DNA of 64,000 nt from an uncultured bacterium (GTDB taxonomy: Bacteria; Cyanobacteriota; Vampirovibrionia; Gastranaerophilales; Gastranaerophilaceae). This document shows positions 1-64,000 of the stretch, piece after piece (the first letter of the stretch is position 1; every line of letters starts with the position of its first letter). Where the stretch lies: assembly GCA_900319365.1 (NCBI GenBank), contig ONOE01000005.1:1-64000 (forward strand), read 5' to 3'. The notes beneath the pieces are model-generated. The model made no database searches. It had not been told where the DNA came from and saw only the letters and a list, made by a program, of their open reading frames with translations. The translations under genes were made by a program, and so were the position numbers.

Positions 1-51
1 TGAATAAAATGTCATGAAAATTTGAAGTGATGTATGGCAACGGAGAAGCTT

Positions 52-1155
52 ATGGGTCAATATACTCATCTGAAATTTGAAGAACAAAAATATGAAAATA
101 AAAATTTCTTAAAATCGGGTATTTCAGTAATAATTCCTTGCTATAATACCGAAAAATATTTGAAACAATGTTTGGATAGCGTAATCAATCAAACATTTAA
201 AGATATTGAAATAATTTGCGTTAACGATGGTTCTACAGATACAACATTGCAAATTTTGGAAGAATATGCACAAAAAGATAGCCGAATAAAAATTGTTACA
301 CAAGAAAACAAAGGTTTATCTGGAGCAAGAAACACTGGTTTAGAATATGTAACTTCAAAATATTGTTATTTTTTAGATAGTGATGATTATATTGAGCCAA
401 ACTTACTAGATACTGCCATTAATATTTTAAATAATAATCAAGTTGATTATTATTGTTTTGGTTCAAAAGTATTTATAGAAGATGAAAAAGATTTAGTTCA
501 AGATACTGAATCTATGAATGAGTATTTGAGAATTAAATTTAACGGCGTAAAGACAGCAATTTTTGATGTTGGACAAAATCAAAATATTCATGTATGGAAT
601 AAAATTTTCAGAACACAAATAATAAAAGAAAACAATATCCATTTCATAGAAGGGCTTTTATATGAAGACATATTCTTTACTTGGTATTATTTCTTTCTAT
701 CTAAAAAAATATACTTTGATAAAAACATATATCATCATTACAGAATGCATTCTAATTCTATCATGGAAAAAACTACCCTAAATAAGTCTTTTGATTCAGC
801 AGTATCACATTTATATAATTGGCACGAATTATTTCAAACAATTTCTCAAAATAAAAAATTATTTAGTAAAAATTATCGAAATTTATTAATTCTACTCAGA
901 AATTATAAAAGAAGAACAATTGAGATGTCTCCATCAGTAGATAAAGGAAAGATATGTCAACTGACTAAAGACTATAAAAACGAATTAGATAAGCTATATA
1001 TAAATGAATTTGGATTATTTAAATTCCTAACAAATAGTCAGAAATTGTTTTATTTTCAATTAGGTTGTCGGAAATCAACATTATGCTTTTTTGGAATTAA
1101 ATTGAAGATAAATCATGAAAAACTTCATTTAAAGAAAGAGGGTATAATTGAGTAA
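52..1155 (+). CDS. Family 2 glycosyltransferase
   Basis: Probably adds a sugar to a growing surface glycan on the cytoplasmic face of the membrane. The GT-A fold is visible from the ISVIIPCYN strand near residue 24, the DGSTD nucleotide-binding loop near 60 and the DSDDY metal-binding (DXD-type) motif near 110. The rest is a variable acceptor domain of about 250 residues. ATG 52 is preferred to the in-frame ATG at 34 because GGAGAAG lies 6 nt ahead of it. The gene overlaps the next by 8 bp and is first of at least eight closely packed genes. Any upstream part of the operon lies outside the window. Donor and acceptor cannot be read from sequence. Confidence 0.88.
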   Translation: MGQYTHLKFEEQKYENKNFLKSGISVIIPCYNTEKYLKQCLDSVINQTFKDIEIICVNDGSTDTTLQILEEYAQKDSRIKIVTQENKGLSGARNTGLEYVTSKYCYFLDSDDYIEPNLLDTAINILNNNQVDYYCFGSKVFIEDEKDLVQDTESMNEYLRIKFNGVKTAIFDVGQNQNIHVWNKIFRTQIIKENNIHFIEGLLYEDIFFTWYYFFLSKKIYFDKNIYHHYRMHSNSIMEKTTLNKSFDSAVSHLYNWHELFQTISQNKKLFSKNYRNLLILLRNYKRRTIEMSPSVDKGKICQLTKDYKNELDKLYINEFGLFKFLTNSQKLFYFQLGCRKSTLCFFGIKLKINHEKLHLKKEGIIE

Positions 1156-2053
1156 CATATTAATTACAGGAGGTTTAGGTTTTATAGGTTCACATGTTGT
1201 TGATTGTTTTGTTGAAAATGGTCACAATGTTTGGGTTATCGATAACGAATCTTCCTTAAATTCAGGATACAGAAATAACAAAGCAATTTATATAAAAGAA
1301 GATATTCGTTCTGATAAATTGGAAGAAATTTTTAGAGATATTCATTTTGATGCTTGCATTCATTTAGCAGCACAAGCAAGTGTAACAAGCTCAGTAAAAG
1401 ATCCAATAAATGACGCATCAGTAAATATATTAGGTTCAATTAATATCATTCAGTTATGTAAAAAATATAATTGCGGTAAAATGCTTGTAGCCTCTTCTGC
1501 GGCTGTTTATGGGAATCCCAAATATTTACCTGTAGATGAAGAACATCCAACTGAAATTCTATCTCCTTATGGATTATCAAAATTGACGATGGAAAAATAT
1601 ATTCAATTATCAGGAGTTCCATATATTATCTGTCGTTTTTCAAATGTATATGGAGAACGACAAAACGCATTTGGAGAAGCCGGTGTTGTTTCAATATTTA
1701 GTGATGCTATGCAAAACAATAAAGATGTATTTATTGATGGGGATGGAGAACAGTCAAGAGATTTTGTATATGTAAAAGATGTGGCAAATATAATCTATAA
1801 ATTATGCTCTAGCGATATTAAAAATGAAATTTTGAATGTCTCAACGAATACATCATGCACAATAAATGAATTATTCAAAACAATGGCAAAAGTTTATGGT
1901 TATGAAAAAGAACCAATACATAGAGAATCTCGTATTGGTGATATAAAAAATTCAACTTTAGATAATACACATTTAATGCAAGTTATTCAATTATATAAGT
2001 TTATTTCATTGGATAAAGGTTTACAGGGGTTAGGGAATTATATAAATGCATAA
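1148..2053 (+). CDS. NAD-dependent epimerase/dehydratase (extended SDR)
   Basis: Sugar-nucleotide epimerase or dehydratase, probably acting on a UDP- or dTDP-sugar used by the neighbouring glycosyltransferases. The Rossmann GGLGFIG motif is at residues 8-14, the SSA segment near 116, and the catalytic pair Y141/K145 lies in SPYGLSK. Length (301 aa) fits the family. The start is TTG at 1148, with AGAGGG just upstream; it overlaps the previous gene by 8 bp, which suggests translational coupling. It overlaps the next gene by 8 bp too. Substrate is unknown; UDP-glucose 4-epimerase-like is the nearest family description. Confidence 0.86.
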   Translation: MSNILITGGLGFIGSHVVDCFVENGHNVWVIDNESSLNSGYRNNKAIYIKEDIRSDKLEEIFRDIHFDACIHLAAQASVTSSVKDPINDASVNILGSINIIQLCKKYNCGKMLVASSAAVYGNPKYLPVDEEHPTEILSPYGLSKLTMEKYIQLSGVPYIICRFSNVYGERQNAFGEAGVVSIFSDAMQNNKDVFIDGDGEQSRDFVYVKDVANIIYKLCSSDIKNEILNVSTNTSCTINELFKTMAKVYGYEKEPIHRESRIGDIKNSTLDNTHLMQVIQLYKFISLDKGLQGLGNYINA

Positions 2054-3968
2054 TAATATAACGAAAATTTTTAAATCAATAGACAAGCACAAAATAATAT
2101 CTTTTGATATTTTTGATACCTTATTATTGCGACCATATGTAAGACCTATTGATTTGTTTTTACATATGGAAAGTCATTATAAATCAGAAAATTTTGCGAT
2201 TGCTAGAATTCAAGCTGAAGAAGATGCTAGAAAATATCTGGATAAAAATGAAATAACATTAGATGATATATATGAGTTTATAGGAGCTAGATACAATCAT
2301 TTAAAACAATTTGAAATAGAATGGGAAACAAAAATTTTACAGATTAATCCTGAAATTAAAGAAATTTATGACTATGCAATAAAGAAAAATAAAAAAGTTA
2401 TTATTGTTTCAGATATGTATCTAGATTACAGTACTATTGATAATATTTTGAAAAAAAATAAATATTCAAATCACGAAAAATTATATGTTTCTTCAGAATA
2501 TAATGAAACAAAAAGTAATGGCGAACTTTATAAACAAGTTTTAAAAGATTATTCAAAATACAAACCCTCTGATATTTTACATATTGGAGATAACAAAAAA
2601 TCAGATTATAAAAAAGCAAAAAAATTTAATATTGATGCAATATTATATAAGTCCCCAATGCATTGCTTCTTGAAAGAATATCCTGAATATGGCAAGTTTC
2701 TTGTAAAAAATAATAATTCATTAAGCTCTTCAATAATTACTTCTTTATCAATGTTATATTGGTTAAATACTGAAAAATATTCTAAAGTGAATTATTGGGA
2801 AAAAATTGGATATTTATATGGCGGTGTAGTAGCATATGGATTCTGTAAATTTATACAGAAAATTGCTACTGAAAAAAGCTTGAATAATTTATTCTTCATA
2901 GCTCGAGATGGTTATTCTTTGCAAAAAGTTTTTAATTTATTCAATACAAATATTAAGACTTCGTATGTATATGCACCTAGACTTTTAAATTTAATATATA
3001 GGTTAGATTATAAACCAAATGATTATGCTCAAGTGAAAGCTATTGCAAAATTTTACTCAAACGAATTCAAAATTAAAACAGACCTGTCCACAATAGATAG
3101 CTGTAACAAGTTTATAAATGATAATTATGAACAAATAAAAATTAGAAGTACTGAATTATATAATGATTATAAAAATTATTTGCAAAAAGAATCTAAAAAT
3201 AGCACAAAAATAGGGTTAATAGATACAATAACAATAAATTTTTCAGCACAAAAATTAATTGAGAATTCCATTAATAATGGATTTTGGGGGATTTATTGGA
3301 TTGCAGAAAAATACAATATTTGTAATAATTTCTCAGAATTTACTCAATATAATTTTGAAACATTAAAAAGATATTATTTCAAAGTATGGACATTCATTGA
3401 ATTTTTATTATCATCCCCTGAGTATCCAATAATTGGGGTAGATAAGTTAGGAAATCCAATTTACAGTCAAACCCCAACAAATTATGAAAATTTTATATGC
3501 GACATTTATAAATTTATTAGTAATGGTGAAATAGAATATTCCAAATTCATATTATCTATATTTGGCGATTATGAAATTTCCTTCAATTATAAAGTCATTG
3601 TAGATTGGATAAATTGTTTTATAGAGAATATGCCAAATTATGATGTAAATAAAATGAAAGATGTTAAGCTTGGTGACGATATGGCTCATACTAGATATGT
3701 TCCTATGTTTTCGGAGCATATAAGCTTCAAGAATTACCTATTAAAACCGCTCAAAACAAAAAAAGAAATTAAATCACTAAAGTGTAAATCAAATTGGCAA
3801 AAAATTTTTTATTCTCTAATATCGCCTATAAAAATTAGAAAAGAAAAAATTTTTGGCAGTAAACTATATAAAATTACTATACTTCCTCACTTAGAAAGTT
3901 GTTTGTTTGCTTTAAAACTTTTAAATGTTGAGTTATCTATGGGGGATGAGTTAGATGGTGAAGAATAA
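2046..3968 (+). CDS. HAD-like hydrolase with long C-terminal domain
   Basis: A 640-residue protein whose first ~205 residues are a HAD phosphatase domain: motif I DIFDTLL near residue 20, motif II VSDMY near 120, and the acidic motif HIGDNKKSD near 180. The remaining ~430 residues form a domain I do not name; it contains an ARDGYSL motif that I recall from HAD proteins of capsule/LPS clusters. A role in dephosphorylating or transferring a phosphorylated sugar or polyol is plausible but inferred from context. It is coupled by 8-bp and 14-bp overlaps to its neighbours. Base composition is very AT-rich, like the rest of the operon. Confidence 0.75.
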   Translation: MHNNITKIFKSIDKHKIISFDIFDTLLLRPYVRPIDLFLHMESHYKSENFAIARIQAEEDARKYLDKNEITLDDIYEFIGARYNHLKQFEIEWETKILQINPEIKEIYDYAIKKNKKVIIVSDMYLDYSTIDNILKKNKYSNHEKLYVSSEYNETKSNGELYKQVLKDYSKYKPSDILHIGDNKKSDYKKAKKFNIDAILYKSPMHCFLKEYPEYGKFLVKNNNSLSSSIITSLSMLYWLNTEKYSKVNYWEKIGYLYGGVVAYGFCKFIQKIATEKSLNNLFFIARDGYSLQKVFNLFNTNIKTSYVYAPRLLNLIYRLDYKPNDYAQVKAIAKFYSNEFKIKTDLSTIDSCNKFINDNYEQIKIRSTELYNDYKNYLQKESKNSTKIGLIDTITINFSAQKLIENSINNGFWGIYWIAEKYNICNNFSEFTQYNFETLKRYYFKVWTFIEFLLSSPEYPIIGVDKLGNPIYSQTPTNYENFICDIYKFISNGEIEYSKFILSIFGDYEISFNYKVIVDWINCFIENMPNYDVNKMKDVKLGDDMAHTRYVPMFSEHISFKNYLLKPLKTKKEIKSLKCKSNWQKIFYSLISPIKIRKEKIFGSKLYKITILPHLESCLFALKLLNVELSMGDELDGEE

Positions 3969-5127
3969 GATTAAAGTTTCTTTTTTGATGTATCAAGTCA
4001 TAACTGGTGGTATTGAAAAATGTTTACTCACCATTATAAAAAATCTTTCTGTATATGATAAGTATGAATTCACAGTTATAACAAAAAAAGAGATTACATC
4101 AAAATATTTTTTAGAATTTTTTAAAAATTATAATGTAAAAATATTAACATTGCCTAATATTGAATCAATAGGTGAAAAGCCGCATTCTTTATTCAAAAAA
4201 ATCATATGGAAAATTAAAAGAAAAAAAATAAAAAATAAAATTAAGGAAATCTTAAATAACAAACTACCTGAATCGGATCTAATTATTGATTATTTTAATA
4301 TGAGTTTTTGGGATCTTATTTTGGATATTAATAAACCCAAAATAACATTTTGGCATGCTTCTACAATGATGTTTGAAAAATATTATACAAACGTAATTGA
4401 TAAAATAATGAACTCTTATAGTAAATTTGTTTGCTTAACAGAGGAAACCAAAAATAATTTAATTAACAAATATCCAAATTATAAAGAAAAATTTATTCAT
4501 ATATATAATCCGTTTAACATTGAAGAAATAAAAAAATTAGCTGAAGTTGGAGAATATCCAAAGGATAGCAATAAATATTTTACATTTCTCGGTAGGTTTC
4601 ATGAGGATAAAGATCATTTAACTGTTATCAAAGCTGTTGAATTAGTAGTAAAAAAAATACCTGATTTAAAAGTTTATTTTATTGGTGAAGGCTCTCGATT
4701 TAAGGAATATCAAAAATTAGTAAATGAAAAAAATCTAGAAAATAACATTATTTTCACTGGTGTGCTTGATAACCCATATGGTTACTTAAAACATGCAACT
4801 GCTAATATTTTATCATCTCCAAGTGAGGGTTTATCTACGGTTCTAATCGAGTCTCAAATATTAAATACGTTAAATATTTCATCAGATACTCCAAGTTGTG
4901 CAAGAGAGATATTATTAAACGGAGACGGAGGATTATTATATCCTATTGGAGATTATTTAAAACTAGCCGAACTTATGGAAAAAGTTTGGAATTATGATAT
5001 AGATAAAGAATTATTGATAAATAATGCAACCAATTCAATATCAAGATTTGAGTCGCAAAAAATTATTCATGAATTAGATAAATTATTTGAGGAACTTAAA
5101 GAAAGGAATAATGTTTATGAAAAATAA
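3955..5127 (+). CDS. Family 4 glycosyltransferase
   Basis: Retaining GT-B glycosyltransferase for surface-glycan assembly. The N-terminal half carries the GGIEKCL loop near residue 17. The C-terminal donor-binding half has the FLGRFHEDKD segment near 210 and the EX7E-type region SPSEGLSTVLIESQ near 295, both typical of GT4. The start ATG overlaps the previous gene by 14 bp, with a GGGGGATGAG ribosome site before it. At 390 aa it is full length. The sugar cannot be predicted. Confidence 0.87.
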   Translation: MVKNKIKVSFLMYQVITGGIEKCLLTIIKNLSVYDKYEFTVITKKEITSKYFLEFFKNYNVKILTLPNIESIGEKPHSLFKKIIWKIKRKKIKNKIKEILNNKLPESDLIIDYFNMSFWDLILDINKPKITFWHASTMMFEKYYTNVIDKIMNSYSKFVCLTEETKNNLINKYPNYKEKFIHIYNPFNIEEIKKLAEVGEYPKDSNKYFTFLGRFHEDKDHLTVIKAVELVVKKIPDLKVYFIGEGSRFKEYQKLVNEKNLENNIIFTGVLDNPYGYLKHATANILSSPSEGLSTVLIESQILNTLNISSDTPSCAREILLNGDGGLLYPIGDYLKLAELMEKVWNYDIDKELLINNATNSISRFESQKIIHELDKLFEELKERNNVYEK

Positions 5128-6265
5128 CAAAATAGATTTAGAACAAAATATTATTCCTAAAATTATCCATTTTTGTTGGTTTGGTAATAATCCAAAAACT
5201 AAATTAGTAAAAAAGTGTATAAAAAGTTGGAAGAAATATCTTCCAGATTATGAAATTAGAGAATGGAATGACAAAGACCTCAAAGATTGCAAAATCCCGT
5301 ATATTCAGGAAGCTTATAAAGCTAAAAAATGGGCTTTTATAACAGATTATTTTAGATTGTATGCTCTATATAATTATGGTGGAATATATTTTGATTCGGA
5401 TAATGAGGTTTTTAAGTCTTTTGATGAATTTCTTAATTTGGATTTCTTCTCAGGATATGAAAGTTGGGAAACAGAATCTTTTCCATTTACTGCCGTTGTA
5501 GGTGCAAAAAAGGGGAACAAAATTGTCAAAGATTTACTTGATGAATATGATGATATTCATTTTATTAATCCTGACGGTAGTCTAAATTTATATACAAATA
5601 CATGTCGTGTTACCGATTATTTTCAACGTACATATAATTTTTTACCACCTTATAATGGGAATAAACTAATGACATTAGAAGATAAATGTATAATTTATCC
5701 TTCGAACATATTTTGCAATTATGAAAAAGGAGTTTCTTATGCAGTTCATCATTTTAACGGTTCTTGGTTGCCGGAGAATGCCAAAATAAAAACAGACAAA
5801 CATAAATTTTCACTAAAAGATATATTTTCTGTGTACAACCAAAATGGCCATAAAGTATGGAATATTTTGGGTATAAAAATGAAGTTTAAAAATTATAAAA
5901 AACTATGTAAGCAACTAGATAGAGATCTTATTGAGACAAAAAATAGACTATATAATATCCAACAACAATTGGAATATTTAAAAGAACACTCTGATATAAC
6001 AAAATTAAAGCCTGCAACAGGTGAATTAAGAGAACAACAATTAAAACTAATAGATTTGAGTAATGAGTTTTTTAATTTAGTAAAGGAAACAGATATAAAA
6101 CCTTTTTTAATTGCAGGAAATCTTATAGGACATGTTCGGCATAATGGATTTGTTCCATGGGATGATGATATTGATTTTGGATTAATAAGGGATGATTATA
6201 ATAAATTAATAGATTTTTGTATAAAAACTTTGAATGTGGAAATATTTGACAATTCAATTTACTAG
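5117..6265 (+). CDS. GT32-LicD fusion, cut short by an in-frame TAG
   Basis: The first ~230 residues are a GT32 (Och1/capsular mannosyl- or galactosyltransferase-like) domain: IPKIIHFCWFG near the start and the donor/metal motif GGIYFDSD in the middle. A short coiled linker follows, then the start of a LicD phosphotransferase domain with its FLIAGNLIGHVRHNGFVPWD and DDDIDFG metal-binding signature. The frame then hits TAG at 6263-6265. The same frame reads on as good LicD-like protein to TAA at 6784, so this is a full-length gene of ~555 codons interrupted once. ATG 5117 is chosen because AGGA lies 9 nt upstream. LicD proteins move phosphocholine or a similar phospho-substituent from a CDP carrier to glycans. 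Confidence 0.8.
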   Translation: MKNNKIDLEQNIIPKIIHFCWFGNNPKTKLVKKCIKSWKKYLPDYEIREWNDKDLKDCKIPYIQEAYKAKKWAFITDYFRLYALYNYGGIYFDSDNEVFKSFDEFLNLDFFSGYESWETESFPFTAVVGAKKGNKIVKDLLDEYDDIHFINPDGSLNLYTNTCRVTDYFQRTYNFLPPYNGNKLMTLEDKCIIYPSNIFCNYEKGVSYAVHHFNGSWLPENAKIKTDKHKFSLKDIFSVYNQNGHKVWNILGIKMKFKNYKKLCKQLDRDLIETKNRLYNIQQQLEYLKEHSDITKLKPATGELREQQLKLIDLSNEFFNLVKETDIKPFLIAGNLIGHVRHNGFVPWDDDIDFGLIRDDYNKLIDFCIKTLNVEIFDNSIY

Positions 6266-6784
6266 TATAAAGAAAAACAATTTAAAAAGTATTTATGTGA
6301 GAAATATCCAAATGAATTTGTTTTAACAATTTGGCACGATCAGCTACAAGTTTTTAAAGGTACGGATTCAGGTGATTTTAATTATTTAGATTTCTTCGCC
6401 TTTGATTATTATGATAATAATTATTCTTTTGATGAACACAAAAATTATTTAAATGAAATAAAAAAGAAAAAAAACGATATTAAAAATAATAAACAAATAA
6501 TCGAATATTTAAATTATGAAAGATTACACAATAAAAATTTTGTTAATACCAGTGACCATTTATATTATGGAATAGATAACATGGATTCTTGGTACACATA
6601 TGATTTAAATAATTCATTTATTCCTTATAATGTAGTATTTCCTTTAAAGAAAATCTCATTTGAAGGGTTGAATTGTTATATACCAAATCAGCCAGATCAA
6701 TTTTTAAATTTTCAGTTTAAAAATTATATGAATTTCCCAGATGATATTGGCATAGAAAAACATAATGTTTATTTACGAAATTAA
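6266..6784 (+). pseudogene. 3' part of the LicD domain, downstream of the TAG
   Basis: Codons 6266-6784 continue the reading frame of the gene ending at 6265 with no further stop until TAA at 6782-6784. They encode a basic/aromatic LicD-type C-terminus containing DSWYTYDLN and a late PLKKISFEGLNCYIPNQPD segment typical of LicD C-terminal ends. No ribosome site precedes the internal ATG at 6581, so independent translation is unlikely. Either the gene is dead at this position, the TAG is read through, or it is a sequencing error. Confidence 0.75.
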
Positions 6785-6801
6785 AGAAATAAAGGAAAAG
6801 T

Positions 6802-7902
6802 ATGAAACTATTTACAATCGGTCCAGTAGAATTATATCAAAGTACAAAAGAAGTCAGACTACACGATTTTGTATATTTCAGAACAGATGAGTTTTCAAAA
6901 ATAGTTAAAGATTGCTTATCAAAATTATCAAATTTATTAGGTAACCAAGAGCCAAATTCATTGATTTATTTCGCAGCTTCGGGAACTGCCGTTATGGAAG
7001 CAACTGTTGAAAATTGTGTAAGTAATAATGATAAATGCTTAGTTATAAATGGTGGGACATTTGGACATAGATTTTGCGAGTTACTTGAATATCATAATAA
7101 AAATTACAGTTCTATAGATTTACAATGGAATGAAACTTTAACATATAAGCATTTAGAACCTTTTGAAAATAAAGGTTACACTATGCTTTTTGTTAATTTA
7201 CACGAAACTCAAACAGGACAATTATATGATATAAAAATGCTTTCTGATTTTTGCAAACGAAATAATATGATGCTTGTTGTTGACGCAATATCAACATTTC
7301 TTGCAGATGAATATAATATGGAAAAATATGGAATTGATTTAACTATTATCAGCTCTCAAAAAGGCTTATGTTTATCTCCCGGAATGTCATTTGTATCTTT
7401 TAGCAAAAGAATGCTAGAAAAAATAGAAAATATGCCACTTCCTGCATCAAAATATTTTGATTTTAAAGACTATTTAAAAAATATAACTAGAGGGCAAACC
7501 CCATATACTCCACCTGTTTTAGTCATGTATGAATTAAAAGATATGCTTGAGCTTATAGAAAAAGAAGGTGGTCTTAACGTTCGTTTGGATTTTATAAAAG
7601 AAAAAGCAGAATATTTTAGAAAAAGAGCAAAAGAGTTAGGATTAACAATCCCAAATTATCCGCTATCTTATGCTTTAACTCCATTATATTTCAATGATGT
7701 AAATGCATACGAAGTTATTCAACTATTAAAAAATAAATACAGAATTTTTGTAAATCCATGCGGTGGTGATTTAGCAAATAATTTATTAAGAGTAACACAC
7801 ATAGGAAATACGACAATAGAAGATATTGATGATTTACTAGAAAAACTAATGTCCTGTATTAGTGAAGTAAAAGAAAAGGAGCTTACTTATGATAGGAAAT
7901 AA
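6802..7902 (+). CDS. PLP aminotransferase, class V (PhnW/alanine-glyoxylate type)
   Basis: Fold-type I PLP enzyme. It opens with LFTIGPVE, has AASGTAVMEA near residue 60, a VVDAISTF Asp near 160 and the PLP lysine in SSQKGLCLSPG near 195. This combination is that of class V transaminases of the alanine-glyoxylate / 2-aminoethylphosphonate-pyruvate (PhnW) group. It sits between a LicD-type phosphotransferase and a CTP-dependent cytidylyltransferase. A role in making an amino-alkyl phosphonate or phosphate head group for the glycan therefore fits, but this is inference. AAAGGAAAA precedes the ATG and it overlaps the next gene by 14 bp. Confidence 0.82.
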   Translation: MKLFTIGPVELYQSTKEVRLHDFVYFRTDEFSKIVKDCLSKLSNLLGNQEPNSLIYFAASGTAVMEATVENCVSNNDKCLVINGGTFGHRFCELLEYHNKNYSSIDLQWNETLTYKHLEPFENKGYTMLFVNLHETQTGQLYDIKMLSDFCKRNNMMLVVDAISTFLADEYNMEKYGIDLTIISSQKGLCLSPGMSFVSFSKRMLEKIENMPLPASKYFDFKDYLKNITRGQTPYTPPVLVMYELKDMLELIEKEGGLNVRLDFIKEKAEYFRKRAKELGLTIPNYPLSYALTPLYFNDVNAYEVIQLLKNKYRIFVNPCGGDLANNLLRVTHIGNTTIEDIDDLLEKLMSCISEVKEKELTYDRK

Positions 7903-8356
7903 AACAGTTGTTTATACTTCGGGAACATTTGATATGCTTCATATAAATCATTTAAAAATGATAGAATATGCAAGAGCATTAGGGGATATTTTGATAGTTG
8001 GAGTTAATACGGATGAACTTGTTGCCAGTTATAAATCAACCCCAATAATTCCTTTTGAAGAAAGAATAGCTCTGATGAAAGCAATAAAAGGGCCGGATAT
8101 TGTTATACCTCAAAGGTCATTAGATCATACCGACAAAGTAGATAAACTACATTTTGACATATTTGTTGTTGGCGATGATTGGGTCGGGAAATATGACTAT
8201 TTGAAAGAACAAGGAATTCAGGTTGTATATTTCCCATACGGCGAAGGAATAAGCTCTTCGAGATTAAAAAAGCGTATATATAATAATTACAAAAAATTAC
8301 AAGAAAAAGTAAACAATCACTTACCAATGGATGCTAAAACAAAAGGGAATAAGTAA
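7889..8356 (+). CDS. Glycerol-3-phosphate-cytidylyltransferase-like nucleotidyltransferase
   Basis: A compact 155-aa class I nucleotidyltransferase of the TagD/GCT type, which activates a phosphorylated alcohol with CTP to give a CDP-linked donor. The signature TSGTFDMLHINH at residues 9-20 replaces the usual HxGH with HINH, so Gly becomes Asn. The ISSSRLKKR C-terminal motif (usually SST-x-KxR) is present near 127. It could supply the CDP donor used by the LicD domain two genes upstream. The substrate may be glycerol-phosphate, aminoethylphosphonate or another small phospho-alcohol. Confidence 0.82.
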   Translation: MIGNKTVVYTSGTFDMLHINHLKMIEYARALGDILIVGVNTDELVASYKSTPIIPFEERIALMKAIKGPDIVIPQRSLDHTDKVDKLHFDIFVVGDDWVGKYDYLKEQGIQVVYFPYGEGISSSRLKKRIYNNYKKLQEKVNNHLPMDAKTKGNK

Positions 8357-9119
8357 TTTATGCGTATAAAAATTATACAAAATATAATTGATATTCTAAG
8401 ACATAAAAAGAAACTTAATATAAATTTTAATCCTTATATTAAAGGTATTAATAATAAAATTGTATTTAAAACAAGTAAAAATGATGTAGTAAAAAATATA
8501 TTGGATAAAAATCTTACTATATCCGGAAATAATAATACAATTATTTTTATATCAGATAATGTCAAATTCCCAAAAGGCTTAAAGCTCAATATAGTAGGTG
8601 ACTATAATTATGTTGAAATACATAAACCAAATTTTAAAGAAACATTAATTGGAATATTTAATAATGATAATAGATTTATTTTAGAAGAAACCTGTCAAAT
8701 TTGTAATGGGGCTACATTTTCATTAGCTAGCGGAGGCTCAATTAATATAGAGAAAAATTGTGAAATAGGGAATTATTCTCTTTGGGTTGTAGTAAATGGA
8801 GATTACAAAACTAAGCATAAATTACATATTGGTGAAGGTACGCATATTGCAAAAGATGCAATTATACGGACTTCAGATGGAGAATGTTTATTAGATTTCG
8901 ATACTAATATGCCTATTTCTGAACCACAAGATATTTACATCGGAAAACATTGTTGGATTACTAGTCGCTGTACAATTTTAAAAGGTTCTTATATTCCCGA
9001 TAATTCGATTATCGGTGCTAATAGTTTGGTAAATAAAAAGTTTACTGAAGAATATACACTTATTGCCGGTACACCTGCAAAAGTTATAAAGAAAAATGTT
9101 AAATGGATAAAAGGCGGTT

Positions 9120-10199
<1,080 letters not shown>

Positions 10200-10248
10200 T
10201 TACAAAAAACAAAAATTAAAGAAAATAGCATAAAAAGGAAAACAAACA

Positions 10249-12072
10249 ATGAAACTAGAAATGACAACTGCAAAAAACTCGTTTAAATATGGATGGCTAT
10301 TATCTAGAATAATGCCATATATTGCACCATATTGGTTTAGAATTACACTCGGCTTTTTAGTAGCAATACCATTAGGTTTACTAGATGGCGTTACAGCTTT
10401 TGCACTAAAACCTTATATGGATTATGTAGTAGGTGGCAAAGCATTAGAATTTACATTCTTAAACTCTAATATAACAATCACAAGTATTCAGATGGCTTTT
10501 ATATTACCGTTTGGTGTAATCCTATTTGCTGCAGTTCAAGGTGTTTTAAGATACTTGAACGGTTATTTATCCAGTTGGACAAGTGCTCATATTACGAACG
10601 ATGTTAAATTTGATTTATTCAAAAGGTTAGTTCATATGCACCCACAATTCTTTGATGAGAATTCATCAGGGATTATAATTTCTCGTTATATGAGTGATCC
10701 GGGAGCAGCATCAGCAGGAATTGTAGATAATATTAAAACAATAACTACAAGTTTATTTGGAGCTTTAGGTTTAATTGCAGTTATGCTATACAGTTCTTGG
10801 AAACTTGCAATTATTGGTGTTCTTGTACTTTGCATTGCATTTCTACCAGTGGCTTTAATAAGAAAAAGAATTAAAGAGGCATCTAATAAAAGTATGGTTA
10901 TTGGCGGCAATATTACTACCAATATAAATGAAACATATAACGGCAATAAAGTAATGGCGGCATACGGTTTGCAAGATAAAATGTATGATTATTTTGAAAA
11001 ACAAACTTGGGATGGCTATAATGTCGGGATGTCATTGTATAAACGTTCGGGTTGGATGTCACCGTTGATGTATTTAATTGCATCTTGCGGTATCGCAACA
11101 GTTCTTGGTGTTGGTACATATTTAATTAATTCAGGTCAAATGACTGCCGGAAGTTTTGCATCTTTTGTAACATCGTTATTACTTTTATATAAACCCGTTA
11201 AAACTTTAGGAAATACTTTAACAGGTATTCAGGGAATCTTTGTTGCAATGGGCAGGGTATTTGAATTATTTGATTTAAAACCTGAAATTATAGATTCACC
11301 TAATGCAAGAGAATTGCAAGGGTTAAATGAATCAATTAAATTTGAAAACGTAAACTTTGAATATATTCCAAATCAACCTGTATTGAAAAATTTGAATCTT
11401 ACAGTTGCTAAAAATGAAACACTTGCAATAGTTGGCAATTCAGGTGGTGGAAAATCCACATTAGTAAATCTTATTCCGAGATTTTATGACATTAAATCAG
11501 GTGCAATAAAAATCGATGATGTAGATATTAGAGAATACACAATTGATTCTCTAAGACAAAATATTTCAATGGTATTTCAGGACAACTTCTTATATTCAGG
11601 GACAATTAAAGAGAATATAATGATGGGCAACTTCAATGCAACTGCTGAAGATTTGCAACAAGCAATATATTCTGCACACCTGCAAGATATGATTAAAGAA
11701 CTTCCACAAGGATTAGATACAATGCTTGGTGAAAGGGGATTAACTTTATCCGGTGGTCAAAGACAGAGAGTCGCAATTGCACGTGCAATGCTAAGAAATG
11801 CTCCTATTGTAATCTTAGACGAAGCAACATCAGCCCTTGATAACGAATCAGAAGCTATCGTTCAAAAAGCAATGGATAATTTGATGAAAGATAGAACAGT
11901 TTTCATTATCGCTCACAGATTATCCACAATTAAGAATGCCGACAGAATCGCTGTAATCAATGAGGGAGAACTTGTTGAATTAGGAACTCACGAAGAACTT
12001 ATGAATATTGAAAACGGTCAATATAAAGCTCTTTATGAAATGCAGTTTAAGAAACAAGAAATTATATCGTAA
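10249..12072 (+). CDS. ABC exporter, MsbA-like (permease-ATPase)
   Basis: A 607-aa half-transporter with a six-helix type I exporter domain (about residues 30-330) fused to an ATPase. Walker A GNSGGGKST is near 396, the LSGGQ signature near 500, Walker B IVILDEATSALD near 520 and the H-loop IIAHR near 550. It closely matches the MsbA/lipid-flippase group, which moves lipid-linked glycans or lipid A across the inner membrane. Following the glycan operon, it may export its lipid-linked product. AAAAGG precedes the ATG. It lies 66 bp after the AG repeat. Confidence 0.88.
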   Translation: MKLEMTTAKNSFKYGWLLSRIMPYIAPYWFRITLGFLVAIPLGLLDGVTAFALKPYMDYVVGGKALEFTFLNSNITITSIQMAFILPFGVILFAAVQGVLRYLNGYLSSWTSAHITNDVKFDLFKRLVHMHPQFFDENSSGIIISRYMSDPGAASAGIVDNIKTITTSLFGALGLIAVMLYSSWKLAIIGVLVLCIAFLPVALIRKRIKEASNKSMVIGGNITTNINETYNGNKVMAAYGLQDKMYDYFEKQTWDGYNVGMSLYKRSGWMSPLMYLIASCGIATVLGVGTYLINSGQMTAGSFASFVTSLLLLYKPVKTLGNTLTGIQGIFVAMGRVFELFDLKPEIIDSPNARELQGLNESIKFENVNFEYIPNQPVLKNLNLTVAKNETLAIVGNSGGGKSTLVNLIPRFYDIKSGAIKIDDVDIREYTIDSLRQNISMVFQDNFLYSGTIKENIMMGNFNATAEDLQQAIYSAHLQDMIKELPQGLDTMLGERGLTLSGGQRQRVAIARAMLRNAPIVILDEATSALDNESEAIVQKAMDNLMKDRTVFIIAHRLSTIKNADRIAVINEGELVELGTHEELMNIENGQYKALYEMQFKKQEIIS

Positions 12073-12090
12073 ATTATAAGGGGGTATGAA

Positions 12091-12636
12091 ATGTGTGTAA
12101 TTAATGAAAATTTAGATACAAGACATCGAGTCTTTATAAGTTATCATCATGAAAAGGATGAATACTACAAAAAAAAGTTTGAAGAGAATTTTGGCGATTT
12201 ATTTATAAATGAATCAGTACAAGATGGTGATTATAATCCAGATTTATCAGATGAATACATAAAACACTTAATTGCCAACAATAATATTTCTCTTTCAACA
12301 GTCGTAGTTGTTTTAATTGGTGCGGAAACAGAGAAAAGAAAACATATTGATTGGGAAATATATGCAGGTTTATCAGAAAGAAATAAATGCAGAGCAGGAT
12401 TAATCGGTGTTATATTACCTACTTTCAATAAAGATGAAAACAAAATTCCTGATAGGTTACAAGATAATATAGATACAAAATATGCTCGCTTGTACACATG
12501 GGAATATATAAATTCAATTAATTTAAATAATGAATATATGATTAAAGATTTAATTGAATTGGCTTATGAAAGAAAAAATGATTATGATATTCCGTCGAAC
12601 AATTCAAGATTACAAATGGAAAGAAATAGGGGGTAA
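12091..12636 (+). CDS. ThsB-like TIR protein (MTH538/DUF1863 type)
   Basis: A 181-aa stand-alone TIR-like protein. It starts RVFISYHHEKDEYYKKKF, the hallmark of MTH538/DUF1863 TIR-like domains used by the Thoeris sensor ThsB. It keeps a Glu in KHIDWEIYAG, the position of the catalytic Glu in NAD-cleaving TIRs. Known ThsB proteins respond to phage by making a cyclic ADP-ribose isomer. AAGGGGG precedes the ATG, 18 bp after the ABC exporter. It is the first gene of a three-gene TIR cluster. No SIR2-SLOG ThsA follows; a TIR-TIR-SLOG protein is there instead. Confidence 0.78.
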   Translation: MCVINENLDTRHRVFISYHHEKDEYYKKKFEENFGDLFINESVQDGDYNPDLSDEYIKHLIANNNISLSTVVVVLIGAETEKRKHIDWEIYAGLSERNKCRAGLIGVILPTFNKDENKIPDRLQDNIDTKYARLYTWEYINSINLNNEYMIKDLIELAYERKNDYDIPSNNSRLQMERNRG

Positions 12637-12730
12637 ATAAATGAGATACTTAAATGAATCAGATAAATCATCTACAATTTACAGAAAAAAAATAATTCTT
12701 TAAGAATATGATATAAAAAATTTTTCATAT

Positions 12731-13177
12731 GTGTCTACTAGACCGAATGTCTTTTTATCTCATTCAAGTAAGGATATTGATAAATTAGAACAAGTAATCG
12801 AATTTTTACAAGATTATAATGTAAATGTATATATAGATAAAAGAGATCCTAATTTACCACCTGTTACATCTTCAAAAACAGCTGAAATATTAAAAAATAA
12901 TATTAGGAAATGTGATAAATTTATAGTTTTGATAAGTGAAAATAGTAAAGATAGCCGTTGGATACCTTGGGAATTAGGAATTGCAGATTATGCAAAAACA
13001 ACAGAAAAAATAGCTCTATTACCATATGCAAAATATTATGCTTCTTCAACTTGGACAACTCAAGAATACTTAGGTCTATATAGACGAATACTTAATCTTG
13101 AAAATTCAGATGGTTGGGTTGTATATGATCATAAAGAAAAAAAATATTTAAAATTAAGTACATGGTTAAAGAATTAA
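12731..13177 (+). CDS. Small TIR-domain protein with disrupted 5' end
   Basis: A 148-aa TIR domain (TIR_2 type): VFLSHSSKD at the N-terminus and SRWIPWELGIAD with the expected catalytic Glu. GTG 12731 is the first possible start in the open frame but has no ribosome site. In the same frame, an ATG at 12641 with AGGGGG before it opens a gene that meets TAA at 12701, after 20 codons. The intended protein was probably ~178 aa and now carries a nonsense codon, unless translation reinitiates. It lies 10 bp upstream of the TIR-SLOG gene and probably acted with it. Confidence 0.7.
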   Translation: MSTRPNVFLSHSSKDIDKLEQVIEFLQDYNVNVYIDKRDPNLPPVTSSKTAEILKNNIRKCDKFIVLISENSKDSRWIPWELGIADYAKTTEKIALLPYAKYYASSTWTTQEYLGLYRRILNLENSDGWVVYDHKEKKYLKLSTWLKN

Positions 13178-13187
13178 GGGATTAACA

Positions 13188-15152
13188 ATGAAAGAATATA
13201 AGCAACCGATTTCTGTATATTTTGTATATCATCCAAATACAGCAAATATTGTGAAAGAAAGTGTAAAGTATTGTTATCAATATTTACAACGAGATTATAA
13301 ATATCCTTTTTCTCGATTTATAAATATTCCATTATTTTATAAAACGAGTTTAGATAATAATTCTGTTCCAACAAAATTAGAAACTTTTTCTCAAAAAACA
13401 ATTATATTTTTATTAATAGATGATTATATTATTGCAGATGATAATTGGTCTGATTATTATAATGATATCTTTGATAAAAATGATTGTGTGATTCCTATTG
13501 CTCTTAATAAAAATGCATTAAATTTTAAAAATTTATCTGAATATAATTTTATTAGAGCTTTCGATTTTGAAACAAAGTTTTATAAAGAAAACTTTTTATT
13601 AAACATAACAAATGAGATATATCGTTGGGTTTTAAATAAAATGAAATCCTGCGAGTTTGGTAAAGATAAATCTTTAAGAATATTTTTAAGCCATACAAAA
13701 GACGGTGTAGGTGAGAAGATAGCGGAGCAATTAGAAGATTTTATAAATAGGACAAATTTAAATAAATTTTTTGATGCTAAAGATATTGCAATTAATTATA
13801 GATTTAAAGAAGAAATTGAAAAATACGAAGAAACATCCGCAATATTAGCAATTAATACTGATTATTACTCTTCTAGATATTGGTGTCAAAAAAAAGTGCT
13901 TTATGCAAAAACTAATGAACGGCCAATTGTGGTATTAGATTGCTTAAATCACTATGAAGACAGACGTTTTCCGCATGCATCAAATATTAGTACATTACAT
14001 CTTAAATTTGAATATGCACATAAAATCCCTAAGTCTATTTTATATGAGATAATATTATCAATATTATTAGAAACTTTAAGGTTTAATTATGCACATGAAC
14101 TACTAAATAGTTATAAAAAAGCAAACTTTATTCCTCAAAATGCTATCATCTTTTCACGCCCTCCTGAGTTTAGCGATATAAAAAAGATGGTAAAATTTGA
14201 TAAAAAAACAATTTCACCACAAAAAGCGACTATATTTTATCCTGAACCTCAGTTATATGATATAGAAAAAGATTTTTTTGATTGTTTGGGGATTAAAATA
14301 AATACACCAATTAATTACAATATTAAATCCAATTTTAATGGGTTAAATATAGGAATTTCAATTTCAAATCCTGAAAAAGACGATTTAACTCAAATTGGTC
14401 ACTATGATACTCATCTTGAACAATTATCAAAAGATTTTGCTAGATTTCTAATCGCACATAATGCAAATTTAATATATGGTGGCGATCTACGAGAGGGAGG
14501 ATTTACAGAATTTATTTTTAATGAAGCTAAAATTTTACACGACAAAATAAAATACAAAGTTCCTCACATAATGAATTATCTTGCGTATCCTATTTATATA
14601 AATGCAAGTGAAACTGTACTTAAATGGAAAGCTGCAAATAAAAATATTGCTAAAATGATAGAAGTACCTCCGCCTGATGATATATCAGATATATTAAATA
14701 ATAATGATAAAATTATTTCAAACTTTTTTGAAAATAAATATTTAAATAGCAAGTGTTTTACTCAAATGCGTGACTTAATGATCCAAAATTGTGATGCAAG
14801 AATAGTTGCTGGGGGAAAATGTAAAGGCTATCAAGGAATAATGCCCGGAATATTAGAAGAAGTTTTAATTGCTATTGAAAAAGGAAAGCCATTGTATATT
14901 CTTGGAGGTTTTGGTGGTATAGCTTCTGAAATTTGTAATATATTGCAAAAAAATATAGTCCCAACAAAATTGACAAAAGAATGGCAAATTTTAAATAACG
15001 CAAACTATGCACAATTTCTAGATTATATAGAAAGTAAGAATGAGAAATCCCCAGATTATAGTGATGAGATGTTTTCCAAAATAAAAATCAGTAATTTAAG
15101 AAACGGATTAAGCAAAGAAGATAATATTAAGTTATTTAACTATCGTATGTAA
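13188..15152 (+). CDS. TIR-TIR-SLOG protein, Thoeris-like
   Basis: A 654-aa three-part protein. Residues 1-150 look like a degenerate TIR (SVYFVYHP start, alternating strands). Residues 160-260 are a clear TIR (LRIFLSHTKDG). Residues ~385-610 are a SLOG/LOG-like nucleotide-binding domain with YGGDLREGGFT, VAGGKCKGYQGIMPG and ILGGFGGIAS. In Thoeris, SLOG domains bind the ADP-ribose signal made by ThsB. The second TIR has SSRYWCQKKVLYAK, where active TIRs have WCxxE, so its catalytic Glu appears to be Lys. The protein may be a sensor or scaffold rather than an NADase. AAGGGA precedes the ATG. Confidence 0.75.
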   Translation: MKEYKQPISVYFVYHPNTANIVKESVKYCYQYLQRDYKYPFSRFINIPLFYKTSLDNNSVPTKLETFSQKTIIFLLIDDYIIADDNWSDYYNDIFDKNDCVIPIALNKNALNFKNLSEYNFIRAFDFETKFYKENFLLNITNEIYRWVLNKMKSCEFGKDKSLRIFLSHTKDGVGEKIAEQLEDFINRTNLNKFFDAKDIAINYRFKEEIEKYEETSAILAINTDYYSSRYWCQKKVLYAKTNERPIVVLDCLNHYEDRRFPHASNISTLHLKFEYAHKIPKSILYEIILSILLETLRFNYAHELLNSYKKANFIPQNAIIFSRPPEFSDIKKMVKFDKKTISPQKATIFYPEPQLYDIEKDFFDCLGIKINTPINYNIKSNFNGLNIGISISNPEKDDLTQIGHYDTHLEQLSKDFARFLIAHNANLIYGGDLREGGFTEFIFNEAKILHDKIKYKVPHIMNYLAYPIYINASETVLKWKAANKNIAKMIEVPPPDDISDILNNNDKIISNFFENKYLNSKCFTQMRDLMIQNCDARIVAGGKCKGYQGIMPGILEEVLIAIEKGKPLYILGGFGGIASEICNILQKNIVPTKLTKEWQILNNANYAQFLDYIESKNEKSPDYSDEMFSKIKISNLRNGLSKEDNIKLFNYRM

Positions 15153-15262
15153 GCTCCGCAACTAAAAGTTTAAATAAGGAATTATGTGAACTAAACCTAC
15201 AAAAAAGCGAAGACATAACATTTTGCGCTGGAGATATTGATACAAACCGGTACATCAATAAT

Positions 15263-16297
15263 TTGAATTTATTATCTTCTTTTAAAGGAAAAGCTATTAG
15301 TCTTGGTGGCGATGGGAAAGCTAATCAAATATATTTAGCAATGTGGGCAAATAAAAATACTTCTTCTAGGGAAAAAGAAGGTGTTACATTTTTTTGCATA
15401 GAAGAACCTGAAGCACACTTACATCCTCATAAACAAAGAGGTCTAGCTAAATATTTAACAAATAAATTCGATTCTCAAATAATCATTACGACACATTCAC
15501 CACAAATCGCCTGTGAATTTGATCCAAATTGTATGATTAAATTATATGCCACTTCAGAGGGAACTAAAGCGGCAAAAGATGGAGTTTCTAAATTAATAGA
15601 AGAATCTTTTTCAAATTTTGGCTATAGACTTAATATTATTCCGGCAGAAGCCTTTTTTGCTGATGTTGTATTTTTAGTAGAGGGTGTGTCAGAATGTTTA
15701 TTTTATAAAGCATTTTCCGCAATGAATGATGATTTTAATATAGATAAATATAACATAAGTATTATTTCCGTTGATGGCATTGGATTTAAACCATACATAG
15801 ATATTTTTTCAAAGCTTAATATTCCAGTAGTTCTAAGGACGGATAACGATATATTTCAAGTTCAAAATTCAGATGAATACAGATTGGCAGGAATTGAAAG
15901 ATTGTTAGATTTGTATAATTTTTTGCAAACAGACAAAACAAAACATGTTAATACAGTATTTGAAAGAAGCAAAGATAAATCATACTTGGAATCAGATACA
16001 ATTAAAGAAAAAATTAATAAACTTATGCAAAGCTTGAATACTTGGGGTTTTTACATAGCAGATACTGACTTCGAAACAGATATTTACAATAGTACTTTAT
16101 CTGAACAATTAAAGAAGCATTATAAAGAAGAAAATTCCGAAAAGTTAGTAAATAAAATGAAAAAACATAAGGGAATTAATATATATGATTTTCTTGAGGA
16201 AAACAGAGATATGTTAATAGATTTTAAGGACGAAACACTATTAGCTCCTTTGTACAGATGCAAAGAAATAGTTGAAAAAATGTATGGAGAAGAATAA
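15263..16297 (+). CDS. gajA: GajA-like OLD nuclease, 5'-truncated
   Basis: C-terminal part of an OLD-family ATPase-TOPRIM nuclease of the Gabija type. Visible are the ABC signature-like ISLGGDGKANQ, Walker B EEPEAHLHPHKQR near residue 50, H-loop TTHSPQ near 76, then TOPRIM motifs FLVEGVSE near 140 and LRTDND near 192. The Walker A/P-loop half is missing; GajA is normally near 580 aa. Coherent GajA-like protein continues upstream in frame to 15140, without any start codon, to a point inside the end of the SLOG gene. So the first ~220-250 codons were deleted. The TTG at 15263 is only the first nominal start. Confidence 0.75.
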   Translation: MNLLSSFKGKAISLGGDGKANQIYLAMWANKNTSSREKEGVTFFCIEEPEAHLHPHKQRGLAKYLTNKFDSQIIITTHSPQIACEFDPNCMIKLYATSEGTKAAKDGVSKLIEESFSNFGYRLNIIPAEAFFADVVFLVEGVSECLFYKAFSAMNDDFNIDKYNISIISVDGIGFKPYIDIFSKLNIPVVLRTDNDIFQVQNSDEYRLAGIERLLDLYNFLQTDKTKHVNTVFERSKDKSYLESDTIKEKINKLMQSLNTWGFYIADTDFETDIYNSTLSEQLKKHYKEENSEKLVNKMKKHKGINIYDFLEENRDMLIDFKDETLLAPLYRCKEIVEKMYGEE

Positions 16298-17905
16298 TTG
16301 GGGCCAACGGACGAACAACAAAAAATAATAGATTGTCCCGGGAATATTGTCGTTATTGCAAATCCTGGTAGTGGCAAAACTTATACCTTATCTATTAAAA
16401 TCAAAAAAATACTTGAATCATTATCAAGCAACAAAGGAATAATTGCTATTTCATACACTAATAAAGCTAGCAATGAGCTAAGACAACGTTCGCTATCCGG
16501 GGGTATCGATAAAAAACAATCGTTTTTTGGTACAATAGATAAATTTTTTATTTCGGAACTTATTTTTCCATTTTTACCTAGATTGTTCGGAACTTTCCCA
16601 GGAGAATTGAGCATTCAATCTTATAAAGAAATTTTGAAAGATAGGCCAGAAGAATATCAAATCGCATCAGAAATCGAAAAATTAAAAAATAAACCCAATG
16701 ATACACAAATTTCTTTTTTGGATAGCTATTATAAATCTGGAATTATATTTTTAGAATTAATAGGTACTCTAGGGTGCTATGTATATGAAAATGTAAAATC
16801 TTCAAGATTATATTTAAGGGCTAAATATGACTATATTATTATTGATGAATTTCAAGACTCTGGGTATTTTCAGTATGTTTTATTTTGTTATCTGGTTGAT
16901 TTAGGAATTACCGGTATAGCAGTAGGTGATGTTGATCAGGCAATTTTTGGATTTGCACAAAAAAGTTCTGAATATTTAATAGCTCTTGATAAACGAGAAG
17001 ATTTTAGCTCTTTACGAATTACAAAAAACCACAGATGCCATCCTAGTATTGTCAATTATTCTAAAAATTTTTTAAGTCCATCGGAATCTATTGCAGAAGA
17101 AATTAGAGTTTATCATATTAACATACAAGGGACTCAGGTTGATATTGCAAAATATATAGATACTCATATACAAAATATTAAAAAAACTTTTTCGATACTA
17201 AATAACAATGACATAGCTATTTTAGTTAGGGGCGATACAACAGGAAAACTAATTAACGAAAATATGACAACAACACACAAATATATAATAAGCACAGTCT
17301 TAGATGAATGTTCTGAGATATGGGCGACATTGTTTATCGAAATATTATTTTTTATTTTTGATACAAAAGCACTACTAACAGATTATATGGATAAATATTT
17401 TGCAGAAGAAGATAGTAATAGAAATAGGATTGTAGAATATCTCAAAAAACTCAAAAATATCGACAAAACAAAATTAATAGAAAATGTTGATACCTTTTTA
17501 AAAATTGCAGAAATAATTGCTCCTAATAATAAATCTTCCATTGCTATTGATCGTTTAAAAGCTATATTAAAAAACCCAATATCTTTATCATCGTACGAAC
17601 CAGTTGCAAACAATGAAATTCAGATCATGACAATACACAAATCTAAAGGTTTAGAATTTAAAATTGTAATTCATCTTGATTTATATGATTATGTAATTCC
17701 TTTTTATTCTTCAATACAAAATAACAGCTATAATGAAGATAATAATTTACATTATGTAGCAATTACAAGAGCAAAAGAAGCATGTATTTTTATTACTTCT
17801 TCAAAAAGATATAATGCTCAACAGCAGATAAAAGATGGGATTGTTTCAAGATTTTTAACAAGAGAGGATTTGGTAACCCTTCGTAAAGATGTATATTTAA
17901 CTTGA
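16298..17905 (+). CDS. gajB: GajB-like UvrD/PcrA-type helicase
   Basis: Superfamily 1A helicase-like protein, partner of GajA in Gabija defence. Motif I NPGSGKTYT is near residue 22, motif II IIIDEFQDS near 180, motif III VGDVDQAIFGF near 209, motif V IHKSKGLEF near 446 and motif VI VAITRAK near 488. At 535 aa it fits GajB and appears intact. It starts at TTG directly after the GajA stop, with GGAGAAG before it. GajB senses DNA ends or nucleotides and activates GajA nuclease. With GajA lacking its P-loop half, the pair is probably non-functional in the canonical way. Confidence 0.82.
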   Translation: MGPTDEQQKIIDCPGNIVVIANPGSGKTYTLSIKIKKILESLSSNKGIIAISYTNKASNELRQRSLSGGIDKKQSFFGTIDKFFISELIFPFLPRLFGTFPGELSIQSYKEILKDRPEEYQIASEIEKLKNKPNDTQISFLDSYYKSGIIFLELIGTLGCYVYENVKSSRLYLRAKYDYIIIDEFQDSGYFQYVLFCYLVDLGITGIAVGDVDQAIFGFAQKSSEYLIALDKREDFSSLRITKNHRCHPSIVNYSKNFLSPSESIAEEIRVYHINIQGTQVDIAKYIDTHIQNIKKTFSILNNNDIAILVRGDTTGKLINENMTTTHKYIISTVLDECSEIWATLFIEILFFIFDTKALLTDYMDKYFAEEDSNRNRIVEYLKKLKNIDKTKLIENVDTFLKIAEIIAPNNKSSIAIDRLKAILKNPISLSSYEPVANNEIQIMTIHKSKGLEFKIVIHLDLYDYVIPFYSSIQNNSYNEDNNLHYVAITRAKEACIFITSSKRYNAQQQIKDGIVSRFLTREDLVTLRKDVYLT

Positions 17906-17953
17906 CTTCCACTTTGGTTAGAGTGATGTATACGACACGATAAAGGAGGTCGT

Positions 17954-18187
17954 ATGGAAAAAGTCGGATTGAATATCACTCCAAAGGAGTTTAAGCAATT
18001 AAGCAAGTGGTCAGAAAATATTTATAACACTGCTGTTGTTATTGATTACTTTGTTGCTAACCAACCGGAAATAGAAGAATGCTACAATCTTACACCAGTA
18101 GTTAAACATCTGCGAAATGATGCAGATGTTTTGAATGCATTCTTTATTGATCACGAAAAAGATGTTGAAGATTTAAATTCAGTTTAA
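17954..18187 (+). CDS. Small acidic protein, unknown
   Basis: 77 aa, not recognised. A perfect-looking AGGAGG lies 6 nt before the ATG, which supports real translation. The sequence is mostly alpha-helical and acidic with no membrane segment or signal peptide (LTPVVKHLRNDADVLNAFF in the middle). It is flanked by Gabija and a leftward small gene. Confidence 0.6.
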   Translation: MEKVGLNITPKEFKQLSKWSENIYNTAVVIDYFVANQPEIEECYNLTPVVKHLRNDADVLNAFFIDHEKDVEDLNSV

Positions 18188-18216
18188 AAGGTGTTTAATT
18201 GGTGTTCAAATCGTAT

Positions 18217-18606
18217 TCAAAATTTAAAATGCTTAAAAAATTTGTTTAATAAATCTTCCAATATATTTTTAGGAATTCCTTTGCATATATCTTCCAGTAA
18301 CTTTTTTGCTTCGTCTTTATTAGGATTGTTGAAAAATTTGTTCAATTTAATTACTAAATCAGTATCCTTTGTTTCAGCCATAGCCATTTTAAGAAAAGCC
18401 CTCTCTTTGTCTTTAAATAATATTTTATTTTCAATATATTGTTCCAAAACCATACACCAAAACAACTTGCATGAGTACTTTTTTAAAATTTCTTTTTCAT
18501 TATCAGTTAATCCTATTTGATTTAAAGACTGATCGGTAGTTGCTGACACTATACCTAATGTTCCAGTAACCATACAATCATATAATTTTTCCAATGAACT
18601 CGTCAT
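18217..18606 (-). CDS. Hypothetical alpha-helical protein
   Basis: 129 aa, Lys-rich and predicted all-helical, with NEKEILKKYSCKLFWCMVLEQYIENK in two helices; not recognised. I prefer this strand to the overlapping rightward frame because the composition is soluble-protein-like. It also has an AAGGA ribosome site about 9 nt before the ATG. It faces the rightward 77-aa gene tail to tail in the defence island. Confidence 0.5.
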   Translation of the reverse strand: MTSSLEKLYDCMVTGTLGIVSATTDQSLNQIGLTDNEKEILKKYSCKLFWCMVLEQYIENKILFKDKERAFLKMAMAETKDTDLVIKLNKFFNNPNKDEAKKLLEDICKGIPKNILEDLLNKFFKHFKF

Positions 18607-18764
18607 GCCTATATTCCTTATGTTTTCTTATATCTATATATTATATCACATCTAAAATCGGGCATTCATGCTAATTTTGTGTCGGAATGATACGTTTTAG
18701 ACATATATAGTTGATGTTTCTGTTTACAAGAGTGATAAATTGTGTAGCTTGAAAGGAGCAGATT

Positions 18765-18965
18765 ATGGTTGAAAAAGATTACAAGTTGTACGGGACAAAG
18801 ATTTTGAATCTTAAAACACAAGAAATCGGTTTGCTGATTTGTTTATGGGAGAACAAATTCGCCGATAAAACAGTCGATTTTGCAACTTGTGTGGATAAAA
18901 CCGGCAAACGATATAACATTGAACTCGATAATATAAGAGGGTTTGAGAATGATTTTGAAAAATAA
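18765..18965 (+). CDS. Small hypothetical protein
   Basis: 66 aa, beta-rich (YGTKILNLKTQEIGLLICLW), not recognised. AAAGGAG sits 7 nt before the ATG, a convincing ribosome site. It overlaps the following small gene by 17 bp, so the two look like a coupled pair of accessory genes. Confidence 0.55.
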   Translation: MVEKDYKLYGTKILNLKTQEIGLLICLWENKFADKTVDFATCVDKTGKRYNIELDNIRGFENDFEK

Positions 18966-19182
18966 ATTAACCAAAGAAACGTTAGATATTCCATATTCTG
19001 AATTCAGGATAAAGTTTGCAAAAGAGATTCAGGATGCGTTTGAAAGTTATCGAAAAACACAATTAAATAAATACTCTTGGAACTTCAAAGATGATAATTC
19101 TTTGGAGTTTAATTTTTATTTTGAACTCCATTGGAACTTTAATCATTTTGGAAATAGTAATTGGTATATTGAAAAGCTTTAA
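18949..19182 (+). CDS. Small hypothetical protein
   Basis: 77 aa from ATG 18949, chosen over the TTG at 18943 because AGAGGG is 8 nt upstream. It is aromatic-rich at the end (FNFYFELHWNFNHFGNSNWY) and not recognised. It overlaps the previous gene and meets mcrC tail to tail by 4 bp. Confidence 0.5.
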   Translation: MILKNKLTKETLDIPYSEFRIKFAKEIQDAFESYRKTQLNKYSWNFKDDNSLEFNFYFELHWNFNHFGNSNWYIEKL

Positions 19183-20429
19183 GCTACGTTTAAAATCCTT
19201 TTTATATCTTCTTTTATTTTTTCTAAATTTTCTTTTTTACCAATATAATCATATTGTAAATTTATTGTTTTAAAATCTATTTGATATATATCACTTTCGC
19301 TAGGATTGTCTATATTTAGATGAAAATCATTCTCCTGAGCCGAGGCATCCCACTTCGGGTATAAAAGAATTGCATGTTTTGCTTTATGTAGCAAACAATA
19401 CGTTGAAACTTGAAATACATCAGCATTAGAAAAATCATCAGAAGATACAAATTTTTTATATTTGGTATCTAAAACAATTTTTTCGCCATTAATTTTTTCT
19501 ATCATTATATCTACAAAGGTGTTTCTTTTTTTGTTTGTATCTCCAACTAATAACTTCCTTCCTCTTTGGGCTGTTAACTTACATCCCAATTCCGATTCAT
19601 TCTTTTTCATTATTTCAAAAACAAATTCTTCAAATAGTTTATTCATGTCCCAAATTAGAGTAATATTTTCAAATTTGTTTTTTGATAAATCTACACTTGT
19701 CTTTTCTACAAACATTTTTGCCAAATTAAATGGTTTCTTAAATAATTCTTGGTTACGAGATAACTTTATTTTTTCAGCTTTGAACCTATCAAAACGAACC
19801 AATTTGATATCCGCATAGTAATTCATTATAAATTTTAGAGTTTTTTTATTGTAACTGTCGTTTGAAATGTTGTATAAACAGGTCGAAACAAATAAAAACA
19901 ACTGATTCAAAATATTGTTTTCTGAAAATTCATCATATTCGCAATAAAATTTTGCCTGGTTTGAGCTGTTATACCTGATATTTTCAGTAAATTTTATTTT
20001 TCCTTTTAAATAGTTCAGGTTATCTTCTTCTCTAACATAACGTTTAGGGGTTAAACGCTTTAAGCATTCAAAAAGAGATTTCGCGTATTCTCTTATTAGT
20101 ATTTCAATAAATGGATTTTTGGCAGTTGATAATCTTGCTTCATTACTTGTTTTTATATCTAACTTTTTTGTGTAAGAAAGCATATAAATTAAATTTTTTA
20201 AAATATTTTCTTTGTCTCCATTATTACATATTAATTTTGGTAGAATTTGAAAGTGCGTATTTTTATACTTTATAACTCCTACCCACGAAGTTGTTTCTAT
20301 GCCACTAGGAGTAACTTTCAAAGCAGAATCTAAGTGTTGGCACTCCAAATAATGATGCAATCTACTTAAATCGCAATCTTTAATTTTAATATTTTTAGAA
20401 TACTCTTTAACAACAATCGGTTCTGCCAT
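19179..20429 (-). CDS. mcrC: McrC-family restriction subunit
   Basis: Endonuclease subunit of a McrBC-type modification-dependent restriction system. 416 aa. The N-terminal DNA-binding-like half carries GVIKYKNTHFQILPKL. The C-terminal PD-(D/E)XK nuclease core shows VDIMIEK near 307 and VLDTKYKKF near 322 (Asp, then D-x-K). It is 15 bp downstream of mcrB in the usual order. McrC binds the McrB ring and cuts DNA with methylated sites in the cytoplasm. Confidence 0.86.
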   Translation of the reverse strand: MAEPIVVKEYSKNIKIKDCDLSRLHHYLECQHLDSALKVTPSGIETTSWVGVIKYKNTHFQILPKLICNNGDKENILKNLIYMLSYTKKLDIKTSNEARLSTAKNPFIEILIREYAKSLFECLKRLTPKRYVREEDNLNYLKGKIKFTENIRYNSSNQAKFYCEYDEFSENNILNQLFLFVSTCLYNISNDSYNKKTLKFIMNYYADIKLVRFDRFKAEKIKLSRNQELFKKPFNLAKMFVEKTSVDLSKNKFENITLIWDMNKLFEEFVFEIMKKNESELGCKLTAQRGRKLLVGDTNKKRNTFVDIMIEKINGEKIVLDTKYKKFVSSDDFSNADVFQVSTYCLLHKAKHAILLYPKWDASAQENDFHLNIDNPSESDIYQIDFKTINLQYDYIGKKENLEKIKEDIKRILNVA

Positions 20430-20443
20430 TTGTTAATCCTTAA

Positions 20444-22762
20444 TTAAATATTTTTAAAAGCATTTTTTATCGCTTCTTCAAAATCAATATTTGCTTCTGA
20501 GACAAAATCATATGTTTCATCTTCATCGCAAGAATAACTATTTGCAAATTTTACGTTGTTTATTTTTTTAATAAATGACTTGCCTTCCGGTTGAAAATCT
20601 CCTAGCAGTGCACAAAGTTTTTCCCAGTCACCATAGAAATATTCATTTAATAGTGGCATTACGCAATCATACCAAACACGTTTAAAATCGGAATCATAAT
20701 CGGAACTGTTTTCTAATTTCATGAAATAACTATGACCAATTTGGTGATCTCTATCCAATAAAATAGAAATTCTCTCATTTAAAGTTGTGAATATTTTTCG
20801 TAATTCAATACCAAATACTTCTACATCAGGAACTAAATTAACATTTGGCATAATTTCCTTGAATATAAATCTACGTCTTAACGCGATATCAATAGAAGCA
20901 ATTGAACGATCGGATGTATTCATTGTACCTAAAATGTATAAGTTACTTGGAACGCCAAATTTTGATTTAGTGTAAGGCAAAGTTACCAATAACTGTTCTT
21001 CTTCAATTTTAGTATTTTCAAAATTTATATCGCCATTTGGGGTAACACGTTTATCCGTTTCAATCAATGTGATTAATTCTCCAAAAATCTTTGATATATT
21101 ACCTCGGTTTATTTCATCAATTATCAAAAGATATTTATTATTAGGATCAGAATTTGCTTTTTGACAAATTTCTTTGAAAATTCCTTTATTGTATTCATAC
21201 GATATTGTATTATATTCTTCATCGTCACTTATAACAGGTTTAATTCCTTCGACAAATTCTTCATAAGAGTATGATTGATGGAATGTAATAAATTTATAAA
21301 AATCTTCTTTTTCTCTTGTTTTATTTTTTGCGTCTAGTAATTCTAACTGTTCTGATAAATTTTCTTCAACAAATTTAATGCCTTCTTCAGTTAAATACCA
21401 ATCAGAATCTTCTGTTTTATCAAAAATAAACGGAGCCATTCTTCTACCATAATTAACAGTGCTAGAAGATGTTGCGGTATGAGTTTGAAGCTGTCCCCAA
21501 ATTATGGCTCTTAAGTTATTGTTATCTTTTGTTTGGGCGAAAGCTTTAATAAGTTTCTGGTGCTGCATATTAGCAACTTTATATTTGTTATTTTTGCCAT
21601 TTCTATACATTGATAATGCAACGGCCGAATACCAATTTAGTGATTTGACAACATCAGAAATTCTTTGATCTTCATTATCTGCTTTTAAACCTGGATTATC
21701 ACCTAAAATACTATCAATATATTCTTTTATACTATAAGTTTTACCTGTCCCTGGAGGCCCGTATAGAACTAAATTCCTGGCCGTATTTTTCATAGTATAA
21801 TCCTCCTGTATTAAAGATTCTTTTTTTTCTAATTCTATTTCATTTTTATCTTTTTTTGTATAATTAAGAACGAATTTATCACCCTGATTACCAAAGCGTT
21901 TTAGGCATTCTTGGACAAAAATGATTGTAGAAAAAATATTCCAACAATAGATAACAAACTGTTTATTATTGTCGTATTTATATTGCATATACTCTAATGT
22001 TTTTCGATGTTTTCTAAATTCTTCTACACTTGAATAAATCCCGCATATGGCATCACTATTCAAAGAATATCTACAAATAGGGAAATTTTCCTTATCTCCT
22101 AAAGACATGTTTGATATTTGTTTTTCAAAAATTTGAAAAGCAATACGTGGCATTGTTTGATTAGAAATTTTCTTTTCGCCTTTAAATAGATCACGCCTTA
22201 TAATATCACCATTGGCCTTTGTACAATATGTATCTATTGCCTTAAAATAATCCCCGTAACTTAAGTTATCCATAGTAAATCTTTCATCAGTAGATTCAAC
22301 ATAATCTGCAGTGATAGAAAGAACAAAGGTATCTTGATTTTTTAATTCATTTTTTTCTTTAAATTTTTCCACAAATTCCACCATATTAGGATCTATGTCT
22401 CCGATAATATCAATATATTGATCAGGTATAGCATACAAATTTTTATCGTCAAAAATAGTATCGTAGTCTGTTTTTGATTTTTCTGGTAGATTTGGATTTT
22501 TATTTAAACTAATATTATCGATTTCATATAATTTTTGTCTTTGAGAATATGTCGAAGTTCTAATATTTGTTATAATTTGAGCCTTATTTTTTGAAGTGTT
22601 ATGAAATGCTAAATATTGAGTTACATTATTTCTATCCTGAACAAGCATAAACCATACATTACAAGAATTGTACAAACTATCATCTTTTATCGTGTATAAT
22701 GTATTAGTTTTTGCATCTCGCATAGTCCACAATACACCAAATTTTTCTATATCCTCAATCAT
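20444..22762 (-). CDS. mcrB: McrB-like AAA+ GTPase
   Basis: A 772-aa motor subunit. The first ~320 residues are a variable recognition region (FGVLWTMRD onward). Then comes the McrB AAA+ domain: Walker A YGPPGTGKTYS near 335, Walker B LLIIDEINRGNISKIFGEL near 550 (the McrB DEINRG signature) and the sensor NTSDRSIASIDIALRRRF near 612. The N-terminal domain determines which modified bases are recognised, and here it is not a type I recognise. AAGGAGTG precedes the ATG. Operon with mcrC. Confidence 0.87.
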   Translation of the reverse strand: MIEDIEKFGVLWTMRDAKTNTLYTIKDDSLYNSCNVWFMLVQDRNNVTQYLAFHNTSKNKAQIITNIRTSTYSQRQKLYEIDNISLNKNPNLPEKSKTDYDTIFDDKNLYAIPDQYIDIIGDIDPNMVEFVEKFKEKNELKNQDTFVLSITADYVESTDERFTMDNLSYGDYFKAIDTYCTKANGDIIRRDLFKGEKKISNQTMPRIAFQIFEKQISNMSLGDKENFPICRYSLNSDAICGIYSSVEEFRKHRKTLEYMQYKYDNNKQFVIYCWNIFSTIIFVQECLKRFGNQGDKFVLNYTKKDKNEIELEKKESLIQEDYTMKNTARNLVLYGPPGTGKTYSIKEYIDSILGDNPGLKADNEDQRISDVVKSLNWYSAVALSMYRNGKNNKYKVANMQHQKLIKAFAQTKDNNNLRAIIWGQLQTHTATSSSTVNYGRRMAPFIFDKTEDSDWYLTEEGIKFVEENLSEQLELLDAKNKTREKEDFYKFITFHQSYSYEEFVEGIKPVISDDEEYNTISYEYNKGIFKEICQKANSDPNNKYLLIIDEINRGNISKIFGELITLIETDKRVTPNGDINFENTKIEEEQLLVTLPYTKSKFGVPSNLYILGTMNTSDRSIASIDIALRRRFIFKEIMPNVNLVPDVEVFGIELRKIFTTLNERISILLDRDHQIGHSYFMKLENSSDYDSDFKRVWYDCVMPLLNEYFYGDWEKLCALLGDFQPEGKSFIKKINNVKFANSYSCDEDETYDFVSEANIDFEEAIKNAFKNI

Positions 22763-22821
22763 ACTTCACTCCTTTTTCTTTTAGGGTATCACAAACATGG
22801 ATTTGAACATATTTTGAACGG

Positions 22822-23178
22822 TTATAAAACGGGGTTTGAATTAATTTGGCGATTTATCCATTCCATAATTACGGAAACAAGATATTCTTGTTCTGTTTGG
22901 GTTAGTTCTCTGTGTTGAGGAAATTTGTGCCATTGTTCAATGCAGCCGCGGCAGCAGGTAGCGGTTGCATGTTGAGCGATAAAAACAGGATGCCCTCGCA
23001 TTGGAGTTTGTTTACCATCATTTGCAGGTTCTGCCGGAGCAACTCTATCCCGAATAAAATCGCCGGCATGAGAACGAACTGTATCAAGTCCTTTGTCCTT
23101 GATATATTCAAGTTCTTTTGCCCGAAGTTTAAATCTGCTTCTGAATTTTGATTTTGCTAATCTGTCTAAAATATCCAT
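22822..23178 (-). CDS. DUF4186 family protein
   Basis: 118 aa, matching what I recall of DUF4186: FRSRFKL, HAGDFIRDRVAPAEPANDGK, GHPVFIAQHATATCCRGCIE and a C-terminal SVIMEWI helix. The paired Cys/His motif suggests a metal site; its function is unknown. It lies 2 bp after the macrodomain gene on the same strand, a common arrangement in accessory regions. Confidence 0.82.
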   Translation of the reverse strand: MDILDRLAKSKFRSRFKLRAKELEYIKDKGLDTVRSHAGDFIRDRVAPAEPANDGKQTPMRGHPVFIAQHATATCCRGCIEQWHKFPQHRELTQTEQEYLVSVIMEWINRQINSNPVL

Positions 23179-23180
23179 AG

Positions 23181-24047
23181 TTACTCTTTTGTAATTTCAT
23201 GCAATCTTTCTACCAGTTTAGTAATCTTGCCAGATTTAATTTTTTCAGCTAATAAGCCTTCACAGAATCTATCTTGTCTAATGTAATATGTTAATAAAGA
23301 CAGAATTTCCTCTCTTGTCATTATGTTTATATCCTTGTGTACCAAGTCATAGTCTTTTGTGTGTTGCATATAGTAGTAATCAATTAAATTTAGCTTATAA
23401 AATGCCTGTAACCAAGCTATATCATTCGCAGCAAATTTGATGTAAGGGAGTTGAGGAATTTCATCTTCCTTACGATTAGCAGTTCCTCCGCCCCATTCAT
23501 AATTATGTGGAAAAATAATTGGTAATTCTTGACATCTTTTATTTATATCAACCATTTCATTGTATACTTGAACAACTTTTTCATTAATATCAATAAAGAT
23601 TACTTTGTCCAAGCAATTATTTTTATCAACAAAATATCGAATTATATTAGTAGCAATTTCACAAGCTTCTTCTAAAGGGAAATGATAAACTCCGCAAGAA
23701 ATAGCAGGAAAAGCTATTGTTTTAATTCCGTTTTCTTTTGCTAAATTCAAAGATGTATTATAGCAGGATTTAAGGAGTTCTCTTTCGTTTTTATTGCCAC
23801 CTCTCCATACAGGGCCGACAGTGTGAATTACATAATTTGCCGGCAGATTATAGCCTTTTGTAATTTTTGACTGTCCTGTTTCACAACCGTTTAAAGTTCT
23901 GCATTCTTCCAAAAGTTCAGGCCCTGCGGCACGATGAATTGCACCATCAACTCCGCCGCCACCTAATAAACTTGTATTTGCGGCATTAACTATTGCATCA
24001 ACTTCTAGCTTTGTTATATCACCTTTTAAAACTTCAATTTGCGTCAT
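23181..24047 (-). CDS. Macrodomain protein (ADP-ribose hydrolase-like) with C-terminal extension
   Basis: Residues 1-170 are a macrodomain: GDITKLEVDAIVNAANTSL with the ADP-ribose loop GGGGVDGAIHRAAG, then PAISCGVYHFPL. It resembles YmdB/MacroD O-acetyl-ADP-ribose and ADP-ribosyl hydrolases. About 115 further residues form an extra helical region (YKLNLIDYYYMQHTKDYDLV) that I do not recognise. In an island with TIR proteins and a cyclase-fold protein it could process ADP-ribose signals, but the immediate partner is DUF4186, not a TIR. Upstream lies a gene remnant on the same strand. Confidence 0.83.
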   Translation of the reverse strand: MTQIEVLKGDITKLEVDAIVNAANTSLLGGGGVDGAIHRAAGPELLEECRTLNGCETGQSKITKGYNLPANYVIHTVGPVWRGGNKNERELLKSCYNTSLNLAKENGIKTIAFPAISCGVYHFPLEEACEIATNIIRYFVDKNNCLDKVIFIDINEKVVQVYNEMVDINKRCQELPIIFPHNYEWGGGTANRKEDEIPQLPYIKFAANDIAWLQAFYKLNLIDYYYMQHTKDYDLVHKDINIMTREEILSLLTYYIRQDRFCEGLLAEKIKSGKITKLVERLHEITKE

Positions 24048-24056
24048 ATTTTACCT

Positions 24057-24175
24057 CTGCTTAATAATATCATAACCGAATAATTCTTCAGAAAATTCAA
24101 TTAGTAAATTCTGTCTGGAGGAGCATTTTCCATCTCGTAATCATGATAACTTATAACTTCTACTCCATAATTTGG
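24057..24175 (-). pseudogene. C-terminal gene fragment, frameshifted
   Basis: Reading leftward, one frame gives ...YGVEVISYHDYEMENAPPDR and then stops. A shifted frame continues RQNLLIEFSEELFGYDIIKQ before TAA near 24057. The two halves join sensibly if one frameshift near 24105 is assumed. No start or upstream part exists, so this is a relic just upstream of the macrodomain gene. Function unknown. Confidence 0.4.
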
Positions 24176-24413
24176 TAGTCATACTTTTAATTTATTAAAA
24201 ACACACTACGGTGTACTTAATGAAAATCGATTTAGAGTTTACTCTAGTTCACCCGAAATCTCATCAAAACATATAAATTATGCAACTGTATTAGATAATC
24301 TTATAAAACTAAAATTATGCGAATATAAAAATATAAATAATGTTAGATATATTTACCTAACGGAATCTGCTTGGGATGAAAAAAGAGCAATTGCAATCGA
24401 AAAAATTGAATTA

Positions 24414-25400
24414 TTGCTTGTTGATATGTTAAAGGAATGGTTGAAACGTACAAATTTTGCAAGTTTTAGTGCAATTGATAACATAAGAAACTATGGATAT
24501 TTCTATTGGGATATAAGCTCTCCAAGTTATATATCCCCATTTATAAAAAAAGATAAACCTGATGATGAAAAAATAAAACCGGGTTTTGTAGTTGCAGATG
24601 TAGTTTATAATATTATTGACGAAACTACTATTAAATATTTTATAAACAAGTTAAATATAGTAAAAGCTAATAAAAACAATAGACCGGTTATTCCAATTTT
24701 AATGGCTCAAGGATATACACAGGAAGCATTTAATATTGGGAGAAGTAAAGGTATTGTAATTGTTACTCCTGAAATTCTTTTTGGCCAAGATATTGCGAAT
24801 ATGTTTGAGAATTTGCTTTATAAATTATCAAATATAGCAGCTGCTGCAACAAAAGATATTGAAGAATTTTTAAAATTATATGACCAACTTGCAAAGATTC
24901 TTGGTTCTGTAGGACATATATATGGCGATTTATTTGAGTTTCTTGTAGGTGTTGCATATAGAGAATATTTACCTAATAACTCTCTTGAAATAGGAAAACT
25001 TGTTTCAATTAGTACAGGATACAAGAAAGAAATAGATGTATATGTAAAAGCGAATAGAAAAGTTTATTTTGTAGAATGTAAAGCACACTCTCAAAAAACA
25101 TTTGTTACTAAAACTGAGGCTCAATATTGGATAGAAAAAGTTTCTTTGTTGAGAAAATGGGTATTTGAAAATTTAGAACATCCCAATGATATGGAGATAC
25201 ATTACGATTTTATTACAACAAGTGATTTTGACGATGATGCAAAACAATTATTTGATAATTTTAATCAGAAATCTAAGAATTACCAAATTAAATATATAAA
25301 TGGAAAACAATTCTTAGAATTTCTAAAAAAAGAGAATATAGAGTCAAAAGATAAAATAATTAAAACACTAAATGAACATTATTTAAAAATGGATATATAA
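24414..25400 (+). CDS. PD-(D/E)XK nuclease-like protein, 5'-truncated
   Basis: Residues ~205-235 contain EIDVYVKANRKVYFVECKAH, the Asp...Glu-x-Lys core of a restriction-endonuclease-fold nuclease. The TTG at 24414 has no ribosome site. The frame is open upstream to 24171 and reads as coherent winged-helix-like protein (GVLNENRFRVYS, INYATVLDNLIKLKLCEY), with no start codon. The 5' end was therefore lost, and the nominal start is only a formality. It is followed 16 bp later by a DnaB-like gene with a strong ribosome site, apparently in the same operon. Confidence 0.6.
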   Translation: MLVDMLKEWLKRTNFASFSAIDNIRNYGYFYWDISSPSYISPFIKKDKPDDEKIKPGFVVADVVYNIIDETTIKYFINKLNIVKANKNNRPVIPILMAQGYTQEAFNIGRSKGIVIVTPEILFGQDIANMFENLLYKLSNIAAAATKDIEEFLKLYDQLAKILGSVGHIYGDLFEFLVGVAYREYLPNNSLEIGKLVSISTGYKKEIDVYVKANRKVYFVECKAHSQKTFVTKTEAQYWIEKVSLLRKWVFENLEHPNDMEIHYDFITTSDFDDDAKQLFDNFNQKSKNYQIKYINGKQFLEFLKKENIESKDKIIKTLNEHYLKMDI

Positions 25401-25416
25401 GCAAAAAGGAGTGTGT

Positions 25417-26367
25417 ATGACTGAAATCGAAGATACTAAATTTAAATCTGAAATAACAAAAAAATTATGGGATTTTTGGAGTAAAACAGAAGAACAAGCT
25501 AATCATAGATATGAAAGAACTTGGGGATATCCAACGGGATATCGAGATTATGACGAGTTAACAGGTGGACTCCATAATTCAGAATTAACAGTTGTTGCAG
25601 CAAGACATTCTATGGGAAAATCTTCTTTTGTTTTAAACCTTGCAATAGACCTCGCATCTAATAATATTCCTGTTTTATTTGTTTCATATGATATGGATAG
25701 TGCGACTATTTCAGAAAGATTAATTTCATCTTATGCTGAAATCGACAGTACAAAAATAAGAAGTGGCGAGATTAGAATGTCACAAGATGCCGAAAAAATT
25801 ATAAAGGCAATTGATGATATTGGGAATTTGACTGAGAATGGGATATTAAACATTATTCCTGATTATACATTTAACTTTAAAAAATTATCTGAGGAGATTA
25901 GAAATTTTAAAGCTGAACACAATGAAGGTGTTGTAATAGTTGATTATTTCCAACTTATAGAATTAGAAAAAAGTGAAGACAGATACACAGAATTAACAAA
26001 TATGGCTGCAGCTTTTAAACGTCTTGCAATGGAAATTAAAATGCCACTAATACTTGTTTCTCAGGTATCAAAGAAAAGAGAAGACGAGCAGAACAAAAGA
26101 CCTCGTTTGAGTGATTTAGCAGAATGTGATGCGTTAGCACAACATAGCGATAACCTAATATTTATATATAGAGAAGATTATTATAATATAGAAAAAGAAT
26201 TACATAACTCTGATTCAGATTATGAGCCTTTTATTAATACAGACAAAAGGGGTGTTGCAGAACTTATTGTTGCAAAACATAAAAACGGACCGGTAAAAAC
26301 TATTAGAATGTTATTTCAGTCCAATATAGCAAAATTTAAGAATACTTTAATTACGGAGAATTTTTAA
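25417..26367 (+). CDS. DnaB-like RecA-fold ATPase (C-terminal helicase domain only)
   Basis: 316 aa. It matches the RecA-fold half of replicative helicase DnaB: TGYRDYDELTGGLHNSELTVVAARHSMGKSS (Walker A with SMGKS) near residue 65, FVSYDMD near 95, Walker B GVVIVDYFQL near 175 and LVSQVSKK near 220. The N-terminal primase-binding domain of true DnaB is absent, so it is probably an accessory or defence ATPase. ATG 25417 has AAAGGAG 5 nt before it. It is sandwiched between a nuclease-like and a cyclase-like gene, all rightward and within 20 bp. Confidence 0.75.
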   Translation: MTEIEDTKFKSEITKKLWDFWSKTEEQANHRYERTWGYPTGYRDYDELTGGLHNSELTVVAARHSMGKSSFVLNLAIDLASNNIPVLFVSYDMDSATISERLISSYAEIDSTKIRSGEIRMSQDAEKIIKAIDDIGNLTENGILNIIPDYTFNFKKLSEEIRNFKAEHNEGVVIVDYFQLIELEKSEDRYTELTNMAAAFKRLAMEIKMPLILVSQVSKKREDEQNKRPRLSDLAECDALAQHSDNLIFIYREDYYNIEKELHNSDSDYEPFINTDKRGVAELIVAKHKNGPVKTIRMLFQSNIAKFKNTLITENF

Positions 26368-26371
26368 AATA

Positions 26372-27121
26372 ATGATAGATAGTGATGAATACCAAAAGGA
26401 AAAATATATTGCATTTGTTGATGTGCTTGGTTTTTCAGAAATGGTAAACAATTTTAAATTTAATAAATATTATGATTTTGAATTTAATGGTACAGGAAAA
26501 GATACATTTCACGTTGTTAATGACTATTATCATAAAGTTTTAAAAGAAATGATATGCGAAAATAATTCTCCACTAGAAATCACGACTATATCTGACTGTA
26601 TGATTGTATCATCTAAAACTCTTGAACCTTTGTTAGTATTTCTCTATTATTACCAAAGCAATATGATTTATAATGATGCAGCAAATGCAAGAATTGTAAC
26701 AAGAGGCTATTTAACAAAAGGAAATTTCGTTCACGATCAAAAGAAAAATTTAATTGTAGGCGAAGCATATCAAAGAGCTGTAAAGGGCGAAAAAAATACA
26801 AAATATCCAAGAGTTGAAATAGATAAAATTGTTTTTGATGAAATTCAAGTGCCATTTGATATTTTGGTTACAATAGACCCACAAGATTCAAAATATTATA
26901 TTAATTATTTAATAAGAGAAAAGTTCGTGGATATGTATTGTAGAACACCACTTGAAAATTTTATTGATGACAAGATAAAGGAATATGAAAACAATGAAGA
27001 AGTACAACCTAAATACATATGGCTTAAAACTTATCACGAAAGAATAAAAAATTATCAACCGACAAAACAAGAATGTGAAAAATTTAATTGTCTTTTCCAT
27101 CCGATAGAAAGAGATATTTAG
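26372..27121 (+). CDS. Nucleotidyl-cyclase-fold protein
   Basis: 249 aa. The start KYIAFVDVLGFSEMV and later TTISDCMIVSS resemble the two metal-binding strands of class III nucleotide cyclases (Asp in FxDxxGF and Asp in SDxxxxS), followed by ARIVTRGYLTKGNF. Family members of this kind occur in defence islands; whether this one makes a cyclic nucleotide is unproven. It begins 4 bp after the DnaB-like gene, so they are likely co-translated. No obvious effector with a cyclic-nucleotide-binding domain is adjacent. Confidence 0.55.
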   Translation: MIDSDEYQKEKYIAFVDVLGFSEMVNNFKFNKYYDFEFNGTGKDTFHVVNDYYHKVLKEMICENNSPLEITTISDCMIVSSKTLEPLLVFLYYYQSNMIYNDAANARIVTRGYLTKGNFVHDQKKNLIVGEAYQRAVKGEKNTKYPRVEIDKIVFDEIQVPFDILVTIDPQDSKYYINYLIREKFVDMYCRTPLENFIDDKIKEYENNEEVQPKYIWLKTYHERIKNYQPTKQECEKFNCLFHPIERDI

Positions 27122-27457
27122 AAACAAAAATGTGTATGATTTCAAAAAAATTCATACTCAACTCTTCCAAAATAATCGTTCTATCCGTTAGAAATAATCA
27201 AACTAAGTGTTCTTTTACATTTTTATCTTTATATGTGATTATAGAGAGTCAGCAAAAATTGAACATTTTGTAAAATTTTGATGTAAAATCGATATAGTTA
27301 GACAGGACAAATTGAAAATATGTAATTGAAGTCCGTTTTGTCCGGTTTCGATTACATGGATGTCCGGATTAAAATCTTGTAAAATACCGACTATTAGCGT
27401 GTTTTCAATGGTTTTAGCCTATGATTAGAATCGGACATTTCAATTACATATTTTTCT

Positions 27458-27528
27458 ACTTCCGACTTTAACCCGGAAGTGGTCTAAATCTTCTAAAATA
27501 GATGACTTCCCCCATTTTAGTGGGAAGT
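27458..27528. repeat. Two similar hairpins
   Basis: ACTTCCG(9-nt loop)CGGAAGT at 27458-27480 and ACTTCCC(10-nt loop)GGGAAGT at 27505-27528, 24 bp apart. The stems share ACTTCC/GGAAGT. Neither is followed by a T-run, so they are not ordinary terminators. Confidence 0.75.
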
Positions 27529-27640
27529 ATCTTCCCTCTCAATTTCAATTACATATTTTAAAATTTCAATACTAACTGTAAAATACAATCGAACCAATTT
27601 CGAGCAAAATTTGGCAAAAAATTCGATTTTCGGAAATTTC

Positions 27641-27728
27641 AAAACTTTCTGCCAATTTGTTTAAAACTCCCTGATAATTTGTTCAATACTTACTGTCAAT
27701 TTGTTCAAAACTCTCTGATAAATTTTTA
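27641..27728. repeat. 22-bp tandem repeat, four copies
   Basis: Four adjoining degenerate units starting AAAACT or AATACT and ending AATTTGTTC or AATTTTTAA (27641, 27663, 27685, 27707). A related stretch with TGATAATTTGTTCAAT-like sequence occurs near 31333-31367. There are no spacers, so it is not CRISPR. Confidence 0.8.
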
Positions 27729-27834
27729 ATGTCATTAAAATTCCAAAATTCCTGTAAATTGGCTATGGATAATTTTAGTTTTATATCAAAAATAATCAAG
27801 TTAAAAAGATAATGTTTTCGAGACTTTTTGATAA

Positions 27835-28497
27835 TTAATACATGATTTGCTGTCCTCTTGGGCTATTAATCATATTATCTGAATCATAATTTGGTAAATA
27901 TTCATTATATTCAATTCCTATTTGAAATGGGGCATAATTGTTTTGTGGTTGGCTATTAGTATCATTTACATTATTTTGGCTGCTATCACTATTAAGTCCT
28001 GTAATGTCAGAGATATTATATCCTCCGAATTTTTTCATATAATTTTCTACACTTGTTCCAAAACGATCTTTGGGATTATTCTGTCCATTACTTCTTAAAT
28101 ATGCACTTACCGCCCCAGGACCTTTTAAATGTGCTGCTGCCAGTAATCCTGATTGAGTTATCTTCACTCCATTTATTTCCTTTCCGATATATTTATCTGC
28201 CCCTACAGATTTTAATTGATTCCATTGCGCTTTCTTAAAAGCTTTTTGCGCATTTTCTTGAGCTTGTTTGTTTTGTAAAAAGTCTTTCAAACTATAAATA
28301 CCGTCTTTTCCTGTAAATTGTCCGGACCAATCATTATTATAATTGCCGGAGGATTTTTTATAATATCCGGCATCAATCATTGCGGATTCACCCATCTGGT
28401 ATTTACCAACATATCCATACTTATTTATGGAATGATAGTTCCCACCTGATTCTCTTGCACCTAAATCATCATAAAATTCTTTTAAAGTTTTTGTCAT
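27835..28497 (-). CDS. Muramidase/lytic-transglycosylase-like toxin
   Basis: About 220 aa. The N-terminal half looks like a lysozyme-fold domain: a likely catalytic Glu in DDLGARESGGNY, then GYVGKYQMGESA, and ITQSGLLAAAHLKGPGAVSAYL, a pattern of phage or effector peptidoglycan hydrolases. The tail (from ~175) is Asn/Gln-rich and disordered. No signal peptide is visible. ATG 28497 has AAAGGGA 8 nt ahead and is preferred to the in-frame TTG at 28515. Directly upstream on the same strand is a secreted small protein that could be its immunity factor. It lacks the shared C-terminal domain of the neighbouring toxins. Confidence 0.65.
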   Translation of the reverse strand: MTKTLKEFYDDLGARESGGNYHSINKYGYVGKYQMGESAMIDAGYYKKSSGNYNNDWSGQFTGKDGIYSLKDFLQNKQAQENAQKAFKKAQWNQLKSVGADKYIGKEINGVKITQSGLLAAAHLKGPGAVSAYLRSNGQNNPKDRFGTSVENYMKKFGGYNISDITGLNSDSSQNNVNDTNSQPQNNYAPFQIGIEYNEYLPNYDSDNMINSPRGQQIMY

Positions 28498-28594
28498 TTT
28501 GTTTTTCCCTTTCAATTTTTAATACAAGTGCAAATATGTGTGTATTAAAAAAATATTAAATACACCGCAGGCAATCTATAGATTTAAATGGTAG

Positions 28595-29188
28595 TTACCA
28601 TTTCATTTTAGGTACATTGGGAGAAACATTGTAAGAAGAAAAATCTTTTAGATATTTTTCCAGTAAATTCATTTGTTCATTGTCTGTATATTTGTTATTA
28701 TGGGACTTAATTATTATTGGTTTAAAATTAAATGTACTTGAATTATACAGTTTTATATCTTTGTAGCCGTTAGATATTGAAGATAATACATAAAAAAGTT
28801 TTGAAGGCTCAAAATTGGCATTTGCAATATTCCTACCTTCATTGTTTATGATAAACAAAGAATAACCTGAAGTTCCCCAATAGTATGTTGAATATACCAC
28901 ACCGATAACTTCATTTTGGTTGTCGCCATTTAAATCAGTTTCGAAAGCTCTTACGGATTTTGGAGTAATATTTGCAAAATCTTTTAATTCTTTTGGAGTT
29001 TTATTCAAATCATTTTGTATATATTTATATAAAATTCTGCTTGCTCTGAATTGCGACTGTCTTGAAAAGTCATATTCAATTGTTCCGTTTTTGTGTACCA
29101 GCGGCTTATTTTTATAAATGTCGTAACCATACGCAAAGCAAAGACCAAAAATTCCGATTAATAAACTTATGACCAAAAATTCTTTCAT
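28595..29188 (-). CDS. Exported small protein, candidate immunity to the muramidase
   Basis: 197 aa with an N-terminal hydrophobic helix (FLVISLLIGIFGLCFAYGY) acting as signal anchor or signal peptide. The mature domain contains ETDLNGDNQNEVIGVVYS. A periplasmic location suits neutralising a peptidoglycan hydrolase, and the muramidase gene follows 97 bp downstream. The ATG lacks a ribosome site. TAAAAT lies 6 nt upstream (29195-29200), so the mRNA is probably leaderless, as with the other candidate immunity genes here. The assignment is inferred from context. Confidence 0.55.
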   Translation of the reverse strand: MKEFLVISLLIGIFGLCFAYGYDIYKNKPLVHKNGTIEYDFSRQSQFRASRILYKYIQNDLNKTPKELKDFANITPKSVRAFETDLNGDNQNEVIGVVYSTYYWGTSGYSLFIINNEGRNIANANFEPSKLFYVLSSISNGYKDIKLYNSSTFNFKPIIIKSHNNKYTDNEQMNLLEKYLKDFSSYNVSPNVPKMKW

Positions 29189-29194
29189 AAACGT

Positions 29195-29200
29195 ATTTTA
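29195..29200 (-). promoter_or_regulatory. -10 element of leaderless immunity gene
   Basis: TAAAAT on the minus strand ends 6 nt before the ATG at 29188, leaving no room for a leader with a ribosome site. Confidence 0.45.
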
Positions 29201-29240
29201 CAAATATATATTAAATTTTTCAAATATTTTACATTTTGTT

Positions 29241-29478
29241 CTCCTTTGGTTTTAAACACGTAACAATATGAACAATGATAGATGTATTATACAATTTTAC
29301 CATTGCACATTTGTTTTCCCCAACCATAAAAGAGTGCAAAAATATTTCTTAATAATTTGATATCCTAAAATGTTCAATCATGGTAAATATTTTAAAGTTT
29401 TGCAAACTTGTAATTTTATAGTAGAAATCTTTCACAAGAAGTTCAAATGACGTAAACTGTGGAGAGTTTTTTATTGGG
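29241..29478. repeat. Dispersed repeat, copy A
   Basis: About 240 bp, from CTCCTTTGGTTTT through TATACAATTTTACCATTGCA and AAATATTTCTTAA to GAGTTTTTTATTGGG. It is shared, with many substitutions, with copies at 30895 and 36215 and in part with 39036. It lies between the muramidase block and the 3' end of a toxin gene. No open frame of its own is supported. Confidence 0.85.
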
Positions 29479-29559
29479 CATTTTGGGATACCAGAGCCGC
29501 AAAACGGCGATCTTTTATAATGAGCCCTCTGAATGACGGATTTATATTTGCAGTCATAT

Positions 29560-30447
29560 TTAAAATTTTGGTCTTGAGCAATAGTAACCTTTAACATCTG
29601 TTCTGTCAGAACGTGTGTAGGAGTTAACATAAATCGCCCCGCCGTTGAGTGTTTCTCTACGCATATCCGCATTTGCCGGTAAGCCGTTCATATCTTTCAA
29701 TTGCGTCATGATAGCTTTTTCATTTTTATCAAATTCCTCCTGCGACATCTCCCCGATATCTTCTCTGGTAAAAATTCTGTTATCTCCTGTTACAGGGTTT
29801 GTGTAACCTGCTAAATCCGATTGAGGTTGTTGAGGACTATTAAAACTATTTTGTAGATTGATAAAAGACTCGGGAACATTTAGCCCCAAATTTTGCGCAA
29901 GGCTGACAAAATCCACAGGCGCAGCATAACCCATAGGTTGTCCAAATTTACTATTTAACCAATTTGTTGCATTTTCTATAAAACCGTTATATTTTCTTGT
30001 ATCATCAGGGCGAGTGATAAGTTTTCCTTTGTGCATTCTATCCATAACTTTTACAGCAATAATATCATCTCTTTGTTGTTGAGGGAGTTTCATAAATTTG
30101 TCGCCATATTCTTTTTGAATTTCTTTTGCTATTTCACGTCCTTGATTATTGTTCCAAGAATCCATGTTCCACTCTCCTTGTGGGTTGTTTGGTGTTTCAT
30201 TTTCATGTCCAATCCCTGCAAATGTACTTCCTAAATTCCCATATTTGAAATACACGTCAGCAGCGCCAAATGTATGTTTAAAGGCATCTGCTTCATTATT
30301 CCAAAATTCGTGTCCTTGTCTGGGGCTTGTTTCAAAATGAAATTTCTTTTGGTAATACAATGTTTTTTCTGCTATTTCATTATTATATTGTTTCTTTGCA
30401 AAGTTTATTTTATCTTGTGTATAAAGAGAATTATTGTTTCTACTCAT
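29560..30447 (-). CDS. DUF6973-like toxin with shared C-terminal domain
   Basis: 295 aa, apparently complete. Residues ~30-130 are a DUF6973-like domain: GHEFWNNEADAFKHTFGAA, an HE pair, then WNMDSWNNNQGREIAKEI. The conserved His/Glu/Asp/Asn suggest a catalytic or metal role. A Pro/Gln-rich linker follows. The last ~75 residues (TGDNRIFTREDIGEMSQEEFDKN ... VNSYTRSDRTDVKGYY) recur in the gene at 36678. No signal peptide. GAAAGGA lies before the ATG. A small membrane-protein gene diverges from it 43 bp away, probably its immunity. The toxin role is inferred from this arrangement. Confidence 0.62.
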   Translation of the reverse strand: MSRNNNSLYTQDKINFAKKQYNNEIAEKTLYYQKKFHFETSPRQGHEFWNNEADAFKHTFGAADVYFKYGNLGSTFAGIGHENETPNNPQGEWNMDSWNNNQGREIAKEIQKEYGDKFMKLPQQQRDDIIAVKVMDRMHKGKLITRPDDTRKYNGFIENATNWLNSKFGQPMGYAAPVDFVSLAQNLGLNVPESFINLQNSFNSPQQPQSDLAGYTNPVTGDNRIFTREDIGEMSQEEFDKNEKAIMTQLKDMNGLPANADMRRETLNGGAIYVNSYTRSDRTDVKGYYCSRPKF

Positions 30448-30477
30448 GTTTAAATCCTTTCTTTTTTATATTTATGG

Positions 30478-30483
30478 TAAAAT
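30478..30483 (+). promoter_or_regulatory. -10 element of leaderless immunity gene
   Basis: TGGTAAAAT, an extended -10 form, ends 7 nt before ATG 30491. No Shine-Dalgarno sequence is present. Confidence 0.5.
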
Positions 30484-30490
30484 TTTTACA

Positions 30491-30892
30491 ATGATTAATA
30501 TTAAAAATTTTTTCATAAAAATTGATAAATTACGTTCTTTTATTTTTGTAAACATATTTGTTTTGTACATTTACTTATACATAATTTTTTTATTAATGTA
30601 TTTGTTCAAATGTAAAAATTCTATATATTTATCAAAAATGGATTTTACCACTGCTAAAATGGTTGATACATCTATTATTTTCTTCTCCATAATAATATTT
30701 ATTTTTATGATATGCTTTTGCCTTATTATGACAGTATTAGAATTATTTTTGAGAAGGAAAATTAAAATGAACATGTCTTTTAGATGTGGACATTCCAAAG
30801 TTTTTAAAATAATACATTCAGTTTTATTTTATTTTGGACTATTTCTTTTCTTTATATATATTTTCCTTATTTTTTACGCTAATATTTCATAA
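30491..30892 (+). CDS. Small polytopic membrane protein, candidate immunity (DUF6973 type)
   Basis: 133 aa with three to four hydrophobic helices (FIFVNIFVLYIYLYIIFLLM; IIFFSIIIFIFMICFCLIM; FYFGLFLFFIYIFLIFY) and a VLELFLRRKIK loop. It is divergently transcribed from the DUF6973-like toxin. A related membrane protein (LEISIRRYF) faces the DUF6973 stub at 34907-35080, so this protein type tracks the toxin type, as expected of immunity proteins. The ATG is probably leaderless. Confidence 0.55.
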   Translation: MINIKNFFIKIDKLRSFIFVNIFVLYIYLYIIFLLMYLFKCKNSIYLSKMDFTTAKMVDTSIIFFSIIIFIFMICFCLIMTVLELFLRRKIKMNMSFRCGHSKVFKIIHSVLFYFGLFLFFIYIFLIFYANIS

Positions 30893-30894
30893 AA

Positions 30895-31110
30895 CCTCCT
30901 TTGGTTTAAAACACTAGACTATGCGAACAATGAGAGATGTATAATACAATTTTACCATTGCACCTTTGTTTTCCACAATCATAAAAAGATTGCAAAAATA
31001 TTTCTTAACAATTTAATAGCTTGCATTTTTCAATCAGAGCAAATATTTTAAAGTTTTGCAAACTTAGAATTTTTTCCAATGACGTAAACTGTGGGGAGTT
31101 TTTTATTGGT
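30895..31110. repeat. Dispersed repeat, copy B
   Basis: Begins with the CCTCCTTTGGTTT word, as copy A does, right after the immunity gene. It continues through TATAATACAATTTTACCAT, TTAATAGCTTGCATTTTTCA and GGGGAGTTTTTTATTGG. The stretch ~30935-31070 is almost identical to copy C at 36255-36395. Confidence 0.88.
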
Positions 31111-31235
31111 TATTTTTTTGCAAAAATATATAAATATGTATATTCAATCGCTTGGTTTGCTATAAATCTGCAGTTTGATATTTTTCCGCCGTGTCAATTC
31201 TCGATTTTCGAATTTTTTTCTATAAATAGACAGTT

Positions 31236-31279
31236 AAAATTGAACAAGTCGGACAACCAAATTAAGCAAGTTCAATTTT
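31236..31279. repeat. 10-bp inverted repeat
   Basis: AAAATTGAAC at 31236-31245 and GTTCAATTTT at 31270-31279 are perfect complements separated by 24 bp. They lie in the 257-bp gene-free gap between repeat B and arsR. The rest of that gap holds GTCTGTCAGAC (about 31308-31318) and a partial match to the 22-bp tandem units. No gene is seen. Confidence 0.7.
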
Positions 31280-31367
31280 GTGAAAATTAAGTCGGAAATT
31301 GTTTAATTTTGTCTGTCAGACATTTCAAATTAAGCAGATAATTTGTTCAATTCTCTATGATAATTTT

Positions 31368-31652
31368 TTATTTATCCATCAGAATTCTATTTAAACAATT
31401 CATAAATTCACTCATGCAACATATCGAAAGAGAGTAATAAACATTCATTCCTTCCCGTCTGTCTTTGATTAAACCTGCTGATTTTAATTTAGTAAGACTT
31501 TTTGAAATATGCGGTTGTTCATATTTACTCAATGCTTTTTGAATTTCACAAACACATTTTTCACCGTCTAATAATTGGTCTATAACATCAAGCCTTACAG
31601 GATTTGCAAGTGCTTTAAAGATTTCTGCTTTTTTATCGTTTATAGTTTTCAT
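31368..31652 (-). CDS. arsR: ArsR-family metalloregulator
   Basis: 94 aa winged-helix repressor. ALANPVRLDVIDQLLDGEKCVCEI carries the CxC metal/As(III) site in the alpha-3 helix. HISKSLTKLKSAGLIKDRREG is the recognition helix and wing, and a late Cys-Cys pair could be an extra ligand. It diverges from the ACR3 gene across 162 bp, which hold two matched inverted repeats likely to be its operators. Arsenite binding would release DNA and switch on efflux. Confidence 0.9.
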   Translation of the reverse strand: MKTINDKKAEIFKALANPVRLDVIDQLLDGEKCVCEIQKALSKYEQPHISKSLTKLKSAGLIKDRREGMNVYYSLSICCMSEFMNCLNRILMDK

Positions 31653-31727
31653 AATTTACACCTCTGTCTTGACTGCCTCGCATTAAACGGATTTCGCTCA
31701 CGCTTTCATCCTCTGCTCGGCAGTCGC

Positions 31728-31733
31728 TTGACA
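31728..31733 (+). promoter_or_regulatory. -35-like TTGACA of the ars operon
   Basis: TTGACA directly precedes the first operator palindrome. TAAACT begins 17 bp downstream at 31751; a better TATAAT at 31762 is too far for this -35. Confidence 0.45.
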
Positions 31734-31734
31734 T

Positions 31735-31752
31735 TATTCCAAATATGGAATA
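31735..31752. promoter_or_regulatory. ArsR operator candidate 1
   Basis: TATTCC-6-GGAATA, a perfect palindromic pair of half-sites overlapping the likely promoter spacer. Confidence 0.65.
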
Positions 31753-31768
31753 AACTAATATTATAATA

Positions 31769-31786
31769 TATGCCAATTATGGCATA
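31769..31786. promoter_or_regulatory. ArsR operator candidate 2
   Basis: TATGCC-6-GGCATA, the same geometry as the first palindrome and 34 bp from it, about three helical turns. Confidence 0.65.
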
Positions 31787-31814
31787 ATATAGTAATTAAG
31801 TCAATGAGGTAATT

Positions 31815-32861
31815 ATGGAAAAATTAACAAGCAAATTAAGCTTTTTAGATAGGTATTTAACATTATGGATATTTTTAGCAATGTTTTTAGGGGTTGGAAT
31901 AGGATTCTTTATTCCACAAACAAAAGATTTTATAAATCAGTTTTCTATCGGCACAACAAACATTCCTATTGCAATAGGTTTGATTTTGATGATGTATCCG
32001 CCATTAGCAAGAGTAAAATATGAAAAACTGAAAGAAGTATTTTCAGACAAAAAAGTTCTTTCTATTTCACTTTTATTAAATTGGATAGTCGGTCCGATTT
32101 TGATGTTTTTGCTTGCAGTTATTTTCTTACATAACTACCCTCATTATATGATAGGTTTAATAATGATAGGTCTTGCAAGATGTATCGCTATGGTGCTTGT
32201 TTGGAATAAATTAGCTGGGGGAAGTTCAGAATATGCAGCAGGGCTTGTTGCATTTAACAGTATTTTTCAAGTCTTATTTTTCTCTGCTTATGCGTGGGTT
32301 TTTATAACAGTTTTACCGCCTCTTTTTGGTTTACAAGGTGCTATTGTTGATGTTTCAATTAAAACTATTGCACAAAGTGTTTTCATATATTTAGGAATAC
32401 CTTTTATATGTGGCTTTTTATCTCAAAAGATTTTAATAAAATTAAAAGGATATGAGTGGTTTCATAATGTTTATGTACCTAAAATCAGTCCGATAACTCT
32501 TGTAGCACTTTTATTTACAATACTTGTAATGTTTAGTTTAAAAGGTGATTTAATTGTTTCAATTCCACTTGATGTCGTAAAAATAGCAATTCCACTTGTT
32601 TGTTATTTTGGAATAATGTTTTTACTCGGCTTTTTCTTATCTAAAAAGTTTGGGGCGGATTATGAGAAATCTGCAACTTTATCATTCACTGCGGCAGGAA
32701 ATAATTTTGAATTAGCGATAGCCGTTGCAATAGCGGTTTTTGGTTTAAATTCAGGCGAAGCATTTGCCTGTGTAATAGGGCCGCTAATCGAAGTTCCTGC
32801 ATTGATAACATTGGTTAAACTTGCATATTATTTCAAAAATAAATTTTATAATGAGGTGTAA
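31815..32861 (+). CDS. acr3: Arsenite efflux permease, ACR3 type
   Basis: 348 aa with ten hydrophobic helices, exporting As(III) across the inner membrane. Family signatures: [17 protein letters not shown] near residue 18, [11 protein letters not shown] near 60, [17 protein letters not shown] near 122 (the Cys essential in ACR3) and [18 protein letters not shown] near 295. GAGG precedes the ATG. First gene of a two-gene operon opposite arsR. Confidence 0.92.
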
Positions 32862-32863
32862 AT

Positions 32864-33838
32864 ATGTTTCTTAAATTCGCTGATTGGTTTGTATATCAAA
32901 TATTAGGTTTATCTGAAAGCACTAGTTTTGGTTCTGCTTTGCATTTCTTTGTGTATGATGTTTTAAAGATATTGTTCTTGTTGTTTACGATAATAACTGT
33001 AATTACATTTTTAAGAAGTTATATTGATAATACCAAATTAAGAAACTATATTGAAAAACAACCGAAGTTTATTGCACACTTGCTTGCTTCAATATTCGGG
33101 GCAATAACCCCTTTTTGTTCTTGTTCATCAATTCCTGTGTTTATAGGTTTTATTGAGGCAGGTGTTCCGTTTGGAATTGCTATGAGTTTTATTATAACTT
33201 CCCCTATGATAAATGAAATTGCTATTTTGGTTTTAGCAGGTGTTATAGGTTGGAAAATAACTGTTTTATATATTGTTACAGGAATTGTTGTCGGAACATT
33301 CGGCGGTATGATTATGCAAAAATTCGGTTGGGGAAAATACTTGCAAGATTACCTTTTGAATAAAACTGAAACAAAACAAACTTCTTGTTGTTGTTCTTGT
33401 GGTTGTAATAGTGAAAAACCGACATTTAAAAACAGAATTTCTGAATCAATTATTTATGCAAAAGATTTATTGAAAAAGATATGGTTATTTGTTCTTTTAG
33501 GTGTCGGTGTAGGTGCATTTTTGCATGGATATGTACCACAAGAATTTTTCATAAAATATATGGGCAGTAATAACTTGTTTGCCGTTCCATTGGCAGTAAT
33601 AGCAGGAATACCACTTTATGCTGATACAACAACAATTATTCCTATTGCACAGGTTTTAATTGATAAAGGTGCGGCAATAGGTACGGTTTTAGTATTTATG
33701 ATGGCGATAGTTGCTCTGTCTTTACCAGAAATGATAATTATTTCAAGAGTTATGAAAAAAGAACTTATAATTAGGTTTGTAATATTTATGTTTATTGTAT
33801 TTACACTTGTCGGGTATTTTTATAATTTAGTTTTGTAA
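32864..33838 (+). CDS. arsP: ArsP/DUF318-type permease
   Basis: 324 aa, eight or so membrane helices. AITPFCSCSSIPVFIGF and IITSPMINEIAIL are the conserved motifs of the permease family that includes ArsP, exporter of trivalent organoarsenicals. A Cys cluster (CCCSCGCN) near residue 180 lies in the central cytoplasmic loop and could bind metal or arsenic. GAGGTG overlaps the end of acr3, 2 bp upstream, so the two are co-translated. Confidence 0.85.
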   Translation: MFLKFADWFVYQILGLSESTSFGSALHFFVYDVLKILFLLFTIITVITFLRSYIDNTKLRNYIEKQPKFIAHLLASIFGAITPFCSCSSIPVFIGFIEAGVPFGIAMSFIITSPMINEIAILVLAGVIGWKITVLYIVTGIVVGTFGGMIMQKFGWGKYLQDYLLNKTETKQTSCCCSCGCNSEKPTFKNRISESIIYAKDLLKKIWLFVLLGVGVGAFLHGYVPQEFFIKYMGSNNLFAVPLAVIAGIPLYADTTTIIPIAQVLIDKGAAIGTVLVFMMAIVALSLPEMIIISRVMKKELIIRFVIFMFIVFTLVGYFYNLVL

Positions 33839-34088
33839 TTGTTAAGTTTTGTTTTGGAAAGATTATTCTATATAAAGAATCTTGCAGTTTGATTATAAAT
33901 TAAAAAATAAATTTGAATTATGGAATAATTATTCCTAACGCTTTTGTAGTGTGCTTTTCAACCTATTTGCATTTTATATAATAGACTTATCCGAGCAGTT
34001 AAGAAAAACTCGAAGTTGAAAAGATTACCAAAGTGGAAGTTTTTCAATTAGACAGCTGGGGAATAAGTTGAGGAATTGCAAAATTGAA

Positions 34089-34484
34089 TCAAATGGTGTC
34101 ACAAAAAACTATTTTAACAAAGTACATTATAATGTCATTGATTTTTTGTGAGAGTATAGTTGATATAGCACCGTATTCATGAATGATTTCTTTTGCAATT
34201 TCCCTGCCTTGTTCATTATTCCAATTATCCATATTGTATTCGCCTAACGATTGCCCCATAGAAGTATTACCTTGAAATTCATGAAAATCACCAAGCATTT
34301 TAGCGATATACTCTCCTCCCCATAAAGCTAATTGAGCCTGCATGAATGCATGTTTAAAAGCATCTGCTTCATTATTATGAGTAGCATGTTCTCCTGTGCC
34401 AATTTTGAAACCATATATTTTTTGATATTTTGCAGTTAGATCAAAAATATAACTGCTATATTTTTTAGGTATATAATTAAACAT
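34089..34484 (-). CDS. DUF6973-like toxin, 3'-truncated
   Basis: 131 aa. HNNEADAFKHAFMQAQLALWGG, HEFQG and EYNMDNWNNEQGREIAKEI match the DUF6973-like domain of the gene at 29560. Similarity fades about residue 115 and the linker and shared C-terminal domain are missing. It ends 250 bp from the ars operon, whose arrival may have cut it. A small membrane-protein gene diverges from its start at 60 bp. Probably an orphan N-terminal toxin module. Confidence 0.55.
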   Translation of the reverse strand: MFNYIPKKYSSYIFDLTAKYQKIYGFKIGTGEHATHNNEADAFKHAFMQAQLALWGGEYIAKMLGDFHEFQGNTSMGQSLGEYNMDNWNNEQGREIAKEIIHEYGAISTILSQKINDIIMYFVKIVFCDTI

Positions 34485-34532
34485 ATTTACATCATTTTTT
34501 TTTAGTTTGTTTCATAATTTTTTACCTCATGT

Positions 34533-34538
34533 TATTAT
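34533..34538 (+). promoter_or_regulatory. -10 element of leaderless immunity gene
   Basis: TATTAT ends 6 nt before ATG 34545, with no ribosome site between. Confidence 0.45.
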
Positions 34539-34544
34539 TCTTGT

Positions 34545-34895
34545 ATGGACTTTACAAAATATATTTCTTTAAATCTTTTTTCTTTAAATGCTTATTTTTT
34601 ATTATCATTAATTCTTTTTGTGTTCTTTATTCAAAGAAGAATAAATTGTATAATTATAAATTTAGAAACTTTTTTCTCTCTTTATTCTTTTTGTATGTAT
34701 GTATCAATATTTTTATTGGTATTGTTTATAATAGAAAAATTTTTATGCAATAAACAAAAAATAAAAATTTATTTTGCAATAAAAAATAAAGATTTAAAAA
34801 GAATATATCTCTTATTTTTTTATACAGGGTTTTATTTTATAATATTTAACCTTGTAATATTTTGTTTAACAATGTTATTTCTAACTAAATTGTAA
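34545..34895 (+). CDS. Small polytopic membrane protein, candidate immunity
   Basis: 116 aa with three strong hydrophobic segments (AYFLLSLILFVFFI; FSLYSFCMYVSIFLLVLFIIEKF; LLFFYTGFYFIIFNLVIFCLTMLF). It diverges from the truncated DUF6973-like gene. The overlapping frame from 34529 is rejected because ATG 34545 gives the better spacing from the -10 and the longer protein. Its 3' end lies 12 bp from the cut end of the next toxin stub. Confidence 0.5.
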   Translation: MDFTKYISLNLFSLNAYFLLSLILFVFFIQRRINCIIINLETFFSLYSFCMYVSIFLLVLFIIEKFLCNKQKIKIYFAIKNKDLKRIYLLFFYTGFYFIIFNLVIFCLTMLFLTKL

Positions 34896-34906
34896 TATTA
34901 TAAACA

Positions 34907-35080
34907 CTATGCATGGCAGAAAGTATCCGCCTCGTTATTCCAAAATTCGTGTCCTTTATCTGTACTTACTTCAAAATGAAATTTTTTCTGATAATACCAT
35001 GTTTTTCTTACAATAGTATCATTAAATTCTTTAGTTTTTGATTCGTGTTTTGCAAAACCGATTAAATTATTATTTGACAT
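34907..35080 (-). pseudogene. 5' stub of a DUF6973-like toxin gene
   Basis: 57 codons from ATG 35080 to TAG 34907. GAAAGGA precedes the start. The sequence WYYQKKFHFEVSTDKGHEFW and NNEAD parallels the N-terminus of the toxin at 30447 (LYYQKKFHFETSPRQGHEFW). It is then lost where the neighbouring immunity gene ends. The whole catalytic part is missing, so this is an orphan cassette head. Confidence 0.7.
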
Positions 35081-35114
35081 TTTATGTATCCTTTCGTTTT
35101 TATTTATTGTGTGA

Positions 35115-35120
35115 TAGCAT
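35115..35120 (+). promoter_or_regulatory. -10-like element before immunity gene
   Basis: TAGCAT ends 6 nt before ATG 35127. A weaker match than at the sibling cassettes. Confidence 0.3.
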
Positions 35121-35126
35121 TGTGTT

Positions 35127-35520
35127 ATGAAATTATTAGAATTAAAAAAATATTTTTTTTACGAATTTTATAGTTGTTTTGTTTTATTCTTTGTTTATTA
35201 TTAATATTCCTCTGATAAAAGCAGTTTTAATTAGCAATGAACCATTGATTTATGAAATGTCAATGAGTTGGTTGATTTCGTATGTCTTGTTTTCCTCTGT
35301 TTTAGGGGTGCTTTTTCTAATTGCAATTTTAGAAATTTCAATAAGAAGATATTTTGTTGAAAAAAGATTTCCAAATTTTACAATAAATTCAAAATTTAAA
35401 ATTCCCAAAATTGTTATTCGCATTTATAATATTCTTTTTGGATTTGGTATAATTTCTTCAGCATTTTTGGTTCTTATTTTGTTACTTTTAGTTTTATATC
35501 CAACAAATTCAATATTATGA
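35127..35520 (+). pseudogene. Membrane immunity-like gene with homopolymer frameshift
   Basis: ATG 35127 opens a frame of 25 codons ending in TAA. The other frame, open from about 35146, gives a good polytopic membrane protein (LFYSLFIINIPLIKAVL, YVLFSSVLGVLFLIAILEISIRRYF, FGFGIISSAFLVLILLLLVLY). The two join through the A7-TA-T8 tract at 35144-35160, so a single slipped base would restore about 130 aa. It resembles the membrane protein at 30491 and faces a toxin stub of the same family. Confidence 0.6.
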
Positions 35521-35813
35521 TATTTATTCGCAACTTTTGTGTACAAATATTCTGCTTCTTCATATTGAGAAAGAATTTTATAGGGAAATAATATGAAATT
35601 TATGCTGTTCTTTAAATCATCTTCTCTTTTTGTATCAGAACCAGCAAACGCAATTACGACTTTGTTTCCTTTTTTGTAAACTTTTGCATTAAAATCAGGG
35701 TTGGATATATATTTGTCAAATTCAGACAAAGTTTCCCATCCTTTGACATCTTTGTTAAAATGTGCACCAAAGCATAATTTTAGAGTTTCTTCAAATTCAT
35801 TAATATCAAACAT
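35424..35813 (-). CDS. 5' stub of a class-3 lipase toxin gene
   Basis: The real homologous part is ~35521-35813. VYKKGNKVVIAFAGSDTKR and the helix before NIEFVG match the N-terminal half of a class-3 lipase such as the one at 37155. Just where GHSLGG should follow, the frame runs into the antisense of the neighbouring immunity gene and ends in meaningless residues. The catalytic Ser is therefore gone. AAAGGAG precedes the ATG. It diverges from a small membrane-protein gene 47 bp away. Confidence 0.6.
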   Translation of the reverse strand: MFDINEFEETLKLCFGAHFNKDVKGWETLSEFDKYISNPDFNAKVYKKGNKVVIAFAGSDTKREDDLKNSINFILFPYKILSQYEEAEYLYTKVANKYHNIEFVGYKTKSNKIRTKNAEEIIPNPKRIL

Positions 35814-35848
35814 AATATATTCTCCTTTATTTTTTTTTGTTTTTTTAT

Positions 35849-35854
35849 TATCAT
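35849..35854 (+). promoter_or_regulatory. -10 element of leaderless immunity gene
   Basis: TATCAT (or TATTAT three bases earlier) ends 6-9 nt before ATG 35861, with no ribosome site. Confidence 0.4.
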
Positions 35855-35860
35855 GTATTT

Positions 35861-36211
35861 ATGGATTTATATAATTTAAAATTTGTATATGTTTATTTTT
35901 TTATTCAATTTTTAGCAATAATTATTAATTCAATAATATTTTTGGGGTTATTAGTCCTATGTTTTATAATTAATGCACTTATGCACGATATGCCAAGAAC
36001 TTTTAATGATATGTTACCGTTTTATTTATGGTCATCTTTCATCATTATTCTATATATCGCATATTTTGCTTGTACTCTGATTGCGACTATTGCAACAAAA
36101 AATAAAATAGATAATAAACCATTAACAAAATTTCAAAAAATTTGTGTGGTAATTTTTCCGATAATTACCGTACCATTATATTTATATATTTTAATTAAAG
36201 TCTTTTTATAA
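35861..36211 (+). CDS. Small polytopic membrane protein, candidate immunity
   Basis: 116 aa, about four hydrophobic helices (FFIQFLAIIINSIIFLGLLV; FYLWSSFIIILYIAYFACTL; VVIFPIITVPLYLYILIKVF). It diverges from the lipase stub at 35813. Repeat C starts 4 bp after its stop. Immunity function is inferred from position and type. Confidence 0.5.
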   Translation: MDLYNLKFVYVYFFIQFLAIIINSIIFLGLLVLCFIINALMHDMPRTFNDMLPFYLWSSFIIILYIAYFACTLIATIATKNKIDNKPLTKFQKICVVIFPIITVPLYLYILIKVFL

Positions 36212-36214
36212 TTT

Positions 36215-36418
36215 TTCACCAGCCTTTCTGAAAACTTGATTTTATAAATCTGTAAGAGAGATGTATAATACAATTTTACCATTGCACCTTTGTTTTCCCC
36301 AATCATAAAAAGATTGCAAAAATATTTCTTAACAATTTAATAGCTTGCATTTTTCAATCAGAGCAAATATTTTAAAGTTTTGCAAACTTAGAATTTTTTG
36401 AGGAGTTTTTTATTGGGT
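36215..36418. repeat. Dispersed repeat, copy C
   Basis: Begins TTCACCAGCCTTTCTGAAAA like copy D, then shares ~130 nearly identical bp with copy B, ending GAGGAGTTTTTTATTGGG. It separates an immunity gene from the 3' end of the next full cassette. Confidence 0.88.
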
Positions 36419-36490
36419 ATTTTTTTTAAATATATAAATATACACATGCTAGGGCGAGAAGTAATCTGTGTTATGCTTAAAAAATTGTCT

Positions 36491-36526
36491 TTGCTTCGAT
36501 TTTCAAAGGATTGAAAATCGAAGCAA
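36491..36526 (-). terminator. Long hairpin, probable terminator for the leftward toxin
   Basis: A perfect 15-bp stem with a 6-nt loop (arms 36491-36505 and 36512-36526). Read leftward it is followed by a six-T run after six bases. It lies ~150 bp beyond the stop of the shared C-terminal domain. The rest of the gap 36419-36677 shows nothing else. Confidence 0.6.
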
Positions 36527-36677
36527 TCCGGCTTTTAATACTAATTTTTGTGCAAATGTTACTAATATATATATTAACTTGTATGTAGTTGACCTAATCG
36601 GCTGGATTACTTCGCCGCCCAATCCGTTGGTCGGCTCGTAATGACAATTACGTATGAATTTTATTACTATTTTATAT

Positions 36678-37100
36678 TTAAAATCTTGGTCTTGAGCGAT
36701 AGTAGCCTTTAACATCTGTTCCGTCAGAACGTGTGTAGGGGTTGACATAAACAACTCCGCCGTTGAGTGCTTCACGGCGCATATCGCTATTTGTCGGCAT
36801 TGTTCCTTTAAAATCCCTTACCTGTGCCATGATAGCTTTTTCGTTTTTGTCAAATTCCTCCTGCGACATCTGCCCGACATCTTCTCTTGTAAAAATTCTG
36901 TTGTCGCCTGTTGTAAAATTTGCGCTGTCTGACAGGTCATCTTTTCTTCTGTTTTGCCATATAGTTTTCAAAAGTTGCAATGCTGTATTTGCAAGTGCAT
37001 AATTGGGCTGATTATTAGCAACCGTATAATTGTTATAAACCGGTGTAGGAGGAGTAATATCTACAGGCGGAACGGTAACAGTCGGCATTGGTGTAGGCAT
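36678..37100 (-). CDS. Shared C-terminal domain of the lipase toxin, after a stop codon
   Basis: 140 aa: a Pro/Thr/Val-rich linker (PTPMPTVTVPPVDITPPTP), then the conserved domain TGDNRIFTREDVGQMSQEEF ... VNPYTRSDGTDVKGYY, about 80% identical to the end of the protein at 29560. ATG 37100 has no ribosome site. The frame is the same as that of the lipase gene and is open up to the lipase stop at 37155, so this is the lipase's own tail cut off by one TAA. The role of the domain (targeting, export or anchoring) is unknown. Confidence 0.7.
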   Translation of the reverse strand: MPTPMPTVTVPPVDITPPTPVYNNYTVANNQPNYALANTALQLLKTIWQNRRKDDLSDSANFTTGDNRIFTREDVGQMSQEEFDKNEKAIMAQVRDFKGTMPTNSDMRREALNGGVVYVNPYTRSDGTDVKGYYRSRPRF

Positions 37101-37154
37101 AACGGTTTTAGGAAATATTTTATCAAAATCTATTTGTGGAATATTTGTATAATT

Positions 37155-38120
37155 TTAATTTGACTGAACTTTTGGCGAAGTCGGAATCGTCGCCCGTTTG
37201 GAATCGTCAGTTTGAACATTATTAGAATTATTAAGCCCATAATTATAGACTTCTTTAGAATGGAAATTTGCTATTGAGTTCATATTGTATAAACTTTTTA
37301 TTTCCTGTAATTGGACATCTGACGGGGTATAATTTGACTGAATATTTTGTATATTCTTATTATTTTGTTTAATGTTTAGATTATCTACATCTTGATAAAT
37401 TTTATCAATTTTATATACATAGCCATGATAAACATTATTTGAATTCATTTTTTTGACAAAAGGTGTAACTTCAACAGCTTTATTTAAATCACCCATTTTT
37501 TCTAATTCATGATATATCATATCCGCTTTACCAAAAGTGTTTGTAAATGGATATATTTTATTTATGTCCAAAATAGTATTTGTAATAAAAGTTCTGCCGG
37601 GTTGATATATAGAATTTGAATTAAATATTGGATCCATAGGATTGCCATAATTTTTTATATTTAATTTGTATATTTGACTTCTAGAAAAGCCTTGTGATTG
37701 CAATATTTTCCCGGTTCCAAAGGCATTAAATGTTGTTGCAGGAATTCCTGTTCTGGCAGATTCTATTTGGGCTAAACTCCCGCCTAATGAATGTCCTGTA
37801 AGTTCAATTTTTACATTTTCATTTTCAAACATTGATAATGCCTTTAATAACAAAACATGTGCATCTTTTTGCTGCATTGGTTCAACCCCAGCAGCCATTG
37901 GAATGTCTGACAATAAAAAATCTTTAAACTCTTTAGAACCTTTAAAAACAATAATGACGAATTCCCCCTTTTTATATACTTGACCTTCAAAGCTACTTGA
38001 GGTTTCGGGTTCTTTATATTCCAATTTCCAACCGTCTAATATAATAGGGTTATCCAGATGGTACGCATTATAGGATAAAATTTCTTTTTCTATATCTGTA
38101 ACATAGTTTGATTTGTTCAT
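37155..38120 (-). CDS. Class-3 lipase-like toxin
   Basis: 321 aa alpha/beta hydrolase of the Lipase_3/DUF2974 kind. VIIVFKGSKEFKDF near residue 52 is the oxyanion-side strand; IELTGHSLGGSLAQIESA near 105 holds the nucleophile Ser; a later NVYHGYVYK may supply the His. It likely attacks membrane phospholipids. The C-terminal ~80 residues are an Asn-rich linker, and the frame continues after TAA 37155 into the shared C-terminal domain. AAGGAAGGA precedes the ATG. A membrane-protein gene diverges 36 bp away. Confidence 0.7.
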   Translation of the reverse strand: MNKSNYVTDIEKEILSYNAYHLDNPIILDGWKLEYKEPETSSSFEGQVYKKGEFVIIVFKGSKEFKDFLLSDIPMAAGVEPMQQKDAHVLLLKALSMFENENVKIELTGHSLGGSLAQIESARTGIPATTFNAFGTGKILQSQGFSRSQIYKLNIKNYGNPMDPIFNSNSIYQPGRTFITNTILDINKIYPFTNTFGKADMIYHELEKMGDLNKAVEVTPFVKKMNSNNVYHGYVYKIDKIYQDVDNLNIKQNNKNIQNIQSNYTPSDVQLQEIKSLYNMNSIANFHSKEVYNYGLNNSNNVQTDDSKRATIPTSPKVQSN

Positions 38121-38200
38121 AATAAAGTCCTTCCTTTTTGTTGTATTATTACAAGTATGAAATTTATAGCTAAATTAAAAAATAAATTTGCATTTCATAT
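37985..38200. repeat. 215-bp direct repeat, left copy
   Basis: Covers the lipase N-terminus, the divergent promoter and the first 14 codons of the immunity gene. It is matched at well over 85% identity by 38527-38742. Confidence 0.85.
38144..38149 (+). promoter_or_regulatory. -10 element of leaderless immunity gene
   Basis: TATTAT ends 7 nt before ATG 38157, with no ribosome site. The same element and spacing recur at 38686-38691 in the duplicate. Confidence 0.5.
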
Positions 38201-38519
38201 TATTTCAATTTGCGGCTGGGTATATTTTTACTACTTTTTATTTGCATTATTTTATTGTCATAATACGAATAGTATCCCAGGAATATTTCTTGCCATAATT
38301 ACAATTATTCTTGAATGCTTAATAGTAATATCTTTGATGATTTGGGCAATAGAAACACTTACAAATCACAATATTAAAAATATTTTTTTTGTTAAAAATC
38401 CTTTTTATCATATATTTTGGATTTTGGGTGTTTTATTCTCACTAATTATAAATGTGTGGCTAATATCTGCATTAGTGTACTATCTTATTGAAATTAAAAC
38501 ATTTCTTTTCTTTCGATAA
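38157..38519 (+). CDS. Small polytopic membrane protein, candidate lipase immunity
   Basis: 120 aa, four hydrophobic helices. Its first 14 residues (MKFIAKLKNKFAFH) are identical to those of the protein at 38699, after which the two diverge but keep TNHNI/ANHDI and the same helix plan. It diverges from the intact lipase gene. The last residues (IKTFLFFR) abut the cut end of the next lipase stub. Confidence 0.6.
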   Translation: MKFIAKLKNKFAFHIISICGWVYFYYFLFALFYCHNTNSIPGIFLAIITIILECLIVISLMIWAIETLTNHNIKNIFFVKNPFYHIFWILGVLFSLIINVWLISALVYYLIEIKTFLFFR

Positions 38520-38662
38520 ATTTGTCTTTCAAAGCCACTACTAGTTGGGGTTTCTGTATCTTTTAATTCCCAACCGTCTAATATAATTGGATTATCCAAA
38601 TGATACGCATTATAGGATAAAATTTCTTTTTCTGTATCTGTAACATAATTTGATTTGTTCAT
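38480..38662 (-). CDS. 5' stub of a second lipase toxin gene
   Basis: 60 aa. MNKSNYVT, EKEILSYNAYHLDNPIILDG and the GFERQIYRK region are nearly identical to the intact lipase at 38120. Similarity ends at ~38520, where the next immunity gene ends, before the VIIVFKG strand. The remaining residues are antisense to that gene. A non-catalytic orphan head with a good ribosome site. Confidence 0.65.
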   Translation of the reverse strand: MNKSNYVTDTEKEILSYNAYHLDNPIILDGWELKDTETPTSSGFERQIYRKKRNVLISIR

Positions 38663-38742
38663 AATAAAATCCTTTCTTTTTGTCGTATTATTACAAGTAT
38701 GAAGTTTATAGCTAAATTAAAAAATAAATTTGCATTTCATAT
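38527..38742. repeat. 215-bp direct repeat, right copy
   Basis: Partner of 37985-38200, offset by 542 bp. Recombination between the copies would delete one immunity gene and one stub. Confidence 0.85.
38686..38691 (+). promoter_or_regulatory. -10 element of leaderless immunity gene
   Basis: TATTAT ends 7 nt before ATG 38699, with no ribosome site. Confidence 0.5.
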
Positions 38743-39052
38743 GTTTGCGGCTTTTGGCTGGATTATTGCTTACGAGTTTTTTAAGATGTCAAATATAGAT
38801 GGTGGCGGAATTTTTATAATTATTTTAATTTCTGTTTGGCTATTAGTTTTACTATTATTGTCAATTGTTTTAGCAATTGAACATATTGCAAATCATGATA
38901 TACAAATTAAATTTTTTATTGAAAATAAATTGTATAATATACTATGTTTTATTGGTTTTCTTATAAGTTCTATTTTTACATTATTTTCAATATGCTTAAT
39001 TGCTATAACTATTTTATCCGGTTTTATTACACAAATTCACCAGCCTTTCTGA
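38699..39052 (+). CDS. Small polytopic membrane protein, candidate immunity
   Basis: 117 aa, paralogue of the protein at 38157: same first 14 residues, then different helices (IFIIILISVWLLVLLLLSIVLAI; ILCFIGFLISSIFTLFSICLIAI). It faces the lipase stub. Its last codons (HQPF-stop) lie inside repeat D, so the original C-terminus may have been replaced. Confidence 0.58.
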   Translation: MKFIAKLKNKFAFHMFAAFGWIIAYEFFKMSNIDGGGIFIIILISVWLLVLLLLSIVLAIEHIANHDIQIKFFIENKLYNILCFIGFLISSIFTLFSICLIAITILSGFITQIHQPF

Positions 39053-39154
39053 AAACTTGATTTTATAAATCTGTAAGAGAGATGTATAATACAATTTTAC
39101 CATTGCACCTATGTTTCCCCCAACCGTAAAAAGAAGTGCAAAAATATTTCTTAA
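39036..39154. repeat. Dispersed repeat, copy D (short)
   Basis: Starts TTCACCAGCCTTTCTGAAAA like copy C, keeps the TATAATACAATTTTACCAT core and AAATATTTCTTAA, then breaks off at ~39154 into ordinary chromosome. It marks the right edge of the toxin region. Confidence 0.85.
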
Positions 39155-39257
39155 TGAACCGATTTTAATCGCCAAGATAGGGATAAATTGTAAACCAAAG
39201 TGATTTTGTAGTATAATTTATGAGTTAGTTTTATCGGTATATTTTAGGCAGGCAGCG

Positions 39258-39908
39258 ATGAAAAAGTTTTGTATATTATCTGATTTTGACGGAACAATTT
39301 CAACAGTAGACAGTTTGTATTCGTTTTTTAAAAACTATGCAACAGAAAAATGGAAGTATGTTGAAAAGCTTTGGCTCGAAAATAAAATAAATTCTAAAGA
39401 ATGTTTAATTCAAGAGTTTTCGCTCGTTCCGAATTTATCGCAAGAACTTGCGGATAAGTACATAAAAACCGTAACAATAGACAAATATTTTAAAGACTTT
39501 TATGATTTTTGCCAAAATGAAAATATAGATTTTTACATAGTTAGCGACGGGGTTGATTATTTTATAAACGGAATTTTAGAAAATCATGACGTTAAAGGTT
39601 TGAAAATTATAACAAATCATGGCGTTTTTAATAAAAATAAAATAGATTTGTCATTCCCGAATGACAACCCGCAATGCGTTATGAATGCAGGAACATGCAA
39701 ATGCAAAGTTGCAAATGATATGAAAAAGAAATACGAAAAAATTATTTATATCGGCGACGGAGTATCTGATTTTTGCGTTTGCGACAAAGCTGATATTATA
39801 TTTGCAAAATCAAAACTTGCCCGCCATTGCGAAGATAAAGGGCTAAAATATAAGTCTTATGAAAACTTTAATGATATATTATCAGAAGTTAAGGCTCATC
39901 TGAATTAA
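39258..39908 (+). CDS. HAD phosphatase, MtnX/SerB-like
   Basis: 216 aa HAD-IB phosphatase: motif I ILSDFDGTIS at residues 6-15, motif II IVSDGVDYF near 95, motif III Lys region, motif IV IYIGDGVSDFCVCDKAD near 170. It resembles MtnX (methionine salvage) more than SerB because of the NAGTCKCKVAN insertion, but no mtn genes are adjacent. A TATAAT at 39212 could be its promoter. It overlaps the MarR gene tail to tail by 20 bp. First gene of the higher-GC chromosome side. Confidence 0.8.
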   Translation: MKKFCILSDFDGTISTVDSLYSFFKNYATEKWKYVEKLWLENKINSKECLIQEFSLVPNLSQELADKYIKTVTIDKYFKDFYDFCQNENIDFYIVSDGVDYFINGILENHDVKGLKIITNHGVFNKNKIDLSFPNDNPQCVMNAGTCKCKVANDMKKKYEKIIYIGDGVSDFCVCDKADIIFAKSKLARHCEDKGLKYKSYENFNDILSEVKAHLN

Positions 39909-40338
39909 TACCTGCACTTTGCTCAAATATTCTGATATATTTTATTGCCAAATTTTCAATATTGTCTAAATCTGCCTGCGGCATGTTTTCTAAAGTTCTT
40001 CTTTCGGATTCTATCACGGGGATAATATTATCCTTTGCGTATTCAATTCCTTTTTGGGTAAGTTTAACGTATCTGAAAGGATATTTCCCGGGCTTTAATT
40101 CAACTATACCTTTTTGCTCAAGTTTTTTTACGGTTGAATTAAGAGTTTTTGGACTTATATAAGTATTTCCCGCAATATCTTTTTGAGTACAATCACGTCC
40201 CGATGCAATCATATAAAACAGCATGGTAAATTCCGAATCCGTCATTTTTGCCTGTTTTAAAAGGGTATTATAAATCTTATCTATCTTGCACATTGCCTTG
40301 TGCATAAATGTTATTTTTTCGTCAACTTCATATCTCAT
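39889..40338 (-). CDS. MarR-family regulator
   Basis: 149 aa winged-helix dimeric regulator. The DNA-binding region CTQKDIAGNTYISPKTLNSTVKKLEQKGIV (two helices) and the wing PGKYPFRYVKLTQKG are clear; dimerisation helices flank them. It diverges from the aminotransferase operon across 164 bp, which it may control. Ligand unknown. Confidence 0.82.
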   Translation of the reverse strand: MRYEVDEKITFMHKAMCKIDKIYNTLLKQAKMTDSEFTMLFYMIASGRDCTQKDIAGNTYISPKTLNSTVKKLEQKGIVELKPGKYPFRYVKLTQKGIEYAKDNIIPVIESERRTLENMPQADLDNIENLAIKYIRIFEQSAGINSDEP

Positions 40339-40502
40339 AACGACAAAATAATAACATAACGATAAAATTTTTGTATATAATTTAATTCTTTTTTAATGAT
40401 TTTACAGTTACAAAACTTAATAATCTGATATCGGATTATTGAATTTAAAATTGGGTTATGTTAAAAAAAAATTACGGTATTTTAAAATAGAGGAGAAATT
40501 AA

Positions 40503-41897
40503 ATGATTTGTACAGATGAAAAGATGATTTCTGATGAAGAAGTAAAAGACTTAGATGCGGTATACAGCTCATGGGGTGATACGGTTCACTATTCAAAAAA
40601 CCCTAAAGTTTTCAGAGGATGTGAAGGATCATATATGTATGATTCCAAAGATGTACCTTATTTGGATTTACAGATGATGTATTCAGCAGCAAACTTCGGT
40701 TATAGAAATAAGAGAATTAATGATGCTTTAATTGACCAAATTAACACGATGCCTCAAATGACACCTAAATATTTACAACCATACAAATCATTGTTATCCG
40801 AAAAAATGGAAAAAATGATTGAAAAAAGATTCCATACAAAAGGGAGAATGCATTATAATGTAGGCGGCGCTCAGGCAAATGAAGATGCCATTAAAGTTGT
40901 AAGAAATTATACACATAATCAAAACTTCTTTGCATTTCAAGGCGGCTACCACGGAAGAACAATGGCAACAACAGCTATTACTTCAAGCTACCGTTACAGA
41001 GAAAAATACGGACACTTCGGCGACAGAGCAAACTTTGTTCCGTTCCCGTATTGTTTCAGATGCCCTTACGGTATGAATTGCGAATCTTGCAATCATTTTT
41101 GTGTAAAACAATTTGCAAGACAATTTGAAAGCGAATATAAAGCATTGTATGACCCCAAAACCGGCGATTGCGAATTTAAAGCATTCTTTGCAGAACCGAT
41201 TTTGGGAACAGGCGGATATATTAACGCTCCGGAATGGTACTTCAAAGAATTAAAAGAAATTCTTGATGCTCATAATATTATGCTTGTAATTGATGAAGTT
41301 CAAATGGGTATGTTTAGAACAGGTAAATGGTGGGCAATCGAAAACTACGGTGTAGTACCAGACATTATGACATTTGCTAAATCAATCACAAACGGTATGA
41401 ATCCGCTCGCCGGTTTCTGGGCAAAAGAAAAATATATCGCACCCGATGTATTCACTCCGGGCAGCGCTCATTCAACATATTGCTCTAACCCGTTAGGTGT
41501 AAGAGCCGCTTACGAAGTTATGAATATTGTAGAAGAACAGGAAAAAGATTTTGAAACAGAAATTCCGAGAAAATCCAAAATCTTTATGAAAGGTTTGAAT
41601 TATCTTAAATCTAAATATAAAGAAGTCGGTGATGTAGGCGGTATCGGTTTCGCACTTCGTATGGAATTAACCGAAAAAGACGGATTCACACCTAACAGAG
41701 CTTTGTGCGATGCTATGCAGGAAGAAGGCTTGAAAGGCGATCTGTCATACAACGGCAAGAAATGCGGACTTGTCCTTAATAACGGCGGTTTCTTCAAAAA
41801 TATAATTACTCTTGTTCCGCAATTATACATAACGGATGAAGAAATCGAAATGGCAATTGATTTAATGGATCAATTATTAGACAGGTTAACTAAATAA
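40503..41897 (+). CDS. Class III PLP aminotransferase
   Basis: 464 aa of the acetylornithine/4-aminobutyrate aminotransferase group. NVGGAQANEDAIKVVRN near residue 115 is the PLP-phosphate loop, AFQGGYHGRT near 140, VIDEVQMGMFRTGKWWA near 260 the cofactor Asp and FAKSITNGM near 300 the PLP lysine. A Cys-rich insertion (CFRCPYGMNCESCNHFC) near 180-200 may bind metal. GAGGAGAA precedes the ATG. It shares its stop TAATG with the next gene, so the two are co-translated. Confidence 0.87.
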   Translation: MICTDEKMISDEEVKDLDAVYSSWGDTVHYSKNPKVFRGCEGSYMYDSKDVPYLDLQMMYSAANFGYRNKRINDALIDQINTMPQMTPKYLQPYKSLLSEKMEKMIEKRFHTKGRMHYNVGGAQANEDAIKVVRNYTHNQNFFAFQGGYHGRTMATTAITSSYRYREKYGHFGDRANFVPFPYCFRCPYGMNCESCNHFCVKQFARQFESEYKALYDPKTGDCEFKAFFAEPILGTGGYINAPEWYFKELKEILDAHNIMLVIDEVQMGMFRTGKWWAIENYGVVPDIMTFAKSITNGMNPLAGFWAKEKYIAPDVFTPGSAHSTYCSNPLGVRAAYEVMNIVEEQEKDFETEIPRKSKIFMKGLNYLKSKYKEVGDVGGIGFALRMELTEKDGFTPNRALCDAMQEEGLKGDLSYNGKKCGLVLNNGGFFKNIITLVPQLYITDEEIEMAIDLMDQLLDRLTK

Positions 41898-42739
41898 TGT
41901 CTTTAAACTTTGAACTTATACACGGTAACGATGAAAAAGCAAGAACTGCGGTTTTGCTTTTTCACGGACTTACCGGAAGTCCTTTTGAGTTGAAAAAATA
42001 CGGTCAGTTCCTTTATAAACAAGGATTTGATGTGTATGCGGATTGTTTACCGGGGCATGGAGATAATTTTGCAGAAATTTACACGGTCAAATATACGGAC
42101 TGGCTGGATTTTGCATATTCAAAGTTTGAGCAGCTGCATTCAAATTACGAGAATGTTTTTGTATCGGGAATTTGTCTTGGCGCTGTTTTGGCTCTGGCCG
42201 TCGGAATAAAATATTCAGATGTTGTTACCGGGTTAGTGCCTTTATCGACAACTTTGTTTTTAGACGGTTGGAGATTGCCGTGGTATAAGTTTTTAATCCC
42301 AATCGGATTAACAACGATTATCAGATTTTATTACAATTACCCCGAATGCGAACCGCACGGAATTAAAAATCTCAAAGTAAGAAATGCAATTAAAAAACTG
42401 CTTTCGATAGGCGATGTCGGAATGAATGATTTCCCAATGACAGGGATTTATGAGCTTTTAAAACTTTCCAAATACGTAAGAGCGAACTTAGATAAAGTTA
42501 CGGCGCCCACACTTTTAATTCATTCGCAAGAAGATGACCTCACAAGCGTAAAATCAGCTTACTGTGCATATAACGGTATTTCGTCAAAAGATAAAGATTT
42601 AATTATTTTAAAAGACAGCTATCACATGGTTTTGTATGATAATGAAAAAGAATTTGTATATAAAAAAGTCCTTGAATTTATAAATAACCATATTGCTGTT
42701 GAAACGGAAGAAAAGCAGGGAGAAGCGGTATGTATCTAA
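41897..42739 (+). CDS. Alpha/beta hydrolase with Cys at the nucleophile position
   Basis: 280 aa carboxylesterase/monoacylglycerol-lipase-like fold. LLFHGLTGSPFELKKYG is the oxyanion strand, DCLPGHGDN the lid region, HSQEDDLTS the acid and DSYHMVLYD the catalytic His. The nucleophile elbow reads SGICLGAV, with Cys in place of the usual Ser near residue 92. It may still act as a hydrolase, as dienelactone hydrolases use Cys, or may bind without cleaving. The start overlaps the aminotransferase stop; the 3' end overlaps the next gene by 10 bp. Confidence 0.83.
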   Translation: MSLNFELIHGNDEKARTAVLLFHGLTGSPFELKKYGQFLYKQGFDVYADCLPGHGDNFAEIYTVKYTDWLDFAYSKFEQLHSNYENVFVSGICLGAVLALAVGIKYSDVVTGLVPLSTTLFLDGWRLPWYKFLIPIGLTTIIRFYYNYPECEPHGIKNLKVRNAIKKLLSIGDVGMNDFPMTGIYELLKLSKYVRANLDKVTAPTLLIHSQEDDLTSVKSAYCAYNGISSKDKDLIILKDSYHMVLYDNEKEFVYKKVLEFINNHIAVETEEKQGEAVCI

Positions 42740-43062
42740 AATCAGGGTTTATCATAATTGCGCTTTTGCTTGCCGTACTTTTAGCAGGTTATGAAAGCTA
42801 TTTGCTCATAAAAAAAGAGGGACGCAAAAATCACCCCGTATACGTTGCATTTATGACGGGAATGCTTGTATTATATATACTTTGCGCCTTTGCAGGAGTA
42901 TTTATAATAAAAGGGGGGTTAAATAAATTTATAATGCTTTTATTTGCACTTTCTCCGTTTGTTGTAGGCAAACTTGCAACTTATGAAAAAAGAACTTTGT
43001 TTTGCATTATTCAGGTTTGCTGCATAATCCTGAGCGCTATATTTATTTTAATAGTTCAGTAG
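42730..43062 (+). CDS. Small membrane protein
   Basis: 110 aa with four hydrophobic helices (FIIIALLLAVLLAGYESYLL; GMLVLYILCAFAGVFII; KFIMLLFALSPFVVG; IIQVCCIILSAIFILIV). Not recognised. GGGAGAAG precedes the ATG; it overlaps the hydrolase gene and ends that operon with TAG. Confidence 0.68.
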   Translation: MYLKSGFIIIALLLAVLLAGYESYLLIKKEGRKNHPVYVAFMTGMLVLYILCAFAGVFIIKGGLNKFIMLLFALSPFVVGKLATYEKRTLFCIIQVCCIILSAIFILIVQ

Positions 43063-43090
43063 ATTACCCCGAGCATTTCATTTTTGCTTA

Positions 43091-43099
43091 TGGTATAAT
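43091..43099 (+). promoter_or_regulatory. Extended -10 promoter, leaderless gene
   Basis: TGGTATAAT ends 8 nt before ATG 43108, with no ribosome site. Transcription would start within a base or two of the ATG. Confidence 0.6.
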
Positions 43100-43107
43100 T
43101 ACAACTG

Positions 43108-44145
43108 ATGAATGATATATTAAGAAAGCTTATAGTATTATTACTTGTTTTTGTTCTGGGATTATCTCCCTGCATGGCCGCAAGCGACAAGGTGATTGCA
43201 GATGTAAGTAGCGGTTTCGGGCTTACGCAGGGCACGCCGCCCGTAATTCAGCTAAAGGCAATACGCAAAACAATTATAGATGACAAAATTATAATCCCCC
43301 AAAGATCTGTTGTAACACTTGAAGTTTTGCAAGCTCAAAAAGAGCGCAGATGGCACAAAAGCGGATTTATAGTTTGCAAATTGAAAAATTATGAAGATGA
43401 ACTGACTAAAGAAATCATTGATTTGTCAGATAAAGACATTTATTTTGTAGTAAGAAAATATGAGCCCCTTGATAAAAAAGATGCATCAATTACGGCTACC
43501 GAAATTGTGCTTACTCAGGCGGCTTCACTATTTGCACCCGGAGTTGATATTTTATATTTCTTTACAAAAGGCGCAATTCAAAGACATAAAAATCCCAACT
43601 GGTTTAAAGCGGGGGTTTACAATGCTTATGATAATTCTGTATGTTGGTTCTGGTTAAAAGGTAAACCGATTGACCTCAAAAAAAATGAACAGGTTTACGT
43701 AAAAAACGTTAATGAACCCAGAGCCGAAGAATTAAAAGGGCAGATTGACCGCAGGCAGGAAAAACAAAAGTTCAGAGATGACAAAAATCAGGCAAGCATT
43801 GATTATATTGAGCATAAAAAAGATTTAAAAAACAAATATAAAGAACAAAAAGCGCAATTAAAACAAAGCGCAGATGATGAAAATATTGAAGACGAAAAAG
43901 CGGCTAAAAATGAAATAAAAGAGAAAAAACAACAGTTAAAAAACGATTACAAAACTCAACGTCAACAATTAAAACAGCAAAAAAAATACAGATATACGCA
44001 ATTAAAGCAAAGACACAACGAATATAAACAGCACTCAAAAGAGAATAAGCAACGTTTAAAAGCCAAAAAAAAACAATGGGAACAAGCCCGAAAAGATAAG
44101 CAGAAAAAACAATCCGAACAACAAGAAGAAAAAGCAAAAATATAA
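43108..44145 (+). CDS. Exported protein with charged coiled-coil tail
   Basis: 345 aa. Signal peptide (LIVLLLVFVLGLSPCMAAS, cleavage near residue 25). A globular domain of ~180 residues follows (IIPQRSVVTLEVLQAQKERR, LTQAASLFAPGVDILYFFTKG). The last ~130 residues are almost only Lys, Gln, Glu and Arg, a single alpha helix or coiled coil. Likely in the periplasm or outer envelope. Not recognised as a named family. Confidence 0.68.
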   Translation: MNDILRKLIVLLLVFVLGLSPCMAASDKVIADVSSGFGLTQGTPPVIQLKAIRKTIIDDKIIIPQRSVVTLEVLQAQKERRWHKSGFIVCKLKNYEDELTKEIIDLSDKDIYFVVRKYEPLDKKDASITATEIVLTQAASLFAPGVDILYFFTKGAIQRHKNPNWFKAGVYNAYDNSVCWFWLKGKPIDLKKNEQVYVKNVNEPRAEELKGQIDRRQEKQKFRDDKNQASIDYIEHKKDLKNKYKEQKAQLKQSADDENIEDEKAAKNEIKEKKQQLKNDYKTQRQQLKQQKKYRYTQLKQRHNEYKQHSKENKQRLKAKKKQWEQARKDKQKKQSEQQEEKAKI

Positions 44146-44156
44146 AATTTTTATAG

Positions 44157-44162
44157 TACAAT
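44157..44162 (+). promoter_or_regulatory. -10 element, leaderless gene
   Basis: TACAAT ends 6 nt before ATG 44169, and no ribosome site is present. Confidence 0.45.
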
Positions 44163-44168
44163 AAACGT

Positions 44169-44873
44169 ATGTCTGAAGAATTTTCAAAAACAGAATTATT
44201 AATAGGTTCCGATGCAATAAAAAAACTTGCATCTTGCCGTGTTGCGGTTTTCGGAGTGGGCGGGGTCGGCGGCTATGCGGTTGAAGCGCTTATAAGAAGC
44301 GGGCTTGGCAATATCGATATAATTGATAACGACAAAGTTTGTGAAAGCAATATTAACAGACAAATCATTGCGAGCACAAAAACTATCGACCGCTACAAAG
44401 TTGATGCGGCAAAAGAACGAATACTTGAAATAAATCCTAATGTAAACGTTAAAACCTACAAAACATTTTTCACCCCGCAAACTTCGGATGAATTTGATTT
44501 CCGCAAATATGATTATGTAATAGATGCAATTGATACGGTTGTGGGCAAATTATCTCTGATAGAAAAATCAAAAGCTGCGGGAACACCTATAATATGCGCA
44601 ATGGGCGCAGGGAACAAATTATCGCCCGAAAAATTTGAAGTGGCAGACATTTCAAAAACAACGGTTTGTCCGCTTGCAAGGGTAATAAGACAAGAACTAA
44701 AGAAAAGACATATAAAAGGCGTAAAAGTAGTTTATTCAAAAGAAACTCCGATAAAACCGAATTATACAACCCCGCAAACAACAAGAAAACGTGCCCCGGG
44801 AAGTATCGCATTTGTTCCGTCAGTTATGGGGCTAATAATCGCAGGAGAAGTCATAAAAGATCTGATAAAATAA
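44169..44873 (+). CDS. tcdA: tRNA threonylcarbamoyladenosine dehydratase
   Basis: 234 aa ThiF/MoeB/E1-like enzyme that activates t6A37 of tRNA with ATP to form cyclic ct6A. VAVFGVGGVGGYAVEAL at residues 30-46 is the ATP loop, IDIIDNDKVCESNINRQ the conserved Asp/Asn/Arg stretch, DYVIDAIDTVVGKLSLI the Asp motif, and RKRAPGSIAFVPSVMGLIIA the TcdA-specific C-terminal end. This separates it from MoeB and ThiF. It is probably transcribed alone. Confidence 0.88.
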   Translation: MSEEFSKTELLIGSDAIKKLASCRVAVFGVGGVGGYAVEALIRSGLGNIDIIDNDKVCESNINRQIIASTKTIDRYKVDAAKERILEINPNVNVKTYKTFFTPQTSDEFDFRKYDYVIDAIDTVVGKLSLIEKSKAAGTPIICAMGAGNKLSPEKFEVADISKTTVCPLARVIRQELKKRHIKGVKVVYSKETPIKPNYTTPQTTRKRAPGSIAFVPSVMGLIIAGEVIKDLIK

Positions 44874-44980
44874 TTTTTGGCGGTAAAACTATTTCCCTAT
44901 CTCAAATGGAGAGAACTTAGTTTATTTAACAAAAAGAATATTACATATTTTTAATAAACCCCGCTAAATGAAAATATTTA

Positions 44981-44989
44981 TGCTATGAT
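44981..44989 (+). promoter_or_regulatory. Extended -10 promoter of the mannose-1-phosphate guanylyltransferase gene
   Basis: TGCTATGAT lies ~73 nt before ATG 45062, leaving a leader of about 65 nt. Confidence 0.45.
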
Positions 44990-45061
44990 TATATTTGCGG
45001 GAATATAAACGATTAATATTAACTCGAATTTTAATAAGAGAATAAAAGGAGTAAATTGTAT

Positions 45062-46450
45062 ATGAAATGTATAATACTTGCAGGGGGTTCAGGCAGCAGA
45101 TTATGGCCTTTATCAAGAGAAATGTACCCGAAACAACTGATTAATTTCGGTTCAAAAGACAGTTTATTACAGCAAACATTTTTAAGAATGGAAAACTTTG
45201 CAAAAGCTTCCGAAATAGTAACGGTTACAAACGTTTTGCATTATCAGGATATAAAACTTCAGCTTAACAAAATTGATGATTCCAATGTCGTTATAGCAGA
45301 ACCGCTGGGCAAAAATACCGCACCTGCAATAGCTTCGGCTCTCGAATATTTCTCGCAAAATTACAAAGAAGATGATATTGTTTTAATTGCACCCTCGGAT
45401 CATTTAATAAGAAATTCCGAACAATTTAAACAAACCGTTGAAAATGCAAAAGTTCTGGCACAAGACGGCTATATTGTAACATTTGGAATAAAGCCGTCAT
45501 ACCCTGAAATCGGTTACGGTTATATCAAAACCAAAAACGCATTAAAAACAGGTTTCGAAGTTGAAAAATTTGTTGAAAAACCCGATTACAAAACAGCGCA
45601 GCAATATGTCCAAAGCGGGAATTATTACTGGAACGGCGGAATTTTTATGGCTAAAATTTCAGTATTGTTAGACGAAATCAAAAAATACGCTCCCGATATT
45701 TATTCAAAATTGGATAAAATAGATTATTCTAACGGGGTTAAATTAGATTTTGATTTGTACAATTCAATGCCGTCAATATCAATTGACTATGCGATTATGG
45801 AAAAATCAGATAAAGTTGCGCTTGTCGAATTGTTATCCGATTGGAACGATTTAGGTTCTTGGCAGGCTTTGTACAACGTAAAACCTAAAGATGAAAACGG
45901 CAACGTTATAACAGGCAAAGTCGTAACAGAAAATGTTCGCAACTCTTTTATCTATTCACAAAAAGAGCTTGTTGCGGTTTCTGATTTGGAAAACGTAATT
46001 ATTGTTGAAACAGAAGATGCAATTATGGCTTGCAAAATGGATAAATCTCAGGACGTTAAAAAACTTTATGATAAGTTAAAAGCAAAAGAAAGCGACACAA
46101 CAAAGCTTCATAAAACGGTATTTCGTCCGTGGGGTTATTACACATGTATGAATAGCGGCGAGGGATATTTAACAAAGACCATTTGCGTTCTGCCGCATCA
46201 GAAATTGTCCGTTCAATCACACAATCACCGTTCGGAGCATTGGGTTGTTCTTGAGGGAACTGCACTTGTCTTAAAAGACGGCAAGGAGTATAATGTATAC
46301 CCGGGCGACAGCATTGATATCCCCGTTCAGGCAAAACATTCGCTCCAAAATCCTTATGATGAAAATTTAAAAATCATTGAAATACAAAAAGGCGACTATA
46401 TTTCAGAAGATGACATCATAAGATACGAAGATTGTTACGGCAGAGTTTAA
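45062..46450 (+). CDS. manC: Mannose-1-phosphate guanylyltransferase / mannose-6-phosphate isomerase
   Basis: 462 aa bifunctional enzyme making GDP-mannose. The N-terminal pyrophosphorylase has ILAGGSGSRLWPLSREMYPKQ, APSDHLI near 120, FVEKPD near 165 and YWNGGIF near 195. The C-terminal cupin isomerase has RPWGYYTC near 360, QSHNHRSEHWVVLEGTA near 400 and GDSIDIP. ATG 45062 is chosen because AAGGAG lies 9 nt upstream; the TTG at 45056 is too close. GDP-mannose feeds surface-glycan synthesis. Confidence 0.9.
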   Translation: MKCIILAGGSGSRLWPLSREMYPKQLINFGSKDSLLQQTFLRMENFAKASEIVTVTNVLHYQDIKLQLNKIDDSNVVIAEPLGKNTAPAIASALEYFSQNYKEDDIVLIAPSDHLIRNSEQFKQTVENAKVLAQDGYIVTFGIKPSYPEIGYGYIKTKNALKTGFEVEKFVEKPDYKTAQQYVQSGNYYWNGGIFMAKISVLLDEIKKYAPDIYSKLDKIDYSNGVKLDFDLYNSMPSISIDYAIMEKSDKVALVELLSDWNDLGSWQALYNVKPKDENGNVITGKVVTENVRNSFIYSQKELVAVSDLENVIIVETEDAIMACKMDKSQDVKKLYDKLKAKESDTTKLHKTVFRPWGYYTCMNSGEGYLTKTICVLPHQKLSVQSHNHRSEHWVVLEGTALVLKDGKEYNVYPGDSIDIPVQAKHSLQNPYDENLKIIEIQKGDYISEDDIIRYEDCYGRV

Positions 46451-46469
46451 GGCGAGGTTCAAGCAGAAT

Positions 46470-47015
46470 ATGAATACAACACAGGCAAATATAATTGCAA
46501 ATGAAACTATAGACGAAACAAAAGTGGCACAAGCTCGCAAAATCATATTAGAATTACAAAACAATATGCCCGAGTACATAAATAACGGTTTCGGACCTTT
46601 TATTGCGGCGATTTATGATAAAAGCGGCAAACTCATTGCAAAAAGCTCTAATACCGTATTAAAAGACAATTGCAGCAGTTGCCATGCGGAAGTTAATACA
46701 ATTCGTCTAGCAGAACAAAATCTCGGAACTTACGATTTGTCAAAATTCGATTTAAGTCTTTATGTAACGGCAGAACCTTGCATAATGTGCCTTGGAGCAA
46801 TTATGTGGTCGGGAATTAAATCCGTATATTACGGAGTGCCGTCAAAAGATGTTGAAAGAATAACAGGCTTTGACGAGGGATTTAAACCTCATTGGTTTGA
46901 GGAGTTTAAAGCAAGAGGAATTACCGTTTACGGAAATATTGAACCCGCAGCAGGCGAAAAAGAGCTTGAGTATTATATGACTTCAAATAAAATCGTTTAT
47001 AAACCGCAAAGATAA
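46470..47015 (+). CDS. Cytidine/deoxycytidylate-deaminase-fold enzyme, guanine deaminase-like
   Basis: 181 aa zinc nucleoside/base deaminase. CHAEVNTIR holds the zinc His and proton-shuttling Glu; TAEPCIMCLGAIMWSGI holds the two zinc Cys. The C-terminal GFDEGFKPHWFEEFKARGI region is as in GuaD-type guanine deaminases rather than TadA. The gene follows manC by 19 bp with a weak ribosome site and ends at a strong terminator. Confidence 0.82.
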   Translation: MNTTQANIIANETIDETKVAQARKIILELQNNMPEYINNGFGPFIAAIYDKSGKLIAKSSNTVLKDNCSSCHAEVNTIRLAEQNLGTYDLSKFDLSLYVTAEPCIMCLGAIMWSGIKSVYYGVPSKDVERITGFDEGFKPHWFEEFKARGITVYGNIEPAAGEKELEYYMTSNKIVYKPQR

Positions 47016-47021
47016 GTAGAT

Positions 47022-47055
47022 AAAAAAAGACAGGTATAAATAACCTGTCTTTTTT
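47022..47055. terminator. Bidirectional intrinsic terminator
   Basis: GACAGGT (47029-47035), 7-nt loop, ACCTGTC (47043-47049), with A7 before and T6 after. It ends the deaminase gene rightward and ileS leftward. Confidence 0.9.
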
Positions 47056-47073
47056 GCTTGTTCGTTTTTAACC

Positions 47074-49890
47074 TCATTTGATTGCATCCTGACAATCAGA
47101 ACATATACCGTCAGAATTTAATTCTCTGTACTTCCAGCAACGGCAGCATTTTTCGCCGTGTGCTGTTACAACCCAAACGGTATAATCATCTTCTTTGTAT
47201 TCATTGAGAATTTCTTGATCAGGTGCACTATCAGATAATTTGGCTTGAGATACAATATAAATATCAGCCAAATCTTTTTCGTTTGCTCTCAAAACTTCAT
47301 CATCAGCGGCACTAACGTATACGCCGACTTCTAATGAACTTCCGACTTTTTTATCTGCCCTTAACGGTTCAATTGCACGGGTAACAACTTCACGGGATTT
47401 CAAGATTTTTTCAAAATCCGATGCGAGTTTTTCATTGTTCCATTCATCATGAACCTTAGGAAACTCTGTTAGCAATACGCTCAACAAACCGCCTCTTTGG
47501 TTTTGCGGAATGTTTTGCCAGATATCTTCAGCCTGATGAGGCATAACAGGTGCCAAGATTTTGACTAAAGCCATCAGGTTCTCATACAAAACCGTTTGAC
47601 AAGCACGACGTGATAAAGATTTTTTACCTGCCGTGTATAATCTGTCTTTTACAATATCAAGATAAAATGCGCTTAAATCAACAGCCGCAAAGTTTTGCAA
47701 GCTCTGGAAATACTTGTAAAATTCATAAGCATCAAAACTTTGAATAACATCTGATACAAAATTGTTCAATTTGAACAATGCGAATTTATCAATAAGTTTC
47801 AAATCCTCATATTTTACATAATCCTTTTCAGGGTCAAAATCAAACAGGTTGCCTACCAAAAATCTTGCTGTATTTCTTGTCTTTTTGAAGATTTCAACAA
47901 GCTGTCCGATAATATTGTTTCCGATTTTTATATCGTTTTTGTAATCAACGGAAGCTGCCCATAATCTTAAAATATCAGCACCGTAATTCTTGATAATATC
48001 ATCGGGTCTGATGAAGTTGCCTAAAGATTTAGACATCTTTCTGCCATCTTCACCGAATACGAAACCGTGAGTAAGAACCTGTTTATAAGGAGCTTTCCCT
48101 TGAACGGCAACAGAAGTTAATAATGATGATTGGAACCAACCTCTATGCTGATCGGAACCCTCTAAATACATATCAACAGGCGTATGTCCCAGTTCGTCAG
48201 ATCTTTTTTCAACTACTGCATTCCAAGAAACCCCCGAATCAAACCATACGTCCATTATGTCTTTTTCTTTACGAAAATGATTTTTACCGCATTTAGGGCA
48301 TTTATACCCTGCAGGCAATAATTCTTCTGCGCTGTGATTTACCCACGCATCGGAGCTTTCTTTTTCAAACATTTTTGCAACATTTTCAATTGTTTCATCA
48401 TTGCAGATAACTTCACCGCAATCTTCGCAATAAAAAATCGGAATAGGAACGCCCCACGCTCTTTGACGGGAAATACACCAATCCGTTCTTCCTGCAACCA
48501 TATTTCCGATACGGCTTTCACCGCTTGCGGGAATCCATTTTACATGATGAATTGCATCAAGCGCCTCATCTCTGAATTTATCTACTTTTACAAACCATTG
48601 AGGAGTTGCACGGTATATTACGGGGTGTTTGCATCTCCAGCAATGCGGATAACTGTGAGTAATCTCGTTTTGATGAACAAGCGCTTTATTATTGATAAGC
48701 ATATCAATAACCATCGCATTTCCTTTGTAATAAGGAACACCGACGAGTTCGGGGATACCGACTTCTTCTTTCCAACAACCCGTAGAATCAAGCGGCGAGA
48801 ATACATCAAGTCCGTATTTAACCCCCACTTCATAGTCCTCAAGACCATGTCCCGGGGCTGTATGAACTAAGCCTGTACCTGCATCAAGTGTTACGTGTTC
48901 ACCTAAAATTATTTCTGATTTCCTGTCAACAAGCGGATGTTTTGTATTCATCAATTCAAAATCCTGTCCGATTGCTGTTGCAACAGGTTTGATTTCCGAT
49001 TTTTCCCAACCCGCATTTTCTAAGAACGTATCAAGCAAATCGGTTGCGACAACATAAAGATCACCCCTGTAATCAAATACTGTATATTCAAATCTCGGGT
49101 GCATTGAAATAGCAATGTTTGACGGAATTGTCCAAGGTGTGGTTGTCCAAATTATTGCATATATCTTTCTGCCGTCATTGTTTTTCAAAATATTTGTTCT
49201 GATTTTATCAGTTGATTCTTTATCAAATTCAAATCTTACATAAATAGAAGTTGAGGTAATATCTGCATATTCAACTTCAGCTTCAGCAAGAGCCGTTTCG
49301 CAAGATGCGCACCAATAAACGGGTTTTAAGCCTTTTTCAATATACCCTTTTTTAAACATTTCGCCAAATACTCTGACCTGCTGCCCTTCATAAGACGGAG
49401 CAATTGTCAAATACGGATGTTCCCAGTTCCCGAGAACCCCTAAACGACGAAATTCGCCCTCCTGACCTTTAAGATTTTTATGCGCAAATTCCCTGCAGCG
49501 CTTTCTGAGTTCGCCCTCCGTTATTGAATGACGTCCGCCTTTAATCTTTTTAACAACGGCATTTTCAATAGGAAGACCGTGTCCGTCATAACCTGGGACA
49601 TAAGGTGCATAATATCCGCACATGGTTTTGTATTTTATTAAAATATCTTTCAAAATTTTATTTAATGCCGTGCCGACATGAATTTTTTCCGAACTCAAAT
49701 ACGGAGGTCCGTCGTGCAAAACAAAAGAATTTGTTTTATCTCTGTTTTGGGTCATTTTTTCATAAATTTTATTTTCGTCCCAAAATTTCTGGGTCAAAGG
49801 TTCTTTTTGAGTTGCATTAGCTCTCATAGCAAGAGTTGTTTGCGGTAAATTCAAAGTACCTTTATACTGTTTTTGATGTGTGTCGGTCAT
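47074..49890 (-). CDS. ileS: Isoleucyl-tRNA synthetase
   Basis: 938 aa class Ia synthetase charging tRNA-Ile. Visible: HDGPPYLSSEKIHVGTALN near residue 60-78, TTTPWTIPSN of the editing domain near 250, GSDQHRGWFQSSL near 570, DGRKMSKSLGN near 615 and the C-terminal zinc finger CCRCW...CSDC. The HIGH motif reads HVGT, with Thr for the second His. AGAGGA precedes the ATG. One base separates it from the symporter gene upstream, so they may be co-transcribed. Confidence 0.93.
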   Translation of the reverse strand: MTDTHQKQYKGTLNLPQTTLAMRANATQKEPLTQKFWDENKIYEKMTQNRDKTNSFVLHDGPPYLSSEKIHVGTALNKILKDILIKYKTMCGYYAPYVPGYDGHGLPIENAVVKKIKGGRHSITEGELRKRCREFAHKNLKGQEGEFRRLGVLGNWEHPYLTIAPSYEGQQVRVFGEMFKKGYIEKGLKPVYWCASCETALAEAEVEYADITSTSIYVRFEFDKESTDKIRTNILKNNDGRKIYAIIWTTTPWTIPSNIAISMHPRFEYTVFDYRGDLYVVATDLLDTFLENAGWEKSEIKPVATAIGQDFELMNTKHPLVDRKSEIILGEHVTLDAGTGLVHTAPGHGLEDYEVGVKYGLDVFSPLDSTGCWKEEVGIPELVGVPYYKGNAMVIDMLINNKALVHQNEITHSYPHCWRCKHPVIYRATPQWFVKVDKFRDEALDAIHHVKWIPASGESRIGNMVAGRTDWCISRQRAWGVPIPIFYCEDCGEVICNDETIENVAKMFEKESSDAWVNHSAEELLPAGYKCPKCGKNHFRKEKDIMDVWFDSGVSWNAVVEKRSDELGHTPVDMYLEGSDQHRGWFQSSLLTSVAVQGKAPYKQVLTHGFVFGEDGRKMSKSLGNFIRPDDIIKNYGADILRLWAASVDYKNDIKIGNNIIGQLVEIFKKTRNTARFLVGNLFDFDPEKDYVKYEDLKLIDKFALFKLNNFVSDVIQSFDAYEFYKYFQSLQNFAAVDLSAFYLDIVKDRLYTAGKKSLSRRACQTVLYENLMALVKILAPVMPHQAEDIWQNIPQNQRGGLLSVLLTEFPKVHDEWNNEKLASDFEKILKSREVVTRAIEPLRADKKVGSSLEVGVYVSAADDEVLRANEKDLADIYIVSQAKLSDSAPDQEILNEYKEDDYTVWVVTAHGEKCCRCWKYRELNSDGICSDCQDAIK

Positions 49891-51228
49891 TTATTTATCC
49901 TCTGTTTCATCTGTAGTGCTTACTGTTTCGGGGATTGATTCGGGAGTTGAAAAATCCCAGAACCCGCCCTCATTTTCACATTCGCTTATATAGCTGTTCA
50001 TTTTATCATAATCAAAACTGTTTTCCCATCTTGCTATAACAACCGTTGCAACACAATTTCCTATAAGGTTAACGGTTGTTCTGCCCATATCAAGAATCTG
50101 GTCGATACCCAATAATATTGCAACCCCGACAATCGGGATATTAAATGATGTTAAAGTTCCCGCAAGAACAATTAATGACACCCTGGGAACACCGGCAATG
50201 CCTTTACTTGTAAGCATCAGGGCTAACATCATAACAATCTGCTGACTGAGCGATAAATCTATCCCGCAAATCTGCGAACAGAAAATAACCGCCATAGCAA
50301 GATACAATGTACTTCCGTCAAGGTTAAAGGTATACCCCGTCGGCATTACAAAACTTACGATATTTTGCGGAACGCCAAACCTTTCCATAAGTTCAATGGC
50401 TTTAGGGAAAGCCGCTTCAGAGCTTGCCGTAGTGAAAGCCAAAACGGCAGGCTCCTGTATTACTTTTAATAAATTTCTTAATGATATTCTTGCATATTTG
50501 CAGGCTATAAAAAGCACAAGCATTACAAATACGGCTAATGCAGTATATAGCGAGAAAATTATTTTGAAATAATTTTTTAATATTGATAATCCGCTCATCC
50601 CGACAGTTGATGCGATTGCACCGAAAATTCCCAACGGTGCAAAATACATTACGTATTCGGTAAATTTAAACATTATTTGAGAAACGGAATTTAAAACATC
50701 CATAACGGGCTTTGCTTTTTGTCCGACGGCACATATCGCAATTGCAAAAAATATCGCAAACACAACGATTTGTAATAAATTGCCCTCTGCCATTGATTGA
50801 ACAATACTTGTCGGGAATATATTCATAAGCATTTCCGACACGCTTGTATGAGGGGTAGTAACAGCCATAAGCCCTGCCTCTTTTATAAGCTGCGGATTGA
50901 CTTCTACATTTCCGAAATTATGCCCGGGGTTAAAGAAATTACCCATCGTAAGCCCGATAATCAAAGCAAGCGTTGTTACGATTTCAAAATATATAATGGT
51001 TTTTATCCCGATTTTCCCGAGTTTTTTAATATCACCATGACTTGCAAGCCCCGTAACAAGGGTTGCAAAAAGCAACGGAGCAATAATCATTTTTACCATT
51101 CTCAAAAAGATAACGGCAAAAACTTTCATTTTAACGGCATATACGGGACACAAATAACCGAATACAACACCCAATACAAGTGCTGCAAGTATCATCAATG
51201 TAAGTTTTGAATGTTTTATTGCGTTCAA
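49891..51228 (-). CDS. Dicarboxylate/amino-acid:cation symporter
   Basis: About 445 aa DAACS (GltP/DctA) transporter. LRMVKMIIAPLLFATLVTGL near residue 45, a serine-rich TTASSEAAFPKAIE (hairpin 1), PTGYTFNLDGSTLYLAMA (the NMDGT-like sodium/substrate motif) and SKGIAGVPRVSLIVLAGTL (hairpin 2) are all present. It takes up glutamate, aspartate or C4-dicarboxylates with Na+ or H+. The start is the TTG at 51228, with AAAGAGG upstream; a longer in-frame TTG at 51246 would overlap that site. Confidence 0.88.
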   Translation of the reverse strand: MNAIKHSKLTLMILAALVLGVVFGYLCPVYAVKMKVFAVIFLRMVKMIIAPLLFATLVTGLASHGDIKKLGKIGIKTIIYFEIVTTLALIIGLTMGNFFNPGHNFGNVEVNPQLIKEAGLMAVTTPHTSVSEMLMNIFPTSIVQSMAEGNLLQIVVFAIFFAIAICAVGQKAKPVMDVLNSVSQIMFKFTEYVMYFAPLGIFGAIASTVGMSGLSILKNYFKIIFSLYTALAVFVMLVLFIACKYARISLRNLLKVIQEPAVLAFTTASSEAAFPKAIELMERFGVPQNIVSFVMPTGYTFNLDGSTLYLAMAVIFCSQICGIDLSLSQQIVMMLALMLTSKGIAGVPRVSLIVLAGTLTSFNIPIVGVAILLGIDQILDMGRTTVNLIGNCVATVVIARWENSFDYDKMNSYISECENEGGFWDFSTPESIPETVSTTDETEDK

Positions 51229-51302
51229 AGTACATACCTCTTTCAAAATTATAGAACAAACATGGCGAATTTGAAATACAAAAGCTTAATAGGGAGAAAC
51301 AT

Positions 51303-52268
51303 TTAAATATTTTGATTTAAGCAATCCTGCAAATATTTTACATACTCTTTTTTCAAGGGTTTCGGAGAAATTATTCTGCATCCTTTTCCCCACTTGAATA
51401 CATGCCACAAAATTTCTTTATCCCCGCTTGCTTTAAAATTGACGGTAAGCGTTCCATCATCTTCAAAATTTATTTTTTGAGTCGGGTGGAAATTAAAATG
51501 AGCGGCTTCTGAAGCCAATTCTTTTGAAAAAGATAATTTAACATTTAAAATTTTTCCATGATAAACCCCGAAAGATTGTTTTGAATATTCCTGCAAATTA
51601 AAATTGCCTTTATTAAAAAACTTATCGGTTAATTTCATATCGCTGAATTTATGCAAAAGATAGTTGTAAATGCCTTTACCTTTTGCCTTTTCTCGTGCGA
51701 TAAGATAAATCTTTTCGCCGTAAATTAAGCCTAACGGCTCAAGAACTCTTTGCTTGTCATGATAAATTGCCGTAACGATTTGAGAATGCTGCAGGGCGGT
51801 TCTAATAACGTCAAGCACCCCTAAATCAATATGATACTGCGGCATCTGACGGATTGCATACCCTTCTGTTTGCATAAACAATTCAATATTATCCTGCAGG
51901 GAATTTTTGTTTTTATTGGTAAGCGCTTTAATCTTTGTAATTGTGCCGTTTAATTCGGATTTTAATTCTTTGTTTGTCGTTCTGCGCTGTACCTGCTCAA
52001 GATTTGCAATCTCTTTCGGACTGAAACTTATCAGACTTGAAATTCTGTTGCTTGTAAAACCCCAATGCTTGTATCCGTCAGAAGTTTCGATTTCTTCAAT
52101 ATCGGGAAAGATGCATATAAGACTGTCCCGCATTCTCTCTGCCGTGCGTCTGGAAACGCCGTAATACTTCATTATATCGTTTATTGTTATCCCTTGAACT
52201 TTTGATGCCATGTAAACGGCAAGTTCAATCATATCTGAAACTCTTGAATATCTCGGTTTATCGCTCAT
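51303..52268 (-). CDS. WYL-domain transcription regulator
   Basis: 321 aa. N-terminal HTH (GITINDIMKYYGVSRRTAERMRD) followed by a WYL sensor domain (AIYHDKQRVLEPLGLIYGEKIYLIARE) and a C-terminal WCX-like extension. Such proteins bind nucleic-acid ligands and often repress stress or defence genes; the target here is unknown. It diverges from a small membrane-protein gene. Confidence 0.83.
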   Translation of the reverse strand: MSDKPRYSRVSDMIELAVYMASKVQGITINDIMKYYGVSRRTAERMRDSLICIFPDIEEIETSDGYKHWGFTSNRISSLISFSPKEIANLEQVQRRTTNKELKSELNGTITKIKALTNKNKNSLQDNIELFMQTEGYAIRQMPQYHIDLGVLDVIRTALQHSQIVTAIYHDKQRVLEPLGLIYGEKIYLIAREKAKGKGIYNYLLHKFSDMKLTDKFFNKGNFNLQEYSKQSFGVYHGKILNVKLSFSKELASEAAHFNFHPTQKINFEDDGTLTVNFKASGDKEILWHVFKWGKGCRIISPKPLKKEYVKYLQDCLNQNI

Positions 52269-52363
52269 TTTTGCCTCTTTTTAAAATATGACCGTATCTG
52301 ACGTAAATATATCTTATTATATTTTTGTCAAAAGTACAAGATATAAATTTAAAGGAGATTGTT

Positions 52364-52660
52364 ATGAAAAATTTAATTTACGTTTTAACATTACTTTTCA
52401 ATGCTTTCGGCTTTTTATTCAGTATTTCTTTTTTGTTTTATACAAAACTTGATAATGCACTATTTTTACAAATCATTTTCATTGCATGTTTAATATTTGC
52501 ACTCGGATTTTGCATTACATTAACTGATTTTGTGCATGACAAATTTTTTACGAAACAAAGAAAAAGAGCATACTATGCGATATGTTCCGAGCATAAGCCC
52601 GTAGTCCTTGACTATAAGGATTATTTCATTTCAAGAAAGTCTGATTTTATCATTAAATAA
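52364..52660 (+). CDS. Small membrane protein
   Basis: 98 aa with two hydrophobic helices (VLTLLFNAFGFLFSISFLFY; FLQIIFIACLIFALGFCITL) and a basic cytoplasmic tail. AAAGGAG 7 nt before ATG 52364 fixes the start over the in-frame ATG at 52325. Not recognised. Confidence 0.62.
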   Translation: MKNLIYVLTLLFNAFGFLFSISFLFYTKLDNALFLQIIFIACLIFALGFCITLTDFVHDKFFTKQRKRAYYAICSEHKPVVLDYKDYFISRKSDFIIK

Positions 52661-52671
52661 TGCAAAATTTA

Positions 52672-52680
52672 TGCTATAAT
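52672..52680 (+). promoter_or_regulatory. Extended -10 promoter
   Basis: TGCTATAAT, 20 nt before ATG 52701, leaving a short leader with AAGGAAG. Confidence 0.6.
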
Positions 52681-52700
52681 GATTTTAAAAGGAAGCAGCT

Positions 52701-53345
52701 ATGAAAAGATTTATTTTATCCGTATTATTTATGATAATATTCGGACTCGGTGCTTATGCAAAAGACATAATCCCGATGACTCCGATTAGCGACAATGTCA
52801 GAACAGTAGGGATTTATCAGGTTGAAAACGATGTAACCGTTTATAAATTCCCCGCTAAAGAAGCTCCTATTTTATATAAAATAAGATATAACGATGAAGA
52901 ATTTACACCCGCTGAAATCGGCGCAAATAACTTTTTCGCACTTTACGTAACAAAAAAAGATTTGGCGTATGTAAATGTAGTTGATATCGTTGACGGCTGG
53001 GTCGAAATAGTTTATAACAATTTAACCGGTGCAACAGGTTGGATACAGGAAGATGATCCGTACAAATTTATGACATGGATAAACTTCTACACAACTTACG
53101 GGAAAAAATACGGGTTAAAAATCTTGAAAGGCGCACCCGCTTTTTGCAAAGATTTAAAATCTTCACCTGACGATATGGCACAAAACATTTCTACAATAAA
53201 TTTACCCAAAATAATCAGATTAAACCTTATCAGAGGCAACTGGGCTTTAGTAAGCATAATGGACTTGGATAAGACTCCAAAAACAGGCTACGTAAGATGG
53301 AGATCAGATGACGGGGTAAGATATTTTTATCCTGATATTAAATAA
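52701..53345 (+). CDS. Exported SH3-like protein
   Basis: 214 aa. Signal peptide (FILSVLFMIIFGLGAYA, cleavage near residue 20), then an SH3_3-like region with VDGWVEIVYNNLTGATGWIQ and a second NWALVSIMD ... TGYVRWR element. Bacterial SH3 domains of this kind bind cell-wall peptides or envelope partners. The leader carries AAGGAAG before the ATG. Its exact role is unknown. Confidence 0.72.
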   Translation: MKRFILSVLFMIIFGLGAYAKDIIPMTPISDNVRTVGIYQVENDVTVYKFPAKEAPILYKIRYNDEEFTPAEIGANNFFALYVTKKDLAYVNVVDIVDGWVEIVYNNLTGATGWIQEDDPYKFMTWINFYTTYGKKYGLKILKGAPAFCKDLKSSPDDMAQNISTINLPKIIRLNLIRGNWALVSIMDLDKTPKTGYVRWRSDDGVRYFYPDIK

Positions 53346-53347
53346 AT

Positions 53348-54385
53348 TTATTGCCAAGGTTTAATTAAAAATTTAACCGCATTACCCTCAATATGTCTTT
53401 GCATAGCGTATTCGACTTTATCTAAGGGGAGAGTTTCGGTTATGAGTTTTTCAACTTCCATTTCACCTGATGCGATATATTCTAGAGCTTTTCTGAAATA
53501 ATACGGAGTATGGTGAAAGACGCTTAATAATTTCAAATTCCCGTAATGGATTTTTGTGGTATCAAGACTTACTTTTGAACCTGATTTGCAGCCGCCAAAG
53601 AAATGAACCGTGCCACCGGGGCGGACAAAATCCATTATTTCTTCCCATATTTCAGGAAGTCCGACGCATTCTATCGCAACGTCAAGTCCCTTGCTTTCAT
53701 CAGAAAACGCTTTGAAAATCTTTGCGGGATTAGGGTATTTTTTCAAATCAACAATTTCATCGGCATGCGCAAAATCCTGCGCAAGCTGAAGTTTCATGGG
53801 ATTTCTGCCGCCGACAATTACCCTTGCACCCATAAGCTTTGCCACTCTCGCAAACATCAAACCTATCGGACCTATACCGATAATTCCGACACTTTGTCCG
53901 GGTTTAACTCCCGTTTTATCAGCGCCATGGATTACATTTGCCAGCGGTTCACAAAATGCCGCCTTATCAAAACTTAAATCGTCAGGCAAAAGCAGGGTAT
54001 TTTTTTGAACAATTCTTGCAGGAACTGTTATGAACTGCGCATAAGCACCGTTTAATAAATCCAAGTTTTCGCAAAGATTGTATTCGCCCTTTTTGCAAAA
54101 AAAACACTTCCCGCACGGCGCTGAATTTGCAGCCACAACTCTGTCGCCTACTTTGAAATTATCTGCGCCTTTGCCGAGTTTATAAACTGTTCCCGCAAAT
54201 TCATGCCCGAAGCCTGACGGAACTTTCTTTATTAATACGGGATGTCCCCTGCGATAGGTTTTTACATCTGTTCCGCAGGTTAGAGCCGATTCTATTTTTA
54301 TAACAATTTCACCGTCTTTAGGTTCTGTAATCGGAACTTCTTCCAACCTGATATCTAAAGGGGCATAAAATCTTACTGCTTTCAT
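53348..54385 (-). CDS. Zinc-dependent alcohol dehydrogenase (MDR family)
   Basis: 345 aa medium-chain dehydrogenase. Catalytic zinc ligand C37 in LTCGTDVKTYRRGHP, GHEFAGTV, the structural-zinc Cys cluster CGKCFFCKKGEYNLC near 91-105, and the Rossmann loop GIIGIGPIGLMFARVA near 165. It resembles sorbitol/threonine dehydrogenases that oxidise a polyol or amino-alcohol with NAD. Substrate not predictable. It lies 26 bp downstream of a thioredoxin gene on the same strand. Confidence 0.85.
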   Translation of the reverse strand: MKAVRFYAPLDIRLEEVPITEPKDGEIVIKIESALTCGTDVKTYRRGHPVLIKKVPSGFGHEFAGTVYKLGKGADNFKVGDRVVAANSAPCGKCFFCKKGEYNLCENLDLLNGAYAQFITVPARIVQKNTLLLPDDLSFDKAAFCEPLANVIHGADKTGVKPGQSVGIIGIGPIGLMFARVAKLMGARVIVGGRNPMKLQLAQDFAHADEIVDLKKYPNPAKIFKAFSDESKGLDVAIECVGLPEIWEEIMDFVRPGGTVHFFGGCKSGSKVSLDTTKIHYGNLKLLSVFHHTPYYFRKALEYIASGEMEVEKLITETLPLDKVEYAMQRHIEGNAVKFLIKPWQ

Positions 54386-54411
54386 TATGTATCCATTTTA
54401 ACACAAAAAAA

Positions 54412-54720
54412 CTAAGGCTGTAAGTATTTCATAAGCCTGTTTAAGAGTTCGGCTTTTGTATGAAAACCTGAAAATTGTCCGATTTTTTCACCGTCTTTTA
54501 AGATAACAAAAGTCGGATAAGCTCTTATGCCGTATCTTTTTACCAAATTGGGACTTTCATCACCGTCTACGATTCCTATGCGGATATCCGAATTTTCCAA
54601 TTCACCAAGCTCAATACGCTGCTTTTTGCAATACATGCACCATGTTGCGTAAAACTCAATAACCTTTAAACCGCTTAAAGCCTCGCTATCAAAATTATCC
54701 TCGTTAAGTTCAATAATCAT
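54412..54720 (-). CDS. Thioredoxin-like protein
   Basis: 102 aa. ATWCMYCKK is the redox CxxC (Cys-Met-Tyr-Cys instead of CGPC), and RAYPTFVILKDGEKIGQFSG carries the cis-Pro. A cytoplasmic thiol-disulfide oxidoreductase of unknown partner. ATG 54720 has AAGGAG 8 nt upstream; the in-frame GTG at 54729 sits too close to that site. Confidence 0.84.
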   Translation of the reverse strand: MIIELNEDNFDSEALSGLKVIEFYATWCMYCKKQRIELGELENSDIRIGIVDGDESPNLVKRYGIRAYPTFVILKDGEKIGQFSGFHTKAELLNRLMKYLQP

Positions 54721-54809
54721 ATAAAACACTCCTTATCATATAATTAACAAATTATATGACTTACCAAGATTGTTTTCAAGGGAGTAAACCGTACTATATT
54801 TTAATGAAA

Positions 54810-55133
54810 CTATTTTGTTGCAAATTCTTTATGCATATTTTCAATCATCTGCAAAGTTTCTTCTTCAGAATGATTTTTTGCATAATTATCAACAGCTTCG
54901 TTAAGTTCTTCTACAAGTTGCGGATGTTTTTCAAGGAACTTCATATCTGTTTCGACAGAATCAGTTGCAACCTGAGATTTCCCGAGCTCTGCTGCAGGTA
55001 CATTTTTTAAATCGGTAATTTCTTTTTGTTCTACCGGAGCTGCTGTTGCATCTGCCTTAGGGGCTTCTTCTGCCATAGGGCGCTGGATGCTTGTAAAGTT
55101 TACATTGTTTAAATTGTTGTCTATTTCTCTCAT
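54810..55133 (-). CDS. Small acidic protein, unknown
   Basis: 107 aa: a disordered Ala/Pro/Glu-rich first half (EEAPKADATAAPVEQKE), then a helical acidic half (HPQLVEELNEAVDNYAKNH). No membrane segment. I prefer this strand to the overlapping rightward frame because of its balanced composition. Similar short proteins seem typical of this lineage. Confidence 0.58.
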   Translation of the reverse strand: MREIDNNLNNVNFTSIQRPMAEEAPKADATAAPVEQKEITDLKNVPAAELGKSQVATDSVETDMKFLEKHPQLVEELNEAVDNYAKNHSEEETLQMIENMHKEFATK

Positions 55134-55303
55134 CGTTTCACCTGCACTTTGCTTTATTCATCATGTCATGTATCAATCTCTGTTTATAAACCGAGTAAAT
55201 ATATTTTTTTGCTACTTGATTTCAGAAAATATTACAAAAATTTACATTCACATATTTCCATGTTATGATTTATTATATACGATAGAGGAAGTTAGGGCAA
55301 ATT

Positions 55304-56404
55304 ATGAATTTTAATCAGCTCAAAAAAAATATTAATTCGCTTTTTGCATCATCGAAAATTTTTGAAAATTTCCCCGATATGATTATATATATCGGTTCGG
55401 ACGGAGTTGTTAAAGAGGCGAATAAAGCTGCCGTTAATTTTTTCGGACCGCTTGAAAATATTACAATAAATGAATTTCTTACAGACGGAATGAAATCAAT
55501 TAAAGACTCGATTAAACACAAAAAATCCGTTTTGGTTCATTCAAAATCAAAGGATAATGATTATCTTGAATTATCTGCATCTAAAATCGGCGATGATTGC
55601 TGTATTTCGCTAAGAAATAATACTTTACAAATTAACGAGAACAAGAAAAAAGACGGTATTGAAAAATTTAACAATGACAAAAATGCCATGCTCGTTCATC
55701 TTGAAAACGACATAAAATCTCCGCTAAATTCAATAATCGGATTTTCGCAAGGATTGGTTGACGGAATAGGCGGCGAAATTACGCAAAAGCAGGATAAGTA
55801 TTTAAAAATCATTTTAAACAATGCAAATGATATGCGTGATTTTACGGATAAATTTTTAGACTTTACTTATGCGGAATCATTATTATATGAGCCTGAAATT
55901 AAGAAATTCGACGTAATATCTGCAGTTAAAGATGTTTTAAAAGATCATGAAGCATTAATGTTTCAAAAAAATATTGAGCCCGAGTTTGATTATTCGACAA
56001 TCGACGTAAGGTATATCACTGCAGATTACAAGGCTTTTAAAAAAGCTTTTGAAAACATACTTGAGGTAAGTATATCTTTAACTCAAAACGGCAAAATCTT
56101 TCTTCGTCTTTCATATCCCGACGAAGAAAGCGGGATTACGTACGGACTTGAAGAAGATAAAAGGTATATTCAATTGTCAATCAAAGACACGGGCTTGAAT
56201 TTAACCCCCGAGGAAATGGAGTATATTTGCAATCCTTACGCTAAAACAGATAAAGGACGCAAAGTTTTTGTAAGAAGTTTAAGACTCGGAATTGCAAGCA
56301 TATTGATTAAACGTTCCGAAGGATTTTTTGCAATCAATTCAGAATCGGGACAGGGGAATTTTTATAATCTGATTATTCCGGAAATAAGGGAAGAAAATGA
56401 GTAA
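55304..56404 (+). CDS. PAS-histidine-kinase-like protein with degenerate active site
   Basis: 366 aa, no membrane helices. An N-terminal PAS-like domain ([20 protein letters not shown]) precedes a dimerisation helix ([19 protein letters not shown]) and an HATPase-like domain. The H-box His (normally HELRTPL) is Asn in NDIKSPL near residue 136. The G1 box reads DTGLNLT instead of DxGxGI, and the N-box is weak. Phosphotransfer is therefore unlikely; a sensory scaffold is more probable. GAGGAAG precedes the ATG. It overlaps the ABC ATPase gene by 8 bp. Confidence 0.72.
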
Positions 56405-57392
56405 TGTAATTCTAAAAAATGTTACCAAAATTTACGATAACGGCAACAAGGTTATTGACGATATCTCGCTTGATATAGAAGATAAAGAATTTGTCGTACT
56501 GGTCGGCTCGTCAGGCTGCGGAAAATCAACTCTTTTGAGAATGATTGCGGGGCTTGAAGATATAACGTCAGGCGAAATCTTTATCGGTGATAAAAAGGTT
56601 AATAATGTTCCGCCAAAAGACAGAGATATAGCCTTTGTTTTCCAAAGTTACGCTCTTTATCCGCACATGACGGTAAAAGAAAATATTTCATTCGGATTAA
56701 AGATGAGAAAAGTTCCTAAAGCCGAGATTGAAAAAAAAGTTCAAGAGGTTTCAAAAATCCTCAATCTTGACGAATATTTAGACCGAAAGCCCAAGCAATT
56801 GTCAGGCGGTCAAAGACAAAGAGTCGCTTTAGGGCGTGCAATTGTCAGAAATCCGAAAGTATTTTTGATGGACGAACCTTTGTCAAATCTTGATGCAAAA
56901 TTGAGAGTTCAAATGCGTTCGGAAATCAAAAAACTGCACAACAAACTCCAAACAACATTCATTTATGTAACCCATGACCAAACAGAAGCCTTGACAATGG
57001 GGGATAGAATCGTTGTATTAAATAACGGAAAAATTCAACAGGTGGGAACACCCGATGATATTTATAACAACCCGCAAAATACGTTTGTTGCAGGGTTCAT
57101 CGGTTCCCCGCAAATGAATTTTATAATGGGTAAAAATCTGGGGTTAGATGAAAATATTTTATACGGAATCCGTCCCGAAAAAATGACAAAGCCCGACGGC
57201 GATATAAAACTTACGGTAAACGTTGATATAACGGAAATGCTTGGAAGTGAAAAGATAGCCTATTTTGATATCGATAATAAAAGATGTTCGGCTATTTTAC
57301 CGTCTGAATATAACTTTGGCAAAACCCTTGAACTTTCAATAAAATCAGAAGATTTATACAAATTTAACCCTCAAACGGGACAAAGAATATAG
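56397..57392 (+). CDS. ABC importer ATPase, UgpC/MsmK type
   Basis: 331 aa. Walker [10 protein letters not shown] at 37-45, Q-loop [14 protein letters not shown] near 82, signature [14 protein letters not shown] near 135, Walker [17 protein letters not shown] near 155, H-loop VTHDQTEA near 190, then an MOP/TOBE C-terminal domain with YGIRPEKM. Energises uptake of sugars or glycerol-phosphate; the permeases and binding protein are not in this window. It is translationally coupled to the preceding kinase-like gene, an unusual partner. Confidence 0.88.
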
Positions 57393-57417
57393 GGAATTTT
57401 ATCTTAAAAATACAAAC

Positions 57418-58143
57418 TTATGACTGTCTTTTGTCGCCCGTACCCGATCTGTATCCGCAGAACGTATAAATAAACGGCAGCAATTTATCGATTTGAATTT
57501 TGTCCGCAAACGGGATTTTTGCAAGAACCATCATGGCAACAAGATCATCAAGGCTTGCAACCATATCAACAAGTTTCAATTTTCTTTCGGGCTTTTTGGC
57601 ATCTTTTGAATCTCTGAGTTTATTTGAAACCGCAAGAGCAATTTGCGAACCCGTATAAACACCGAGCGCAGAAACTCCGAGTTTTGTAACGTTATTATTT
57701 ATCAATTTTGATTTTGCTCTTTCACAAAGTTTAATCGTTGTATCAACAAGCAGCATCGGAGCAGATGTTAAAATCATCTGGAAAGTTCCCTCTTTCCATT
57801 TTTTCTTTATGTCTTCTTTTTCATCTCCAACGGAACTTAATAAAATACTTCCGACATTAGCCGCCGCAGCCATTGACAACATTCGCCCGACTTTATTAAT
57901 TTTTAATTTGAACGGATTTTTTGTATGCTGGGTTTTCATCAAATAACCCATTACGGCGCTGACACCTGTTGCAGAACCGATTGCAGCCAAGATTTTTTCT
58001 TTTTTGGCTTCACTTTTTTTCTGATCTTCATACAGAAATTTTTTAGACATGTCAACGTAACCGTAAGAAATGTCATTCTTTTTTACAAAATAGCCGTTAC
58101 GGGTATTTAGCGGGGTATTTAACTGTACTGATTGAACTTCCAT
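57418..58143 (-). CDS. Lineage-type membrane-associated protein, unknown
   Basis: 241 aa with three to four moderately hydrophobic helices (AAIGSATGVSAVMGYLM; MLSMAAAANVGSILLSS; KLGVSALGVYTGSQIAL; DDLVAMMVLAKIPFADKI). Not recognised. The ASATG-like Gly/Ala helices resemble those of the 62.8-64 kb proteins, hinting at one lineage-specific family style. Confidence 0.62.
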   Translation of the reverse strand: MEVQSVQLNTPLNTRNGYFVKKNDISYGYVDMSKKFLYEDQKKSEAKKEKILAAIGSATGVSAVMGYLMKTQHTKNPFKLKINKVGRMLSMAAAANVGSILLSSVGDEKEDIKKKWKEGTFQMILTSAPMLLVDTTIKLCERAKSKLINNNVTKLGVSALGVYTGSQIALAVSNKLRDSKDAKKPERKLKLVDMVASLDDLVAMMVLAKIPFADKIQIDKLLPFIYTFCGYRSGTGDKRQS

Positions 58144-58199
58144 TTTACATGTCCGAATTTTCAGAAGTTATTCTACAATCAAAAATAAAAAATTTCAAC

Positions 58200-60998
58200 T
58201 TATTTAATTTTATGCAAAGAAGAAATAAAATTGTTTTGAACAATATCACCGTCGACTTTGGTTAAAAATATCTGGCAATCTTTTTCATCAGCCGCAATCG
58301 GAGGAAGTTCTTTAATTTCGGCTTCATAATAATTTTGACTGTTTCTGCTGTTTAAAGGGATTCTGTTTGCAAGAGAATTAAGAGATAAACTTCTGAGGAA
58401 ACCGTAAGCACCTTTGCCTCGATTTGAAAATCTCGTATAAATTCTTAAAATGGCATCCTGATTGCCAAGATTATATCTGCCCGTAATAAATGTGCTCAAT
58501 TCGGGCGATACGGATTTTATAACCATTCCTCTTATTACATTTTTTTCAAGTTTCAGGCTGCCGTTTATTTGGTCAAATTTTCCTTCAGGAATATTTACCA
58601 AATCCGCAATAACAGACGGCGTAACCATTACGACGGGATTTCTGAAAAGAGCCGCAACTTTCATCGTATATTCAACCAGACCCATTTTGGCTATTACACC
58701 GTTTGCCATAATAAATTTTATTGTACCGTTAATCTTTAAACTTTCATCGGTATTTAATTCCAACAACCCGCTTGCTTTTCCGCTTACTTCACCGGGGAGA
58801 TTTACAAGTTCGGATGCTATGGTGTTAGAATTTACCCGGATTAGCGCAAGGGTTAAATTGTATAAATGTTTTTTCAAATCACATTTAACTTTTGCCTCTG
58901 CCTCGCCTTCTGCTATTTTAAATCTGTTTGAATTAAGGGTGAGCAAACTGTTTTTATCTAATGCCATATTGCCTATTACGTTCGAAAAATCTATCTTTTT
59001 ATAATTTCCTTTGAGTATTTTTAAAGTACATTTCTGAACAATCAAATTAGCAAGATCAAATGTTTGAGTGTTGCTGTTTTCATCGGTATCATTTTCTACG
59101 AATTTTGAAACCGTTTCTTCAACACTGTCAGATGCATAATCACTAACCGTCTGACTGTTAAATGCCTCAAGATATTTTTCGACATTCACATCGTCAAGCG
59201 TAAGATTTGCATCACGAACAATTATGGGGAAAACTATCCCGTTTTTGATTTTTGCATTAACATCAAATTTTGAACGGCGATAATACCCCGATGCAATAAT
59301 ATTCATATTATCCCTGTCGGTTTTAAATTCTCCCGATTTCAAATAAAGCCTTTGGCTCGGAATATGCAGCTCTTTTGCCTTAAAATCACCTTTTAATACG
59401 GGCACTTTACCTTTAGGGCTGATATAATTCATATACCCCATAAATTGCCCGCCTTTAAATATTCGCTGTTTAGCAAGCATATTTATAAAACCGCTCGGCA
59501 TAGGCTTTGTAAGAGTTAAACCAAAATCTCTTACTACCTGTTTGCCGCCCGATAAATCTATATGACCGTTCATACTCAAAATCGGAGTTCTGTCATCTTT
59601 TTTCATTTTCTTTCTGATACTTGGCGGAGGTGCAAGATGATAGTCCAAAGATTTTATTGTAAGCATATTATTTTCAAGATGCATCTTTGCTACCAAAACC
59701 CTTAGTGATGCATTATTAATAAATGATTCTTCCCCGTCAAATAAAAATCCGTTACCTTTTTCAAATTTGTAGAGCCAAACCAAATCAAGCTTGCCCGATT
59801 TTGATTTCAGCATAATCCTTGTATCAGCTTTGCCCTTGATTTTTATGGGATAAGAAACCATTTTTGATAAATAATTTTGAGCAAAATCATTTGTAACAAC
59901 TGCATTACCGACAATATCGGTATCCGCCGTTTTTAAATAATCGTTAACCCTCCCTTCAAAATCGATACCGTTGCGGGATTTACCCTCATAACAGCCTTTA
60001 AATTTGCTCAATTTGATATTTTTATTATCAAATGAAACATTACCCTGATTTAGAGTTACGGGCAAATTCTTTAAAGGTTTAAGATCGAACGCCAGATTAT
60101 TCAATTTAACTTTGCCGTTCATTGCACCCGTTTTGACATTTATATCAAAATTAAAATTCCCTTTCAGGTTGTCAAAATACGTAAGATAATCACTTATGTT
60201 ATTTGCAACAACCTGAGTGTTTAAAATATCAAGCGCATCTTGGAGTTTAAAATTATCTGATTTCACATTAAAATCATACTTTTTAGAATCTATGCTTCCG
60301 TTTAATATAACGCTTGCCTTATCAACTTTTATTTTAGAATTTTTTATTACAAGTTTTTCTTTATTTTCAATAATTGTATTTTTGCCTGTTTCAACGGTTG
60401 AAATATTTAATTTATGATTTTGGCGCATAAGTACGGCTTTTAAAGCGTAGCTTAAATATTTCGTATCGGGATTGTCGGAAATCAGCAGATTTTTAACATC
60501 AACTTTTACGCTATTGTCCTTATCTATTTTATAAAAAGCTTTTAAAGCGTTGATATTTACCTGAGATTTAAAAATATCAACTTTAAAACCGTTAGGATTT
60601 TCGTTTTTATTTTTAAACGGCGGCAAATCCAAAATTCCGCTTATATTTGCGTAAACATCATCAACGTTAATTTTATTTAAAACGATTTTCTTATCAAAAA
60701 TTCCCGCAATAGAAATCGTACCGTCAAGATTTTTTATATTTAACAAAGGTTTTTTCTTATCAGATAGAGCAAACTTTTTGAATTTCAAATCAATCTTAGG
60801 GGCTAAATAAGTTTTCAGGTAAGGCTGTTCGATTTTTACATCACACGAAAGAATTTTTGACGTCATATCTTCAATTTTGGAAATGACCTTGGGGTTTTGA
60901 ATTGCCTGCGGCAAAATATGCAGATATCCGTAAATACCGAGTGCGAATATCAAAATAACCGTAACAGCAAAACCTATGATAAATTTTAGCGCTCTCAT
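58200..60998 (-). CDS. AsmA/YhdP-like envelope protein
   Basis: 932 aa. One N-terminal membrane helix (FIIGFAVTVILIFALGIYGY) and then a long repetitive beta structure. The start is the AsmA domain (IEDMTSKILSCDVKIEQPYL, PKIDLKFKKFAL); the end matches the AsmA-like C-terminal region (FDQINGSLKLEKNVIRGMVIKS). Proteins of this type bridge the inner and outer membranes and move phospholipids. Its presence argues for a two-membrane cell. Transcribed alone. Confidence 0.82.
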   Translation of the reverse strand: MRALKFIIGFAVTVILIFALGIYGYLHILPQAIQNPKVISKIEDMTSKILSCDVKIEQPYLKTYLAPKIDLKFKKFALSDKKKPLLNIKNLDGTISIAGIFDKKIVLNKINVDDVYANISGILDLPPFKNKNENPNGFKVDIFKSQVNINALKAFYKIDKDNSVKVDVKNLLISDNPDTKYLSYALKAVLMRQNHKLNISTVETGKNTIIENKEKLVIKNSKIKVDKASVILNGSIDSKKYDFNVKSDNFKLQDALDILNTQVVANNISDYLTYFDNLKGNFNFDINVKTGAMNGKVKLNNLAFDLKPLKNLPVTLNQGNVSFDNKNIKLSKFKGCYEGKSRNGIDFEGRVNDYLKTADTDIVGNAVVTNDFAQNYLSKMVSYPIKIKGKADTRIMLKSKSGKLDLVWLYKFEKGNGFLFDGEESFINNASLRVLVAKMHLENNMLTIKSLDYHLAPPPSIRKKMKKDDRTPILSMNGHIDLSGGKQVVRDFGLTLTKPMPSGFINMLAKQRIFKGGQFMGYMNYISPKGKVPVLKGDFKAKELHIPSQRLYLKSGEFKTDRDNMNIIASGYYRRSKFDVNAKIKNGIVFPIIVRDANLTLDDVNVEKYLEAFNSQTVSDYASDSVEETVSKFVENDTDENSNTQTFDLANLIVQKCTLKILKGNYKKIDFSNVIGNMALDKNSLLTLNSNRFKIAEGEAEAKVKCDLKKHLYNLTLALIRVNSNTIASELVNLPGEVSGKASGLLELNTDESLKINGTIKFIMANGVIAKMGLVEYTMKVAALFRNPVVMVTPSVIADLVNIPEGKFDQINGSLKLEKNVIRGMVIKSVSPELSTFITGRYNLGNQDAILRIYTRFSNRGKGAYGFLRSLSLNSLANRIPLNSRNSQNYYEAEIKELPPIAADEKDCQIFLTKVDGDIVQNNFISSLHKIK

Positions 60999-61041
60999 AG
61001 TATGATTATAGCACGTAAATAATTAAATATAATGCAGTTGT

Positions 61042-61605
61042 TTACAAATCGTTTTCCAAATCTTTAATTTTCTTTGCGGGAACACCTGCAACAACACAAT
61101 TGTCGGGAACGTCATGCGTAACAACGGCACCCGCTCCGACTACAACATTGTTACCGATATTTACCCCCGGTAAAATTACGACATTTCCGCCTATCCAAAC
61201 ATCGTTGCCGATATTTACGGGCTTGCATTTGCCTAAATGCTGACGTCTGCCTTTAGGCGAAAGCGGATGGCCGACTGTCGTAATCATAGTATTCGGGCCG
61301 ATCATTACATAATCCCCGATATGAACGGGCGCAATATCAAGAATAGTAACATTATAGTTAGAAACAAAATCTTCCCCGACATGAATATTTTTACCGCAAT
61401 CGCAGTTAAATTTTGCTTGAACGTAAACATGAGCTCCCGTTGAGCCGAACAACTCTTTTATGGTCTTTTCCTGTTCTTCAAAATTACCGGCACTTATTGA
61501 ATTGAACTTTTCGCACAAAACTGCTGCATGTTCTTTTCTTGCCGCAACTTCTTCATCAAAAAAGTTATATTTTAATCCTGCTTCTAATTTTTCTATTTCT
61601 GTCAT
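61042..61605 (-). CDS. Sugar O-acetyltransferase, maltose/galactoside type
   Basis: 187 aa left-handed beta-helix enzyme. IEKLEAGLKYNFFDEEVAARK is the N-terminal helical part seen in Maa/LacA; NCDCGKNIHVGEDFVSNYNVTIL, HPLSPKGRRQ (with the catalytic His just before) and NDVWIGGNVVILPGV follow; AGVPAKKIKD ends it. Acetyl-CoA-dependent. ATG 61605 is chosen because GGAGG lies 6 nt upstream; the frame extends further but without support. Confidence 0.86.
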   Translation of the reverse strand: MTEIEKLEAGLKYNFFDEEVAARKEHAAVLCEKFNSISAGNFEEQEKTIKELFGSTGAHVYVQAKFNCDCGKNIHVGEDFVSNYNVTILDIAPVHIGDYVMIGPNTMITTVGHPLSPKGRRQHLGKCKPVNIGNDVWIGGNVVILPGVNIGNNVVVGAGAVVTHDVPDNCVVAGVPAKKIKDLENDL

Positions 61606-61742
61606 ATTGACCTCCACAGCAATTATTATAACAAAAAAGCGGAGCAATTTTTATAAAGCGTTCAAAGCCTTTTACGGCAAGTCCCCGAGAGAATATTTTA
61701 CATAAAACATTAACTTTTTTCAAAAATCCGTATAATTATTTA

Positions 61743-61751
61743 TGCTATAAT
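61743..61751 (+). promoter_or_regulatory. Extended -10 promoter, leaderless gene
   Basis: TGCTATAAT ends 6 nt before ATG 61758, with no ribosome site. Confidence 0.6.
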
Positions 61752-61757
61752 CAGGTT

Positions 61758-62672
61758 ATGAGAATAAGAAAAACTCTGTTGGTATTTATTTTAATTATAA
61801 TAACGGCTATTCCCGTGTTTGCACAAAATAGCAAGACCGACCCGAAAACTTGGACAAATGATGATGTTATTTTGTATCAGGAAAACAGTTTGTGGGGACT
61901 AAAATCGCCTGCGGGAGAAGTTCTTGTAAAACCGACTTATAAAAAAATGATACGTATTGGCTATCACAGCTGGATTGTTCAAAGCAAAAAAGATAAATTC
62001 GGATTAACTGATGTGGAAGGGAACATACTTGTACCCGTAAAATATCGTCAGACCGACAGAATTTTAGGAAAATTTGCAAAGTTCGGAAACACAAACGATT
62101 TCGGGCTGTATGATGAATACGGGAAACTGATTATTCCGCACGAATATCAAAAAATCGATTTGCTGTTCGGGAAAATGTTTTTAACCTGCAAAAATTATAA
62201 ATACGGTGTAATGAGTTTTGACGGGAAAGTATTACTTGATAACGAATATGACGACATTTACATGCCGACATTTAATTCCATGAGAATTTTATATAAAGGC
62301 GAATGGTATGAAGTCGAGCAGGTAAATTCCGCAACCCTTACATTGCCCGAAAATGCAAGAGAGCACATAAATGACTCAGACATAAATGTTTACAAATTCG
62401 TCAAAGATACGGCCGTTGCATCGGGATATTCTGTTTTGACCCTGTCTGATTATATTATCAAATTGTTTTCATCTATATCGCCGGCACATGAAGAAACTAT
62501 TGATGAACTTATGCTCTCGCACGGTGCAGACACTTTAAATATTTATAAAAAATTCCTGTGGCTGCCAAAATACCCGATAACTTATGCACAAAAATATTAT
62601 CAGATAATAAGAAATCCTAATTCGGGACCTTTGACGGATTTGAAAAACGATTTGAAGAAAAAAATGAACTGA
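61758..62672 (+). CDS. Exported WG-repeat protein
   Basis: 304 aa. Signal peptide (LLVFILIIITAIPVFAQ, cleavage near residue 22). At least four WG-type beta repeats follow (NSLWGLKSPAGEVLVKPTY; DKFGLTDVEGNILVPVKY; DFGLYDEYGKLIIPHEY; YKYGVMSFDGKVLLDNEY). The last third is helical. Envelope-located, probably for protein binding. Function unknown. Confidence 0.75.
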   Translation: MRIRKTLLVFILIIITAIPVFAQNSKTDPKTWTNDDVILYQENSLWGLKSPAGEVLVKPTYKKMIRIGYHSWIVQSKKDKFGLTDVEGNILVPVKYRQTDRILGKFAKFGNTNDFGLYDEYGKLIIPHEYQKIDLLFGKMFLTCKNYKYGVMSFDGKVLLDNEYDDIYMPTFNSMRILYKGEWYEVEQVNSATLTLPENAREHINDSDINVYKFVKDTAVASGYSVLTLSDYIIKLFSSISPAHEETIDELMLSHGADTLNIYKKFLWLPKYPITYAQKYYQIIRNPNSGPLTDLKNDLKKKMN

Positions 62673-62835
62673 TGTTTGAATTTTTTTAAAGGTAAAATAC
62701 TTTACAAAAGTACAAACATGTGAAATAATATAAGCGTGCATAAATGTAACATTTTGTTAAACATATAGCAAAAATTTTTTTCTGCGGTTTTACTAAGAAC
62801 AAAATAAAAATACAAGTAGTGTGGAGATATATAAT

Positions 62836-63492
62836 ATGTTAGCGATTCAACCGGTATCAGTAAAAGGTTATTCAAAACCCGCATTCACTCAAAGATATGA
62901 CAGAGATGATTCATTGGAAAGCGACAGAAGCTTTTTTGAAGATCAAAAAGCAGAAATCAACGGTTTGCTTGATGATGAAAGACTTCCCGGAGGAATGAAA
63001 AAAGGTTTAAAAGTCGTCAGCGTAATTACTGACGGTATTATTGCAGGAATTTCAGTTGCATGTGCTACAATTGCCGGCTCAAAATGGAGCAAAGGAGCAT
63101 TTACAAGAATAGCAAAAAGCCAATTCGGTAAAAATGCCGCAGAAACAATTAAACCTTTGAAAGAATTTGTTTCTAAAGAATCAGATACAATTGAAGGCTT
63201 GGTTGCAAAAGGCTTAAAGAAATTCAAAGAAACTAAATTCGGCAAAAAAGTTGTAGAATTATACAACGATTTCAAAGCAACAAAATTCGGTGCAAAAGTT
63301 GTAAAAGCAGCTAAAAAAGTTGCCGAAAAAACAAAAGCATTTTTCAAAGGAATGAATATATTTAAAGACGAAGCATCTTATGACAAAGCAACAAAAAAAA
63401 CCGCAACCGTACTCGGAGCAGGTTCGGGCGTTGCAAGTGCTTACGCTACGGCAGTAAAAGAATCAGAACTAAAAGAGGGTGAAGCTGAATAA
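62836..63492 (+). CDS. Lineage-type small protein, unknown
   Basis: 218 aa. A disordered charged N-terminus, one Ala/Gly-rich hydrophobic helix (VSVITDGIIAGISVACATIAG) and Lys-rich helices with KFKETKFGKKVVELY and DFKATKFGAKVVKAA, an internal repeat. ATG 62836 has GGAG 10 nt upstream; the in-frame GTG at 62821 would include that site. Its stop overlaps the next ATG (TAATG). Similar proteins are, from memory, common in Gastranaerophilales. Confidence 0.66.
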   Translation: MLAIQPVSVKGYSKPAFTQRYDRDDSLESDRSFFEDQKAEINGLLDDERLPGGMKKGLKVVSVITDGIIAGISVACATIAGSKWSKGAFTRIAKSQFGKNAAETIKPLKEFVSKESDTIEGLVAKGLKKFKETKFGKKVVELYNDFKATKFGAKVVKAAKKVAEKTKAFFKGMNIFKDEASYDKATKKTATVLGAGSGVASAYATAVKESELKEGEAE

Positions 63493-63965
63493 TGGATACG
63501 ACAATTAATTCTACACATATTCCATATTCTCAAATGACTCCCGAGCAAAAAGCTCAAAGACGTCATGAAACCCAACAGGTTGCAGCAGGCGTCGGAGCAG
63601 CAGGTGTAACGGCTCATGTTGCTACAACCCGTAAAAGTTCAATGGGTATGCTGCGTAAAATGTATGCAGATATGATGCAGGCAACAAAAACCGTTCCTCA
63701 AACAAAAGAAGTCGCTACGGGTCTTTGGGGCAGATTAGTTCGTGATACTAAGCGTTTCAGCGGTCATGCGATGAAACATTTGTTAAAATTCAAAGATAAC
63801 AAGATTTTAGGTCCGATTATCAAAAGTCCCGTTATGAAAAAATTAACAGGCTTGTTCGGCGGAGTTACGGCATTCTTCGTATTGATTACGGGTTTGAGCG
63901 AAACTTCCAAAAACGGTAAAATCGCACTTGCTGATATTAAAGACAGATTTAATATAGCAGCTTAA
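63492..63965 (+). CDS. Lineage-type small protein, unknown
   Basis: 157 aa, co-translated with the previous gene through TAATG. The N-terminus is polar (YSQMTPEQKAQRRHETQQ), then an Ala/Gly/Val helix (AAGVGAAGVTAHVA) and a C-terminal hydrophobic helix (GLFGGVTAFFVLITGLS). Probably membrane-associated. Function unknown. Confidence 0.64.
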   Translation: MDTTINSTHIPYSQMTPEQKAQRRHETQQVAAGVGAAGVTAHVATTRKSSMGMLRKMYADMMQATKTVPQTKEVATGLWGRLVRDTKRFSGHAMKHLLKFKDNKILGPIIKSPVMKKLTGLFGGVTAFFVLITGLSETSKNGKIALADIKDRFNIAA

Positions 63966-64000
63966 TTGAATTTATAAAATTTGAAAAAAGTAAAAAATCA

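Follow-up and report, generated by a model that had tools for sequence, protein, structure and literature searches.

The three TIR genes located between positions 12,091 and 15,152 of the window, i.e. the whole stretch of 64,000 nucleotides analyzed here, are likely to be the decayed copy of a Thoeris-type operon that is widespread in bacteria, in which a TIR-SLOG protein, a putative NADase, would take the position of ThsA; in this copy the cascade is broken.

Gene content and domain structure of the window locus

The genes and domains of the locus and of the adjoining region are as follows.

10249..12072, + strand: extra copy of an MsbA-like ABC transporter gene, ending 18 bases upstream of P1
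12091..12636, + strand: P1, ThsB-like TIR protein of 181 aa (PF08937)
12641..13177, + strand: P2, second ThsB-type TIR gene (ATG 12641, TAA 12701-12703 at codon 21, then open)
13188..15152, + strand: P3, TIR-like/TIR/SLOG protein, open frame of 654 codons
13188..13640, + strand: P3 N-terminal TIR-like domain (residues ~1-151; AlphaFold model)
13671..14099, + strand: P3 TIR domain (residues ~162-304; TIR_2), with E236K at codon AAA 13893-13895
14334..15137, + strand: P3 SLOG domain (LD_cluster2, PF18163), last ~22-25 residues gone
15137..15140, + strand: P3/GajA junction, from which the P3 frame runs 4 more codons to TAA 15150-15152
15140..16297, + strand: GajA remnant of 385 codons (PADLOC GajA PDLC00066), without the ATPase N-terminal part and without Walker A
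16298..17905, + strand: GajB, UvrD-like helicase, apparently full length (PADLOC PDLC00123)
19179-20429, - strand: McrC, McrBC-type gene
20444-22765, - strand: AAA_5, McrBC-type gene
23181-24050, - strand: macro-domain/DUF6508 protein

The original prediction described a ThsB-like TIR gene, a small TIR gene and a TIR-TIR-SLOG gene in an operon devoid of SIR2. Pfam and PADLOC matches indicated that the three genes are real and stand in that order, and no SIR2 gene was found in the operon, nor was a SIR2_2 domain detected in a search of the whole genome. The operon also lacks a transmembrane-macro (TM-macro) ThsA, the effector of type II Thoeris; the genome has one elsewhere, on contig C34. The McrBC-type genes and the macro-domain/DUF6508 protein (19179-24050, - strand) make up the rest of a defense island. 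At the other side of the locus, about 24 consecutive GA dinucleotides (10136-10183) occupy the 3' end of the acyltransferase gene (PF01757) that lies just upstream of msbA; slippage in this repeat would shift the C-terminal frame of the acyltransferase, so that this surface polysaccharide gene may be phase-variable. An Rfam search of the window yielded zero matches, and scans for consensus promoters and terminators scored the real sequence no better than its shuffles.

P1 was assigned to the ThsB_TIR family (PF08937, E 1.6e-18, 67.4 bits against a cut-off of 21.2), is preceded by a Shine-Dalgarno sequence (aagggggtatgaaATG), and carries the catalytic Glu89 within IDWEI, a position occupied by Glu in 20 of the 21 aligned sequences. 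Since its 2 departures from the conserved sites of that alignment are an ordinary number, P1 looks intact, and it is predicted to be the signal-producing sensor. The same change that is described below for P3 was observed independently in a ThsB-like TIR of a Saprospiraceae genome (L022:9173-9955), where Lys replaces the catalytic Glu (DWKI for DWEI).

The open part of P2 (12731-13177) matched TIR_2 (E 1.3e-12), its best PADLOC model was ThsB PDLC00436 (7e-55, 183 bits), and its catalytic Glu is present in PWELG. Thus, the retention of Glu that had been claimed for both small TIR proteins was borne out, as was the ThsB type claimed for the first of them, and P1 and P2 each provide the ThsB-type TIR gene that Thoeris systems have in common. 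What had been overlooked is a nonsense codon. A strong ribosome-binding site (aGGGGGtaaataaATG) precedes ATG 12641, and the frame that starts there is the same as that of P2, meets an in-frame TAA at 12701 (codon 21), and remains open afterwards through the TIR domain to 13177. GTG 12731 was rejected as the true start because no ribosome-binding site was found there, the natural start being ATG 12641. When P2 was translated through the TAA codon, the alignment with PDLC00436 began at position 26 instead of 36, and an intact P2 homologue from Agrobacterium arsenijevicii spans positions 1-182 of the 183 of this model and has the N-terminal extension.

The structure model of the whole P3 protein (pLDDT 81, pTM 0.83) was analyzed domain by domain. 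TIR_2 matched residues 165-250, and the model of the TIR domain (162-300) was closest to the SPARTA and SARM1 TIRs (Z ~10.9, rmsd ~3 over 114-124 residues); when the sequences of the PDB were searched, P3 as a single query gave no match and the profile retrieved TIR domains only. The C-terminal domain (residues 383-648) is a SLOG domain of the LD_cluster2 family (PF18163, E 7.4e-67), with a STALD match of 23.6 bits (E 3.9e-5) that lies just below the 24-bit cut-off. Its model (386-654) matched ThsA structures at Z 11.2-12.6, the best being EcThsA (Z 12.6, rmsd 3.1 over 168 residues), and the BcThsA SLOG with 3'cADPR gave Z 11.6 (rmsd 3.3 over 167).

The N-terminal domain of P3 (residues 1-151), modeled alone with AlphaFold (pLDDT 85.5), retrieved TIR domains at the top of the structure list (RPS4/RRS1 TIR, Z 11.7, rmsd 3.1 over 130 residues), followed by many TIRs at Z 9-11 together with other Rossmann-like folds at Z 9-10. 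No sequence family detected this domain, which is TIR-like by its fold; hence the TIR-TIR-SLOG architecture of the original prediction is right as to fold, and its first TIR finds no counterpart among the sequence families. In all 12 aligned members, i.e. P3 and 11 homologues, this domain keeps a conserved Trp and has no Glu at the catalytic place, which suggests that the naturally dead TIR of the family is the first, N-terminal one.

The TIR-SLOG family and its genomic neighborhoods

Whereas a single-protein search of genome contigs with P3 gave zero matches, an alignment-based profile search of genomes detected 41 loci, to which 11 plasmid records were added. The homologues come from Cyanobacteria, Bacillota, Bacteroidota, Myxococcota, Planctomycetota, Pseudomonadota and other phyla, and the TIR-SLOG Thoeris-type family was defined here from them by a TIR-like domain, a TIR domain with a catalytic Glu and a complete LD_cluster2 SLOG domain, fused or adjacent. 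The TIR and SLOG parts are fused in 20 loci and are encoded by adjacent genes, or otherwise not in one frame, in 31. The window locus contains the three domains in one frame.

An additional ThsB-like or TIR_2 gene was present within 4 kb in 39 of the 51 homologous loci, and none was found within that distance in the remaining 12, in some of them because the contig ends. The gene order of the window, with a ThsB-type TIR, a P2-type TIR, a TIR-TIR protein and a SLOG protein, was observed in A. arsenijevicii (L053). Among 79 neighboring proteins, ThsB_TIR (30) and TIR_2 (24) were by far the commonest families, every other family listed having at most 3 matches with the exception of the general TIR model (7), and neither a SIR2 nor a ThsA model appeared among the families listed (25 of 34 and 25 of 48). 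This abundance of TIR neighbors, together with the absence of SIR2 and ThsA from the families listed, suggested that the TIR-SLOG protein occupies the slot that ThsA has in other Thoeris operons.

In the genome that contains the window, these families account for only four TIR genes, of which three belong to this locus. A search of 383 genomes of the bacterial family with the SLOG model matched two others. One of them (L060:2303-3754) has an interrupted SLOG gene, whose N-terminal part is Mu-transposase-like (a weak match) and in frame with the SLOG C-terminal part; the SLOG gene of the other is cut off by the end of its contig. Another broken copy was observed in Rhizobium bangladeshense (L013, 2485-4980), where an IS3 transposase gene interrupts the TIR part of the TIR-SLOG. 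The TIR-SLOG of one genome of the phylum resembles that of Gloeothece, so that the host may belong to a non-photosynthetic lineage related to cyanobacteria.

Lesions of the window copy

At the WCxxE position of the TIR adjoining the SLOG domain, P3 does read WCQKK (K236), as had been noticed in the original prediction, which called for an alignment of this domain with its homologues. In that alignment, position 236 is occupied by Glu in 48 of the 48 homologues that have the TIR region, spread over many phyla, and Lys is found in the window copy alone; Lys236 as a subfamily trait was thus rejected. Because Glu is kept throughout, the catalytic effector of the family is very probably the second TIR, which adjoins the SLOG. 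In its TIR half, P3 has 5 departures at sites that are at least 90% conserved (D173G, G203N, E236K, Y263H and P355Q), compared with at most 2 in any of the 48 homologues, and over the fused protein P3 has 12 departures versus 0-10 in the others. Judged from this alignment, K236 is a local mutation among other damage, which reflects relaxed constraint and no specialized active site. The proposal that a dead TIR beside the SLOG serves another output, perhaps a filament, thus finds no support as the biology of the system; the puzzle is resolved as local damage, and a false lead is spared.

The original prediction also missed the truncation of P3 and the headless GajA gene that follows it. The C terminus of P3 is about 22-25 residues short, since the homologues keep a tail after the ENxxLF motif, and the tail absent from P3 is present in L060, the relative from the same bacterial family. 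The homology of P3 stops at 15137 and that of GajA begins at 15140, with no gap. Mapped on GajA homologues from plasmids, since those of the genus are too divergent to place the junction, the remnant starts at residue 198 of a 584-residue Legionella homologue (43% identity to its residues 198-579) and matches PDLC00066 from position 239. Accordingly, it lacks the first ~197 residues and with them Walker A (residue 29 in the homologues). GajB, on the other hand, aligned through residues 2-532 with positions 4-539 of the 540 of PDLC00123 (E 1.6e-176), so that the TOPRIM part of GajA and GajB are present without the head of GajA that a Gabija system requires. The missing N-terminal part of GajA was not found elsewhere in the genome, and the alternative that the TIR module had inserted into gajA, leaving the rest of that gene at another site, was consequently rejected. 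That the P3 homology ends where a headless GajA begins points to a deletion that fused two neighboring defense loci, and it looks like one and the same deletion cut the SLOG end of P3 and beheaded gajA.

That these lesions are assembly or sequencing artifacts, including a misjoin at 15137-15140, and that the real genome has an intact system, is quite unlikely. The data come from a single assembly of 37 contigs with 1% contamination, and a search of viral contigs, which contain two relatives only, gave no match to the 30-mer across the junction; nevertheless, several independent lesions of different kinds fall within 3 kb, the Gly203-to-Asn change at a conserved site needs more than one base change, and misjoins normally occur at repeats, none of which was seen at 15137-15140. 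Decay of a real copy is the preferred reading, since Lys236 is accompanied by the stop in P2, by the shortened C terminus of P3 and by further changes at conserved positions, all of which suggests that the window copy is decaying and probably non-functional. Given that the P3 frame is open over 654 codons and that P1 is apparently intact, the decay would be recent, or else some function remains. The same two features, together with the filaments known to be formed by TIR assemblies (PMC11204291, EcThsB1), could be accommodated by a functional, non-enzymatic locus in which P3 with its K236, gated by the signal, forms a scaffold or a filament together with the small TIRs. We consider this quite unlikely, because Glu is present in all 48 homologues, the SLOG is truncated, P2 carries a nonsense codon, and departures at conserved sites are in excess, with nothing that points to selection for Lys.

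Proposed cascade and comparison with known systems

In intact members of the family, at least one ThsB-like TIR would sense the phage and produce an ADP-ribose-type signal from NAD+, which would bind to the C-terminal SLOG of the TIR-TIR-SLOG protein, encoded by one gene or by two adjacent ones. The signal-bound SLOG would then switch on the second TIR, a putative NADase acting through the WCxxE glutamate, and the infected cell would be stopped. The N-terminal TIR-like domain would be non-catalytic and probably aids assembly or auto-inhibition. No experiments on any LD_cluster2 TIR-SLOG protein were found in the searchable literature, and the effector role is one that we infer. In the window copy the cascade would fail at several points, with the nonsense codon in P2, an effector TIR without its catalytic Glu, a SLOG without its C-terminal end and, next to it, the beheaded gajA. 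In a family that ranges from cyanobacteria to myxobacteria and Bacteroidota, TIR enzymes would thus stand at both ends of the cascade, as signal makers and as SLOG-gated effector, and intact relatives offer a way to test this relay from TIR to TIR.

The genome also carries a canonical type II Thoeris on contig C34 (~57385-60580, L061:5386-8583, - strand), with ThsA_Macro (E 7e-45) and ThsB. It directly follows an MsbA-like ABC transporter gene with a 4-base overlap, just as the TIR operon of the window lies 18 bases after msbA, and the MsbA-like gene ahead of both TIR systems may mark a shared insertion site. The existence of this pair would allow P1, along with P2 if the latter were translated from GTG 12731, to signal to the type II ThsA (TM-macro). 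Such cross-talk is very unlikely, since the families of P1 and P2 travel with TIR-SLOG, no ThsA is among the neighbor families listed, and type II systems signal with His-ADPR, which is distinct from the cADPR isomers bound by the ThsA SLOG (PMC12847820). It is more improbable still that the tail-less K236 TIR-SLOG has been kept as a non-catalytic sponge or brake for the signal beside an intact ThsB, modulating the type II Thoeris of the genome.

The description of the locus as Thoeris-like, with TIRs and a SLOG and without SIR2, is in agreement with the small TIRs belonging to ThsB families and with the SLOG matching best the SLOG structures of ThsA. As in type I Thoeris (ThsB TIR and ThsA SIR2-SLOG), ThsB-family TIR genes adjoin an effector with a C-terminal SLOG; unlike it, the effector domain is a TIR and not SIR2, the SLOG belongs to Pfam LD_cluster2 and is only marginally STALD, and TIR-SLOG has an extra N-terminal TIR-like domain and is often split in two genes. 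With type II Thoeris (ThsB and TM-macro ThsA) the locus shares TIR sensors of the ThsB type, frequently two or more in one operon, and P2 matches a PADLOC ThsB model, but no transmembrane-macro effector is encoded in the window operon.

In TIR-STING and TIR-SAVED (CBASS), a second-messenger-binding domain switches on the TIR NADase of the same protein. The proposed TIR-SLOG would likewise be a TIR NADase gated by a signal-binding domain in the same protein, but its sensor would be a SLOG and its signal maker another TIR, so that NAD+ would be used in both steps of the cascade. TIR effectors gated by a ligand have been discussed (PMC11204291), and SLOG proteins have been predicted to be sensors tied to TIR and Sir2 domains (PMC7272460, PMC9503650). 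Thoeris types I, II and IV use SIR2, TM-macro and caspase-like effectors (PMC12847820), and a type VI with 2'cADPR as its signal is mentioned (PMC13232231). The region 15140-17905 resembles Gabija (GajA-GajB) in containing both genes, and differs in that GajA lacks its ATPase half and the copy is broken. A systematic survey of TIR-based signaling systems by Yirmiya et al. in 2025 reportedly describes further Thoeris types, including type VI (2'cADPR), and it may well include TIR-SLOG operons. We regard the window locus as a new but degenerate example of a type of system that is already known or has been predicted.
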